A stretch of 64,000 nucleotides of DNA from Argentina anserina (Eukaryota > Streptophyta > Magnoliopsida > Rosales > Rosaceae), in assembly GCF_933775445.1 (NCBI RefSeq), contig NC_065878.1, forward strand, positions 9,621,395 to 9,685,394, given 5' to 3'. The number at the start of each line of letters is the position of its first letter. Positions within the stretch are counted from its first letter, which is position 1. Shown in pieces: positions 1 through 64,000 of the stretch. The notes below the pieces were generated by a model. The model made no database searches and was not told the DNA's origin. It saw only the letters and a list, made by a program, of their open reading frames with translations. Made by a program: the position numbers and the translations under genes.

Positions 1-40
1 TTATAATAGGGTATTTTTGTAGGTGTTTTTGCGCCTATCA
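1..40 (+). repeat. 3' end of the left LTR of the Athila-like element
   Basis: Positions 9-40 match the last bases of the LTR at 7572-9452: both have ggtatttttg and end gcgcctatca. It is cut by the window edge. Confidence 0.8.
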
Positions 41-45
41 AAATT

Positions 46-65
46 TAGCGCCGTGTTGCCGGAGA
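46..65 (+). other. Primer binding site of the Athila-like element
   Basis: The sequence tagcgccgtgttgccggaga lies 5 bp after the LTR end. It resembles the GGCGCCGTTGCCGGGG-type primer site of plant Athila elements, which is usually assigned to tRNA-Asp. It has a changed second base and one inserted base. Confidence 0.6.
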
Positions 66-368
66 TTGTTTAATTATAAGTCTTAAACGTGTTTTTATTT
101 TTTAATTTTACTTTTAATTTTAATTTTTATAAAAAATTAATATTTAATTTATTTTTTATTTTAAATTTTAAATTTTATTTTATTTTATTATTATTTTTTA
201 TATAATTTTGCTTTATTTACTTTATTTTTCATTTAAGTCTTACATTATTTACTGTGTGCAGGAGCTTTTTATATGGATACTTAACATTTTACAAGCTCTG
301 AACCACTGTTATTTGATTCCGAGATTGAGAAAGCAGCATAGCTAAACAGGAAACAACAGAGACTACAG
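66..368 (+). other. AT-rich untranslated leader of the Athila-like element
   Basis: About 170 bp (90-240) is almost pure A/T with runs of T and of taatttt. No reading frame of note is present. Such leaders are common in Athila elements. Confidence 0.5.
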
Positions 369-1586
369 GTGAATACGAGTAACAGTGTTGGTGAGGATTC
401 TGAGCCTAAACATCATTTTAATTCAAATACTGAGTTTGAGGAAGAGCAACATGTTCCAACGCCTCCATCATCACCACGAGTAATGGTTGCGAAACTTAAG
501 AAGTCCTTTACTCCGGGCATAGGTGCAACAGATTCACGAGTTGTGCTACCAGAAAATTTGGGGGCTTACTCAATTCCCCCATCTCTGATTTCTAATCTAG
601 CACACTTTAGAGATACTCATTCTGAAGATCCAAAAGACCATTTTAATGAGTTTACAGCACTATGCAGAATACAGAAGTCAACAGCGGTGGATGAGAATGT
701 TGTGAAACTTATTCTTTTTTCTTTTTCCTTAAAAGAGCAAGTAAATGCATGGTATAATTCACTGGCTTCCCAATCTATTGACTCATGGGACAATATGTGT
801 GTTGCATTCATGAAGAAATTCTATTCAGCCTCTCACACCAAGAATTTAAAGAACCAGATCAGTACATTCAGGCAGAGAGATGGAGATGAATTACATGAAG
901 CGTGGACTCAATTCAAGGGTCTACTACGGCAATGCCCCCATCACAAGTTTGATCTCAACACTCAAATGAAGTACTTCTATGAAGGAGTGGATTCACTCAA
1001 CATGCAAAAACTTAACTCGGCTTGTGGAGGAATTTGGTGGAATCAGACTGGAGCTTAGGAAATTGTAGAGAATCAAGCATAGAATTCAAGACAGTTTCAG
1101 TCCAGAGACCGATCTATAGGTGCCAGCGGAAGATCCTTAAATGCTATTACCATAGATGGAGCCATAAAGAAGAGATTGAGTTCTATGGAGAATGACATTG
1201 TCTTAATTGCTAGTGTTATGAAGGTGAATAAGAAAGCTACCGTTGCCGAATCTCAAGTGGTTTGTACTATTTGTTCAGCTAAGAACCACCTTGCAAAAGA
1301 TTGTCCTGAGTGCAGAGCAGTTGAGGAAGACACTCAAGAGGATGATGTGAATTTTGTTTATAGGCAACCCATCACATATAATGGGAATACAGATCATCCG
1401 TTCCTTAGCTACCGAAGCAATAATGTGCTCAATCCTCCAACTACTCCACCTGGATTCCAACAAAGACAAATGAGGGGATGTGCAGCAATTTGGCCAAAGA
1501 CGTGTGGATCAACAACAACAGGCTCCAGGTCACATATCAACATGAACTTTAACTTTGGAAGCTATGATGCAACAAATGATGTTTGA
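369..1586 (+). pseudogene. gag of the Athila-like element, broken
   Basis: This encodes the structural protein that would form the virus-like particle. The first 229 codons contain a retrotransposon gag core, with LGAYSIPPSLISNLAHF near the start and the pattern AWYNSL...W..M..AFMKKF in the middle. A stop at 1056-1058 interrupts the frame. The same frame resumes and reaches a CCHC zinc knuckle (CTICSAKNHLAKDC, about 1269-1310), which would bind RNA. The open frame starts with GTG at 369, so the true ATG is not clear. Few substitutions separate the parts, so the damage seems moderate. Confidence 0.75.
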
Positions 1587-2043
1587 TAGCAAAAAGGAAA
1601 GAGAGGAAAGCAGTGCCTTTCGCCAACATATCAAGTCCACCACTCAGCAACAAGGGAAGGCAATTGACTAGTTAGAGCGCCAAGTGAACCAAATCCAACA
1701 AACTCTTGCACAAGTCAACCCAGGACGACTTCCGAACAACACTCTTCCTAATCCTAAGGGTCATCATGAAGTCAATGCAATGGTTTTGAAAAACGGGAAT
1801 GTGGTGGATGCAGCTACAGTGGTCAAGAAGCCAAGAAGAAAGTGGGAAGAACTTGTATTAGAGCAGATTGTGCCTGAGGAACCATCAAAAGTCAGTCTGG
1901 GCACCCCAACTCAATCCATTGAGGAATTCGCTCAACTTGTTGAGAATGCACCTAGACCAAACATTGAATCAAGACCGAAACCAGCCCTGGTATGTCCCTT
2001 AACCTCACCTTTGATTATCACTAATGTGCCTTTTCCTAAGTAG
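1587..2043 (+). pseudogene. gag C-terminal/linker region, frameshifted
   Basis: A 119-codon frame from 1684 encodes a charged linker containing NPKGHHEVNAMVLKNG and KPRRKWEE. Plant Athila polyproteins have such a linker between the zinc knuckle and the protease. It is in a different frame from gag (1684 versus 369), so at least one indel separates them. Confidence 0.55.
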
Positions 2044-2533
2044 GTTACAGAAACAAGTGAAGGAGGAAAGAGACAAGGAGATCCTAGACGTCCTCAAGAA
2101 GGTTGGGGTGAATATTCCATTGTTGGATGTGATCAAGCAAATTCCTCAGTATGCAAAATTAATCGAGGACTTGTGCACTTCAAAGAGAAAATTCAAAGGA
2201 ACTAAAACAGTTGCCTTGAGTGAGAGGGTGTCCGCTGTGCTACAAAGAATGTTACCACCAAAGTTAGGCGATCTGGGACGTTTCACTATTCCATGCATTA
2301 TTGGTGATGACAGGTTTGCTAGTGCTCTTATTGATTTAGGTGCTTCCATAAATTTAATGCCATATGCTGTGTATGATAGAATGAATATGGGAAAACTTTT
2401 GCCTACTGGGATAACCATTAAACTTGTGGATCGGTCTAACTGTTACCCTAGAGGTATTATAGAAGATGTGCTAGTGCAGGTTGGTGATTTGATTTTTACA
2501 AGCGGATTTCTTTGTATTAGAGATGGAAGGTGA
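2024..2533 (+). pseudogene. Aspartic protease (retropepsin) region of the Athila-like element
   Basis: The polyprotein-processing protease is recognised from RFTIPCIIGDDRFASALID, then LGASINLMPYAVYDRM. The active-site triad reads D-L-G-A rather than D-S/T-G-A. DLGAS is seen in many plant Athila-type polyproteins, so this may be a lineage feature rather than damage. The frame is shifted relative to the gag linker it overlaps. It ends at a stop where sequence for the following linker continues. Confidence 0.65.
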
Positions 2534-3395
2534 ACAAGTGCCCTCTGAGATACCATTGATTCTTGGTAGACCATTCTTGAGAACAGTACTAAAATTAATT
2601 GTTATGATGGTTCACTTAAGCAACTGGAGGAAAGATCAAATTCAACATCTTTGAATCCCTGAAGCACCCAAATACTAATGATATGTACTCTTGTTGTTTT
2701 ATTGATGTTTTTGAGAGTTTTGTGCAGGATTTCATTCAGTATTCATTGGAGGATGATCCCATAATAAAAGCTGGTAAAAAGAAAGTTTCAACACAAGCGG
2801 TTCAATCTATTGAGGAAATTCCTTAACCTGTGAAATTTGAGCCTGTATTTGAGATTGCATTAGCCGAAGACCTTGATATGGATGAGGAGTATTATGCAAT
2901 GGAGGAAGAATTTGAATCTTTGCCATACATGATAGGTATGTCTCGTAAACTCATTCCTCTTCTGGTTTCAACTAATGTGCTTGCTCCATCTATTCAGAAA
3001 GTACCCAAGTTAGAGCTCAAACCTCTACCTGAGCATTTGAAGTATGCTTTTCTCTGAGATGGTAAAAGTTTACCAGTCATAATTTCTTCAAAGCTCTCAC
3101 AGTTGCAAGAGGAGAAGTTATTGACTGTACTTAGGGAGTACAAGCAAGCAGTTGGATGGATAATAACAGATATCAAAGGAATATGTCCCACTCTGTGTAC
3201 TCACATGATACATTTGGAGGAGGGAGTTAAGCCAACAAGATAAGCTCAACGTTGACTGAACCCCCCCCCCCCCTCATGTTGGAAGTTGTCAAGAAAGAAG
3301 TGATTAAACCCCGCGATGCATGTATAATTTATGTTATTTTTGACAGCAAGTGGGTTAGTCTTTTGTAGGTAGTTCCCAAACGTTCAAGAATTACA
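2534..3395 (+). pseudogene. Decayed protease-RT linker and RT N-terminus
   Basis: A 75-codon frame at 2830-3057 has an acidic stretch (EDLDMDEEYYAMEEEFES) and ends ELKPLPEHLKYAFL, the usual lead-in to plant Ty3 RT. Beyond it the frame is lost, and a 13-base C run (3261-3273) replaces codons just before the RT finger region. Confidence 0.5.
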
Positions 3396-4243
3396 GTGGT
3401 AAAGAATGATGAGAACGTGTTGGTACCACAACATGTGCAAACGGGATGGAGAATGTGTATTGACTACCGTAAGCTCAATGCCACCACATGCAAAGATCAC
3501 TTTCCTGTACCGTTCATTGATCAAATGTTAGAAAGGTTAGCAGGTCATGCATATTATTGTTTTTTAGATGGTTATTCAAGGGTACAATTAGATAGCCATA
3601 CACAAGGATGACCAGGAGATGACCACCTTTACATGCCCCTACGACACTTTTGCTTACTGGCGGATGCCCTTTGGCCTATGCAACACGCCTGCAACGTTTC
3701 AACGATGCATGATGAGTATTTTTTCGGACATAGTTGAAAAAATCATTGAGGTATTTATGGATGATTTTTCAGTATTTGGTGATTCTTGACATGTGTCTGC
3801 ATCATTTATCCATAGTTTTGAAACGTTGTGTCGAGACTAACCTCGTTTTGAATTGGGAAAAGTGTCATTTTATGGTAGAACAAGGTATAGTTTTGGGACA
3901 TGTAATATCTGCCAGGGGGATTGAAGTTGACAAAGCTAATGTTGATATTGTGCGTACTTTACCTCCTCCTTCAACTGTGAAGGATGTGAGATCTCTTCTT
4001 GGACATGCAGGATTTCATCGTAGGTTTATCAAGGACTTTTCCAAGATAGCCCGACCATTATGTGCACTGTTCCATAAAGATGTAGCCTTCAACTTCACAG
4101 ATGAGTGCTTGAAGGCATTCAACAAGCTCAAGGAGCTTCTGACGACCGCACCCATCTATAGGCACCTGATTGGAACTTACCTTTTGAATTCATGTGTGAT
4201 GCTTCTGATTATGCGGTTGGTGCTGTGTTGGGTCAACGTCTAG
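3396..4243 (+). pseudogene. Reverse transcriptase of the Athila-like element, frameshifted
   Basis: RT copies element RNA into DNA. The fingers (GWRMCIDYRKLNATT) and a degraded palm motif (FLDGYSRVQL) are in one frame up to 3611. The next part, TCPYDTFAYWRMPFGLCNTP (about 3635-3690), is in a second frame. The catalytic Y/F-x-D-D appears as FMDD (about 3756-3767). The thumb and connection (NWEKCHFMVEQGIVLGHVIS, SLLGHAGFHRRFIKDFS) follow in a third frame. At least two frameshifts make it non-functional. The identification is secure because the motifs occur in the right order and spacing. Confidence 0.75.
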
Positions 4244-4737
4244 CTAAGTTTCCCCATGTCATCTATTATGCTTCCAGGACTTTAAATGATGCACAGTTAA
4301 ATTACTCAACTATAGAAAAGGAATTCTTAGTTGTGGTCTTTGCTTTAGAAAAGTTTAGGTCGTACTTGTTAGGAACTAAACTCATTGTTTTCTCTAACCA
4401 TGCTGCTTTGAGATACTTGATGACCAAACAGAATGCAAAACCCAGGTTGATTAGATGGATGTTGCTACTTCAGGAGTTTGATATTGAGATCAAAGATAAG
4501 AAAGACACTGAGAATGTGGTGGCAAACCACCTGAGCAGGATCACGCATGGATCTAACATGGAGGATGACTCATTGCCTCTGCGTGATAGCTTCCCTAATG
4601 AGCAACTTTTTGCTCTCAACGTTTCTGAGCCTTGGTATGCAGATATTCTTAACTATATTGTGTCAGACAGAATACCAAGCGACTACAGTATAACTCAGAA
4701 TGACAAGTTAGTGAAGACAACTAAGCATTATGTGTGA
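4192..4737 (+). pseudogene. RNase H domain of the Athila-like element
   Basis: RNase H removes the RNA strand during reverse transcription. The motifs are [15 protein letters not shown] at the start, the [19 protein letters not shown] core, a variant of the TDH motif (FSNHAAL), and VVANHLSR at the end. The frame overlaps the end of the RT frame in a shifted register. It ends at a TGA (4735-4737) where the same frame continues directly into integrase, so a single stop codon separates them. Confidence 0.75.
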
Positions 4738-4773
4738 GATGAGCCTTATCTATACTAACATTGTCCAGATTTT

Positions 4774-5874
4774 TTGATACGAAGGTGCGTTTTTGAAACT
4801 AAATTTCAATTTATTCTCACTTTTTGTCACTCACATATAGAGGGAGGTCACTTTTCTAGAAAGAAGAGTGCAATGAAGGTTTTTGAAAGTGGCTTCTTCT
4901 GGCCAACTTTGTTCAAAGATGCCCACAAGTTCTATAAATCATGTGATAGATGTCAGCTCACAGGTAACGTAGGTCATAGAGATCAGATGCCCCAACACCC
5001 AATTTTTTTTGTTGAGATTTTTGATGTGTGGGGTATTGACTTTATGAGTCATTTTCTTAGCTCTCAGCAAAATATTTGTATCCTACTTGTAGTTGATTAT
5101 GTTTCAAAATGGGTGGAGGCAGTGGCCACTCGTACTAACGATGCTGCTGTTGTTTTGAAATTTTTGAGATCATTGTTTGTTAGATTTGGTATTCCCAGGT
5201 ACATCATCAGTGATGGAGGTTCTTATTTATGTAACAAGTCTTTTGCAGCTTTGCTCAGGAAATTCAATGTTCTTCATAAGGTGTCAACACCTTATCATCA
5301 TCAGACGAGCGGGCAGGTAGAAGTATCCAACAGGAAATTTTGGAGTCAACGCTTAGATGAGGTGTTGTGGGCAAACAAGTCACCGATTTGGATGTCTCCT
5401 TATCGAATGGTCTATGGGAAAGTCTACCATCTTCCAGTAGAGCTTGAACACAAGGCATATTGGGCTATTAAGCAGTTTAACTTTGATATTGATGATGCAG
5501 GTGTTCATAGGAAGTTACAACTGAATGAGGTAGATGAGATTCGAAATAATGCTTATGAATCCAATCGAATCTACAAGAAGAAAACCAAGATGTTTCATGA
5601 TAAGATGATTAAAAGAAAATCTTTTGTTGTTGGGCAAAAAGTCTTGCTTTTCAATTCGAGTCTACGTTTATTCCCAGGTAAACTTCGTTCTAGGTGGAGT
5701 GGGCATTTTGTTATACTTAATGTGTTTGCTCATGGTGCAGTAAAGGTCAAAAATATGAAGAATGAGAATAAGTTCAAAATGAATGGACATAGGCTCAAAC
5801 TGTTTTATGAGCCTGTAGCGGTGAGAGATGTGGAAGAAGTACATCTCCGCGATCCCGTGCCAGTGGAGCAATGA
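4774..5874 (+). pseudogene. Integrase of the Athila-like element, internally shortened
   Basis: Integrase inserts the cDNA. An HHCC zinc finger is visible (H...H in FCHSHIEGGH, then CDRC). The first catalytic D is in WGIDFMSHF, the second in IISDGGSYL and the E in GQVEVSNRK. The C-terminal GPF-like region reads LRSRWSGHFVI. Between GQVEVSNRKF and SQRLDEVLW the text is shorter than usual for plant Ty3 integrases, and a second shortening lies near WANKSPIWMSP, so two small in-frame deletions are inferred. The frame limit at 4774 is not a real start, because integrase is released from the polyprotein. Confidence 0.75.
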
Positions 5875-7571
5875 TTATAAGTATCGTCTAGCTGTTGACG
5901 TTAAACTTAGCGCTACTTGAGAGGCAACCCATGTTAATGGAGAAGCTTGGATTCTAGATTTGCATTCTTTCATTTTTTCTCCTTTGTTATTTTTCATGTT
6001 TAATGTGTTTTGTGATGTCATAGGTCTTCTGCTTCATACTTGTTTGATGTGTTGCATGCTTTAATTTTGTTTTACATTGAGGACAATACAAATTTCAAGT
6101 GTGGGTGAGGTTTATATGATATCTTTGGCGTCTATGTTTAGATTTGTGATTTTGAGTCTTTTAGGTATGCTTTTTGAGTTAAAAAATAAATAAAAATACA
6201 AACAAAAAAATTTTTTTGTAGTCTTGTTTAAATATTAGGGATCTTAACTAGTCTATGATGTGCTTATATCTTCTGAAATTGTGAATAAGAGTGCAACATG
6301 TGTCTATGTTAGCTGAGTTTCTTTGGTTATTCTTGATATATGGTGCATGTGTTAATATGTAGTAGATGTAGAAACGAGTTAACATGGTACATATTCATCA
6401 ACATGCTTAAACATAGTTGAGATTCCTTAACCTGTGAGCGATTGAGCCAAAATGTGATTATACATGTTTTCTTTGTTATGTGTCAATTGCTTGCCATATA
6501 TTAAATTAATGGACTCTAAAGATTACTAGAACTTGCTCTTGTGCTTGTCAAAGCTTATAGTCATTATATATCTTGATTGGGGAAGTGATAAAGGCACTTA
6601 AGATCTACCCCCATTGCCATATGTAGCATGTGACCCATATTTTGTGTACACAAGATGTGCAACCCTTAGTTAACTACTTTGAGCTTGCATTGTGATTTTT
6701 TTTGTCATCACCCACATAACCTTACCCTTGAACCTTAGAATAGTTATATCTCTACCTTTGTTCTAGAACTTAGTAGAGCTTTACATGAAATGTATACATG
6801 AAGACCAAGACGGAAGATTGTGAAGATGAAGCAAAAAAGTAAGTATGAGATATCAAGCTACTTATGTTGTAAAAAAAAGTGTATGTTCTTTTGTGATGTT
6901 TAGCTTATACCATAGGTTAATTGTAGATGAAAAGAATGAAATGAAAGCCCAACAAGATGAAATTTGGCCACAATGGGGATATATTTGGACGAATTCAATA
7001 GTGAAGATGCTTCAAGGGTTGTAAAGTTCGAAAACGTCTCTACATTTATGCTCTACTAGGTTTTAAAACTTGTTTGAATTCTATATCCCTTTTATTCTAT
7101 AAACTTATGAGCTTAACCACATTACAACCTTATAAAGTCATTTTTGATCCTCAAGATATGCAGTCTTTGATCTTTGGAGATAAGTCACAAAAGTTAAGCA
7201 TATGATTCGGTCCATTTGGCAAGTAATTGAGTTGAGTGAAAACCTTAGACATATGTTGAGAGAAACACTTATAGCGTACCCATGTGAGGTTGAATCTTAA
7301 CTTTTTTTATTGCATGCTATAGCTTTACATTCACCATGATTATGTCTTCGTCCTACATGATGCATGTGTGTCATGTATTGACATTAACCTTCGAAATTTC
7401 GTGGATTGAATTGAAATATCATGTGATCTTGGTATTGCAATGTTAGGGAGATTGTTGAGACAAAGTGTTAAGGGCATTAGAGTTTTGTAGTCTGTGTTAT
7501 TGTTGAGTCTTTCCAGAGTCTTAGTTTAGTGTTTTGCTCGAGGACTAGCAAAAGCTAAGTATGAGGTATTT
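5875..7571 (+). other. Non-coding 3' region of the Athila-like element
   Basis: No frame longer than about 60 codons is present. A motif resembling the internal purine-rich tract of plant Athila/Tat elements occurs at about 6076-6110 (gaggacaatac...gtgtgggtgagg). The stretch ends with a purine-rich tract (about 7540-7568) just before the LTR. Athila elements often hold an env-like gene here, but none is recognisable. Confidence 0.55.
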
Positions 7572-8004
7572 TGATAGTCACATATTTATGTGACTTTTAT
7601 TGTGTTAATTATTCCTTTTACTTAGCTATTTTGTTATGTTTTTATATTTTTAATTAACTTTATTTTTTTAGGTATTTTGAAGTGAAATAAAGAAAAAGAT
7701 AGAAGAAAGAGATGGAAATCCAATTTCTAACTCGAATATCTTGACAAGAAGAGAAAAATGTGAAATTCCGGTAATTTTCCGAGCATTTTCGGGCTAATTT
7801 TATGGAGGAGTAAGGAAGGAACAACACATTGTTCTATCACAGCTAGATCTCATCTTTTTAGTTGAGATTTAACTACACAATATTTCTCTCTCTCTCACAA
7901 AATAATGGTTCCCCATTGTCCAAAAATCCACACATATATTATGCAAAAATCTAATTTGATTTTGGGTGTAATTATCACCCCTAGGTCCATCATTACCTAG
8001 CAAT

Positions 8005-8200
8005 CATTCACTTCCTCCATGATCACACACTTCCTTCCATGATCACTCACTTCCTCTTTTATCACCCACTTATTTCTATGATCACTCACTTCCTTCCATG
8101 ATCATCAATTTCCTCATTTATCACCCACTTCCTTCCATTATCACTCACTTCATTCTATGATCACCAATTTCCTTCCATGATCACTCACTCCACTCACTAT
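8005..8200 (+). repeat. About 20-bp minisatellite in the Athila-like LTR
   Basis: About ten imperfect copies of a unit like ccatgatcactcacttcctt occupy the LTR just upstream of its TATA box. Variants replace atgatc with tttatc. Confidence 0.7.
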
Positions 8201-8247
8201 ATCATTATCTCTCACTTTTCTCTACTTTTTCCACCACCATTCTCCTC

Positions 8248-8255
8248 TATAAAAA
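8248..8255 (+). promoter_or_regulatory. TATA box in the Athila-like LTR
   Basis: tataaaaa follows a C/T-rich stretch and lies about 680 bp into the LTR, a reasonable place for the U3/R start. Confidence 0.5.
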
Positions 8256-9452
8256 CATTCATCACCACCATCTCCATACACACCATTTTTCCACAACCAA
8301 CCAAGAGAAAGAGAGAGAGAGTGGAAGAAAAAATAGAGAGAAGAAGAGAAGAGAAATGGGAGAAGACGGACATGGAGAGCCGAAGCGAAGTCACCTTCAA
8401 TCTCCTCAAGCTACAACTCACATCTCCTTAAGGTGTTAAAATCTCATCAAGCCTCCACAAGAAAAAAGAAGTTCGGTCCCTTCTCTTTTAACACATATCT
8501 CATGTATTCTTTGATGCTTTTATTCAAGATTATGGGTAACTAAATTTTGATAGTTATGGGCTAATCAAAGCTCTAGATATGTCTTCGATTTCAAACTCTA
8601 ATTGATTTATATAATTTTATATGAGAATTTCTTCACTGATTGTTCATTGATAATTCTATTGCATGTCTCATTGGGTCGATACTTTGATGCATGTTTTAGG
8701 GTTTTATTATCTTAAATATGTATATGACCGACATATCGTTGCATATTTTATGAGAGATAACAAGTTCTTTGCAGGTATTTGTGTGAAGTGATTCCTTAGT
8801 AATCTAAGGCTACTGACATTGACCTTAGATTCTTTGTTGTTACTCAAACGTTCTTAAATGATTTTAATTATTTTGGTCTAGATACCGACATTTAATAGAT
8901 CAATTAATTGAGAATATAGTTAAGTCGATACCGACATTTTCCTTAACATGACAATTAAGAGAACGTATTACAGTTAATGACCTAACGACATTGGCTTAAC
9001 TGTGAGTGCATTCATCTATAATTATTGACATTGTTTTGGGGTGATTGAAACATATCTAGTGGTGGAGAGAAGTTCCTAGCTATTGTTTTTCTCATACCTA
9101 CATCCATATTTATTTTTTAATATTTTGTTTTTAGCAGTACTTCTGTATTATTTAGTTTTGTTCACCAATCAAACCAATTCTGAATACTCTCAAAATTTGT
9201 TTGGTAGTCCACGACTGTGTCTAGTTAGTGTTTATTTAATTTCGTAATTTTTGGTTGAGTCTTGATTAGCTAATTATTTAGGTTTCCGCTCATAGTTTGA
9301 GTGTACCAGATTTCTGTTTTACACGTCTGTTTGTGGTTTTAAGTCTTAGTTTCACCGATCCTCTGTGGGTAATGACCCTGATTTGCCATTTACTACATTG
9401 ATATAATTGATTTGATAATATGGTATTTTTGAAGTTCCTTTTGCGCCTATCA

Positions 9453-11460
9453 AATAGCATATGATGCACTATTATTAATTGAAGTACAAATCAAGACTCT
9501 GTGTATATCAAAGTAGATCCCTCATATCTTATCAAAAGACTAGATCATTCGTCTTTCTATCTTTTTATTATTGTTATAATTGAAATATCCAAAATTCCCA
9601 TTTCTTGGGTAATTCGTGTGTCCATCGTGCATTATCTTCACGTACTCAAACATAAGTCGAAATGAAATATTAATCTTTTTCAAATGGCCTAAATTAAACT
9701 TCTAAACATGCCAATAAGTAGGTTGCTTGAAGTAGATTGCGATTATGTTTGCTTAACATGCAAATATGAAAAAAAACCTAATAGAAAGTGCAATTTCAAA
9801 ATCAAAGAGAGCAAAAAAATTGTAGAAAGAGATGCAAAATTAATTTATGATAGTAGATCCAAGAAGATTGATACACTAATCAAATTAGTGGTATAGGGGG
9901 TCACCATGTACTTCAAATAAAAAGGCTCTTTCGTGTCCTTATAAGCTGGTCCATGAGATAAATGTTAGACTATATTATATTGGACATATCGTGTATTATA
10001 CCGTTTGGAGGTTTAGAGATATATATTCGACTATGCTTCTCACCTCTATCAATCATATTGCTGTATCTAAGGAGAAGAATATTACTATTAACATTCAATA
10101 TTGATGATACAGCGGTATTCTTGTTCGTAGACTCTGACTTCTGTTTTCATGCACTCTTCGGACTGTCCGGCTTGGCTAGTCAGCTAGTGGTTCAGTGGAT
10201 CTAGCGCCTCGATCGATTATGACAGAGTTGTGAAGTAGGCTTTCCACTGGCATGGATTGTACTCATTTAAGCACTGTTGCCTCGGTGGTTCGTCCGGTGG
10301 TGCAGTACGTATCTGATACGGTGGAAATGCTTATAGCGGATATTTCATAATTGCTCCAAGGCGTTTGGGAATGCAGCATGCCCCATGATCAGGGGTCTGC
10401 ATGCGTTGATGGCAGCAAAGAATGCTGGAGAGGGGATCTTAGGCTCTCAGCGGTGACCATGCATGGTTTAATTTCTTGGAAGTTCCGACTGCAATTACTA
10501 AAAATCAGATCGATTTGACAACGAACATTATAATTAATCCTTGCTTACTGGAGGTGGAACACCGGCCGTTCGGGTAACGCATGGAGATCCAGTTCTACTT
10601 TTGTCAGCGTACTAGATTTCCCAACCTTGCCATAGGAAGCAAGGAGTCGACCCACGGTGGACATCGATAGAGTTAGCAATTAAGGGGCCACTAGATCGTT
10701 TTACATTCACCGAGACACCGATATTACAAGAGAAGCATCAAAACTAACGGGAACAACCACTACTAAAAGGATTCACAAAAGCCACATCGCATTTATGACC
10801 TTTAATAATGTGGTCCTTACAAAAGAATTCACATAACCTCAACACATGTGGTTTCTATATATGTATGATCTACCGGTCATTTTTGTAGTGGGCATCTACC
10901 ATGATCGGAGAGTACGAAACTGAGAGTACAATAGAGAGAATATATATGTAACGTAGCAAAAGCCTCCTTGATTATCTAAAGGATATTCGAAAAAATATAT
11001 ATTTCTTTCCTTTTATTACAATGGTAGCGCGTTAGAGTACTTCTAAGACTTTTTTAGCTACAAATTAATCATTTGGCACATTTTACCTTTAACTGTGCAC
11101 TGTAGTATAATATTTGACTATTTGGTCACTTTGATAGCTTCGGGGTTGGAACTTAAGTTTGGGGTTCATAACTGGATACGAGAATGATACCAGAGACCAC
11201 TATCTGCCCCAGCTAGCCCTGATAAAACCATAGAAAACTGCGATTTTATTATCACATTGAAAGGAATGCACATGTGTTCCAATTATATTTCATGGTAGTA
11301 TCGAAAAATTACAGTTCAATCACAGTTGTCGACTTGAAGGAGGTCGATTTCTAGAGATATTTATGATTTGATTACCGTTGAAAAATAGACACTGGATCGT
11401 AAGAATACTTAAATTTGTTCAGTTAGTTACAAAAGCTATCAAATTGTTGGGCTAGCATAT
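9453..11460. other. Unassigned intergenic DNA between two Ty3 elements
   Basis: Two short open frames (9708-9896 and 9962-10204) show no recognisable domain. I see no LTR, exon-like run or RNA gene here apart from the small CACTA-like element at 10758-10890. It is probably old, decayed repeat DNA. Confidence 0.4.
10758..10890. mobile_element. Short CACTA-like terminal-inverted-repeat element
   Basis: It begins CACTACTAAAAGG, and its right end read on the other strand is CACTACAAAAATGACCGG, the CACTACAAAA type typical of plant CACTA elements. It is 133 bp long with no coding capacity. The flanking triplets are aac and ggc, so no 3-bp target duplication is visible and the boundaries remain uncertain. 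Confidence 0.4.
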
Positions 11461-11631
11461 TGTCACATCCCGCCAAACTTAGTCAAATTTTACCTTGAGC
11501 ATTCTAGGCGGATCCAGAATATAACAGAATTCTTTGGAAGATCCTAGAAGGCGTTGGAAGTCTCAAGAAGCCTTTGGACATCTCCGGATTTCTCTAGAAC
11601 CATGGAGAGGCTAAGAGAACAAGACCACTCC

Positions 11632-11646
11632 AGAATTTTCTAGAAT
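11632..11646 (+). promoter_or_regulatory. Perfect heat-shock-element-like motif in the LTR
   Basis: The sequence reads a-GAA-tt-TTC-ta-GAA-t, a three-unit nGAAnnTTCnnGAAn motif. It lies about 112 bp upstream of the TATA box. Further GAA units at 10-bp spacing follow (11663-11690). The 3' LTR copy has CTC in place of the middle TTC. Confidence 0.45.
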
Positions 11647-11757
11647 ACTCAAGGAAGATCTTAGAATTGTGTAGAATTGTATAGAATTCTCTAGGGTCAT
11701 CTACAGTGTACATAGTCCTAGAATTCTCTAGAACTCGTGATGTAGGAGGAGGAGGCC

Positions 11758-11765
11758 TATAAATA
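11758..11765 (+). promoter_or_regulatory. TATA box in the 5' LTR
   Basis: tataaata occurs in ggcctataaatagc. The 3' LTR copy reads ggcctaaatagc (about 19210-19218) and so lacks it. Confidence 0.6.
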
Positions 11766-11969
11766 GCAAGACACCGCTCACATTTGATCCGTCAAGCAAT
11801 CAAGCAAGAAGCCATCAAGCATATTTGTAAGAATATAAGTTCTCTTTAGAGACATTCTCTTTGTCTTTCAATTGTTCTAGCAGAACGATTGCGAGAGTAA
11901 GGCTGACTTAACATAAGGGAGTTTCTAAGGCCGCACGAGTAGCATAGCAAAAGAGTAAGCTCGTGACAG

Positions 11970-11982
11970 TTGGTATCAGAGC
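11970..11982 (+). other. iMet primer binding site
   Basis: ttggtatcagagc, complementary to the 3' end of plant initiator methionine tRNA, lies 2 bp after the LTR. Confidence 0.85.
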
Positions 11983-12012
11983 CGAAGTTCATCAAGAGGC
12001 TAGCTCGACATA

Positions 12013-13276
12013 ATGGTAAAGAATGGCAATCATGTTGGTAGTGTTTCCGACGACACGCAAGAGAAGGGTAATGAAGAACTTGTCAACCCGACGGTTCCAA
12101 AGAATGAACGTGTCAAGGACATGTTAGCTATAATCGACTCACGACTAACACAAGTGGAAGAGAGCGTGAGTGGCATGGGGGCCCAGGTGGAAGATTTGGA
12201 GGCGGAGGACGCCGCAATCCACACTGCGATCAAGGGCATGATGCTCAAGCAAGAGGAGTCCTTGCGGGGTGAGATAGACAAAGTTCGTGAAGAGTTCTTG
12301 GGGGGACTCGCCCGGATGCATGAAGTGCAAGAAATTGAGCGCAATAGCATGCTTGCACGTATGGAGGAGATGCAGGCAGATCTTTCCCTATGCAAGCGCG
12401 CAATAGCCGTGGGGGCTAACACCAGCAGCAGCGTAGATGCCAAGCGGATCGAGGTGCCAAAGTCAAAGAGCTTCGGAGGGATGCGCAACGCTCGAGAAGT
12501 AGAAAACTTCTTATGGGAGCTAGATCAATACTTTGGGGCCATAGGCATCATGGAGGAAGATGCCAAGATAAAGACTGCGACTATTTATTTCACTGATACC
12601 GCCATGTTATAGTGGAGGAGATGTCGAAAGAGGTACGTGCACCATCTCTACCTTTGATGACTTTGCTAAAGAGCTTAAGAAGCAATTTTATCCTGAGAAT
12701 GTCGAGGATGCGGCAAGAGCTCGCTTGCGAAGGCTCAAGCACATGGGGTCTATTCGTGATTACATTAGAGATTTCACTAACTTGGTGCTTGAGATTCCCG
12801 ACCTATCCGACAAGGATGCTTTCTTCAATTTCATGGATGGTCTCCAATCATGGGCCAAGACGGAGCTAAGGCGACGAGGAGTGCAAGACCTTGCTACCGC
12901 CATAGCCGTGGCCGAAGGCTTAGTTGATTTCTCAAGTCCAAGAGAGTCCACCAAGCCCAAGGAGAAGAAGAGGAACTATGCCAAAGGTGGGGGAGACAAA
13001 AGCCAACGCACGGAGGAGCCCCACCGTGACAACTACTCGGCAAGATTCAAGGACAAAGGCAAGTCAAGGGACATGCGGAGCTCGGACAAGCCTAATGACA
13101 ACACGTGCTTCCTATGCGATGGTCTGCATTGGGCTAGGCATTGCCCACAAAGGAGAGCTCTAAGCGCACTCTTAGGAAGTCATCAAGGAAGGAGTGAAGC
13201 CGAGGGTGGCAATGAAGGTGCACATTTGGGGTCTTTGCATGTGCTCAATGCAATCCGCTCTACACCTGAGGTCTAA
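12013..13276 (+). pseudogene. gag of the chromodomain Ty3 element, broken
   Basis: The ATG at 12013 starts a 199-codon frame with a long charged region likely to form a coiled coil (repeated E/K/M from about residue 30 to 130). The gag core follows (VENFLWELDQYFGAIGIMEE). A stop at 12610-12612 replaces what is probably a Trp codon after TDTAML, and a frame change follows. The second half (12725-13276) ends with a knuckle CFLCDGLHWARHC, a CX2CX3HX4C variant. It would package element RNA. It is non-functional because of the stop and frameshift. Confidence 0.75.
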
Positions 13277-13285
13277 GCCAAATGT

Positions 13286-13687
13286 TTGCTCTTCACGGAT
13301 ATCAGCATAAGTTGGAAGCCAACAACGGTAATTCTCGACATGGGGGCAACCCACAACTTCATTTCCATTGAGGAGGCACGCAGGCAAGGACTAAAGGCGA
13401 GCAATGGAGGGGGCTCCATCAAGGCGGTTAACTCACCTGCCCGCCCCATACAAGGAGTAGCTCGAGGAGTCAAGACAAGCGTGGGATCTTGGTGTGGGAT
13501 CCTAGACTTCTTGATAGTACCGATGGATGACTACAAGGTAGTCTTGAGGTTGGAATTTCACGATCAAGTCAAGGCATTCCTGGTGTCATTTGTCAATAGC
13601 TTATGCATAATGGATGGCGAGAAGTCGTGCGTGGTGCCAACAACCCGAGGAGCAAAGCAAGACATCAAGGTGTTGTCGGCATTGTAA
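13286..13687 (+). pseudogene. Protease region of the chromodomain Ty3 element
   Basis: The retropepsin motif reads VILDMGATHNFIS. The catalytic D is kept but the following S/T is M, so the triad is D-M-G. This follows the gag knuckle by about 190 bp. A stop (13685-13687) precedes the RT lead-in. Confidence 0.65.
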
Positions 13688-13723
13688 TTCAAGAAAGGCA
13701 TCAAGAGGGAAGAGGAGAGCTAC

Positions 13724-14661
13724 TTGGCTATCCTTAGTGAGTTCAATGACGAGGAGCCAAGACCAAAAGATTACATGCCCAAGGAGATAGCTACAGTTCT
13801 TAAGGAGTTCAAGAATGTATCACCCACGGAGCTGTCCAAGAAACTACCCCCAACGAGAGAGATCGACCATGAGATATTGTTGGAACCAAGGACCAAACCA
13901 CCTACCATGGGCGCATACCGCATGGCGCCCCGGAGTTAGCGAAGCTAAGGAGGCAATTGAAGGAGCTTTTGGAAGCGGGGTTCATTAGACCTTCGAAAGC
14001 CCCATTCGGTGCCCCGGACTTATTCCAAAAGAAGAAGGACGGATCTCTACACATGTGCATCGACTATAGGGCGCTCAACAAGATAACGGTAAAGAACAAA
14101 TACCATATCCTTCTCATCGCCGATCTCTTTGATCAATTGGGTCATGCACGCTACTTTTCAAAGTTAGACCTTCAATCGGGATATTACCAAGTGCGCATTG
14201 CAGAGGGAGATGAGCCGAAGACCGCATGCATCACAAGGTATGGTTCTTATGAGTTCTTAGTTATGCCTTTTGGTCTAACTAATGCACCTGCGACATTTTG
14301 CACCTTGATGAACAAGTTATTCCACCCCTATCTCAATCGGTTCGTCGTCGTCTACTTGGACGACATAGTGGTGTATAGCAAGACCTTGAAAGAGCATGTG
14401 GAGCACTTGCGGGAAGTGCTTAAGGTATTGCGGTAGAACTAGGTATACATTAGGATGGAGAAATGCTCATTCGCTAAGCCGGAAGTGTCGTTCTTGGGGC
14501 AGAGAATCAAGGACGGCAAGCTTATGATGGAGGATTGCAAGGTGCATTCCATCCAAGAATGGGAGTCACCCACCAAGGTACATGACTTAAGATCTTTTCT
14601 TGGGCTAGTTAACTATTACCGCCACTTTATCAAGGGATACTCAGCGAGGGCTGCACCATGA
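13724..14661 (+). pseudogene. Reverse transcriptase of the chromodomain Ty3 element
   Basis: The lead-in ([15 protein letters not shown]) is in one frame up to 13939. The main RT frame (13957-14436) has [48 protein letters not shown] and the catalytic YLDDIVVYS. After stops near 14436, the thumb part continues (MEKCSFAKPEVSFLGQRI, LRSFLGLVNYYRHFIKGYS). The catalytic core itself looks intact, so damage is limited to a few stops. Confidence 0.8.
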
Positions 14662-14727
14662 ACCGACCTTCTCAAGAAGAACAAGGCATGGGAGTGGACA
14701 TCGGAGTGCCAAGAAGCCTTTGAAGAC

Positions 14728-15261
14728 TTGAAGAAAGTGATATGTGAAGTGCCCGTACTTAGCCTACCCGACCACGCCAAGCAATATGAGGTGCACACAG
14801 ATGCTTCCGACTTTTCCATTGGCAGAATACTCATGCAAGAAGAACATCCAATTGCTTATGAGAGTCGGAAGCTCAATGACACGAAACGGCGCTACACTGT
14901 GCAAGAGAAGAAGATGACTGCCATCATCCATTGCCTTCGAGTGTGGCGACATTACTTGCTTGGGACCAAGTTTGTAATCATGACCGACAATGTAGCAACA
15001 AGTTACTTCCAAACCCAAAAGAAGCTAAGTCCAAAGCAAGCAAGGTGGCAAGACTTCTTGGTGGATTTTAACTACACCATGGAGTACAAGCCCGGAAAGG
15101 CGAACGTAGTAGCGGACACACTAAGCCGCAAGGCGGAGTTTGCGAGCATTTCGCAAGTCACTAGCCCATTGCTAAGCAAGATCAAGGAGGGACTAAGGGT
15201 ATACCCTCAAGCACAAAGCCTCATTACCTTAGTAAAGGAAGGCAAAACTCGGAGGTTTTAG
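14728..15261 (+). pseudogene. RNase H domain of the chromodomain Ty3 element
   Basis: Motifs HTDASDFSIGRILMQE, YTVQEKKMTAIIHCLRVWRH, MTDNVATSYF and NVVADTLSRK appear in order and spacing for Ty3 RNase H. The frame is open for 177 codons and stops where integrase should begin. Confidence 0.8.
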
Positions 15262-16010
15262 CAAGACGATGACCTTCTCTACACGAGAGGCCGCTGCATC
15301 TACGTACCAAAGTAGGGCAGCTCACGAAGGGAGCTAACCAAGGAATGCCATGATTCTAAATGGGCCAGCCACCCAGGTATAAACGCACACTTGCCTTGTT
15401 AAAGTCCATGTATTATTGGCCTAGGATGTGGGACGGGGTCGAAGAGTATGTGCGGACATGTCTAGTTTGCCAACAAGACAAGGTAGTCTAGCAGCAGTCG
15501 GGGGGCTTGCTAGACCCCTTACACATTCCTGAGAGACCATGGGAGAGTGTCTCTATGGACTTCATCACTCTCCTGCCGAAGTCCGAAGATTTTGGGAGCA
15601 TCATTGTCGTGGTGGACAGATTCAGCAAGTATGCAACCTTCATGGCCTCATCAACCAACTGCACAGTGAAGGAGACAGTAAGGCTATTCCTACACAATGT
15701 AGTTAAGCTTTGGGGAGTTCCAAAGAATATTGTCAGCGATAGAGACCCGCACTTCACAGGGAGATTTTGGACGGAGCTGTTCAAGATGCTGGGGTCAGAC
15801 TTGAATTTTTCAACAAGCTTCCATCCACAAAGTGACGGTCAGACAGAACATGTCAATGCTCTCTTGGAGCTATACTTACGACACTACGTGAGTGCCAACG
15901 TGGTGCATTTTTCCTACAACTTGCAGCAAAGCGAGGCCAATAACAAGAGTCCTTTTGAAATTTTGTTGGGACAGCAGCCTACTACCTCTCCATCCTTTGC
16001 CACTCACTAG
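15262..16010 (+). pseudogene. Integrase core of the chromodomain Ty3 element
   Basis: The zinc-finger part is only readable across stops (C...C in the VCQQ region, about 15450-15475). The catalytic core is clear from 15507: MDFITLLPKS (first D), IVSDRDPHFTG (second D) and FHPQSDGQTEHVNALLE (E). Some text normally found after NALLELYLRHYV is missing or altered, and the frame ends at a stop (16008-16010). Confidence 0.75.
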
Positions 16011-16568
16011 GAAGGGAAGAGTCCAGTCACATTCAAGTTCGCCAAGTCATGGCATGAGCAAGCGGAGTTAGCTCGAGCGGCTTTGCACAAGGCTGCCAAG
16101 AGGATGAAGAAGTGGGCGGACAAAAAGAAGAGGCATGTCGAGTTCAAGGAAGGGGACCTTGTACTTATGAAACTCTTTCCGCAGCAGTTTACGGCCTTTA
16201 GGAAGGTGCACAAGGGACTGATTCGTAGGTATGAAGAGCCATTTGAAGTTATCAAGCGCATAGGCAAAGTTTCATACAAGCTCAACCTCCCGCCCAAGTT
16301 GATGATACACCCGGTCTTCCACGTGAGCATGTTGAAGCCATACAATGAGGACGAGGAAGACCCATCAAGGGGGATATCGGATCGGGCACCTACGGCGGTG
16401 ATCACCAACTTCGATAAGGAAGTAAATGAAGTACTCGCATATCGGGTCATACTGCATAGAGACATACCAAGTTACAAAGAGTACCTCATCAAGTGGAGAG
16501 GTCTGCCCGATACGGAAGCAAGCTGGGAGTCCGAGGATACGCTTTGGCAGTTCAAGGACAAAATCTAG
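16011..16568 (+). pseudogene. Integrase C-terminus and chromodomain
   Basis: The GPF/Y-like module (DLVLMKLFPQQ, RRYEEPFEVIKRIGKVSYKL, HPVFHVSMLKPY) is followed by a chromodomain ending YLIKWRGLPDTEASWE. Chromodomains direct such elements to particular chromatin. This part is open for 161 codons to the stop at 16566-16568, only 32 bp before the 3' LTR. Confidence 0.8.
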
Positions 16569-16600
16569 CAATACAACGAAGCGCGATGAGGGAATCACAA

Positions 16601-16796
16601 TGAAAGCATCACGCCAAACTTAGCCAAATTTTACCTTGAGCATTCTAGGCGGATCCAGAATATGGCATAACTCTTTGGAAGATCCTAGAAGGTGTTGGAA
16701 GTCTCAAGAAGCCTTTGGACATCTCCGGAGAACCATGGAGAGGCTAAGGGAACAAGACTATTCCAGAATTCTCTAGAATACTCAAGGAAGATCTTA
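16601..16796 (+). repeat. 3' LTR of the chromodomain element, first piece
   Basis: It is nearly identical to 11461-11660 (cgccaaactta...caaggaagatctta), apart from a 12-bp deletion and a changed start (tgaaagcatcacgcc). It is interrupted at the TTA used by the PIF/Harbinger insertion. Confidence 0.85.
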
Positions 16797-19115
16797 GGAA
16801 GTGTTTTGGGTAAGGGACTTGGAAGAGGGAGATGACATTTTGAAGGGATTTCAAATCCCCGTGGAGAAATCCCTTATTTGGCAAAAAAAACGGGGAGGGA
16901 CTTTGATTACCCGGGATTTTAACGAGGAATATTAGAAGGGATTTTCATTAAGAAAACTTCCGCCCCTAAGTTCCGTGTCGATAGGTGGAATTTTAAAATT
17001 CCATTTCGCCAGGAGCCAGTCTCGATTTCTCGCTCTCTCTACTCTTGGCATCGCTTGTCTTCAGGTTTGATCTCCACCTTGGGCTTTCATTTCTCTCTGT
17101 ATTCTAGGATTAAATTGTTGAGTTTGGTATCTTTTTGATCTCCAATTTGATCGATTTCATCTGTGGTTACAGTTGGGGGAATTTGTATTAAGCCGTATCC
17201 CTCCTCCAAATTTAGCCTCTTCAGGCGTAACCTTCAGAAATTCCAAAGAAGCGTCATTTTTTCCGGCTCCATCGCTCATCTCCAGGTTTTTTGTTCTTCA
17301 TTTGCTTATGTGATTTCTCAAACAAATTTAATGCCAATTGATGGCTTGCATTCATTCAATCTTAGGGATGTTGATTGTTTGCTGTGTTTTGAGTTCTGGG
17401 TTTCAAACATGTGAGTAAATAATATGCTCAATATTCATGATTCAATCTTATAAAGCCCGGATTGTAAGTTTCAATATTATAAAGCTCAGTTTGATGGTTT
17501 GATTTTCCTTTTTGAACTGCTATTCTTACTGGGTGTGGTGTGGTTTTGCTGAATTATATATTTTTTGGTGTGTTATGATGCTGTGTTGTTAGTGGCTTAA
17601 TATATAAAGTTGTATGCTGGTTTCAGTTTGAAAATTTAAAAGAAGTGAATGTATAACAGAGGGAAATGACATAGATGAATGATATTCTGTGTGGAAGTTC
17701 CAATTATTGTTTGTCTTTTGCTCTCGAGCCCAGAGGCTTTCTTCTTGTTATTGACTCTTATCCCTGCCCTTCTCCCTTTCTTCTTCTCTATTATTACAAT
17801 TCCATTTCAAAATTAAAGTTCCATATATATTTACCTGGAAGGAGCAAACTGGATGACTCATCCTTCATCCTCATGGGCAAAGGTTGGTATACATTTGTTT
17901 TAATTTGGATGCACTTCTCCTAGATTGACCAGAAAATTGAACTGAACACACAAGCATCTTGATACAATTCAATACTAACTGTTCCGATTGGTAAATTTGC
18001 AGGCCTGAGTGCCAGTTCAGTTAGTTTGTGCATTATGGTCAATGAATATGTTCTTTTTGTATAGATAAAAAGTAATTACAGACTTATAAAATTTTCTTTT
18101 GGTCTAAAGACTTGTATGTTTGCTAGAGTCATTAATTAGTGTGAAAGAAGTATGAGCAGTAATGCATCATTCAAGTAATTCATATCAAGAGACGAGATTT
18201 AAATCAACTAATTAAATGAATCTCTCCTCGTTCATTGATTTGAATCAAAATAGTCCGATGCTCAACTGTGGTGCAGTGTTAGTTTTCAGTTGTTGGATTA
18301 TGATTGCATTTATTCAGGAAGTAGTGGTGCTTCATTTAACAATTATCAGGAATTAATTTAGAAACTGTTATTGTGAAGAAGAAAAAATGATGTTGACTAT
18401 GTTATGATGTCTACTACATCCTTGACTCGTATTGAAATGTATATTTCAGGCATAGCAAATACCATGGATCTCCCAGAAAAGTTGCTTCCTCGTATTTCAA
18501 GTCGGCTTAGAGGAATTGATGCATTTGAAAAACAAGCTATAAAGTTTACTTCAAGAAAGGTTGGTATATCCTTTCTGTTTCATTAGGAGATTAAATTTGA
18601 TCCTTGATTTTTGACATTATTTAAACATGTTTCTAGGTAGCAGCTATTTCTGGAGATGCTCGTTGTGCATTGGAGATATGCAGGCGTGCAGCTGAAATCA
18701 CATCTTACTGCATATTGAAGTCTAATGCCATAAAATTTTGAACTCATATGTTATTGTTGTCATGTTTGATATGTTATCAATTTTCTTAGAATATTTGACA
18801 TTTTAATATTATAAATGTAAGTACATTGTGGATCCAAATTGTGATGGAGACTTCAATGGTTGCATGTTTAGAATTATTTGGTGATACAAATTTCTCATGT
18901 TTTATGATAATTTGGTTAAAAGAAAATAATTATTTTTTAAAACATAAATATGTTTACAAATTCCATGATTAAATTCTTTTTATCAAATAAATTACCCAAA
19001 CAAGTCATTTTAATAATTCACTCACTAAGTCCCTTCATTTTAATATCTTATCACCTTGAAATCCCTTCATTTTAAAATCCCTTGTCACTTTCAAGTCCCT
19101 TACCCAAACACAACC
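16797..19115. mobile_element. PIF/Harbinger-type transposon carrying an ORC1 gene fragment
   Basis: It is flanked by TTA on both sides (16794-16796, 19116-19118), the PIF/Harbinger target duplication, and splits an LTR whose intact copy is at 11461. The left end is GGAAGTGTTTTGGGTAAGGG and the right end inverted is GGTTGTGTTTGGGTAAGGG. Similarity continues inward (gacttg...gaagggattt). At 2319 bp it has no transposase frame. Its inside holds intron/exon-like host DNA, including ORC1 at 18450-18741, so it is a non-autonomous, gene-capturing element. The segment 16980-17920 looks like a 5'-UTR or exon/intron region of an unidentified gene. Confidence 0.82.
18450..18741 (+). pseudogene. Captured fragment of ORC1 (origin recognition complex subunit 1)
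   Basis: Exon-like text at 18450-18559 encodes GIANTMDLPEKLLPRISSR and then LRGIDAFEKQAIKFTSRK. After a short GT-AG intron (18560-18636), the next exon encodes VAAISGDARCALEICRRAAE. This matches the AAA+ ATPase region of plant ORC1, the DNA-licensing subunit. A stretch of roughly 20 residues expected between the two ISSR occurrences is absent, consistent with deletion between the short repeats. An acceptor-like ttcag precedes the first exon. Introns are kept, so capture was of genomic DNA. The frame ends at TGA (18739-18741). No full gene is present. Confidence 0.72.
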
Positions 19116-19118
19116 TTA

Positions 19119-19271
19119 GAGTTGTGTAGAATTGTATAGGATTCTCTAGAGTCAGCTACATTGTACATAGTCCTAGAATTCTCTAGAACTAGTAATGTAG
19201 GAGGAGGAGGCCTAAATAGCAAGACACATCTCACATTTGATTCGTCAAGCAATCAAGCAAGAAGCCATCAA
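19119..19271 (+). repeat. 3' LTR of the chromodomain element, second piece
   Basis: It continues the LTR (gttgtgtagaattgtatag...gaagccatcaa) and matches 11668-11820. The TATA region is altered to ggcctaaatagc. It is interrupted after atcaa by the next insertion. Confidence 0.85.
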
Positions 19272-19533
19272 TGTAATATCCCACATCGGCCAACGGAGAG
19301 AGGGTGATGCGTCTTATATGTACATGCCCACCTCTATCTAACGCGAGGCCTTTTAGGGGCTCAATGGCTTCGGAGCAGAGGAGAACTCCGAAGTTAAGCA
19401 TGCTTGGCCCAGGGCAATCCCAGGATAGGTGACCCGCTGGGAAGGTGCTTCTGAGCTCCCAAAAACAAAACCGTGAGGGCTATGCCCAAAGCGGACAATA
19501 TCGTGTTACGGCGGAGCGGTCCGGGTCTTGACA
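19272..19533 (+). repeat. Cassandra-type LTR (262 bp)
   Basis: It begins TGTAATATCCCACATCGG and ends GGGTCTTGACA. It carries 5S rRNA-like sequence in its middle, the hallmark of the Cassandra TRIM family, and is followed by an iMet primer site. Confidence 0.78.
19380..19450 (+). promoter_or_regulatory. 5S rRNA-like segment with Pol III internal promoter boxes
   Basis: gaactccgaagttaagcatg (box A region) is followed by aggataggtgacccgctggg (box C region), in the spacing of plant 5S RNA. The 5' third of a 5S gene is not recognisable, so this is not a true rRNA gene. In Cassandra this segment may recruit TFIIIA and Pol III. Confidence 0.7.
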
Positions 19534-19535
19534 GT

Positions 19536-19548
19536 TGGTATCAGAGCC
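19536..19548 (+). other. iMet primer binding site
   Basis: tggtatcagagcc lies 2 bp after the Cassandra-type LTR. The same site type is used by Tekay/Del chromoviruses, so it is the likely junction of the two parents. Confidence 0.8.
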
Positions 19549-22229
19549 TAAGTGCGTATTTGGCGATTATCAATACCATCCAGGAGCGATGATCCGACTG
19601 CAGGCGGGCTCCCATCACATGCTCCTCGGTATAGATATGTTGTCGGGTACGCGAGAGTGTTAGGAGCCATACCATATGGTTTGGTCCTTTAGAGAGTATC
19701 GTGATGATACTCCGATGATTCACCTTCATACGAAATTCCATGATTGATATCAGTTGGATCTATTTTGTCGAATTCGAGACTTCACATATATGACTGAGTG
19801 TTAATTGTTGAATGGTGATGAATTTGGGAAAACGGCCGTGGACAGGGCCGAGGACGGACGAGAGGTCGAGGCCGAGTTAGGGCTGCAGGCCTAGTCCGCA
19901 ATGTGGAGGACCTTTATGAGGAGGTTGCTCCACTGGAAAGACAAGTTGATCTTGTTGCTATCGTTAGAGATGATAGTCGTGTGTTGAGGTTGATCAAGGA
20001 CATGAGTGAGCTACTAGTGCTGTAATTTCATGACGCTTGGATCATATGGTAACGGACCATTGGATCGAGACTATTGGGACTTACTTGGTGATGATTGAGT
20101 ACTCTGGGTTAGAGAAGAAGATGATAGCCACATTCATTTATTGATAGTTGGCAGTGGAAGGGTTAGGATTGATTCCTACGTCTATGAGAAACTCTTTATG
20201 TGTCACTTCGCTTTTGGAGTGTTCCTCGAAATTGGAGACAATGAAAGGCTTGTCCTGTTGTGATTGGAAGTAGAGAGTTCTCTGCTTATTTGATAGTGAT
20301 TCCGGACCACACTATGATGTGATCTGAGGAATTGATTGGTTGAGGCCGCAGTACGCGGTGATTGATTGTGTTGACGTGATGAGTTCATTCATAGACCCAG
20401 AAAATCAGTGTTTCATTACCATTGCTTCAAAACGGTTAATGCCATGAGAGCTTGAGTCAGGGCATATGTCGAGTAAGTGGATCTGAAGTAGCTATCATAG
20501 ACATCGTTGTGATATCAGAGTAAAGTGAGACGTTTCAAGAGATATTGTGTTATAGCCCCTACAGCGAAGATGCCGTATGGATGGGACAAATGAATTCAAA
20601 GACTTAATGACTGGTGCGATCAGCTTAGAGAGGCTACAATACTCCCTGAGTTGACATGCGATCCAAATACTGGAATGCAAACAGGTTTGAGTATATAGTT
20701 TCCTATCAGGACAGAGAACTATCAAGGAGTCTTGATAGAGAGCGTTGACCCTATGTTGAGGGAGGTTCAGTGTTTAAAGGTTGAGGACTAGATTTTAGTT
20801 ATGCAACTAATCTAGAGATGTGTAGACCATAGGTTGGAGGTGGTTAACGAAAATTGTCGTGACTAGCATCACTAACGTTATTGATAACAGAGGGGTAGGG
20901 CGTGTGATACGTCCTTAGGGTGGTAATACAATTATTGAATTGAGATTCACATTTTGTCGACGTGACATTCCAAACTTGTTTTGGTTCGGCTATAGACAAT
21001 TGATGTTACGCATTAATATTGGCTGAGTAAGAAATATAAGGTGATGGAGAAATCTCAACGTGGCGATATGAATTAATTATTTGCTAGATGAGCATTTAAA
21101 TGAGAACGCTTATCTTTCAGGATTTAATCATTTTGGTATTGGAGATTGGAACTTCACAATGCCTCAGGTCCAAATGAGACGCAATGACGGTGAAGTAACT
21201 CTATTGAAGGTAAGGTATGAGATGACCTTAGCTTAATGGTGTTTTGACGAATTTTTCGTGACAAGCACCTTCCAACCGGTAAAGAAATGGTTGAAAATCA
21301 AATTTTCTTTTCAAGTGCAAGTGGTGTTAGTATGGGAAGACTTAGATGCTCTTCTTCCCTCTATGCATCAGATTTTTATTGTTGGATAAGGCGAAGTTGA
21401 CTGAAGTGTTCAACAAGGGATAATTCTACAATAAAGAGTAATCAATTATATTGCTGTTCGCAGAGAAGTTATGTTGGCCGAATGTGTCGGCCATGAGAGT
21501 TCTTAATGAAAGTAAAGAAACAACTGTTTAGAGTGGTGGTGTAGCAACCATTTTTGGGTTGATTTTGAGGAGACAATAGACCTAATAACCAGCTTCTGTT
21601 GTTGAATTAATTGCAGAACTTATTAGTACTACGACGGTGGGGGAAATCAATATGTTAGATAATGCCACTGGGGCATTTGTGTGGAATCGTATGTCATGAA
21701 TTTGAGGCATATATGAACTAGGGGGTAAAGTATATCGCGGTCGCGGTCTTGTAGGATTTTGCGCTGTAAATTCGCTTAATTTTCATGTTCCACCGTTGTG
21801 GGATAAATACCACCTTGGTCTGACTTGTAAATTGTGGCACACCACTCAGGAAAGCAAGAAGCTGAAATTAATTTTCGACGGTAAGTTTTGATAAGAGGGG
21901 TAGGATGCGTGATGCATCTCTCTCTTGTGGTGGTGGTAGAATTTTCTACAACCTTTTGCGTATATTAGTCAATTCTCTGGTGAACTGTTTGAGAGTAATT
22001 CTTAGTCCAAGGTGGTGATTCTGTGGTGGTTGTGAACTCGATGAGTTAAGATTTCCTTATCGTGTTGCCGATACAAATAGGGTACTTGGGTGGGTATCAT
22101 GCACGACAGTTACCATTCCAGCGTCGACATGGTACCCTATGAGGCACTTATGGTAGACCATGTCGATCTCCGATCTGTTGGGCCAAAGTTGGTGATGATG
22201 CACTGATGGGCCCAGAGGTGGTTCAGGAA
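19549..22229 (+). pseudogene. Heavily decayed gag-pol of a Tekay/Del-type chromovirus
   Basis: A basic Gly/Arg-rich start is readable near 19815-19890 (ggccgtggacagggccgaggacg). A protease tail can be read at about 20284-20400 (YDVI, then GIDWLRPQYAVIDCVD). RT, RNase H and the integrase core cannot be read in any frame over 20400-22200, because stops and rearrangements are too dense. The space (about 2.7 kb) is also shorter than a full gag-pol, so large deletions are inferred. Confidence 0.5.
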
Positions 22230-22748
22230 ACCACTGAGAAGATCTCGATCACTCGGAATAGAATCCGGACCGCACAGAGCAGACAGAAGAGCTATGCAGA
22301 CTTGAAGAGAAGACATAGAATTTGAGATCGGTGATCATGTGTTCTTGAAAGTTTCACCCATGAGGGGTGTAATGAGATTCGGCAAGAAGGAAAAGTTGGC
22401 ACCGAGGTGCGTTGGGCCCTTGAGATACTTGAGAAGGTGGGCGAACTAGCATATCGACTAGCCTTGCCTACTAGCATGTAGGGCGTGCACAACGTCTTCC
22501 ACATTTCCATGTTAAGGAAGTATGTATCAGATGAGTCACATGTGATTGATCATAGCACCATTGAGGTGAAGGAAAATGCTACATTTGTTGTCGAACCGGT
22601 TCGTATTTTGGATAGATCCACAAAGAAGCTTCGGAGGAAAGACGTGGAGCTAGTCAAGGTATTATGGAGTCACCATGACGAGGGTGATGCATCTTGGGAG
22701 CTAGAGTCAGACATGATAACCAGATATCCACAGTTGTTTGTTGAGTGA
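22230..22748 (+). pseudogene. Integrase C-terminus and chromodomain of the Tekay-type element
   Basis: Readable text includes RTAQSRQKSYADLKRRHREF, then EIGDHVFLKVSPMRG and GPLEILEKVGELAYRLALP, the GPY/F module. A stop precedes HNVFHISMLRKYV. The last 87 codons are open and end in a chromodomain-like VLWSHHDEGDASWELE and the stop at 22746-22748, 40 bp before the right LTR. This is the usual end of a Tekay/Del polyprotein. Confidence 0.75.
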
Positions 22749-23107
22749 GCTTGAATTTCGGGACGAAATTCCTTTAAGGGGGGTAGATTGTAATAACCCC
22801 AATTTTTTCAAACAATATTTGATTTGAAATAAATTCTATAAAGTTTTGAAATTCATTTAAATTGAATTCGATTTGTTTGCAAACGTTACGAAACGGAAAC
22901 GGAAACGTTCCGAGAATGTTTAATAAGAAAACGTTACGTTTCCGAACGAATTTACCGACTTTTATTTCGTCGTTCGGTTGTGGAAACTTTCTTCACGAAA
23001 GTTGTAGAGCTCGTCGATACGAGTTCGTGAGCATGTGACGCGTTCTAATCGGACGATGTATATGAAAGTTATTAACGATACAAGTTAGTGTCCGATTTAA
23101 AAAGGGG

Positions 23108-23115
23108 TATATAAG
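23108..23115 (+). promoter_or_regulatory. TATA box in the Tekay-type LTR
   Basis: tatataag lies within aggggtatataagg and is followed 50 bp later by a pyrimidine-rich leader. Confidence 0.5.
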
Positions 23116-24057
23116 GAAACTGAACAGAAGTAGGGTTTCCATTTTCGGAAACCCTCTTCTCTCTCTTATCCCGCGCCTCCATCTCTCTCTCTCTCCCTCT
23201 TCTCTCTCGCTCTCTTCCCGATCTCCCTCCCACGCCGGCGATCTCGCCGAATCCGTGGCCGTGTCACTCACCGCCCCTAGGGAAAGCTTCGCACGGTCCT
23301 CCTTGCCAGACCCCGAGAAGATCGCGTCCTCTCTCTCGACGCCGTTCGCCGCACCGAGCCTCCCCCTTCGAAAACTCCATCGCCGACGATCGCCTTACCC
23401 CAACAGTCGTACGCTACACCGCTCCTCCCTACGACATCGCGAGGTCCATCTCACCAACACCCCAAGCTCGCCACACCGCCCCTCACCCCGAGCCGAGCAC
23501 GATCGATCCGACTAGCTTCGATGCTTCCGAGAGATTGATTAGGTGAGGATTTACGTTTAATTGGTTGTGATAATTGATTGTTGTAATTTGGGGATCGATT
23601 TGATGAATTGTGGGGATGAATCGGGGGTGGGAGGTGAGGGTGGACCACCGCCGCATTAAGCGGCGCGTGTGGAGGTGTAGGGTGGCGTAGGGGCGGCCTA
23701 AGGCCGGAGGGAAGGAGAGGGGAGAAAGTAGGAGAGATTTGAGGTAGCGGTGGCGTGCGACGCGCCGTGGTTAGCCTCGGCGCGTGGGCCCCACGCGCGG
23801 CCCGCCGGAGGTGGCGCGTGTGCCACACGCGCCGCCACGTGCGGCGGTGGGAACGGTTTTGACAGAAGGGTATTTTGGTAATTTACTGTGTACGGTAAAT
23901 GTAAATGTAATTTTTATTTACTACGGTAAATGTAATTAAATTTTACCTACGGTAAATGTAAATATAAATTACTTTCAGTAAATGTAAAAAGTAATTTTGT
24001 AAAAGGGTAATTTAGTAAATTTTATTTACTGAATTTGTATTTACATTTTAAATCGTA

Positions 24058-24370
24058 CGTATACGTACAGAAATACGTATTAATATTTATACGTACAGAA
24101 ATACGTACTAATATTTATACGTACAGAAATACGTATTAATATTTATACGTACAGAAATACGTATATAATATTTATACGTACAGAAATACGTATTAGTATT
24201 TATACGTACAGAAATACGTATTAGTATTTATACGTACAGAAATACGTATTTATATTTATACGTACAGAAATACGTATATAATATTTATACGTACAGAAAT
24301 ATGCATATAGTATTTATACGTACAGAACTACGTATATAATATTTATACGTACAGAAATACGTATTAATTG
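24058..24370 (+). repeat. 28-bp tandem array built on TACGTA palindromes
   Basis: About eleven copies of tatacgtacagaaatacgta plus a short AT spacer are present. Each unit contains two TACGTA sites around cagaaa. Confidence 0.85.
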
Positions 24371-25247
24371 CATATTTGTACAGTATCCGGGAATAGTAAC
24401 AGTGAATAGTACCACTGAACAGTAACTTCGTAAAACCGAAAATTGCTGAACAGTAACCGATTATTACTGTTTCGGCATTTAAAGGTTACGAAACGATTCT
24501 AAATTCTTTTCTTATCTGTTCAAGGTGATCATTAAATCGAGGAAAGGAATATCATCGGGAATTGTGGAATTACGCTCGAGTCGATAAGGTGAGTAAAATC
24601 TCACTGAATTTACGAATCTACCCTCGTGGTGATTCAACATTTTGCAAGTGTGTTTATCAAATGAATTATAACATGTATATAATTTAGTGGACTACATATA
24701 TATAGTATAATGGTAATAGGTACATAATATATATATAGTTCATTAAATTATGTACTGTTATTAATTCATTAAAAATAGTCATTTCGGTGACGGAAAATTG
24801 AGCATGAGTATGTGAGAATATTGTACGTAATTCTTCAGGTGTTTATGAATTATGACATGTATAGGATATAGTGGACTATGTATATATTGTATAAATGGTA
24901 ATAAATACGAATATATATAGTTTGCTATATAGTATACTGTTATGATTTTTATTGTGGTGATATCATGAAAGTTTTAAAACGTACAATATGATGAGTGATT
25001 ATTGTACATGATTTTATCACGGAGAATGTAATAAATTGTGAGTTGTCTTCGGACGTGATGTGTGGTACAATATGATGTGTGATTATTGTACGTGTTTTTA
25101 ACATTGAAGTTGTTAAAATGTGATTTGTCTTCGGACGTGATTGTTGGTACAATATGATGTGAGATTATTGCACGTGTGTGGCAAGTCGGAACCTAGCCTT
25201 TGGCCGGGCGAAAGTTACGATACAGTTAGAGCTCTAGTCTGTCAGCC

Positions 25248-25620
25248 ATAGTACTTCATGTGAGGTAACGGGTGGTTATCTACTCATGAGTACTCCGATT
25301 GTTTTGGATGTTGGGTAGCGGGTGGTTACCCAATATCACCATAGTACTTCATGTGAGGTAACGGGTGGTTATCTACTCATGAGTACTGAGATTGTTTTGG
25401 ATGTTGGGTAGCGGGTGGTTACCCAATATCACCATAGTACTTCATGTGAGGTAACGGGTGGTTATCTACTCATGAGTACTCAGATTGTTTTGGATGTTGG
25501 GTAGCGGGTGGTTACCCAATATCAGAGTAGTACTGCATGTGAGGTAACGGGTGGTTATCTGCTCATGGGTACTCAGATTGTTTTGGATGTTGGGTAGCGG
25601 GTGGCTATCCAATATCAGCG
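25248..25620 (+). repeat. 93-bp tandem repeat, four copies
   Basis: Copies start at 25248, 25341, 25434 and 25527, each with atagtacttcatgtgaggta and two halves ending gtaacgggtggttatc and gtagcgggtggttacc. The first three are almost identical; the last is diverged. Confidence 0.85.
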
Positions 25621-26224
25621 GTGTATTACGAGAGGGGTAACAGATGTGTACCAGCGTTCTTGGTACCCGTATTATAAATGCATTGGGTAACCAGAAGGGT
25701 TACTTAATTTCCTCATGAGCGTTTTATTTCATATTTCTTGGGTCAACCAGATGGGCTGACTATTGACTCATGAGGGCATTTATATTTGTTGTTTTGTGAT
25801 CTTTCGTATATATTGATATGCGAACTGTATTGTGATTTTACTCATACGAGCTATAAGCTTACCGGGTTTGTGTTTACAATCCCGGTGCACCAATTCGATG
25901 GTGTAGGGGATAATTCCGCAGGTGCTGATTAGTGGAGGTTGGGTGACGACTACAGAGGCTTGAAGTCGTTCATATTCTACTTGCGGTGAGGTTTTTAGTG
26001 TGGACTTGTGTGTGAGAATTTGTGAGTGATCTGTGAGGATTATTACATTTCCATTTGTGTATGGATTATAATTTGGGTTGTAATAATTGGTTGTCTGAGT
26101 TGTATTGAGAACTCAGAATTGATCCGCTGTTACACTTTAATGATTTCTATTTATTTGAGATTATTTTGTGTTTAACGACTTTAGAATTTTGAGTTTTTAA
26201 GCTTGAAATTTTAGGGTCGTTACA

Positions 26225-26395
26225 ATCAAGCATACTTATAAGCTTTCTTTCCTTGTTAAATATAAGTTCTCTTTAGAGATATTCTCTTTGCCTTTCAATT
26301 GTTCTAGTATGGCAATTGTGAGAGTAAGTCTAACTTAACATAAGAGAGTTGCTAAAATGGCATGAGTAACATAGCAAAAGAGTAAGCTCGTGACA
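26225..26395 (+). repeat. 3' LTR of the chromodomain element, third piece
   Basis: It resumes with atcaagcata and ends agtaagctcgtgaca, matching 11815-11968. This closes the outer element. Confidence 0.85.
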
Positions 26396-29300
26396 ATACG
26401 TGGCAGTATTATTAATTGAAATTTACTAACCATTAAGGATAGGAGAGGCGAAGCTCGGTACTGTAGCTAATATGTTTCTTTGTTTTTATACTCGACACCT
26501 GTTTCAAACGACATTCGGCTTCTCTTTTACGAGTCACAGAAAAGTGAGTTGCAAAATTGATTTGCAGATTGAAATGGATTCGAGCTCAAAAAGTAGGTTG
26601 CGCTTGCCTTCGTTTTATAGAGGTTGCGGTGGGAGGAGAGCACGAACTCACCCACTGACTGAACTCGAACGTGGAAAGTTATCGGGGGAGGAAGATGGAG
26701 ATACCTTACCCCATCGACGACTTTCAGGTTCTCAATTGTTTCTAAACATGATTGATTTCCATAGCTATTTCCAGAAATTAAACCTTCAGCCACAATTGGG
26801 AGGTGTGGGGGAATTTCTGTGTTAAATGGGTTGGGTTGGGTGGAATTTCGGTGTAATCTGTGTGCAATTTTAGTGGAGACTGGGTCAGCTATCGGTTTTG
26901 CTAATCAGGATTCTGTGCTGGGTTTTTGGGTTAGTTTTTGTGGCTACATGTATGGGGAGTTGTTTGGTTGACGTCTGTTGGCTCACGGAGAAAGAAGAGG
27001 GGAGTGTTCTCTCTATGCTCAAGGAAGTGGACTCTCTCTCTGCTCTTCCTGGTGGTGGACACTGTCCAGCTCATCGGCGTCGTCAGACTCACCATCGAAA
27101 TTAAGCACCCCTCTCCGGTAAACTCCTCGCCTGGACTCGCCTCGCCGTCAAGAAATCAGCCACTGATACCACCTGGTAACTCTTCCCTCTCACTTTTATG
27201 GTCTTAATTTTTAGTTAGTATTATGAAGCATTTAACTCTTTTTAAGCCGAAAATTTGATGGTTGTGTTGGTTAATACTAGAATGAATTTGGGGATTTTGA
27301 GTTTTGTAGGATAAGTTTGACATTTTAGAATGGTCTGGCGCATGTTGCGTTCCAGCATTTAGATAAAGGGCATCAAATATATATATGTCTATGGGAGACT
27401 AATTTCGAATACTGTCGAAAACAATGAGGGCAAGCAGCAGACTTACTATAAGGTTGTTTTAGCTTTTGAAGTGTCTGTTTGGTGGTGTTGTTCGGTTGGT
27501 TAAATGATGATGTTTTCGGAATGTTGTGCATGTTGTTATGCAGTAGCTGAATTTTGTGGAGAAGAGTTCCCTGTCAGTGAATGGTCAGGACTCGGATTCC
27601 TTCACACTAGGCAAGTTATGGTTTTGATAATGTGAGTCTCGGTGAGAGCAGGGGGGTAGCAGTTTTTGCTTATGTATTGTTGTGTTCTTGCAGGTAGAAG
27701 TTCTGGTCACAGCTTTACGAAGCACACATAAACCACACAGGAATTGTGACAAGCTTTCTTTGCTAATCCGAGAGAGTAGTGGGATAATAGGAAGACCAAG
27801 GTACTTCATTCAATCGAATCTACTATTTTTTACTGTTATTATGGCATACATATGTTCTTATGCATAAATGAATATCTTGACCCACCAAATTTAGCAATGC
27901 AAGTTTGGAATTGTCAGTGCCTAAAATTGTCTATCGTTTTCTTTTCTGCGTTTTATCTTAATTTTGTTTCCTCGTTCCTACATATTTTTATTGTTAAGGG
28001 AGATGATGAGAGAAGGTGATTATGAGTTGTTGGAATAAGATGTGGGGTTTCTGTGTTTTTCTTTGTTGTTTTTGATTTGATATATGATTGGATGTGGATT
28101 TGGATTCTAGAATACTTGAAACAAATTAGCCAATATATACAGATTAATGAAAAATTCATGAAACCCCCATATATACATGGAAAGAGAAACTCGGATGAAT
28201 ATAGAATTCATTTGTATTTTAATAAAAAGCCCTTTATCGCGGCATACCAACTGTTGTGCTTTTCCCCGGAAAGCATATTCATTTGGTAGGGTTTTTTTTT
28301 TTTTTTTTTTTGTTCATCATGAGAAAGCATATAGTTAGAGGTGCTTATTTGTTTATATGAAGTTGTAGATATTAATTTGCTAATCAAGATTGATCAAGCA
28401 GGAACTGTTTAGAAATCCAAGCACCTTTAACTTTAGTTTTCATTTTCCTGTAAGCTAGATGGGAGAAAAGGGTTGGAGAAAAGGAAGACAGATATGAGAG
28501 GGCGATGCTTACTTTGTTTTGGGTTTGGGTTTTGCAGCTGCTGAAAAATCAATGGCCACCAGAAAGATGATTTGGACATGGTCTGGGAAACAATAATGTG
28601 TATGAGCGGGAAGACATATATGGAACAGTTAAACACCGGCCAGCTGTGAGATCTAGCTCGGCCAGACATCAGGTTGGCACGACTACCTCAACTATTTGGT
28701 TGCTAATTAAACAACGTTATCAGTATGAGGACGTGGATGATGAGGAAGATAATGCTGTTACTGTAGATCGAGAGGCGAGAGCGATCATATCATGACGTGT
28801 AGGATGTTCAACAACAGGGCAGGAATCCAGATCGAAAACTGATCGATACAGTGATACCTCAAGAGGCTCGCACTTTCGACCCGTTCTTCACCATGAGGAT
28901 AACTTGGATGATCGAAGTATTTAATTTCAAGGAAGTAGTCGCATAGAAGTCACTGGTGACCACATGATCAAACTAGCTCTATGCACATGCCTCCCGTAGG
29001 TATCAACAACGAGACCAAATAGCTGTTATGTGTGAGAAGCTGAAGATGCATATGATTCCTACCAGCGAGGAATATTAATGTCGGCTTGATATACTAAAAT
29101 CTTTCAAATTTAAGGTCAACACGTTACGTTTTAGTACGAATTAATCGTAGGATTTAATTTGAAACCAATGAGATTGAGAACATTACTAGAGAACTTCATC
29201 CGCAATGAATTCTAGGACACCTAAACATCGTACGTTGTTTCACCCCTCTAAAAATGCTAGTTCTCGCGCCAAGGCAAAGGAAAAGACTCACTGGTTTTCC

Positions 29301-30631
29301 ATCGAGGGGTAGACTGAAGCTCAACATTGATGGCTCTTACCATGTTGATGGTGTCGGGGGGTGCTGGTATGTTGTGAGAGATGAGTTGGGAGGAGTCAGA
29401 CGGGCATGGTTTATTAGAAGGCTTAATTATGTAGTAAAAACCAAAAGTTCAAAACAAAGTAAAGCGAATTACAGAACTGCTCACCAGCGAGACTATTATT
29501 ATGGGACAGAAGGGGACGAAATCACCACAGCCATTGGATCTGTGATCAAATGATCTAATGGATATAAAAGCTTATGACCGAATACTTTTTCTTTCCCCCT
29601 TATCATCTTTAATTCTCTGTCTATCAAACATCATATATGATCGATCACTGTTTAGAAGCTCATAATCAATAGAGAAATTAGAGAAGATTTTTGCAAAAGA
29701 AGGCGGAGCTAGGGATGGATCGGAGTCGGAGAGATAAAGCTTCTGCACTGATGCGATTGAATTTAGACTGATAGGAGTTGGGGAGAGAGAGTTTCTGAAA
29801 TGAAGTCGGAGATAGATCGGAGTCAGAGATCTATTATGCCAGCACCAACGAAATTAGGGAGTTTCAGTAAAAAATTGGTAATCTTCGATGTGGTTGAGGA
29901 ACCAAAATTGCTTATAGGCCTTTTTTATAATGAAAATTGATGATGGTTTGATATAGAAGTTTTGATGGGTCGTGTCCTTGATTCTTCAATTCTTTATTTG
30001 ATGAAGCCATGAAGGGGGTGGGTGTGTTGTTGATCTATTGAGGATGGGAACGAAACAAGAAAGAGAACGATATGGTCTGAAGCTTTCACAGAGAAAGATA
30101 AGGTTTAGTGGTTATATTTTGTATCCATTAGATCATTTCATCACAAATCAATGGTTGTGATATGACTGAGGTAGCTCTGAAGCAAATCAAGCGCTCCTAC
30201 AATCCCAAAAACTGGAAATTATTGAAAATAAATAACCTGCAAACTAAAATCAAAGACATTCAAACCTGTGATATGACTGAGGTATACCAGACAATTGACA
30301 AGAGTTATCATATTCTTTTGACAAAAGATCACAGGGTCTCAACAAGTAATAACTCAGAATTTTTAATTCGCATTTTCTATAATTTCTTTGAAATTATTAA
30401 ATAGTAATTAGAGTAAAATTTCATTATATACATTCGATTTAGTCGTTGTTTCGATTCGATTTCATTCCGAGAATTGAAAGCTTGAAAAAGGATTAAGTCT
30501 TCAATGACTCAAGAGTTGACTTTTGACTCGTTGCTTATTTCTAAAACATTTCTTCACGCATGACCACCCTCTCCAAACCTGTTAGTTGCACTATCTCTTT
30601 TATGGAAAATTTCGAGGGAAATATTGGTATG
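26396..30631. other. Unassigned mostly non-coding DNA
   Basis: Frames at 26472-26825, 26938-27207, 28598-28795 and 30162-30404 show no recognisable domain and no convincing exon structure. A 25-base T run lies near 28290-28314. An 18-bp repeat (tgtgatatgactgaggta) occurs at about 30151 and 30268. Part of this may belong to the Helitron that ends at 30664. Only the RNase H-like fragment at 29254-29440 is identifiable. Confidence 0.35.
29254..29440 (+). pseudogene. RNase H-like domain fragment
   Basis: The frame encodes RGRLKLNIDGSYHVDGVGGC and then YVVRDELGGVRRAW. This resembles the first strand pair of the plant RNase H-like (RVT_3) domain found in non-LTR retrotransposons and their domesticated relatives. 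The catalytic first D is present in NIDGS. No other LINE part is seen nearby, so it is a relic. Confidence 0.5.
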
Positions 30632-30632
30632 A

Positions 30633-30664
30633 ACCCCGCAGTGGAGCGTGGGCAGCATGCCTAG
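30633..30664 (+). mobile_element. Helitron 3' terminus, plus strand
   Basis: A hairpin (ccccgc-agtgga-gcgtggg, one bulged base) is followed after nine bases by CTAG and then T, the Helitron 3' signature. The matching TC 5' end was not found, so the element's extent to the left is unknown. Confidence 0.45.
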
Positions 30665-30814
30665 TACTTATCATTTGTTGTTTACTATTCATTTGCACTG
30701 TTTACAAGGATTTGGACTTCTAGCCCTCACTTTCCTCTTATTTACAGTCTTACCACCATCAGTCTGTTTACAAAATATAAACTCATCAGTTGCACGCGTC
30801 AGCTGTTTCCTAAA

Positions 30815-30842
30815 CTAGGCAGTTTGCCCGCGCTTTGCTGCG
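30815..30842 (-). mobile_element. Helitron 3' terminus, minus strand
   Basis: Read on the minus strand, ccgcagcaaagcgcgg folds as a hairpin, followed by gcaaactgc and CTAG then T. The element would extend to higher coordinates. A possible 5' end (TCCTATATATTATACG on the minus strand, starting at 36386) is preceded by T rather than the usual A, so it is unproven. Confidence 0.45.
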
Positions 30843-31077
30843 GAGTTAATACTGTTAAAACGGAGCTAAATATGAAGATAGAACCCGAAAAGGAGATAAT
30901 GCAAGTAACATTTCCCTTCAGGTTGCGCCTATATAATAACATGAATCTAAAAGTGCAATCAGAGCAATCCAACTTGAGACCAATAGATTAAATCATGACA
31001 AAACAAATATTACTATTAAAAAAATTATAACTAAATTGTACCTGAATGTACACAAAAAATCAACAGAATGAACAACA

Positions 31078-34000
31078 TCAAGGGAACAAACAACTGTAGA
31101 GGTCTCTTGGGCCAAAAACAACATAAATACTTGAGGTTCTTCCCAATATCTTTCTCTGGTGCCTAAATTATTAAACAATGAAAAGATGGTCATATATTCA
31201 TAAAATAACAACAAAATTTCAAGGAGGAAATGACACCTTATTTTAAAAATCTTTTCTTTTGGTTGATTCAAAACATTCAACATCTGGAAATTTCAAAAGT
31301 TGACCTTTCAAACATATTTAAAGGTAGCAAAGAAAACAATTATAAAGGGGCAGGGGTGTTTTGCTAAGAATTTCACATTAGAAATATTGCAAGTATGAGC
31401 TAACTGCTAAGCTCTAACAGTATAAGCCCATAAGGATATCAAATAAATCACAATAGCAATCCACCAGAAACTCTAAAATGCCACAACCTAATAATCTCCT
31501 ATGATCACCATATAAGAATCAAAATTTGCAACAAACCTGTGAGTCCTCAATGGCAATAAGACATAGCCGTCCTTTATTTGTGTACCTAATTAAGATAATA
31601 GACCAATTATAAAAGTCAAATATGAGAAGCATCTCCTGAAAAGAAAATTACTATCGCAAGGATGTTAATGATACCAATTGCTATTCTTTGAGAAAAAAGT
31701 GCATGTCCCTTTGCAAGACACACCAACATCTGAAGAATTCAGTTTCTGCCCGTAATAATCAAAGAATTTTACCTATTTCTGGACACAACACATAACGATT
31801 CATGAGATTCTTTAATACAAACTAAGTCTATGTATCCAGTTCATCTATTTTAATTAACTAAAGCACACACATCATCCCAATTCTTCATATGCACCACCCA
31901 GAATTGCAGCAATCACTTGTATCCAAAGTTGAGGCAATATGGCTAATATTTAGGTACCCATGTTATTTTCTTTGCCAGCAAACTTATTCAATTAATTATA
32001 ACCGGTTAATCCCTCGTGACGTAATATACAAAACAGACTTTTAACACAGCAGAACAGACAAATCAAATGTGAACTCTTTTAAATATATAAAACAGTCAGT
32101 TTCCTCTTGGACCAAAAGTGAAAGCATAAAAAAAGTATTCAAGACCTGACAATTGCAAATTTGTAAGTGCGGAAGTAGGAAACATGAAACTGATAGGAGC
32201 ACAAAGTGTGACGTTCTTAATGTGATTATGCCCTATTCTTACTCTTTGTTACCTCTTATTTAGTATGTTTTAGTTTCTTTTGTAAGAATAAGTGTCTAGG
32301 TAGAGCTTATATCAATTATGAGTGAATTGATGATGAAATCGTGCTAAGTGTTAATAATCCTTGTTGAGATATGATTCCTTGTTCGAGTAGGATTCATCCT
32401 TTCGTATTTCTTTGTTTCTAACATACTTATTCTTATTAGGAAATACAAATCCATGTTGGAGAAGGAAAGCAATCCTAGTTCCACAAGGAAAGAGAAGAAA
32501 ATACACTTAAAAGCCCAATCCATTCAAGAATCAAAATGCTGTCAATATTCATAGTCCAACTTCGACGGGCTCCCCTGGATAGCTCCGATCGAGTTAGAAG
32601 ACCTACTTTATATGGAAATAAAGGTATTTGAGTCTAGTTTCTGTAGGATTTGGAATCAAATCAATATCTTATTCCTACAGAGAGATATGACTGAATCATT
32701 GATCGGAGGTCCAATGAACTCGGCGGAATTATCTCAGCCATTGATTTGCTTTTGATCCAAGGGCTATGAGGGAAACTTGGGACTTTATTCCTCCTGCAAA
32801 TAGAGCACAAATATGTATCAGAATGTCCATAAATCCCAGCACCAAAGAATGTCAAAGAAGGCATGCAGCAAATTAAATGAGAAGAGGCAAGAAACTCAAA
32901 GAAGGCATGCAGCAAATTTAATGAGGAGAGGTAAGAAAAATCAAACATGGCTGCAACAATTAAGACTTTTGCTGCCTCCCTAATTCAAAGGAAGAAATTT
33001 GTGCAAAAGAAATCAGCAATAAAGGAGGAAGAAGATATGTAATTAATGCAAAAGATATGCAATCCTTATAGAAATCAGAATTCTGGCAGTGCAGATCATC
33101 CATCTTTGACGGGCTCCCCTGGACAGCTCAGAATGACTGAGAAAGTGCATGATATATGGATGAAAAGCCACGGAAGTCTAGTTGAAATGGCCAGTTGGAA
33201 TCATCTCAATATCTATTTTCTAGAGAAAGTTATGGCCACAACAAGGGACAAAGGTCAGATCTGCCGAATCTAGGAAACCTCAACCAATTTGGTTTCAACT
33301 TTGTGGACTTTGTGGCCATCCTCCCTTGGGTTTCTTCCTCTATATATAGCACCTCAATTCCACAGAAAAATATCATCAACCTTGCTCACAAGACTTGCCA
33401 AAGCTCTGCCCAAACACTTTCATTCACCAAGCATCATAGAATCCGAATTCACCACCCTTCATCATATTTTCTGTCCAAAGCTTGGGAGCCTAGGATACCA
33501 TACTCTTGAAGATCTCGTGCTACCTCTGTAAGGAACCTTGGGAGGAGAATTATAAAGTGTAACTCTTTGATCTTCATGTTAAGTTTTCGGGTTTTTATGT
33601 TCTTGTTCTTGGATGATTTATGTTTAGGTTTTGTTAAAGATATTTTTATTCTTGTCTATGAGATATTTGTAACTTTTGAATGACATGATGAATTAAGGTT
33701 TTCGATTTTTAATTCAATGATTTTAGGTGTTATGCCATGAGTTTATGTTTATTTATTTAAATGATTTTCGGTGTGTTCTTACTTACGTGTGTGATTGATA
33801 CCCGGAAGTTGACGTCGCATGTGTAATAATCCAAAGTTATAAACGATTTTGATACTTGGGAGTTGATTAATTGTTTGTTCTTTGTCACCTTCACCGATTA
33901 TTGCCTAGGTTCGGTTAGACTTGTGCATTTGAATATGTTTATCTTTTCTATGTGATTTTTGGAATTGCATGATTTTTGGTTAAGTAGGTGACATGCTTAA

Positions 34001-35300
34001 TGAATTCAATATGCGTGGCTTTGAAGTTGCATGGTAGGATAAGTATGTTAGATTTCGAATGAGGTTGGGACTGAGTTCGAATGTGTTAAAGTGTCATTGA
34101 GTTAGGAACCTTGGGAGGAACTTAACTGCATAACCGATTCTAGGATGTATAATGAACCTTATGGCATGAACTTAATTGAGATTAGATTTCGTTACCTTTG
34201 TTCTTATGTTATTTGTTTGGTAATTGCTTATGTGTTGGTTGGTTGATCACATGTATATATTAGCTTAGGTTTATTTTCTGTTGGAACCGAAATATATCTC
34301 AAATCTTTTAAACTCTTATGAATTCGTTGTTAAATGTTTGTGATTCTTTACCCTGGTTGGATCCCCGGTTTGTGAACGATACCCTCTTACTTTATACTAC
34401 TAACGATGCTTACAGGGTTAATATTGATCTCGAGTAATCGAACCGATCAGAAACACCAAAACAGACTTACCTACTGATTACATGACAAAATGCAATCCCC
34501 AGAGAAGTAGCGTTAAAGCCTGAAGATATGATTTATCTATCCCCAACTAACAGCAGAAAAAAAAAGTAGATCAGAGACGCAACTAAATATAGATTAGGTT
34601 CAAATTAGTGTGTACTATAGAATCAGTTAATAATAGTACCTCAATCGTATGTCAATTCCCCTTGAGCAGAAAATAATCAGTTTCACTCACTATAGAAGCT
34701 TACAAATCTGAGAATTGAAGAACTGTAAATAACTGAAGTATTAAAATTCATAACGTAACTACAATGGATTATGCTCCAAAATGGGATTTTCTGATTTCCA
34801 ATTATTAACTATGATATTTCCTCTTATGTATGCCTCCCTTTTCTTTTTTTTGTAAAAGGCAGCAAAAAAAAGTCATAGCCATCTCACATTTTATTGCGCC
34901 TACCAAACCAAATTTGATTATGAATCAACTCTAAAGCATACAAATTCATTATTTTCGGTCTGAACTGATCCAAAACTTACCTTAAAGAAGTTTTTCTGAC
35001 AGCTTGACTAAAGAATAGGTCAAGATATCAGTAGACCTAGGCAAAAAGAGAAGAAAAACAAAATTATTATGTTAGAGATAAAAGCAAAAGTAATATGATA
35101 TCAGAGATACATGAAAACGTAATATGCTTTTTTCATGCATACGATAGTTTTGTGTAAGTAGGCTTGAGTAACAATTTTACATAATATTGGTCTCCCGAAA
35201 TTGCTTAGACTCTGGAAAATATATTGAATGATAGAGATACCATATAGAGGGTTCTGGCCATTACGTCTACAAAAAAACTTTGAATGCCAAAGTTCGGGAC
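31078..35300 (-). CDS. Unidentified multi-exon gene, C-terminal part, on the minus strand
   Basis: Four consecutive minus-strand segments join in frame with AG and GT at their borders: 31772-31675, 31585-31537, 31283-31237 and 31162-31078. Together they read VKFFDYYGQKLNSSDVGVSC..., NSNWYTNKGRLCLIAIEDSQ, MLNVLNQPKEKIFKIRHQRK and ILGRTSSIYVVFGPRDLYSC, then LFP and a stop at 31080-31078. Two further exon-like segments lie upstream: 34519-34471 (FNATSLGIAFCHVIS) and 35300-35241 (VPNFGIQSFFVDVMARTLYM). Joins among the upstream ones are not resolved, because 34519-34471 does not join directly in phase to 31772. I do not recognise the protein. A solo LTR sits in the intron after 34471. It might be a live gene or a Helitron-captured copy. 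Confidence 0.42.
32191..34449. mobile_element. Solo LTR (2259 bp) with perfect 5-bp target duplication
   Basis: gaaac is found on both sides (32186-32190 and 34450-34454). The ends are TGATAGGAGC and CGAACCGATCA, inverted at TGAT/ATCA. No primer site or coding region lies inside, so it is a single LTR left by recombination. It holds a TATA-like tatatata (about 33340), a repeated caaagaaggcatgcagcaaa (about 32835-32925) and two copies of gacgggctcccctgga (about 32565 and 33108). Confidence 0.78.
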
Positions 35301-38300
35301 CTGACAAAGACGAACTATAAGATTATATAGGGTGGATGTGGGTTAGAGCTAAAAATAGTTAGTCTACAAATAGTCTAACATAAGGAATTAGAAAGAGGTG
35401 CAATCCCAATTATGAAGAAAGACCATCCTCATGAAGAAAATTCTCCATATTATCCATCATTCATACATGCAATCGTTAGCTTTACTGAAACATATATTGA
35501 TGTATATTTCTCACAGCTAATACACAAGAATCCCCTTTTCTATTGAGAAAAACGATCACAAAAAATCAAATTCTATTTGGTGTATGCTTCTTTTTTTATA
35601 TTTATTGATCATTGATCTATAAACCCGATCAATCAAGCAATCAAATGAAACCCAAATAAGGAATCAGAAAAACTTACCCCACGCATTCAATTCAAGGAAG
35701 ACCATAAATACAGATCCACTGGGGAGGATTGGTCGGAAAAACAAATTTGAAGATATTTTTTCAACAACCCACAAAAGTCGTAAATTTAAGGGTACTTTGA
35801 CCAAGTATGTATCCCAATTATGAATAAGGAAAATGAAGCAGTGCAATCAAAGATCTAACCCTGGGATAGAAGATTTTGCGGAACCTTGATCTGTACAAAA
35901 ATAAAACCATGCCGTCCTTACAAAGAAGAAGCACTGACTGTTTAGGTTTGGTATCATGTCGTCCTTCCTTACTAACTCACAGGATTGAATTCAATGGGAT
36001 ATAGAATCTGAAATTCCAGACCTAAATACATGAATGAAGAAGATAGATGAGAGAGACTAACCGAAAGTCAGAAAGAAACTTTTCCGCCACCTCTCTGTAA
36101 ACCGATGAGCAGCCAAACCACCGAAGCTTTCTCTTTATCTCTGTCTTTTTTCTTGTTATGCCTCTAAATCTGTACTTTGCCTCGAAGAAAAAAAAAGATA
36201 AGGGGATAAGGGAGACGGAAGCACACACGTCAAGCAATAACACACGTGTCTATATTAGATTCATTAGCGGAGGCCCTAACATCCAGCCCGGATATGGCAG
36301 CCCAAGGCCCAAACCAAACTGTAGTGCGACTGCAGCGCTTGTGTAGCTATACTGTTGAAAATGCAACCGGCGTATAATATATAGGAAATATCTAGCTTCA
36401 TCTCCACCGCTTTGTTCTCAACTCTCGGTAAACCCCACTTTCAGTTTTTAATTTTGAACCATCGCTCTCAAAAACCCCACAAGCTTCAAATCCAAAAGTT
36501 TTTCACATAATTAGTGAAATCCGAATTGCTGCTGCCATCCGCCAAAGCTTCAGCTCCCAAACCATCCTCTCCTGTCAAGTTTTGACAGGTCCAGCTTCAA
36601 TTTGATTTTCATAATCAGCTATACATTGATTTTAATTAAATTGAGCCGTGTGGTTTTGTTATGATGCAACTGAACATGTTTTGGCTAGCGAGTTTGGGAT
36701 TAATGCTTATAGTTTCTTCGTTTGAGATTTCTATATTGTTAGATTTTTTCCCTTTTTCTGCTCATTCTATTAGTGATATAGAGAGTGAAAGAAAGGGAAA
36801 GAGTTGCAGATAACAGGTTCTGGGTTTGCGCGTTGTCATTGTCATGAATCTCACTAGGTTTGATGTGGGTAAAGATGGAGGCCTTTACATCTTCTGCTAT
36901 GGTTGTATTAGCTTTTGCATGGTTTGGAGTTTGGTTTTTGTTGATCAAATTTGAACTCAATTTTCCATAAAATGCATATTAGAAATTGCATAGGTTAACA
37001 GATAACAAAGCTATAAGATCTATAAAGAAAGCATGTTGAATTGTTTAGCTAATTCTATACAAATAGAATTAGAGAAGTACGATTCATTAGGACTGCTCAT
37101 ACCCTTAAGTTAAGTGCATTTTAATTTATGCTACACTGTTCTTGGAATAAAGCGAACAACAAGAAATTCCAAGTTACATATACTTGAAGACAAAAAAAAA
37201 AATATTTGTTCTGATATCACATCCTAAATTTAGCCGGTTTTCTGTTTGAAATTGGTCTGTTGATTCACCCATATTTGATTGTATCCAATTGGTCGTTCTG
37301 CATTTTTTTTTACCAATAAAAAAATGACAATTGGCTTTTGTTGTTCTTTTTATTTTTTTTAGTTAAGATGGTTGTTTTGATACGAGGTTTTCAACATGAA
37401 CCAAGTGTGTAGCTCAGATCCGAATGAGCAACAATATTCTATATGTACATTTGTTTTGTAAAAATAATATAGAGGCTTAAATACCTTTGCGTTCATGGTT
37501 GACCTATGACTTGAGAAAGTTCCTCTTAATTTTGTATGTGTACATTTAATATTTTTAATTGTAGTGTTATTAAGCTAAACCATAATAATTAAAATCTATT
37601 ACTATTTTGACTTCGGGTGTGACTTATGTTATGCCATCTTATGGTTTTTTTTCAGCATCTTTTTTTTTCTCTAGCTTTGAGGCTATATTCTCTGTAATTG
37701 ATGATTTTTTTTGTGTGCCTCTTACCTACTTGATAGATATGATTCTGTTGTATGTACCTATTTGCCAAATGTACTAATAAATTGGCAACAGACGCCAAGG
37801 TTATTCTACTATATGCTGTTCTCAAACGCTCCCATGGATAATGGATATCTTTTCCACATGCATTGTGGATTATATTGTCATGTTGTAGTGTTCTCATGTA
37901 GAAAGGTAGAAATCAAGTTATCAATCTGAGTTGTTCAGTGGAGTTCTATATGTTTTTGTGTTTGTGCTTCTGAAAATCATGATTTTGGTTTCTGATTCTT
38001 CTTCTAATATGTTCAAAATAATTAATCGAGTGATTTGTGTCTGTAAATTCAGGTTGGAGTTTTCGGGTAGGACTGGAAGGTGTTAGTTTTTAGCAGGTAT
38101 CTTCTGGTCTCTTAGATCCCAACAGGGTAATATCATACTTGAGTTTAAACATAATCAGCTTGATGATGATTTACTATTACAATACCTTTTGAGATAAGTT
38201 GAGTGAACCACAACTAATGAGTAATGTGAGAATGTGTGTATATTTATATATGTACATATGTCTATTTATATTGTTTTCCAAGTAAATGGCAATGTATAAG

Positions 38301-39311
38301 TTGAATTTCATTTGATGTAAATAAATATCTGGCATGATGCCAATGTGTTAAGAAGATCCAATACTATATTACCTCTATTTCTGTTATAACTGAGATTTGA
38401 GAGGAAGGTGATACCCTTAGAAACCTTTGCTGGCAGTTTGAATGTAAAAGGTTTGTTATAACTTTTGTCTACAGTGAGCCTCAGACTTACAGTAATGATT
38501 CTTCTTTGTTTTTCTTTAAATTTTGGTCATGGGATTTCAGGTGCATTGACTGTTATGGTGAGAAATACAGTCTTTCTAATTGTAATATATATTGTTGTTT
38601 GTTATTAGTTTACAATATAGGTTTGTTATGAGATATTGAGACACTACGAATTTGGGTGTAATTGTGCAAGGAAGAATATTGGGTGTACACCCTTCCAAAG
38701 GGAAGTAAATCTAATAGTTGATCCCGATAAATGCATTGAATTTCATTTGACACAGTCAATCGACTTAAAGCCAATGACCATTATAGTAAATAATTTTAGT
38801 TCCATCATACGAATTTGGACTGTATTGATATGAAAAGAAGTGCTGAAGGGCTATATTATTGACTCTATCCTTTTTCTTTTTCTTGAAGTAGAAAATGGCT
38901 TATGCTGATTGTTTATGTATATATGCAGTATGCAGTGAAACTGAAAATCGTGATACCAATTCAATTTTGATCTCATTACATTACATGATCCATTTCTTGC
39001 ATACAAATATTTCCAAAGTGTTAATGCAGTTCTATGATATATACAATGCAGGAAGAAAAAGAGATCCGCAGCATCGCGCAGGCACACTGTCTAGTTTCCC
39101 TACTATTAAGCGTGGGTAGATTTTACTGTTTACAGCGATGTTCGTTTTAATTGCCAAAAATGTCACTGGGCGGGTGTATTTGTTGGGCCTCGCGGGTATT
39201 TTGTGTGACTGCATGGATAGAAGGGTTTATTTGTGTGACAACTGTTTAGCTTCGGTAGAAAGACGAGGGGTGTCGTGTGCGATTCTTTTGGTAACCGAAA
39301 GCTTTTGACAG

Positions 39312-39367
<56 letters not shown>

Positions 39368-39570
39368 TGAGAGAGGTGGAGGGAGATAACTGAGCGAATT
39401 CGTTTGTTGTTGGCTTGAAGCTACTCCCTACCCATCGAAGTTCCTTTAGTACGAATTCGTCTCCAGCTCAATAGGAATCAAGCCCTTCATTGTTCTGCTT
39501 GGGGAAGAAAGCAATTGCAGAGATCTCTCTTCCGGTCTCCATTCTGTCGTGGATAGAGAAGGAGCGAAAA
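35301..39570. other. Unassigned AT-rich DNA, possibly divergent 5' regions of two transcripts
   Basis: Around 36130-36600 the sequence looks like 5'-UTR DNA on both strands, including a C/T-rich plus-strand stretch (36395-36480). Beyond that only short frames occur. No protein family is recognisable. A (GA)n tract is listed separately. Confidence 0.3.
39309..39365 (+). repeat. (GA)n microsatellite
   Basis: About 28 uninterrupted GA units. Confidence 0.95.
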
Positions 39571-39663
39571 CATGGCAGATGAGGAGCTGAATAGCCCAAT
39601 CGATATCGGACAAGTTGATAGACGGAGGCGGTTGGTTCGGTCTTTCTGGAGAGGAAATAGATG
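39571..39663 (+). CDS. Possible short first exon or small ORF, unknown
   Basis: An ATG at 39571 encodes MADEELNSPIDIGQVDRRRR and about ten more residues before a stop at 39661-39663. It follows a GA-rich 5'-UTR-like tract. A donor-like site (gatcggttag, 39695) and a later acceptor-like site before cttggggctg (40520) suggest an exon, but the joined frame is not clear. It may equally be non-coding. Confidence 0.2.
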
Positions 39664-41159
39664 ACCAGATCCGGCAGCTTCCAGTGCTCTTGATCGGTTA
39701 GTAAACGAGTTTTTGGGTTGTTTCTATTGGTTTAACTTTTGAGGCTAGGAATAATTATCGTTAATAACTCATATGGCCTCTTATATCTGAATGATCTCAT
39801 ATACCTGAGCAGAGGGTCGAGTTGGCAAGATGCTTATGGGTTGTGTCATTGTAGTCATGTGCTCATTCAAAACATTTTGCATATATTTCTTTCTTTTTTG
39901 AATCTTCATATGATTTGAATTATGATTTTGGGTTTCTAATTATGACATGCTATTATCATTTTATTATAATACATTTATATTTATAGATAGTAATCTGGGT
40001 TAGAAATTGTTTTATTTAAGTTTTCAAATAATCAAATCAGATTGCATATGGACAAAGAATTCTTCTGCATTAAATCATGGAAGGTTACTCCCCGTCCCCC
40101 GTTTTGTTCTATAAAATGATAAGTAAGTTTCTTTTTTGAATTTGAAATTGAAATTCACTATTCCAATGCAATTGAGTCTTCCTATCTATAGTGAATGACA
40201 AGTTTAGATGTGCATGTCTTACAAAACTATTAGTACATATATGAGAAACAAAATACCAATATTAGAATTGATTTCATTAAGCACCTCAAAATGAAGAGGA
40301 ATACAAACTAACCACTGAATGAGTCATGATGAATATGCTTTCCTTTACCGCAGTAAGGGAGGAATGAGTTGCAGGGAATGAAGTTGCGGGTTTTTTTACC
40401 ATGTTCTTAAATTCTGTAATTTTTCCTGCTTTCTGCTGGGGGAGAGGACTCACTTTTTGAATTTGTATATACAGTGTTGCTGAAAGATATCAATTTAAGT
40501 GTGTTTCTTTGTTGGCAGCTTGGGGCTGCAACGGTTTTTACCGAAGATGAAGGTTGTGGTGGTTGAACAATCGCTGGGTAAGCACTTGAATATATGATGC
40601 CATAATATATATTCAGTTCTTCTGAGGATATAATTGAGAATTAGCCGGGTATTTGTTGCTTAGTTAGTTGTTGGCTGCTCATTAGGTCTTCTTTTTGTTT
40701 AATCATGCATTTGTTTATTATTGGCTTTGAAGTGTGGAATTTTACAATCATCACTGACCCTAAGAATCTAGGTTTATTTTCAGTAAGATTATAAGCGACT
40801 GCTGAATTTTGAAGAATGATTTGTTTCATTTTTTTTCCTTTTATCGATTACTTTCATTGTTATAATTGAAAGAGAAATTAACAAATTTTGTATGTAACCC
40901 AAAAAAAGCTAATAGATCAAATTATTTTGTGGTAGTCAAGAAATATAGCTCAATAAGGAACTGATGGAATATGAAGCTGCTATTCTCAGAAAGGAAGAGG
41001 AAAATATGATGAAACTTCATAAATATGAAGCCTTTCAAATTTTCAAGGGGAGAAGATAGAGAATATAATCAAGGTTTTTTTGTTACTAATAAAGCTGTTC
41101 ATTTACTATATATTAATTTTTCTACTGTGTACTTTTTGTTGCTAATTATAATGTACACA
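39664..41159. other. Unassigned DNA
   Basis: There are no clear features. A short frame reading MEYEAAILRKEEENMMKLHK (about 40966-41060) has coding character but no recognisable family. Confidence 0.3.
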
Positions 41160-41164
41160 ATTGA

Positions 41165-41270
41165 CAGAAGAAGAAGAAGAAGAAGAAGAAGAAGAAGAAG
41201 AAGAATGATTCCAACAAGCATAAGAGGCCTGCATCCTCATACATTATGTTCAAGCTTGGTGGATATTACA
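41165..41270 (+). pseudogene. (AAG)n tract followed by HMG-box-like fragment
   Basis: About thirteen AAG units (41167-41206) follow an acceptor-like ttgacag. In one frame they encode poly-Lys and then NDSNKHKRPASSYIMFKLGG. This resembles the start of the HMG box of plant HMGB chromatin proteins (basic run, then a KRPxSxxxxF pattern). No further HMGB exon is seen, and a copia fragment follows within 30 bp. Confidence 0.3.
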
Positions 41271-41278
41271 GTCCTATC

Positions 41279-41885
41279 CTATTTAACTACCCAGTATGAG
41301 TGTATGACTGAGTGAAGAGTCTGAGTAAACCCCTTCGCAACAAGGCGTGCTTTATACCTGTTAATTGATCTATCCGCATTATGCTTCATAGTGAACACCC
41401 AAAGACACCCTACAGCCTTCTTGTCATGTGGTGGAGGCACAAGTTCCCAAGTATCATTTTTCTGCAATGCCTCCATCTCTTCTTCTATTGCTTTTCTTCA
41501 TTTCGGATCTCCCAATGCATTCTGCAGTTTGTTAGGTACTGATATAGTAGATATTTGATTCACAAAAGATTCATATGACTTTAAAAATCTCATAGTGGAC
41601 ATATAATTGGTTACTGGATATTTTGATTTGTCTTGTAAACTATGTTCATATCTTTTGGGGGGGTTGACCTCTAGTAGACATGTTTGGTAACACATATTGT
41701 CCACTACCAAACTCACTACTAGTACTAGCGGATGGACATACCTCAGATGAGTGACCTTCTGCACCAGTAAGTCGTTGGTCAGGGGTATGAGTGATGACGG
41801 GAGGGGCAATTGTTCTCTCAACTATTGGTTCTTCTTTTGGAACCTGGGTGTCTGATGCTCCTACCTCTGGTGGAGCTTCTGCCAC
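41279..41885 (-). pseudogene. copia pol fragment (integrase-RT junction) on the minus strand
   Basis: Reading leftward, a linker (RYEHSLQDKSKYPVTNYMST) is followed by MEALQKNDTWELVPPPHDKK, VGCLWVFTMKH and RYKARLVAKGFTQ, the start of copia RT. Two frames are needed. Neither LTRs nor the rest of the element are nearby, so it is an isolated relic. Confidence 0.8.
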
Positions 41886-41889
41886 TATT

Positions 41890-42430
41890 GGTACCTAATA
41901 ACTCGTGTTGTAACGATTTGGCCGAACTTGGCTTCGAGGATCGTATAACTAGTAAGTAATTTGTATATAATAATCAAATAGATGCAATCCCCAAATAAAG
42001 ATAACAAGAATTTTGAAGCATTCTGATCCATTATAATAATTAGTCTTGATATTTCATCAGTAAAAACCAGTGACGAATCTAGAGTTTGACCAAAAAAATT
42101 ATTACCAAACCCTAGTTAAAGTTCTTTTTTCCTCTTCATTTTTCACTTATGCTGTGTTTGGATGGAGGAAAACAATGGAGATTTTAATTAAATTCCAGAA
42201 TTCTAAGTTCTTTATCTTAAAGTATCATGTTTGGCATGAACTTCCTAGAAAAATGGAAATCCCACGGGAAAATATCATGGAAATTTAAGTGGTGTTTTCC
42301 CTACTTACTTTCCACAAAAAAGAGACGTTATTGTTGAATTCCCAAGGGCGGAGAACTCTTTTTTCCACAACGCCAAAATTTTCTCCATGGCGTCAATTGT
42401 TCTGTATCCCGCGCCAAAATTTTCACCGGT
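41890..42430. other. Intergenic DNA with a partial MITE end
   Basis: gctgtgtttggatggaggaa at 42151 matches the ends of the Tourist-like element at 49833-50172. No partner end is present, so it is truncated. Confidence 0.4.
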
Positions 42431-42436
42431 GATGCC

Positions 42437-42444
42437 TATATAAG
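42437..42444 (+). promoter_or_regulatory. TATA box of the dioxygenase gene
   Basis: tatataag in gcctatataagaac lies about 160 bp upstream of the first readable dioxygenase codons. Confidence 0.5.
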
Positions 42445-42806
42445 AACAACATAAATACAGGAAGTTATTCCAGCAATTTGGGGATTAGGGTTCTTCGAGC
42501 AATAGGTCTGCTAGCATCGTCAAGAACTTGAGGTTAGATTACGACAACTCTTCCAGTTCCATATTCATATTCCTATCTGTGGAATCTTGATCAATGGTGA
42601 ACAGGACTGGCCAGGAGTAACCCATTAAAGATCTCTGAGAAGTTCTTTTTAAAGAATATAGATGAACAGGACAAGCCAGAGAGTACTTCAGCAAATTCTC
42701 ATGATTTTTCTTCTGATGATATCCCCATCATCGATTTTTCTCTGCTCTCAAGTGGGCACGAGGAGGAGCTTAAAAAACTGGATCTGGCTTGCAAGGAATG
42801 GGGATT

Positions 42807-43586
42807 TGAAGGTTCATATATTGGCCTCCATATAGTTGATGAAGATCCAAAGGTGTGGAGGACAAGTCATGAAGATTTGATATGCAAAAGGAGAATTGAA
42901 GTTGTTTCCTAATTGGACTAGGAAAAGATTATGGTTTGTTTTTCCTACCAAAGAAGTCTCCACCGATTTGATTATGGGTAGATTGATATATATTTGGGAA
43001 TATATATTTAGTTAAATGGTGTTTGGGAATTGTTATAGAAAAGGATTCAAAATAAAAGGTGTATTCCATATTCATATGGATTTTTTCCTTTTCTATGTGA
43101 GATGTATTAGGAAGGGAAGTTAGGTTTAATTCCTAGGGTTAGGGAATACATGTGGCTGCTATATATATGATGTATATAGGCAGTAGGTTGGGTGGCCTCT
43201 AGGAGATACACGAACAAGAAAAAAAGAGAGGAGAAAGAAGATGAAACCAAAGAGAAGAAAATTCACAAAAAGGGAAGCTTAGTGCTAGGAGATCTTTGTG
43301 ACTCCATTGAAGACCTTAGTGGCAACATCAACGTTCTTAGTGAGGTTGATCATCCGTGTGACTACAACGATCTTAGTGAGGTTGTATCGACACTTGAAGC
43401 AACGATCTTAGTGAGGTTGTTTCATGCTTGATTGTGACTATCAAATAAGAAGTATTTTTACTTTTGAGAATAACATTATTATTGATTAAGGTGTAATCAT
43501 TGTAATATCGTTTATTCAATAGAAAAGTAAAATTCTTCTACATATTCCGCTGCTATTACTCGTTATTGTTCTATCTTGTATTTTCA
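42807..43586 (+). repeat. 5' LTR of the SIRE-like derivative (780 bp)
   Basis: It starts TGAAGGTTCATATATTGG and ends CTTGTATTTTCA, 2 bp before the primer site. It contains ctatatatatgatgtatata (about 43160-43178), a likely TATA region. Confidence 0.88.
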
Positions 43587-43588
43587 AT

Positions 43589-43600
43589 TGGTATCAGAGC
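43589..43600 (+). other. iMet primer binding site
   Basis: tggtatcagagc follows the LTR end by 2 bp. Confidence 0.85.
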
Positions 43601-43640
43601 AGGTCACTAGACGTACTTAGTGAGATCTGTGGGATTAAAG

Positions 43641-44717
43641 ATGGAACATCAAGGGTTGAATCAACCACCCATGCTCTACAGTATGGATTTCGCTCAATGG
43701 AAGCTTCAAATGAGATCCTTTATATATGGTATTGATTTTCATGCATGGAGAAGCGTTGAACGTGGATGGAAACCTCCAATGAAAGATGTTAATTCAAAAG
43801 CTACTGAGGGGACATCCACTGGTGAATTAAAAGATGAAGATGAGTGGACTGACAAGGAAATCAAAGCTAGTGAAGGAAATCACAAGGCTCTTAATGCTCT
43901 ATATGCGTCAATGAGCAGGGAAGAAAGGAAAAGAGTTCAGAATTGCGTTACCGCCAAACAGGTTTGGGATAAACTTTGTGTTTTAAATGAAGGTAATGAT
44001 ACTGTAAAAGAACAAAGATTACAACAATATTATTCTGAAATCGATGCTTTAAAAATGATAGATGATGAAACTATTGATGATTTTTACAGTCGTTTTACTG
44101 ATCTCTCTAGTTTATGTGAAAGCCTTGGAAGACCTTTACAAGAATCTGATATTGTAAGAAAAATATTACGGTCTCTTCCAAAGTCTTACAGGATGAAAAA
44201 GACAACGATTCAGGAACAATATAATCTCAACACATATTCTGTGGACTTGTTGATTGGAAACCTGAAGGCTTGGGAGATGGAGCTTGAAGAGGATGAAAGA
44301 CCGAAAGGTAAGAATTCTAAAAATATTGCTTTAAGTGTTATAAAAAATCCTAAATCAAGCTCTGAGGAGGCTAAAAATAATGAACAGTTGATTTTGGAAT
44401 TTGAGAAATTTTTGAGTAAAAGAAAGTCAAATTCAAATGAACAAAATAATCAAAATTCTAGGAGGAATTTTAATGGAAATAATAAGTGTTTTAATAAACG
44501 TAATGATAATTACTTACAAAAGAAGTATGAGTATGTAAGTATTAGTAATAGTAATAAGAAGTATTATTCTTGTGGTGGCATTGGCCACGTTGCTACTAAC
44601 TGTGGAAATAAAAAAATGATTCAGGTAATAAGTCTTACAAGTCCTCTTGGAGTGATGATGATGATAGTTCCCCAAAAAGGGACAAAACTTTTGCTCTTGT
44701 GTCTTCTATCTCTTTAG
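43641..44717 (+). pseudogene. copia gag of the SIRE-like derivative, nearly intact
   Basis: From ATG 43641 (MEHQGLNQPPMLYSMDFAQW) the frame is open through the copia gag core: KLQMRSFIYGIDFHAW, ALYASMSREERKRVQNCVTA, VWDKLCVLNEGNDTVKEQRL, YYSEIDALKMIDDETIDDFY and LRSLPKSYRMKKTTI. The zinc knuckle reads YYSCGGIGHVATNC, so the first Cys of CX2CX4HX4C is Tyr. After a run of seven A (about 44610-44616) the frame slips by one base. The previous frame would continue as coding (SYKSSWSDDDDSSPKRDKTF) into the next segment. Confidence 0.78.
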
Positions 44718-45481
44718 ATTATGCAGGTTCAAAAACTAAGGATGAAGAGGATCAAGAAGAAGATGGAGAAAACAATTATGAGGATAATGAGATGTTTGAA
44801 TATCAAGCAAAAGTTATCAAGGCTGCTGAGAAAATTTCAGAAAAGAATGTTCTATTAAAGCAACAAGTGGAGAAGCTGGAAGGTGAAAAATTGGAATGGG
44901 AAGTGGAGAAACTGAACATGAGAAAGAAAAGTGACAATAGTGATCATGTGCTTGAAAGAAAACGGCTTCTAGCAAAGATTCAAATGCTCTAGGATGAGGT
45001 AATCGAAAAAGACAATCTAATTGATTTATTAAACTCTAAACTTGGCAAGTTGCAGGTTTTGCTTGATGGAACAGATAACAAGGTTGGAAAATTTCAAAGT
45101 AGTTCGAAATCGTTATCTGATATTTTAAGTTCAGGAAAGAGCTACAATGATAGAACTGGACTTGGATATACTGGTAAGTCTAACTCAAATAGAAATTATA
45201 ATTTCTCTTCTAACTTTGTTCGTGAACAAATAGGTTCAAAGGCAAGTGAAACATATGTTGGAGAACATGAAAAAACTGAGAATATTCAGACTTCCTTCAA
45301 TTCAAAAGTGATCAACTTGAATGACAGATATGAGAAAGATGTTAAAGATATTCAAAGTAAGTTGAAACAACATGGTCAGTTTTTACTTGATATTTCTCAC
45401 TTTGTCGGTTTATCTAAATCTTATAAAGAAACTAAGCAGGATGTGAAAAAGACTCAGAGATATCCAGGTAAGAAAGTTTAG
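44708..45481 (+). pseudogene. gag C-terminal coiled-coil region
   Basis: Reading on in the corrected frame gives an acidic part (TKDEEDQEEDGENNYED), then heptad-like KNVLLKQQVEKLEGEKLEWE and VEKLNMRKKS. A TAG at 44990-44992 interrupts. A second open part (45050-45481) reads VGKFQSSSKSLSDILSSGKS and VKDIQSKLKQHGQFLLDISH. Long coiled-coil gags are typical of SIRE-type copia elements. Confidence 0.6.
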
Positions 45482-45910
45482 AGGAAAAAAGAAGACCAAA
45501 GTTACATAGAAGCTTATTGTAATCTATGTTGTATTGATATAGATTATGAATCTGATGATAAAGAAACTAGAATTGCAATTGACTCTATAAATGTAATTGC
45601 TGATCATTATGTGGATTTGTCTGAATTATCTGATGATGGGTTGCCAAGAACTAATAATACAAATGTGCAGTCACAAGGTGAATCAAGAGAAGTTGATAAA
45701 AGTTTACAACCTGCAATAAAATTTCGTACAGTTTTTAAACAGGTTCAAAAAGATCATTCAACTAGAGATGTCATTGGAGAAGGCGTTCGGACCAGAGGAA
45801 GGACAATCGAAATTGCGTCACACAAAGGAAAAAACGCAGAAAGCTCCGACACTGAAAATATGGAAATTAACAAAGCTCTAGTAAGTTTTATTAAAGAGAA
45901 AGTTAAATGA
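45482..45910 (+). pseudogene. Polyprotein linker directly upstream of RT position
   Basis: The frame 45611-45910 includes VQKDHSTRDVIGEGVRTRGR, the motif that in copia elements sits between integrase and RT. Protease and integrase, which should precede it, are absent. Confidence 0.55.
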
Positions 45911-46389
45911 ACTAACGCTGAAAATTGCAGGTTATTCTGATGCCGATTGGAGAGTTAATCTGCAAGATCGGAAAAGTACTAGTGGTGGTTGTTTCTTCGT
46001 TGGTAAGAATTTAGTTGCATGACATAGTTAGAAACAAATTTGCACTCATTGTCTATAACAGAAGCTGAATATGTTGATCCATGTAGTTGTTGTACACAAA
46101 TGCTTTGGTTGAAAAATATGCTTAAAAATTATGGTATTCCGCAAGGAAAGCTTGTTGTATTCTGTGATAATACAAGTGCTATTAGTATTTCCAAGAATCT
46201 TGTTCAACATACTAGACTAATCATATTGATATATGTTATCGTTTAATTTGTGAACTTGTTGATAATAATATTCTATCATTAAAATTTGTTTCTACAAATT
46301 ATCAATGGGCAGACTTGTTTACCAAACCACTGGATACAGAACACTTTCTGACCTTACGTAATGCCATTGGCATTTGCTCTCAATATTGA
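45911..46389 (+). pseudogene. RNase H tail of the SIRE-like derivative
   Basis: Motifs GYSDADWRVNLQDRKSTSGG, LSITEAEYVDPCSCCTQMLW, LVVFCDNTSAISISKN and WADLFTKPLDTEHF appear in order across stops and one frameshift. These are the active site and end of copia RNase H. RT is missing before it. Confidence 0.78.
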
Positions 46390-46704
46390 CAAATAACAGA
46401 TTGGGTGGGTACATATGTCAAGGTAACCTTCCTTTGTCCTCGATCTTATCTTACTATAGATGAGTTACTGCACTTTACCTGTTATTTCTTTAGTGCTTTT
46501 GGCATTGTTGCTTTGGATCACCCATCCAGTGTTCTCGGATATTATTCATGATCATTAGCCTTTATGTTTGATTCTCATGTACACATACTTCATAGTAGTG
46601 GACAAATCTGAGTTGAGTCACCTAATCAGGAGCGGTGTAGTTGAATACATGTTATAGATTATGACTGCATGAAAAAACAATTGTAAGGAATTTGTGCATG
46701 CAGT

Positions 46705-46890
46705 CTTAGGCCAGGCTAGTTCTACATCTCCAGGAGTTGACTAACTACTCGACTCCTAGAGGAATGGACTGGTTTGGTCTCCCCGGAGGATATGATACTC
46801 TTAGGCCAGGCTAGCTCTCCTCTCCAGGGATTGACTAACTACTTGATACCTGTTGGAATGGGCTGGCTTGGTCTCCACGGTGGTTGCAAA
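46705..46890 (+). repeat. 95-bp tandem duplication
   Basis: Copies begin at 46705 and 46800 with cttaggccaggctag and share gactaactac and ttggtctcc. They are about 80% alike by eye. Confidence 0.75.
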
Positions 46891-47716
46891 ATTGTCTCAG
46901 CAATGTACTGAGCATATATTATCATTATCAAAAATATATATATATATAATACAAATTATTGTGTTACAAGGTGATTTTCTGGAGAGATAGGGGGGAGTGT
47001 CGTTTAAGTTGGCTTGCACATTTAATCACTCCTCTATTTCATTCCCATTATGAAGTATATTCAAATGCACATCACACTTACTATTGGCTAATGATCATGC
47101 ATATTACTCGAGGATGTTTGTTTGTGTGGTTGATAAAGTGTATTGTCTTGCTCAACAAGAATGTTCAGGTCATTGTATTAACTCTTACTATGGTTGTATG
47201 ATATGCTTGGACATGTTTGTGTTACTGTGTCATTGTGGGCTCTGTCCTGCCCCTACAAGTAGTGTTGAGAGCTAAGTGCATGTAAGGTCCTAAAATGGTT
47301 TCTATCCTTAGAGTGGTCTGTTTATTGGTACTGTGTAGTTTCAAATTCTTCATGTGCAAAAATTCTTGATCTATTCGAGTGTAGTAATAGGTGTTGGGTT
47401 CTAGCTTATCCTTGTTTTGCATACACATGTCTATTTGAAAAATCATGTATTGTGTGCCATACTTTTTGCGTGAGTATTAATTGGCTGCATGCATGAGTTT
47501 GTGGTGATTATGATTATCATTATATATTTTCTCTAGATTATTTGTAGCCGTGCAGTAGTTTATATGAGTTTTGCATGCAGTGCTATTTGTTAGAAGGATT
47601 CTCCGGGAAATATTCTCATCATATTCATCATATGCATGCTTATCTATATGGAAGGATATCATCCCATATGTCATGTTTATTTCGAGATAACCATATGGTG
47701 CACCTTATTTCCTCTC

Positions 47717-47718
47717 GG

Positions 47719-47758
<40 letters not shown>
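47717..47758 (+). repeat. (TA)n microsatellite
   Basis: About 20 TA units. Confidence 0.95.
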
Positions 47759-47761
<3 letters not shown>

Positions 47762-48164
47762 TTCATTGCACAGTTCCTTACAGCTTGAGATCTTCATGTT
47801 TTCTTCCCTTATGCGTTACATTTCCTACCCCTTTTGGACTCTATTGCGTGTATATCTTTTAATCAAGGAAATACAACATGAAGCTTATATTGCTATCTCT
47901 TTTGTTCTCCTTATAGTGTGTTAAGTGTGCAGTCCTTTATCATGAGTGGAGCAAGGAGCACTCGTCATGAGATAGAAGAGGATGATGTTCAGATTACTTT
48001 CTCCTCCTTTGGCTTCATCAACTTAGGGGGAGAATCAAGTCCCTACGACATTAGTGTTTATGTTTGAAGTTTGTTTATCGAAAAGAAAATTGTACTTACA
48101 TTGTTCATGGTGGTCTTGTAGGTACTTGATGGTGAAAGTTGCATGGAAGGCCAAAGGGAGAGAT

Positions 48165-48833
48165 TGAAGGTACATATATTGGCCTCCATATAGTTGATGA
48201 AGATCCAAAGGTGTGGAGGACAAGTCATGAAGATTTGATATGCAAAAGGAGAATTGCAGTTGTTTCCTAATTGGACTAGGAAAAGATTATGGTTTGTTTT
48301 TCCTACCAAAGAAGTCTCCACCGATTTGATTATGGGTAGATTGATATATATTTGGGAATATATATTTAGTTAAATGGTGTTTGGGAATTGTTATAGAAAA
48401 GGATTCTAAATGAAAGGTGTATATAGGCAGTAGGTTGGGTGGCCTCTAGGAGATACACGAACAAGAAAAAAAAAGAGGAGAAAGAAGGTGAAACCAAAGA
48501 GAAGAAAATTCACAAAAAGGGAAGCTTAGTGCTAGGAGATCTTTGTGACTCCATTGAAGACCTTAGTGGCAACATCAACGTTCTTAGTGAGGTTGATCAT
48601 CCCTGTGACTACAACGATCTTAGTGAGGTTGTATCGACACTTGAAGCAACGATCTTAGTGAGGTTGTTTCATGCTTGATTGTGACTATCAAGTAAGACGT
48701 ATTTTTACTTTTGAGAATAACATTATTATTGATTAAGGTGTAATCATTGTAATATCGTTTATTCAATAGAAAAGTAAAATTCTTCTACATATTCCGCTGC
48801 TATTACTCGTTATTGTTCTATCTTGTATTTTCA
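48165..48833 (+). repeat. 3' LTR of the SIRE-like derivative (669 bp)
   Basis: It is nearly identical to 42807-43586 but lacks 111 bp, from after aaaggtgtat to before ataggcag. The lost part includes the TATA region. Confidence 0.88.
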
Positions 48834-49344
48834 GGATTCCTCCAGGTAATATCTGCTATCTGTTACTATTTAAGATTATTATAATTAGTCCAGCTAGGCT
48901 GTTTACACGAGTGTTACTGATCAATATTATATGAGGAATGAGGATGTTAATTAGTTTATCATATTCATCTACATATATATAGATGTATGCAATTACTATT
49001 TCAAGGAACTCATACACATACGAACAAGTGGAATAAGACCTTCAAAATGGGGAAAAAAACCTAACATTAATTGGAACTTCATGCGCGCAGCTTGTAAATC
49101 ATGGAGTTGCAGGAGAAGTGTTGCAGGGTATGAAGGATGGTTCTGCAAAGTTCTTTGAACTTCCTTTAGAAGAGAAGAACAAGTTGTCCATATCAAGAGC
49201 AAAAGGCACACGTGAAGGCTATGGGCAAGCCTTTGTGGCTACTGAAGAGCAGACACTCGACTGGTCCGACGCTCTGGTTCTCAAAGTTTATCCATCCCAG
49301 ATTAGAAACTTTGAGAATTGGCCACCCACACCAAAGGGATACAA

Positions 49345-49832
49345 GTATGTTGATCTATTTTTGGTCTATATTTTATTTTCTTTTGTATCTGTTACCCTGT
49401 AGCTTAAGTCAGTATCAGTTCTGCTCACCATTTATAAAATAATCTAGCATTTCTTTCCATGTGTACAACAAACAATTTGGACATATTCTCCAGATAAGAA
49501 GTTTACATATTCTCTTGTGTCTAGCTTGATACTCTGCCTACATTGTGTTGGCTAAGGTATCATGAAATGATGTTTCATTCTCAATCCAAACAGGAAAATA
49601 TGTAATTTTTATCATTTTTAAAATTCTACAGCATATTATCCAAACAAGAGAATTCTTAATTCTTAGAATTTCAAATTATTGGAAATAGAAATCCCATCAA
49701 AATTAAATTCCCATCAAAATAAGAATCCTTCATCCAAACACAGCATTAGTTCTTTTTGGTTTAGTGTCCAATAGATTTGGGTATTCTTATAATCACAAAC
49801 TCCTAACAAGGATAAGGTAGCCGAATGGGTAA
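49345..49832. mobile_element. Degenerate partial MITE in non-coding DNA
   Basis: About 49560-49747 resembles the 49833-50172 element in reverse and ends atccaaacacagcatta. Its left end is lost. The rest shows nothing. Confidence 0.4.
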
Positions 49833-50172
49833 ATGCTGTGTTTGGAAGGAGTAATCTTACTTTCATGGAAATTTCATTTTCATGGGAATTCTATTTTTCA
49901 GTAATATAAATTCTAAGAATTGAGAATTCTTTTGTTTGGATACTATTCCCTAGAATTTAAAAATGGTTAGAATTGTATGTAGAAGATTGGGAATTGAAGA
50001 ATGACACCTTTTTTCATGGAAAATAAACAGGGAAAACAGGCTTCAAATTCCCTTTATCTTTTCCAATAGAATTTGTACTTTTCTTGAAATTTCACCCCAA
50101 ACAGAATGAGAAATATTAAATTTCTGGAATTTAATTAAATTACTCCTTATTTTCCTCTATCCAAACACAACA
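49833..50172. mobile_element. Tourist-like (PIF/Harbinger) MITE, 340 bp
   Basis: It is flanked by TAA on both sides (49830-49832, 50173-50175). The ends are ATGCTGTGTTTGGAAGGAGTAAT and, inverted, TGTTGTGTTTGGATAGAGG, with AGTAAT inward. There is no coding capacity. Confidence 0.7.
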
Positions 50173-50272
50173 TAACAGCATGTGCTGAAAGGATAAGCAT
50201 ATGCGAAATCATGTATGGAAGGAATAATAAAACTCCTCACAAGGTTTACCAAGTGGAAGCTGGGTTTTTACC

Positions 50273-50691
50273 AATGTTTTAAAAAGCAAAGACGTACCCA
50301 AGGCGTTTTCTTGAGAGCCTTGAGCCTTAAGCCTTATGTTATAAAAAAAATTAATAGTTAAATGTGTAAATATATAATTATACACATACAAAAAGAACAA
50401 ATATACATAAGAACTTACCAATTTATTGCATTTAGATATAATGAAATTGATAATCCAAACGTTTTAGATAGTTTTCCTCAAATTAAACACATTATATAAA
50501 TAAATATAAAAAGATACTTAAAAATATTATTTTCTAAGGCGTAGTAAAATGCGTAAAAGACGTAAAAAAAACGTAACATAAAGCGTAAAAGGCGAGCCTC
50601 GGTGTCCAGACCGAAAACAAATGCGTTATATAAGTAGCTTTAAGCTTTTTAAGCTTCAGACGAACCTTAAGGCGAGTTTTTTAAAACATTA
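50273..50691. mobile_element. Mutator-type MITE, 419 bp
   Basis: A perfect 9-bp duplication gtttttacc flanks it (50264-50272, 50692-50700). The ends are AATGTTTTAAAAAGC and, inverted, TAATGTTTTAAAAAACTCGCC. Inside are gcc/gcg-rich motifs such as aaggcg repeated in inverted form. The 9-bp duplication fits MULEs. Confidence 0.7.
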
Positions 50692-50700
50692 GTTTTTACC

Positions 50701-51251
50701 CATCAGAGAAAAAAAAGTAAGCTGGTGCAATAAAATCCGCTGGGGACACGTTTCCTCTTAATTCCGCCTCTAGAAAAAACCTATAGGATAGGAGATGTAG
50801 TCAGGGAAGATCTCAAGTTCTCAACTAGTAAGAAATTTAACTAGATGAAACCCTTAGAGGGAGATCGCGACTAAGTGAATTTACACGAGAAAATGGAGAA
50901 AACATTCGAGCTCGAGGAATGTGTCAATGAGGTGAAAGGCATCTAGGAAAGATGAAATATTTTGAGAAAAATCTCAATGAAGTGATCCATCTTTTTTTTT
51001 TCTTCACCGGATATTGCTTATCTCTACTGCTATAAGAGAGATTTTAAATACACCTCAAATCTCTTAATACACATACATATTTAATACACCACCTATTTCA
51101 ATTATCATTTCAATATTTTTACTAAATACACCACATAAAAAACCTAAAATACTCTTGAATTAAAAAATCACAAAATATGTCATTATTTGAATATAAAATT
51201 CTACTTTTTATCATGATTAGTATATAAATATATATACATATATATATATAT
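50701..51251. other. AT-rich DNA with the left half of a split inverted repeat
   Basis: ctataagagagattttaaatac (about 51030) followed by acacctcaaatctcttaatac is inverted near 59425-59480 on the far side of the copia element. There is no gene. Confidence 0.35.
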
Positions 51252-51655
51252 ACAGTCCCTATCCAGAGTGAAGCTTCACTTTGAAATTACAGAGTGAAGT
51301 TCTAATTTTGACACACTTTTCGGTCAAATGTTTTCACCATAATCAATTCAATATTTAGGTATGCTATTCAAGATAATCTCTACAAAATTTCATCTAATTC
51401 GGACATCGTTAATGTATTGAAATTAGATTAAATCAATGAATGAATTAAAATTGTTCAACGTGAACCGTTCGTGTAAATCTCAATTTTGAAAGCTCAAACC
51501 ATTGTCAAATTGGATGAAACTTTGTAGAGATTATCTTGAATAACATATCTAAATATTGAATTGCTTATGGTGAAAAAAATTGACCGAAAAGTGTGCCAAA
51601 ATTGGAACTTCACTCTGTAATTTCAGAGTGAAGCTTTACTCTGGATAGAGACCGT
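51252..51655. mobile_element. Long-inverted-repeat MITE (foldback), 404 bp
   Basis: The left end acagtccctatccagagtga and the right end, read inverted, acggtctctatccagagtaa extend into arms of about 190 bp each (acttcactctgt..., cacttttcggtcaa...). It is flanked by TA-rich DNA, so the duplication (probably TA) cannot be defined. Confidence 0.65.
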
Positions 51656-51908
51656 ATATATATATTAACATCTTATAAATGTTCATATCGATTCTTGTTT
51701 GTTCTTACGAATCATTATAGATTGCAATTGTTTTTTTTTTTTCAAATTCTTTAACTATAAAAATGATAAACAAAATGAAGAATATATATATATAAGAGAA
51801 ATTGGTGAATTGATTGTTTGAAGAAAATGAACATTTCTTTGTTAAGAATCTAAGAAGATGAAATTTCATGAAGAATAAAAAATTATAATTTTTTTTCATG
51901 AATTACCT

Positions 51909-52088
51909 TGTTCCGGGAGAATTACTATTCTACCATTGTATGTGTCTTAGCCTAATAGGTTTCCTATTAGGAGATAGATTAACATCTTCGTAATAGATTA
52001 GGACTCTGAATCCTACGGGATTGTGGTTTTTGTAATGCTTATATATAGGCCCCCCATATCATTCAATAATACACAAATATTTCATCAT
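51909..52088 (+). repeat. 5' LTR of the copia element
   Basis: It starts TGTTCCGGGAGAATTAC and ends TTTCATCATGCA. A TATA box (tatata, about 52040) lies 45 bp before the end. Confidence 0.85.
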
Positions 52089-52519
52089 GCATTACGTTAT
52101 CACGCACTTTGCCCTAAAACCCTGAACTTTTAGAGCCCTAGAATTTTTTTTTTCTTCTCCACTACCGGCCGCCTTCGTCTCCGGCCTCCGGCATCTTCCC
52201 GTCGGCACTCCTCGTCGGCGCAGCCCCTGCTCGCTGCTCCTGCTCACCGCCGCTGCAATGCCCGCAAGCCCTGCATGCAGCCCTGCACGCTGCCCCCCGC
52301 AACCTCCTCTGTCAACCCTGCAAACCGCATGCAGCCCCCGCATCCAGCCCCGCAACCTCTGCACGCAGCCCCGCAGGGTCTCCTCCGCATTTGCTCCGCT
52401 AAAACATCTATTTGCCCCGCATCAAAGCATTAAAAATTGCTCCTCCCGCATATTCACGCAAGAAACGCAAACTTCACAAACAAGCTCAAGAGAAGCTACT
52501 CCCATCTACTACAAACCTT
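52089..52519 (+). other. GC-rich leader of the copia element
   Basis: The primer site probably lies in ttacgttatcacgcac after the LTR. 52150-52400 is rich in gcagcccc/tgcatgcag units. A 93-codon plus frame and a 90-codon minus frame here are by-products of this composition. It ends at a good splice donor, cttcaaag|gtaaat. Confidence 0.5.
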
Positions 52520-52845
52520 CAAAGGTAAATTTTTCATAAACGTTCCCGCTTTTGAACGTATACATATATTATTTTGGCGCTATTAGCCTTCTTCTTGCCT
52601 TTATTCCGGCCTTTCTTACAACGCTGATGAGACTATAGATGTTTTTTGTGTGACGGTCCTGGGGGAGTCACGATTGTTTTGAAAGGGAAGTTAATCGATT
52701 TTCGTGTGGTCGCCTGCGTGCACCGCTGTTTTGGGTGCGATCGTGAGTATCGCCGTTTGCATCGATTTTTCTTGTGACCATATACGTCACCCCTTCTAAT
52801 TCCAATTATACTTGAATCTAATCGATTTCGTATTCGTTTTTGTAG
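52520..52845 (+). other. Probable leader intron of the copia element
   Basis: It begins gtaaatttttc and ends gtttttgtag, directly before the gag ATG at 52846. Canonical GT-AG borders and a pyrimidine-rich acceptor support splicing. Confidence 0.5.
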
Positions 52846-53971
52846 ATGTCATCGCCATCTCGACCGGAATTTGGCCTTCTTGATCTAGAAGGAAAGGAAT
52901 ACCACCGTTGGGTTTCTGACATGGAGCTCGCTTTCGAGAGCCGAGGGATCGAAGGATTGTTTGCCGACCCTCCTGCTGATTTCCCACCCATGGCTAAGAC
53001 TCAAACTCTCATCTTCATGAGACGTCACATCCATGCAACTCTCAAGAGGCAATTCTTGAACGTAAAAGATCCTAAAGAATTATAGGACAAACTACGTTTG
53101 CGGTACAACAACGTTCATGATAAGCTTCTCCCCGAATTGACCGTTAGATGGGTTAACATCCGTCTATTGGATTATAAGAGAGTGGATGACTTTAATCAGG
53201 ATATGCTATGCCTGCAATCCGATCTTGGCACCATTGGTGTCATCAAGACCGACCTAGATCTTCTCAATAAGACATTAGACACGTTTCCAATCAACTATGA
53301 GGTTCAAGCTCATACGTACCGCACTCATGTAGAGGAAGGGAAGATCCGGTCTTTCGCCGACTTAATGGCGCTCTTGGCTAAGAAGGAGAGACATTCTGAG
53401 ATCCTCCTCAACAACAACAATAGACCTGTTGGCACTAAAAATATTTCTACGCCACAGTCTAACTACGGGAAAGCTCCTAAGCAAAAAAATCAATCAAGGA
53501 TTGCTCCATACCACCACTAAAACAACAACTCTCGTGGTGGGAGGCAACAAGGCCGGTCTCTCTTGGACCCATGATGGTGGCGGTGCCGCACCCTCCGGGG
53601 GAGGCCGTCCTTGTCCTAAAAAAAGGTATTGCGATATATCTATGAGAAATCTCTATCAATTAGATACGATAGATTACATCAAAAGAATTTGACCCCAAGG
53701 AGGCCGTGTGCCTCCTCATTCCTCCACTTCCGGTAATGGCAAGTCTCCGTGTTTCAAATGTTGATCCTTCAAGCACTTTAATCGCGATTGTTGCGCTAGC
53801 AAAGAGATGATCAAGGCATACTCCTCCTACAAGAAGTTTCTACAACCCGAATCAAATCATATGGATGAGGACCCTGAGATCGAGACTCACCACATCTCCA
53901 TGAAGCCCGAGCCCCTTGCTTCTAAGGCTAGGCCACCTGCCGCTACCATGGATACTCCCGACTATGATTAG
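52846..53971 (+). pseudogene. gag of the copia element
   Basis: ATG 52846 starts MSSPSRPEFGLLDLEGKEYH. The copia gag core follows (RWVSDMELAFESRGIEG, then across a TAG at 53083-53085, DKLRLRYNNVHDKLLPEL, MLCLQSDLGTIGVIKT). After a second stop (53518-53520) the sequence is Gly/Arg/Gln-rich, as before a zinc knuckle. The knuckle, in another frame (about 53750-53790), reads CFKC-stop-SFKHFNRDC. The C-terminus ends at a TAG (53969-53971). It is inactivated by three stops and one frameshift. Confidence 0.75.
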
Positions 53972-54906
53972 TCGTTTTAGCTTCTTTAGCTTTATGATTT
54001 CAAGTATTGTTATGGCCGACCGCCATTATTATTTTCATTGACTTTGTAATAGTCTTTGATTTTGGAATTAGAAGTTCATGTGTGATGTATTAAAGATTGG
54101 CATTCAATAAAATTTCTCATTTTCTTGCTTACAAGACGATATCTTTGAGAATTTTATTTACCTTACACTTAGCATGATGATCAACGTGTGCAACTCACGT
54201 GGTTTTTAAATTGAATACTTTTGGGTTACATGGGACCCCAATAGCACTACATTGTGAATTTGGAACTTTAAATTTGGAAAACGGACATCGAAACGTCAAA
54301 AACGACGTCGTTTTGCCCTTGGTCGTACCCGGTTACTGTTCTAGCGTATTCGCCGCCTTCCGGCCATTTTCTGGCGTTTCTGGCACCGCCATCCGGTTCC
54401 TGCCCTGTCGGACCTGAAGCTTCGGCCTCCATACCGGCCAGCTCCGGCCGCCGCCGGCCGGTTTTTTTACAATCGGTGCCGCCGGTTTCCGGCGAGTTTT
54501 TCCGACGATTTTTTCGTCTTTTCTCATCATTTTTCCGGTATATTTCAAGTAGTCTTTGCTGCCATGTTTTCCTAGTCCAAATTTCATCCGGTGTTTAGTT
54601 CTTTTGACATTGTTTTCCGATCGTTTTTCCGGTTTTCTCCAAGTCCGTTATATGCACTCACCGGCACTCTTTGTGTGTGTTTCTACACCATTTTTGGATG
54701 GTTTCTACCACCCTAGTTTACTGTTTGGTATTTCACTGTTTCAATACCATGATTTCCAACTCTTTAGTTGAAGAATGTAGTACTATTGCCATGTGATACA
54801 TTCGATGGGATCGCACTTTGTTCCGATTCCCTTTCTTACAATATCCTACGGCGTATTGTATAGAATTGTTCCCGTGTCGCTGACTCTCTTAATCTTCATT
54901 TTGTAG
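53972..54906 (+). other. Non-coding spacer between gag and pol of the copia element
   Basis: It begins with 3'-UTR-like DNA with a poly(A)-signal-like aataaaat (54107-54114). It then has GC-rich ccggcc units (54420-54480) and T-rich DNA, and ends cttcattttgtag directly before ATG 54907. Such a long gap inside a polyprotein region is unusual and looks like an intron with its own polyadenylation site. Confidence 0.5.
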
Positions 54907-55182
54907 ATGTCCCGCGGCGAAATCGAATGTGTGGCTGATTACAGAACCACCCACATTGTCCTACGGCACAGGCAGTTGTTCACGGATCTAGTGTTTTCAA
55001 CTTCTTCGATGACTACAATGATTGGCTCGAAATCCATCATTCAAGGAAGAGGCACCGCTTCTTTCAAGTCTCCTAATGGTACAACTTTCAACGCTGTTGA
55101 CGCTCTTTATGCGCCGAAGTCTCCCCGCACCTTGCTAAGTTTTAAGGACATACGTGCCAATGGTTTTCACATCGATACTTAG
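54907..55182 (+). pseudogene. Protease region of the copia element
   Basis: Starting MSRGEIECVADYRTTHIVLR, it is recognised as copia protease by the position of the active site and the downstream YAPKSPRTLLSFKDIRANGF. The catalytic D-S/T-G is D-Y-R here, so the enzyme would be inactive. The first ATG sits right after an acceptor-like ttttgtag. Confidence 0.65.
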
Positions 55183-55248
55183 GTTGAGAATGTTGAGAAA
55201 TATCTTTGTGTTACCTATGAGAAAGCATGTCAGCGGCGCATCTAAGAG

Positions 55249-56280
55249 AAGATGAAGAGTCTCGGGAATAGTTTGTATCTTACTTCCATTCGAATCTTTG
55301 AATCATATGCGGTTGAACGCAACTTTTGTGATTCGAACTCTTATATGCTTTGGCATGCCCGTCTCGGGCACCCTGGACGTGATATGATGATTAGAATTCT
55401 TAAGAATTCACTTGGTCATCCATTTTTGAAGTCTCGAAAGTGATTGGAGGATCACCTCACCCGTACTCCACATAGTGAGGCCGTGCCTACCCGTGCACCA
55501 CACGGTGTGGCCGAGCTTGCCTCCTCAGCAGCTCCATGGCTTTCATGCCATTGTTGGTGGTATCCCCTCCTTTACAGGAGCTTATGATGCCTCCCGTGAT
55601 TTCTAATACATCCATGGTAATTTCTGATGTTCATCGCTCATTTTACAAAGCTTGTTCTTTTGCTAAATTTCAAGGAAGTCATTTTTTTGCTAAGGCTTCG
55701 ACCGAGAACATTTCATTCTTACAACGTATCCAAGGTGATATTTGTGGACCTATTCAACCAGAATACAGACCTTTTAGATATTTTATGGTATTGGTTTATG
55801 CATCGACGCGTTGGTCACACGCCGCTTTGCTATCCACAAGGAATGCTGCATTTTCTAAGTTATTAGTTGAGATCATCAAACTTCGGGCTCACCACCCCGA
55901 CTATCCTATTAAATTCGTTCGTTTGGATAATGCTGGAGAATTCACCTCCAAAACTTTTGATGATTACTGCATGTCTATTAGGATCGAAGTTGAACATCTC
56001 GTTTCTCATGTTCATTCACATAACGGTCTAGCAGAGGCTACCATCAAGCGTATTCAGCTTGTTGCTCGGGCAATGGTTATGGGTACTAACCTGCCGGTCT
56101 CTGCATGGGGATATGCAGTGTTGGATGCAGCGACACTTCTTCGTTTCAGACTCGTGGCTAACCAAGCGTTTAGTGCGTACCATATGGTAACTGGTTACGA
56201 ACGCAATATTTCACACATGCATTTTTGGTTGCGCCGTTTATGTGCCTATTACGTCTCCACTATGTACTAAGATGGTCCTC
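55249..56280 (+). pseudogene. Integrase of the copia element
   Basis: The pre-integrase zinc region is partly readable (MLWHARLGHPGRDMMIRILK; later YKACSFAKFQGSH, where one Cys is lost). The core has the first D in IQGDICGPIQPEYRPFRYFM, the second D in FVRLDNAGEFTSKTFDDYC and the E in SHNGLAEATIKRIQLVARAM. A frame change separates the zinc part (frame of 55252) from the core (frame of 55536). A stop at 56268-56270 is the only block before the conserved YVGYNSPMIVRYLEL. Confidence 0.78.
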
Positions 56281-57905
56281 AAAGACGATTAGGTATATAT
56301 GTTGGCTATAATTCCCCAATGATTGTCCGCTACTTAGAACTAACCATCGGAGATCTCTTTACTGCAAGATTTGCAAATTGTCACTTTGATGAGATATGCT
56401 TCCCGTCGTTAGGGGGAGATGGGAATGTTATCATTCCAAATGAACGTTAGGAATTGACGTGGTGTGTCCCCACTATGTCTCATTATGATCCTCGCACTGC
56501 TCAAAGCGAGTTAGAAGTGCAACGCATTATCGACCTCCAGAAAGTCGCGGATTCGATGTCTGACGGCTTTATATATATTTCTAAAGTGACGAGATCGAAC
56601 ATACCCGCTGCAAATGAACCGGCACTGTTGGATGTCCCTGACAGTGGGACGGAGGCCGGCGGCGGCACCACCGTACGTCGTGGTGTTACCGGCGCCCCTT
56701 GTGGCGACGATGCCGAGATGGCCCGGTATGGAGCAGCTTCAGCCTCGGCTCCTCAAAGGAAAAGGGAGAGACCGATAAACTCTAGGGATTCAAAACCTAG
56801 AAAGAAGCGAATGACTAAGGCACAGCGCGTCATCAACGATGAATCACCATCGTATGAAGTTGTCTCTGATTACATCTATGTCCATGAATCAACTCAAGTG
56901 TTACCGTGGGACGCTATGGAACCTTGTTTGATGCCAGAGAACAACGAAATCTCAGTGAACTACACAAGTGAGCAGTCGGTCCGAAACCGAGCCACTACAC
57001 GCATTGATGACGTTTTCGCTTATTCCGTTGCACATGAAATCATATTTGAAGACGATGTTGAACCTCGCTCTGTAGCTGAATGCGAACGCAAAGCAGATTG
57101 GCCGAAGTGGAAGGAAGCAATCCAAGCAGAACTTAACTTATTACCGAAGAGAGAAGTCTTCGGAAAGGTTGAATTGACTCCAAGAGATGTCAAACCAGTT
57201 GGACATAAATGGGTCTTCGTTCATAAGCGTAATGAGATGAACGAGATCGTACGTTATAAGGCAAGACTCGTGGCGCAAGGATTCTCACAACGACCTGGCA
57301 TTGACTATGAAGAGACTTCTTCTCATGTTATGTACATCATTACCTTCCGCTACCTTATTAGTCTGGTAGTGTCTGAAAGACTAAATATGCAACTTATGGA
57401 TGTGGTCACAGCTTATCTCTATGGGGATCTTGACGCAGAGATATACATGAAAGCTCTAGAGGGACTACCTTTACCTCCATCAAGTGCCTCCAGACCACGG
57501 AGTGCTCACACAATTAGATTACGTCATTCGTTGTCCGGGTTGAAGCAATCCGGAAAAATGTGGTACAATCAGTTGCATCGATACTTGGTGAGAAGAGGAT
57601 ATAGGAATGATGAACTATGCCCATGCGTGTTCATACGAAAGACATATTCCGGATTCATCATCGTTGCGGTCTACGTTGATGACATGAAAATAATTGGTAC
57701 TCTTGATGAGAATGAAGAGACCGTGTCTTATTTGAAGTCGGAATTTGAGATGAAAGACCTAGGGAGGACGAAATTTTGTCTCGGCCTTGAGCTTGTGCAT
57801 GGGGCCGACAACATCTTTGTCCATCAGTCGAATTACACCCAAAAGATGCTTCGACGTTTCAATATGGATCTATGCAGTCCATTGTCTACTCCCATGGTCG
57901 TCTGA
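56281..57905 (+). pseudogene. Reverse transcriptase of the copia element
   Basis: A linker with a Gly/Ala/Pro-rich GC patch (56640-56760) leads to the RT: WKEAIQAELNLLPKREVFGK, GHKWVFVHKRNEMNEIVRYK, ARLVAQGFSQRPGIDYEET, LMDVVTAYLYGDLDAEIYM, LSGLKQSGKMWYNQLHRYL and the catalytic VAVYVDDMKIIG. The frame from 56454 is open for 483 codons and ends at a TGA (57903-57905), after which the same frame continues into RNase H. Motifs are intact apart from that stop. Confidence 0.85.
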
Positions 57906-58834
57906 AGTCTAGATATCAAGAATGATCCATTCCGTCCTAAAGAGGATGATGAAAAAGTTTTTGGTCCTGAAGTTCCATACCTTAGTGAAATTGGGGCACT
58001 ATTGTATCTTACTCAATGCACTAGACCGGACATATCTTTCGTAGTGAACTTATTAGCTAGATTTAGCTATGCGCCTACACTACGTCATTGGAATGGAATC
58101 AAGCATTTGTTTTGGTACTTGAAATGTTCCCTTGACATGAGATTATTCTACCCCTATTACAGAGAGAACACCGCCACGGTATCTCCCCACACCACCGCCG
58201 TCGTTGACCCCGACCTTGCCGCCGTATGCCGCAACAATGCCGCCGGCCACCATGGCATGGAGACCCTGCACGGTGCCGAGAGCAGCAACCGGTCCCGTGC
58301 AGCTCCTTCCCCCGATGCAAAGACTCCAAACAACTTGTTAGTTGGTTATGCCGACGCATGGTACCTCTCTGACCCTCATAAGGCTCGTTCTCAAACCGGT
58401 TATGTGTTTACCATTGGGAATACAGCGATATCTTGGAGATCCACGAAGCAAACTCTTGTTGCTACTTCTTCGAATCACGCGGAGATCATCGCTCTCCATG
58501 AAGCAGTTAAAGAATGTGTTTGGCTACGATCACTTGTTCGTCATATTCGTGATTATTGTGGATAGTCTCTACAACTGATCAACCTACGTGCATTTATGAA
58601 GATAATGCAGCTTGCATAGAGCAGACAAAGTTAGGTTTCATCAAGGGAGACAACACCAAGCATATTTCGCCCAAGTTCTTCTACAACGTTCAACAACAGA
58701 AGTTCTTGAATGTTCAGATAAATCAAGTGAGTTCAGAATCCAATGTTGCGGATTTGTTCACCAAGTCTTTGCCTAAATCTAATTTTGTGAAACATGTGAA
58801 GAGCATTGGCATGCGTCGTTTATTGGAACTTTAG
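57906..58834 (+). pseudogene. RNase H of the copia element, with GC-rich insert
   Basis: GALLYLTQCTRPDISFVVNL opens the connection. The RNase H motifs follow: GYADAWYLSDPHKARSQTGY, TSSNHAEIIALHEAVKE and, in a second frame, CIYEDNAACIEQTKLGFIKG and VADLFTKSLPKSNF. Between RLFYPYYREN and LLVGYADA there is a GC-rich stretch of about 45 codons (58165-58325) rich in Ala, Arg and His that copia RNase H does not usually have. Confidence 0.8.
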
Positions 58835-59007
58835 AGTTTGGTAGACTTCAGGGGGAGTCTACATCACATGTTAAGATCTTTAAGTAGTTGGTGTGTTGTG
58901 CTCTTTTTCCCTTCGATCAAGCTTTTTGTTTTACCTAAGAGGTTTTTGTTTTGCTTGACAAGGTTTTTACCGAGGCAACGTTGTGCGCCATGCAACACAA
59001 GGGGGAG
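58835..59007 (+). other. 3' untranslated region and polypurine tract of the copia element
   Basis: It ends aacacaagggggag directly before the LTR, the plus-strand primer site. An 84-codon frame here is not considered real. Confidence 0.6.
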
Positions 59008-59189
59008 TGTTCTGGGAGAATTACTATTCTACCCTTGTGTGTGTCTTAGCCTAATAGGTTTCCTGTTAGGAGATAGATTAACATCTCCGTAATAGATTAG
59101 GACTCCGAATCCTACGGGATTGTGGTTTTTGTAATGCCTATATATAGGCCCCCATATCATTCAATAATACACAAATATTTCATCCTGCA
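59008..59189 (+). repeat. 3' LTR of the copia element
   Basis: It starts TGTTCTGGGAGAATTAC and ends TTTCATCCTGCA. Confidence 0.85.
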
Positions 59190-59559
59190 TCAAAATGATC
59201 TTTTTCGGTGAAAATTAAGGAATGAATTGATTGTTTGAATCTCCCGCTTAATTTTCCATCAAAATATATAGTAATTTAAATTTCCCTGTAAATTTTCTTA
59301 TTTTAATTGTTTCTAAAAAATAAATTCTTAGTTTTGATAATTTAATTTGTTTTTAATTTTCTAAATTATTACATGCACATATTTTGATCATTCAACATAC
59401 ATGCAAAATGTTATTGAATAATTGGGGTGTGTATCAAGAGTTTATGGGTGTGTATTTAAAGCTTCTCCTACTATAATTATGTTGCCCATGTAAAAAGTGA
59501 TTTACCAAATTAAAATATATCAAGGAGAGTTAAAACTGGAAGACAAAAAAAAACATTAA
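59190..59559. other. AT-rich DNA with the right half of a split inverted repeat
   Basis: gtgtgtatttaaagcttctcct (about 59450) is the inverted partner of the sequence near 51030. gaattgattgtttga also occurs on both sides of the copia element (51806, 59223). Confidence 0.35.
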
Positions 59560-59733
59560 TCTCTATTATTATAAAGCCTAAAATACCTTTCGTATCAAAC
59601 ATTACTATATAAAAAGATTATCCTTTAACAAAAAACATTACAAATGACTGGCGTTCTTCAATTAACAAATAACCGATGTGATAGACGGATACGATTTATA
59701 AATAACACGTGCATCGCACGGTCACGAGTCTAG
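59560..59733 (+). mobile_element. Small non-autonomous Helitron, 174 bp
   Basis: It starts TCTCTATTATTATAAAG after A and ends with hairpin cgtgc-atc-gcacg, nine bases, and CTAG before T. All Helitron rules are met: TC start, CTRR end, insertion between A and T, hairpin near the 3' end. There is no coding capacity. Confidence 0.75.
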
Positions 59734-60810
59734 TATCTTAAAGAGAGAATGGGGAATGTGTATATAGTGAATGCTCCAACAAATTTATCTTCAAATTATC
59801 TTTAGTTAATTGCGAAGTTAAATGATAACGGTTAAAAAACTTAGAAAAATTTGGGGACGCACTTTGTGTAGCAATAACACTACTGTGTCGGGTATGGTTG
59901 CAAATGTAAACTATATATGCATGTATTCCATCCGAACCTTGCCCGCCGGGGCTTGAACCCCCTCTTGCATTTGAACCCTCTCTTGCATCTCGTGCGTGTT
60001 CCGTCACTCAAGTTTAATTGAAGGGGTGAGCACGTCCCATAGAAACCGTATTCTTGCAACCTGGCAAAATGATCTCTCATTCTCTCTTATTCCATGACTC
60101 CAATTTCATCTGAAAACCCTCAGTCCTCAGACCTCTCAGATTTCATGCTGTAGGTCCACTCCATCGTATATTTATGCCGGGAAATGAGTTTTCAGAGTTC
60201 AATCAAAAAGATACCAAGAGTTAGAAACCGTTATGTTAACAACTGGAATTTGAATAGGAAACCATTATGTCAAACATTGGAAGAGGAAACCATGTATCCT
60301 GACTGCATATGATAATTTGAATACCCGGCTACAATGTTACAGAATTGCCCAATACTGTATCGAGGCTGTTTTGTAGAATATTTTCCTTTCTCTTTGTTTC
60401 GATAAATAACCTATCTTCACAGAATGTACAACCCGTTTGACCACCACAAAATTACGGGAAATTAAATTAACAAATATCGGTCAGTAAAGCTTACACATTT
60501 GCTGTATAAACCTAGAGTAGCATCTACCAGTCCACATCCTCGTCCTTCAAGCTTCCTTTCAGCAGTCAGCTGGAATTTTTTTTCCAGATGAACAGGATAA
60601 CTGTGTAGCCACAAAGCCCAGATTGCTACTAGGGGCTGATCCACAATTTGAAATTGAGGCTTGGTGTTTGGGCAACTCATTATGTCAACCTGCATAGAGG
60701 AAGGGCGATGGGATATTATAACAAAGCTGGATCCGGATCATATATATTTGAAAAAAAAAAAACCCACTATTTACACTTATTTAACTTACAGATATTTGTC
60801 AACCTCCGAA
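59734..60810. other. Intergenic DNA and probable 3'-UTR of the RGP1 gene
   Basis: No domain is recognisable. Short frames at 59738-60007 and 60462-60695 lack support. The last few hundred bases are probably the 3'-UTR of the minus-strand gene. Confidence 0.35.
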
Positions 60811-61349
60811 TTATGCACCAACAGTTCCGAGGAGAGACTTCTCATTTCGCGACTGACCATTAGGTCCCACACCTGGAGGTGCATGGACAACGATTGGAAG
60901 AATCCACTCACATTTGTCTCTTCCCTCTACAAGAAGAGGATGATCATACCTGGATATTAAAAGATCACCATCGTCAGAAAATAAAGGATATCAGGAACAG
61001 CTGAACTAGGATCATTAGAAATCTGTGATCGACACACAAACTTTTTATAGGTGTATACCCCCGAGTAATAGAGAAATTATGTATCAGGCTAAACTCCAAA
61101 CCAGAACTTCTTGTGATAAATAAACCTCTAGCACATTAAAGTTTGGTTATGAAGAAGCTTATAAATGATGCTACATTTTTCTTACCTGGTCCAGTCAACA
61201 TTCTTTGGAGTGGTAAAAAATTCAAACCGAAGCACCCATTTTATAGATACATGAGGAGTGGAAAAAGACATGGGCCCATCCATAGGAATGGAAAAGAGAA
61301 AACTTGTCTGCACTAAATCGGCAACAACCTCGTAGTGATCACTCTGAAC
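60811..61349 (-). CDS. RGP1: RGP1 homologue (RAB6-GEF complex partner), last two exons
   Basis: RGP1 with RIC1 activates Rab6-type GTPases at the Golgi. The minus-strand exon 61349-61186 encodes VQSDHYEVVADLVQTSFLFS, IPMDGPMSFSTPHVSIKWVL and RFEFFTTPKNVDWTR. A GT-AG intron (61185-60950) follows, and exon 60949-60811 encodes YDHPLLVEGRDKCEWILPIV and VHAPPGVGPNG to GTVGA and a stop. The junction AG|G restores Arg. This matches the conserved C-terminal Rgp1 region of plant homologues. Both exons are open with intact splice sites, so the gene looks functional. Earlier exons lie to the right; none is identified with confidence by 64000. Confidence 0.85.
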
Positions 61350-62573
61350 CTACAAAAGATAACAAGACATATGACACACGGGAGATAGGTAAAGCATTGA
61401 AATGACTTGTGAAAAGCCATTAGCCTCCTATAATTGATACATTACACCCCAGAGGCTCAAATATTTCATTTTTGCATAAAATATTTACTTTATTCCTGAA
61501 TTTACTCAATAATTACTTGGCTTTCCATCATCACAATGAGCAATTAAATAATTTAGGATTAATACATTGAAGCAATGTAAAAACAAACATGCCAAATGAT
61601 TACTACACCGCTTCATAATCAGATCCAATCTAGTTCATGCGACTGACAGAAAATTTTACAACAAAAAGAAGCAGAAAAGTAATAAATTAAAGAACCCTAC
61701 ACTGGATGAGGACAACCGTGGGGTTATTTTGTTTTAATGGTCTTAAAAGGGTGACAAAGGTTCTTTGGGAAATGAGTTCAGGTTAATGAGACGGGGATTG
61801 AAGAGAAGGGTATATAGTGTCTGGAATTACACCAGAAGGGTTCATATAATCACACTTCGCACCACGGTTCTTTTAATCTCTGAAATTACTCAACAATCTT
61901 ATTAACCATATCTAGCAATACATCGTAGCTCTTATAATCGTACCAGGGTTCTTGAAATTTCACAAATTACTCAACAATCTCATTCACCATGTCCAGCAAT
62001 AAGTAGTGGACCTTATCTAGAGCTCTCGAATGAACCAGAAACAAACTTGATACCCATATAAACAGCTTCTAGGAAATTTTAATAGTCAAATCATTAAAGA
62101 TCCAAAAGAAATGGCTTAGAAAACTATAAACATGCATCTTAAATGAAACATCCAGAAGACATATGAAAATTATGTAGAAACTAGAAGATTAGCAAATCTA
62201 AATAATTGCTGCCTCTTCTAATTATTCTCTCTTTGTCCTTTCAAGCATTTCAAAAAGGCCAACAAGTCTACATCATTACATCTGATCTCCATCAACTCTG
62301 CCTCACTTGACCCTCTGGCAAATTGAAGCCCAGATACAGCTCATAAAGAGCAGGAATAAGGTGGATCAACTCTTCTTTATTTAGGTGCAAGTTGAAAAAC
62401 ATGATCGGCTCTTATGGGTAAGAGAGGTGGTATTTATAAAAGGCCGATGCATAGTTAATGGTGGTTTTCTTTGTATGTTCCTTGATCATGGTATCTGTAT
62501 GGTGTCAGGTCAAATGTAATAATTGAACTGATTACAAGGTTTAAAAGAATGTCTAGAGCATACAGATTGCTAT
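61350..62573. other. Intron or intergenic DNA, no gene seen
   Basis: It is probably part of an RGP1 intron. A region near 62215-62400 has mixed composition but is closed in all frames. Confidence 0.35.
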
Positions 62574-62924
62574 GGAAAAAAAGCCAATTTGCACCCTAAA
62601 CTTAGCCATAATTGTCAGTTTGCACCCCGAACTTGCATTTAAGTCAATTTACTTCCTAAACTTGGTAAAAATTACCGATTTGCATCCGTTAAATTTAATG
62701 TTTTCCATCTAATTTTAAGTCACATGTCATTATATATTTATTCATATTTAATAATGAAATAAATTAATAAAATTACTTAAAAGAAACACTTGCTGCTATG
62801 TTTTTTTGTTTTTTTTCGAAACATGTTATTGATTTATATATTTATTATGTTACGTGATATGGTTTGTTAAAAGATATTAGAAAAATATAAATAAATACAT
62901 AGAAAATTAAAACTAAATGTGTAC

Positions 62925-62955
<31 letters not shown>

Positions 62956-63295
62956 CACAACACACTATATTTGAATGAGTGGGTATGTTGAATATATAAT
63001 TCAAAGTAGGGTTAAGTATGTAGAAAAAAAATGTAAATAAATAATATGATTAAAAAAATAATCCTCCTTTTAAAGAATATTTTTATTTTTTAAGAAAAAT
63101 ACAAATAAAAATGACAGCATTACCCCTCATGTGCATGACATGTGATGCAAAATTGAATAGAAACAGTTAAATTTAACGGATGGGGTGCAAAACGGCAATT
63201 TTTACCAAGTTATGAGGTAAATTGAATCAAATGCAAATTCGGAGTGCAAATTAACAATTTCAGCCAAATTTAGAGTGTATTTTGGCAATTTTGCC
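62574..63295. mobile_element. MULE-type MITE with long inverted arms, 722 bp
   Basis: Flanks gattgctat (62565-62573) and gattgctac (63296-63304) are an 8/9 target duplication. The arms of about 170 bp start GGaaaaaaaGCCAATTTGCACC and, inverted, GGCAAAATTGCCAAAAT, with cttggtaaaaatt and tccgttaaatttaa shared further in. The middle is AT-rich with a (TA)n run (62933-62954). This is the Mutator-like type common in dicots. Confidence 0.78.
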
Positions 63296-64000
63296 GATTG
63301 CTACAGATCCCCTTGGCCCATATAAGAGATCTGGGTCCTAATTAGTCGAGCTAGTAAAAGTCAGCTAATAACTCTAGAATAAAAAGACCCAAATAAAACA
63401 TTGTTTTAAGCTGACATCAAAGAAAAATAGCCTTGCCACTTCAAAGTCTTTTAGCTTTTTAGCATGAGAAAGGATGTATTCTTAAAAATAATTGGTTACA
63501 GAAAAAATGCCAAAGAGGATGACATCTCTAGGGAACTAAATACTACCAAACAACTATGACGAAATATATGAATTGTTCTAGCCTTCCCTACAGTCGTATA
63601 CCAGTCTCCGGTACGAAAATTATCAATAAATGAAATTTCTGTGAACAGGATCTAACCCGCAAAGCCTTCCCCTCTGCTCCCTGTAGCTCTCTTCAATTTC
63701 TATTGATACATTACTAGAAACTCCAGCCAACACTCCAGATGTTCCATAACCTCACCCTTTTCAATTTTGAAAGCTTTGTGTATATCTTCAATTAACTTCT
63801 GGTCACCTGTTCCTCCAATGTCCAATGACACTAAATTTCTTACAGGTTTAATGATCTTTAGCATGCATTTATCATTCCTTACTTACTAATACACCCATTT
63901 TATCATCTTTCATTTTCATGTAGTCCTGTGTCCCATACGTATGTTCATAGTTTGCTAGGGTTCATGATCTACCCACTGCCTGTAACTGCCATAACAACTG
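63296..64000. other. Probable intron DNA with exon-like segments on the minus strand
   Basis: On the minus strand, about 63840-63760 reads NLVSLDIGGTGDQKLIEDIH and KAFKIEK before a gtgag donor. About 63750-63640 reads GTSGVLAGVSSNVSIEIEES and YREQRGRLCGLDPVH. The two are in different frames, and neither matches the RGP1 region I would expect here. Function unknown. Confidence 0.25.

Follow-up and report, generated by a model that had tools for sequence, protein, structure and literature searches.

Recurrent two-way chimeras between Cassandra and a Tekay-like retrotransposon family in Argentina anserina

One insertion with two unlike LTRs

The window (the whole 64,000-nucleotide stretch analysed, from contig NC_065878.1 of Argentina anserina) contains a hybrid element: an insertion at 19272-26224 in which a Cassandra LTR, a primer site, a Tekay-like internal region and a Tekay-like LTR follow one another between two copies of ATCAA (Table 1). 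A search for the empty site found a paralogue of the target repeat in the same window, which aligns to 19115-19271 plus 26225-26395 and carries one ATCAA. Given the target-site duplication (TSD) and this empty paralogue, the unit is the product of a single integration, as the initial annotation had proposed from the matching atcaa repeats, and the hybrid element is confirmed.

Table 1. Parts of the hybrid insertion and its empty paralogue, in window coordinates
Feature	Position	Strand	Basis or remark
Left TSD, ATCAA	19267..19271	.	Sequence read
Cassandra LTR (TGTAATATCC...CTTGACA), 5' end of insertion	19272..19533	+	Matches genomic copies
5S-type box A - 18 nt - box C, Cassandra signature	19392..19434	+	Definition from the available part of PMC7215508
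GT spacer, Tekay-like type	19534..19535	+	Exchange point at spacer or just left
Primer-binding site TGGTATCAGAGCC, common to both families	19536..19548	+	Given for Cassandra in the available part of PMC7215508
Tekay-like internal region, non-coding in this copy (many stops)	19549..22788	+	Family matches
Remnant ORF, 88 aa, chromodomain-like	22482..22748	+	Pfam Chromo E 2.7e-4
Polypurine tract, inside internal region	about 22776-22787	+	
3.4-kb Tekay-like LTR (TGTAATAACC...GTTACA), 3' end of insertion	22789..26224	+	Family LTR matches
Right TSD, ATCAA	26225..26229	.	Sequence read
Paralogous empty site, target repeat without insertion, single ATCAA	11660..11968	+	Alignment

The 262-bp left LTR matches other genomic copies over its full length at up to 98% (40 of 336 candidates scored), and its box A/C arrangement is the sole exact match in the window, where shuffling predicts 0, so its earlier assignment to Cassandra holds. 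An Rfam search returned the 5S model as best match, aligned over the whole model, but at 14.3 bits (E 2.2; gathering score 38) and with nothing at E <= 0.01 this was too weak to serve as proof and was dropped. Native Cassandra copies consist of two 262-bp LTRs around a tiny, non-coding 74-bp internal region with primer site TGGTATCAGAGC, and one locus (L035) is a tandem array with six LTRs. The window unit has one Cassandra LTR alone, without the Cassandra internal region.

The rest of the insertion belongs to one large-element family, as initially annotated. The internal region matches those of other copies (main pieces 86-93% identical; 40 of 1229 candidates scored, window copy included), and 22789-26224 matches LTRs of the same family. 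The window copy is decayed, its chromodomain remnant scoring 21.2 bits, under the Pfam cut-off of 25.1. Ty3-type gag, CCHC knuckles and protease were found in one chimera only, F, whose Tekay-like part has an open gag-protease frame (Retrotrans_gag 2.1e-21, zf-CCHC 9.4e-11, Ty3_capsid 6.1e-9, RVP_2 1.4e-5). The name Tekay is the initial annotation's label rather than the result of a reverse-transcriptase phylogeny, and "Tekay-like" here denotes this Ty3-type partner.

Both families share the primer site, which we take to be of the type complementary to initiator methionine tRNA. Around it, the native Cassandra copies compared read TGACATT (TAACATT in the L035 array), and the native Tekay-like copies compared all have TTACA followed by a GT spacer, save one AT (L018). 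The window dinucleotide is GT, not Cassandra's TT, and recognisable Cassandra sequence therefore stops at the LTR tip. Tekay-type sequence does adjoin the primer site, as had been claimed, but the switch lies before that site rather than after it.

Recurrence through the genome

Pattern searches of the genome found nine junctions from a Cassandra LTR to a Tekay-like internal region and seven reciprocal ones, distributed over 13 elements, i.e., 12 besides the window copy (A), while reversed control patterns had no match genome-wide. The event that was first noticed in the window is thus a recurrent one. The searches for a partner covered one family (Tekay-like) in one assembly. Four architectures occur (C, Cassandra; T, Tekay-like): C-T, T-C, T-C-T and C-T-C. 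From the other side, six of the 39 Cassandra internal regions located through their 3' junction stand behind a Tekay LTR.

Perfect 5-bp TSDs surround all ten elements for which both ends were located: A atcaa, B cctat, C tctca, D ttatc, E atccg, F atcac, G atata, H catag, J tatga and K atata. In the case of F, G, H, J and K, the second end was retrieved after the first had already been read. The other three fall outside this count: I has a 5'-truncated Cassandra LTR (C4:929867), L (C4:5814621) has no LTR start within the 0.9 kb examined, and in M (C6:35783156) the Tekay LTR is reduced to its last 54 bp. In the five-part elements B and C the outer Tekay LTR tails are identical (438/438 and 648/648), and in E the outer Cassandra LTRs agree at 256 of 262 positions and have in common two variants absent from all other Cassandra LTRs compared. 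Judged by these sequences, each five-part element looks like one reverse-transcription product.

These TSDs bear on two alternatives. An assembly artefact that fused two elements, the least probable explanation considered, is very unlikely: such repeats can be misassembled, but like junctions in a common zone occur at numerous unlinked loci, each bordered by its own TSD. The second alternative is that Cassandra and Tekay-like copies were inserted independently and later recombined or underwent gene conversion, which PMC1950507 describes as the way complex LTR elements usually arise. We regard it as highly improbable: it predicts unmatched flanks, whereas all ten assessable elements have perfect TSDs, and the window target has an empty paralogue. 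In many elements, moreover, a single LTR would have to be replaced precisely as far as the TSD, which calls for matching tracts at either edge on every occasion.

We also considered whether one chimera had multiplied by transposition, and rejected this. The two unlike R regions argue against it on reasoning, and the best match of F's Tekay part is a native copy (2717 of 2744 bits), with the next chimera, G, ranking 17th, so at least one chimera event is clearly separate. Furthermore, 11 of the 12 chimeric Cassandra LTRs compared are nearest, or tied nearest, to a copy outside the 13, which also speaks against a single spreading chimera; that of H is nearest B, and that of I is too short for comparison. 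For the Tekay parts, A, B, C, D, E, G, H and I were set only against one another and nine natives, so G, H and I may share a common ancestor.

Exchange point and origin of the chimeras

The LTR end and primer site form a 26-bp stretch of near identity between the families (two differences), and the junction patterns are sensitive solely to this zone, so its share of the exchanges is partly a matter of design. Of the exchange points, five lie in the primer site, eight between LTR base -4 and the spacer and two just upstream of -4, with one ambiguous. The initial annotation placed the switch at the primer site; the exchange usually falls at the LTR/spacer border. The polypurine tract and U3 start are almost as similar (24 bp, two differences), and no exchange was seen there: none of 39 Cassandra internal-to-LTR junctions in the genome pattern search reaches a Tekay LTR, and the retrieved loci have none in either direction.

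We think that the chimeras probably arose by repeated intermolecular plus-strand transfer between cDNAs of Cassandra and of the Tekay-like family packaged together, a transfer that the initial annotation had suggested for the window copy. Cassandra and the Tekay-like element would be reverse transcribed in one particle or compartment, with the latter presumably supplying the enzymes. Cassandra plus-strand strong-stop DNA, which comprises the entire LTR and a copy of the primer site, would pair with a Tekay-like minus strand at the latter's primer-site end, and its extension would give Cassandra LTR, primer site, Tekay internal region and Tekay LTR, a hybrid cDNA that integrase could insert with a 5-bp duplication. 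If both strong-stop DNAs crossed at once, a two-cDNA ring could form, giving T-C-T when opened at the Tekay LTR and C-T-C when opened at the Cassandra LTR. This route explains the exchange zone and the outer ends, as well as the reciprocal and double products that were found. Neither a Tekay LTR beside 19272, nor a misplaced start of the Tekay-type sequence, nor an assembly join, each named beforehand as grounds for giving up this reading, was encountered.

Some observations count against it. A textbook donor strand is expected to bring its own spacer, but in 10 of 16 junctions the spacer matches the recipient; plain plus-strand transfer would thus need either mismatch repair or a recipient minus strand running a few bases beyond the primer site. 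Loci chosen by Cassandra similarity, a less biased view, also include irregular joins elsewhere: in L041 the Cassandra internal region is cut after 35 nt and joined at CGAG to the interior of a Tekay-like LTR, and L043 and L048 contain inverted Cassandra/Tekay joins. There are also end-joined Cassandra/Tekay elements, for which eight far ends were sought. One has a matching TSD (C2:3877918-3881545, ATCCT, if the Cassandra start is read as TG changed to TA), three have Tekay LTRs that continue into internal regions, and four have no boundary in the piece examined.

Such joins, together with the multi-LTR Cassandra arrays and the microhomology join in L041, indicate that both DNAs meet and get joined, and they favour an alternative in which full-length cDNAs of both families, either linear or as one-LTR circles, recombined in the nucleus before integration, via the 26-bp near identity. 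The exchange zone is indeed the shared stretch, but the similar polypurine/U3 start is without exchange, and we consider nuclear recombination unlikely. Since it too requires both cDNAs in one place, the case for a helper would be unaffected.

A minus-strand template switch at the primer site, between Tekay-like RNA and a read-through or tandem Cassandra RNA, is more doubtful still. Cassandra tandem arrays such as L035 exist, and the available part of PMC7215508 mentions concatenated Cassandra transcripts. However, the insertion begins on the left precisely at the Cassandra U3 start, which is normally fixed by polypurine-tract priming, and a minus-strand switch alone yields neither this end nor C-T-C.

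Related cases have been described. Sabot and Schulman 2007 (PMC1950507) invoked co-packaging and template switching for complex elements which, like the chimeras, are fused cDNAs integrated once with a TSD round the whole. Their complexes have alike parents with a common LTR, a switch at R and similar outer LTRs, whereas here two families are joined at the LTR end/primer site, with reciprocal products and unlike end LTRs in C-T and T-C elements (including the window unit); matching outer LTRs occur in B, C and E. The same plus-strand transfer is proposed, in the part of PMC9278108 available, for HIV-1 proviruses with asymmetric LTRs, there within a single virus, one LTR of which has a deletion, rather than between two element families.

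A candidate helper for Cassandra

TRIMs such as Cassandra have no coding capacity, and chimeras that formed in both directions ahead of integration offer genomic evidence of the machinery that Cassandra meets. In the available sections, Kalendar et al. 2020 (PMC7215508) describe Cassandra as it is found here (box A/C 5S-like LTR, primer site, tandem arrays), name template switching as a possible origin of the arrays and call its autonomous partners unknown, and Kojima 2024 (PMC10886601) states that nothing indicates which family mobilizes it. The recurrent two-way fusion at a shared priming site points, on sequence grounds, to a previously unknown helper, and Cassandra with its Tekay-like partner is a concrete pair to examine in particles. 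More tentatively, and with slightly less than even confidence, we suggest that Cassandra, an element that occurs across plants, is in this genome satellite to a single Tekay-like chromovirus family, sharing its ends, primer site and polypurine tract and riding its particles; their cDNAs would often swap ends, reciprocal exchange would give two-element rings, and the same route may yield Cassandra tandem arrays.

Other helper assignments have rested on sequence similarity. Helenus and Ajax (PMC10886601, as far as available) are, like Cassandra, non-coding TRIMs with Pol III promoters and small-RNA-derived LTRs that need a helper, theirs being assigned via primer-site or internal similarity. Gao et al. 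2016 (PMC4717578, in the part available) likewise sought a TRIM helper by LTR and internal sequence identity, whereas the link here consists of physical chimeras, and the similarity of the two families lies chiefly in their ends, primer site and polypurine tract. Tandem LTR retrotransposons with alternating LTR/internal arrays, Tekay-enriched in rice, are described in the accessible part of PMC11899658, with perfect 5-nt TSDs in 10 of 28 arrays and their origin left open; those arrays are apparently of one family each, in contrast to the two joined here. In the available portions of the literature examined (PMC1950507, PMC7215508, PMC10853983, PMC4717578, PMC9278108, PMC11899658, PMC4668562, PMC7602945 and PMC10886601), we found no description of Cassandra joined to a large element.

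The chimeras resemble a fossil record of inter-family plus-strand transfer, an event which within one family would mask its reciprocal products. Frequent interelement recombination has also reportedly been seen for Cassandra in pear, to go by the title of work by Yin et al. from 2014. On chimeric copies, both LTR-pair dating and annotation by LTR match break down.

Structure of the insertion in the window

Element A, the insertion under study, is edged on either side by perfect ATCAA copies. Its target is an LTR-like repeat of roughly 0.5 kb, a second copy of which (window 11466-11968) has a single ATCAA and no insertion; the flanking copies and this empty site support the initial annotation's reading of one entry for the whole unit. 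The left LTR is 262 bp long and carries the published box A/box C signature of Cassandra, and native copies of its family are arranged as LTR, 74 bp, LTR. A large Tekay-like family supplies the internal part and the right LTR; one pattern for the LTR-to-internal junction of this family matches 419 places in the genome (≤3 mismatches). The initial annotation's naming of Cassandra on the left is thus borne out, and Tekay-like is a provisional name for the family on the right. The internal part is decayed and non-coding and retains a weak trace of a chromodomain. The Tekay-like LTR contains tandem repeats with units of about 28 bp (window 24049-24398) and 93 bp (25246-25710).

The target repeat (window 11466-11988 and 16607-26395) itself looks like an LTR and ends in TGACA. 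Its first copy reads TGACA-GT-TGGTATCAGAGCC (window 11964-11983), i.e., it has the same primer site as Cassandra and the Tekay-like family, so a further family may use this site, and primer-site sharing by itself does not identify a helper. The same target repeat holds a second, DNA-transposon-like insertion of about 2.3 kb (window 16798-19114) with inverted ends GTGTTTTGGGTAAGGGACTTG / CAAGTCCCTTACCCAAACACAA.

Recurrence and exchange points

Genome pattern searches found a Cassandra LTR followed by a Tekay-like internal region at nine places and the reciprocal, a Tekay LTR followed by the 74-bp Cassandra internal region, at seven (reversed control patterns: 0 in both cases). Three elements carry both kinds of junction, so there are 13 in all (see table), A being one of them. 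This survey covers one genome, with one partner family (Tekay-like) in the search patterns. All ten chimeras with both ends located have a perfect 5-bp target-site duplication (I, L and M are outside this count). By one count (9 + 419), a Cassandra LTR stands at 9 of 428 Tekay-like 5' junctions, and a Tekay LTR precedes 6 of the 39 Cassandra internal regions that the 3'-junction pattern detects. The second such region in E was matched by the Tekay-LTR-to-Cassandra-internal pattern and missed by the 3'-junction one.

Chimeric elements and end-to-end joins (C, Cassandra; T, Tekay-like; T-C-T is Tekay LTR, Cassandra internal, Cassandra LTR, Tekay internal, Tekay LTR; C1-C7 are contigs)
Feature	Position	Order
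A	window 19272-26224	C-T
D	C4:10620545-10627000	C-T
F	C6:21540236-21548266	C-T
G	C6:1416653-1424876(-)	C-T
H	C5:2272554-2280494	C-T
I (truncated)		C-T
J	C4:15583450-15586623	T-C
K	C4:14840145-14843214	T-C
L		T-C
M		T-C
B	C2:1239702-1249337	T-C-T
C	C6:32285553-32295371(-)	T-C-T
E	C7:5440663-5449111	C-T-C
End-to-end join	C2:3877918-3881545	
End-to-end join	C1:6135650	
End-to-end join	C3:30525814(-)	
End-to-end join	C2:26903357	
End-to-end join	C6:14631879	
End-to-end join	C6:4904047(-)	
End-to-end join	C5:1941364(-)	
End-to-end join	C7:13430359(-)	
End-to-end join	C3:15115689(-)	

Eleven of the 12 chimeric Cassandra LTRs compared have their nearest or tied-nearest copy outside the 13 elements; H's is nearest to that of B, an element that differs from H in architecture and Tekay subfamily. 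The Tekay parts of A, B, C and D group together (86-94% among the pairs listed), and those of E to I fall into a second group (90-98%). Among the 40 scored of 709 candidates, the closest match to F's Tekay part is C6:34997372 (2717 of 2744 bits), a copy preceded by a normal Tekay LTR, and the next chimera, G, ranks 17th. In F, the only member of the E to I group examined for this, the gag-protease frame is open as far as the piece reaches, so the possible partners include a coding element.

Native Cassandra copies examined read ...TGACA TT TGGTATCAGAGCC ACTC (TAACA in one array), and native Tekay-like copies ...TTACA GT TGGTATCAGAGCC TAAG (one with AT, one ending AGGT), so exchanges could be placed by three markers: LTR base -4, the spacer, and the start of the internal region. 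The Cassandra-to-Tekay switch lies between -4 and the spacer in six of nine cases (A, B, D, F, H, I), within the primer site in two (C, G) and, in E alone, upstream of -4. Of the seven Tekay-to-Cassandra switches, three fall within the primer site (B, E, M) and two between -4 and the spacer (C, K); that of J is upstream of -4, and L is ambiguous. The initial annotation had put A's switch at the shared primer site: TGGTATCAGAGCC is indeed common to both families, but the exchange in A falls just ahead of it, between -4 and the spacer.

The junction patterns detect only the LTR-end/primer-site zone, so this zone's share is partly built in. The families share 26 bp with two differences there, and 24 bp with two differences at the polypurine tract/U3 start. 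The latter serves as an independent check: none of the 39 Cassandra internal regions detected genome-wide leads there into a Tekay LTR, and a Cassandra-type start comes next in every case (38 TGTAATAT; one TGTAATAACCC, in K, which runs on as a Cassandra LTR in piece L065). In the examined loci, each tract leads to an LTR of its own family, with no exchange in either direction.

Three irregular Cassandra/Tekay joins lie outside the primer-site zone among the examined loci (L041, L043, L048). L041 (G000:C3:14710600-14714500) has a Cassandra LTR-LTR junction with 2 bp (TT) between the LTRs, followed by a Cassandra internal region that breaks off after 35 nt, where CGAG links it to the interior of a Tekay-like LTR. 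In L048 (1347-1532) and L043 (1880-2906), Cassandra units are joined to inverted Tekay-like internal sequence, possibly as self-integration or rearranged products.

Probable plus-strand transfer between families

The structures make it likely that the chimeras arose by recurrent intermolecular plus-strand transfer between co-packaged Cassandra and Tekay-like cDNAs, with our confidence lowered slightly by the irregular joins and the built-in pattern bias. Plus-strand strong-stop DNA of an LTR element comprises the full LTR and a primer-site copy, and has to anneal to the minus strand at its primer-site end. If that minus strand came from another element, the product would begin with the donor's LTR and continue into the recipient's internal region and right-hand LTR. 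A Cassandra donor would give A, D, F, G and H, and a Tekay-like donor J and K. Transfer by both donors would close the two cDNAs into a ring, and strand displacement at one LTR would open it as T-C-T (B, C) or C-T-C (E). The five-part elements fit one round of reverse transcription each: outer LTR tails compared are identical in B (438/438) and C (648/648), and E's two Cassandra LTRs (256/262 identical) have two common variants absent from all other examined Cassandra LTRs. Ten of 16 junctions have a recipient-type (internal-side) spacer, which may mean that the recipient minus strand extends a few bases beyond the primer site, or that mismatches there are repaired. All four combinations of outer ends have integrated, as would be expected from the TGTAATA start and TTACA/TGACA end common to both families; from such shared ends the initial annotation had suggested that integrase could act on both.

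End-to-end joins, which keep two extra bases per side, are a second form of contact between the two families. Cassandra ...TGACA-TTAT-TGTAATAACC occurs at seven places (≤3 mismatches; four TTAT, two TTAA, one TAAA) and Tekay ...GTTACA-GTAT-TGTAATATCC at two. TT and GT are the spacers ahead of the primer sites and AT the bases ahead of U3, so we infer from sequence that unprocessed cDNA ends were joined, as in two-LTR circles. Two joins have a matching single duplication: C2:3877918-3881545 (Cassandra, TTAT, Tekay LTR; ATCCT) and C3:15115113-15125409 (Cassandra, Tekay, GTAT, Cassandra; one cttgg around all); the remaining joins are without located far ends. Unprocessed ends joined inside one duplication would place both families' cDNAs together before integration. 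In piece L035 (G000:C5:1939800-1944800), Cassandra forms an array with six LTRs and five internal regions, which TAAA joins to a Tekay-like LTR; the internal region belonging to that LTR has a different beginning, with AGGTTGCG following the primer site (piece L085).

Related work and other window features

Template switching between co-packaged RNAs has been proposed for complexes of like elements (PMC1950507), whereas these chimeras join two different families. In the available text of the sources, intermolecular plus-strand transfer is proposed for asymmetric HIV-1 LTRs (PMC9278108), Cassandra's partner is termed unknown (PMC7215508) and no partner family is indicated (PMC10886601). Our search, which covered Cassandra-recombination work incompletely and in part-texts, turned up no description of Cassandra fused to a large element.

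Elsewhere in the window, a pair of direct repeats with about 98% identity, separated by 5.3 kb (42806-43586 / 48164-48833), are perhaps the LTRs of another element, and an inverted repeat (51242-51665) has 186-nt arms, 86% complementary and 52 nt apart.
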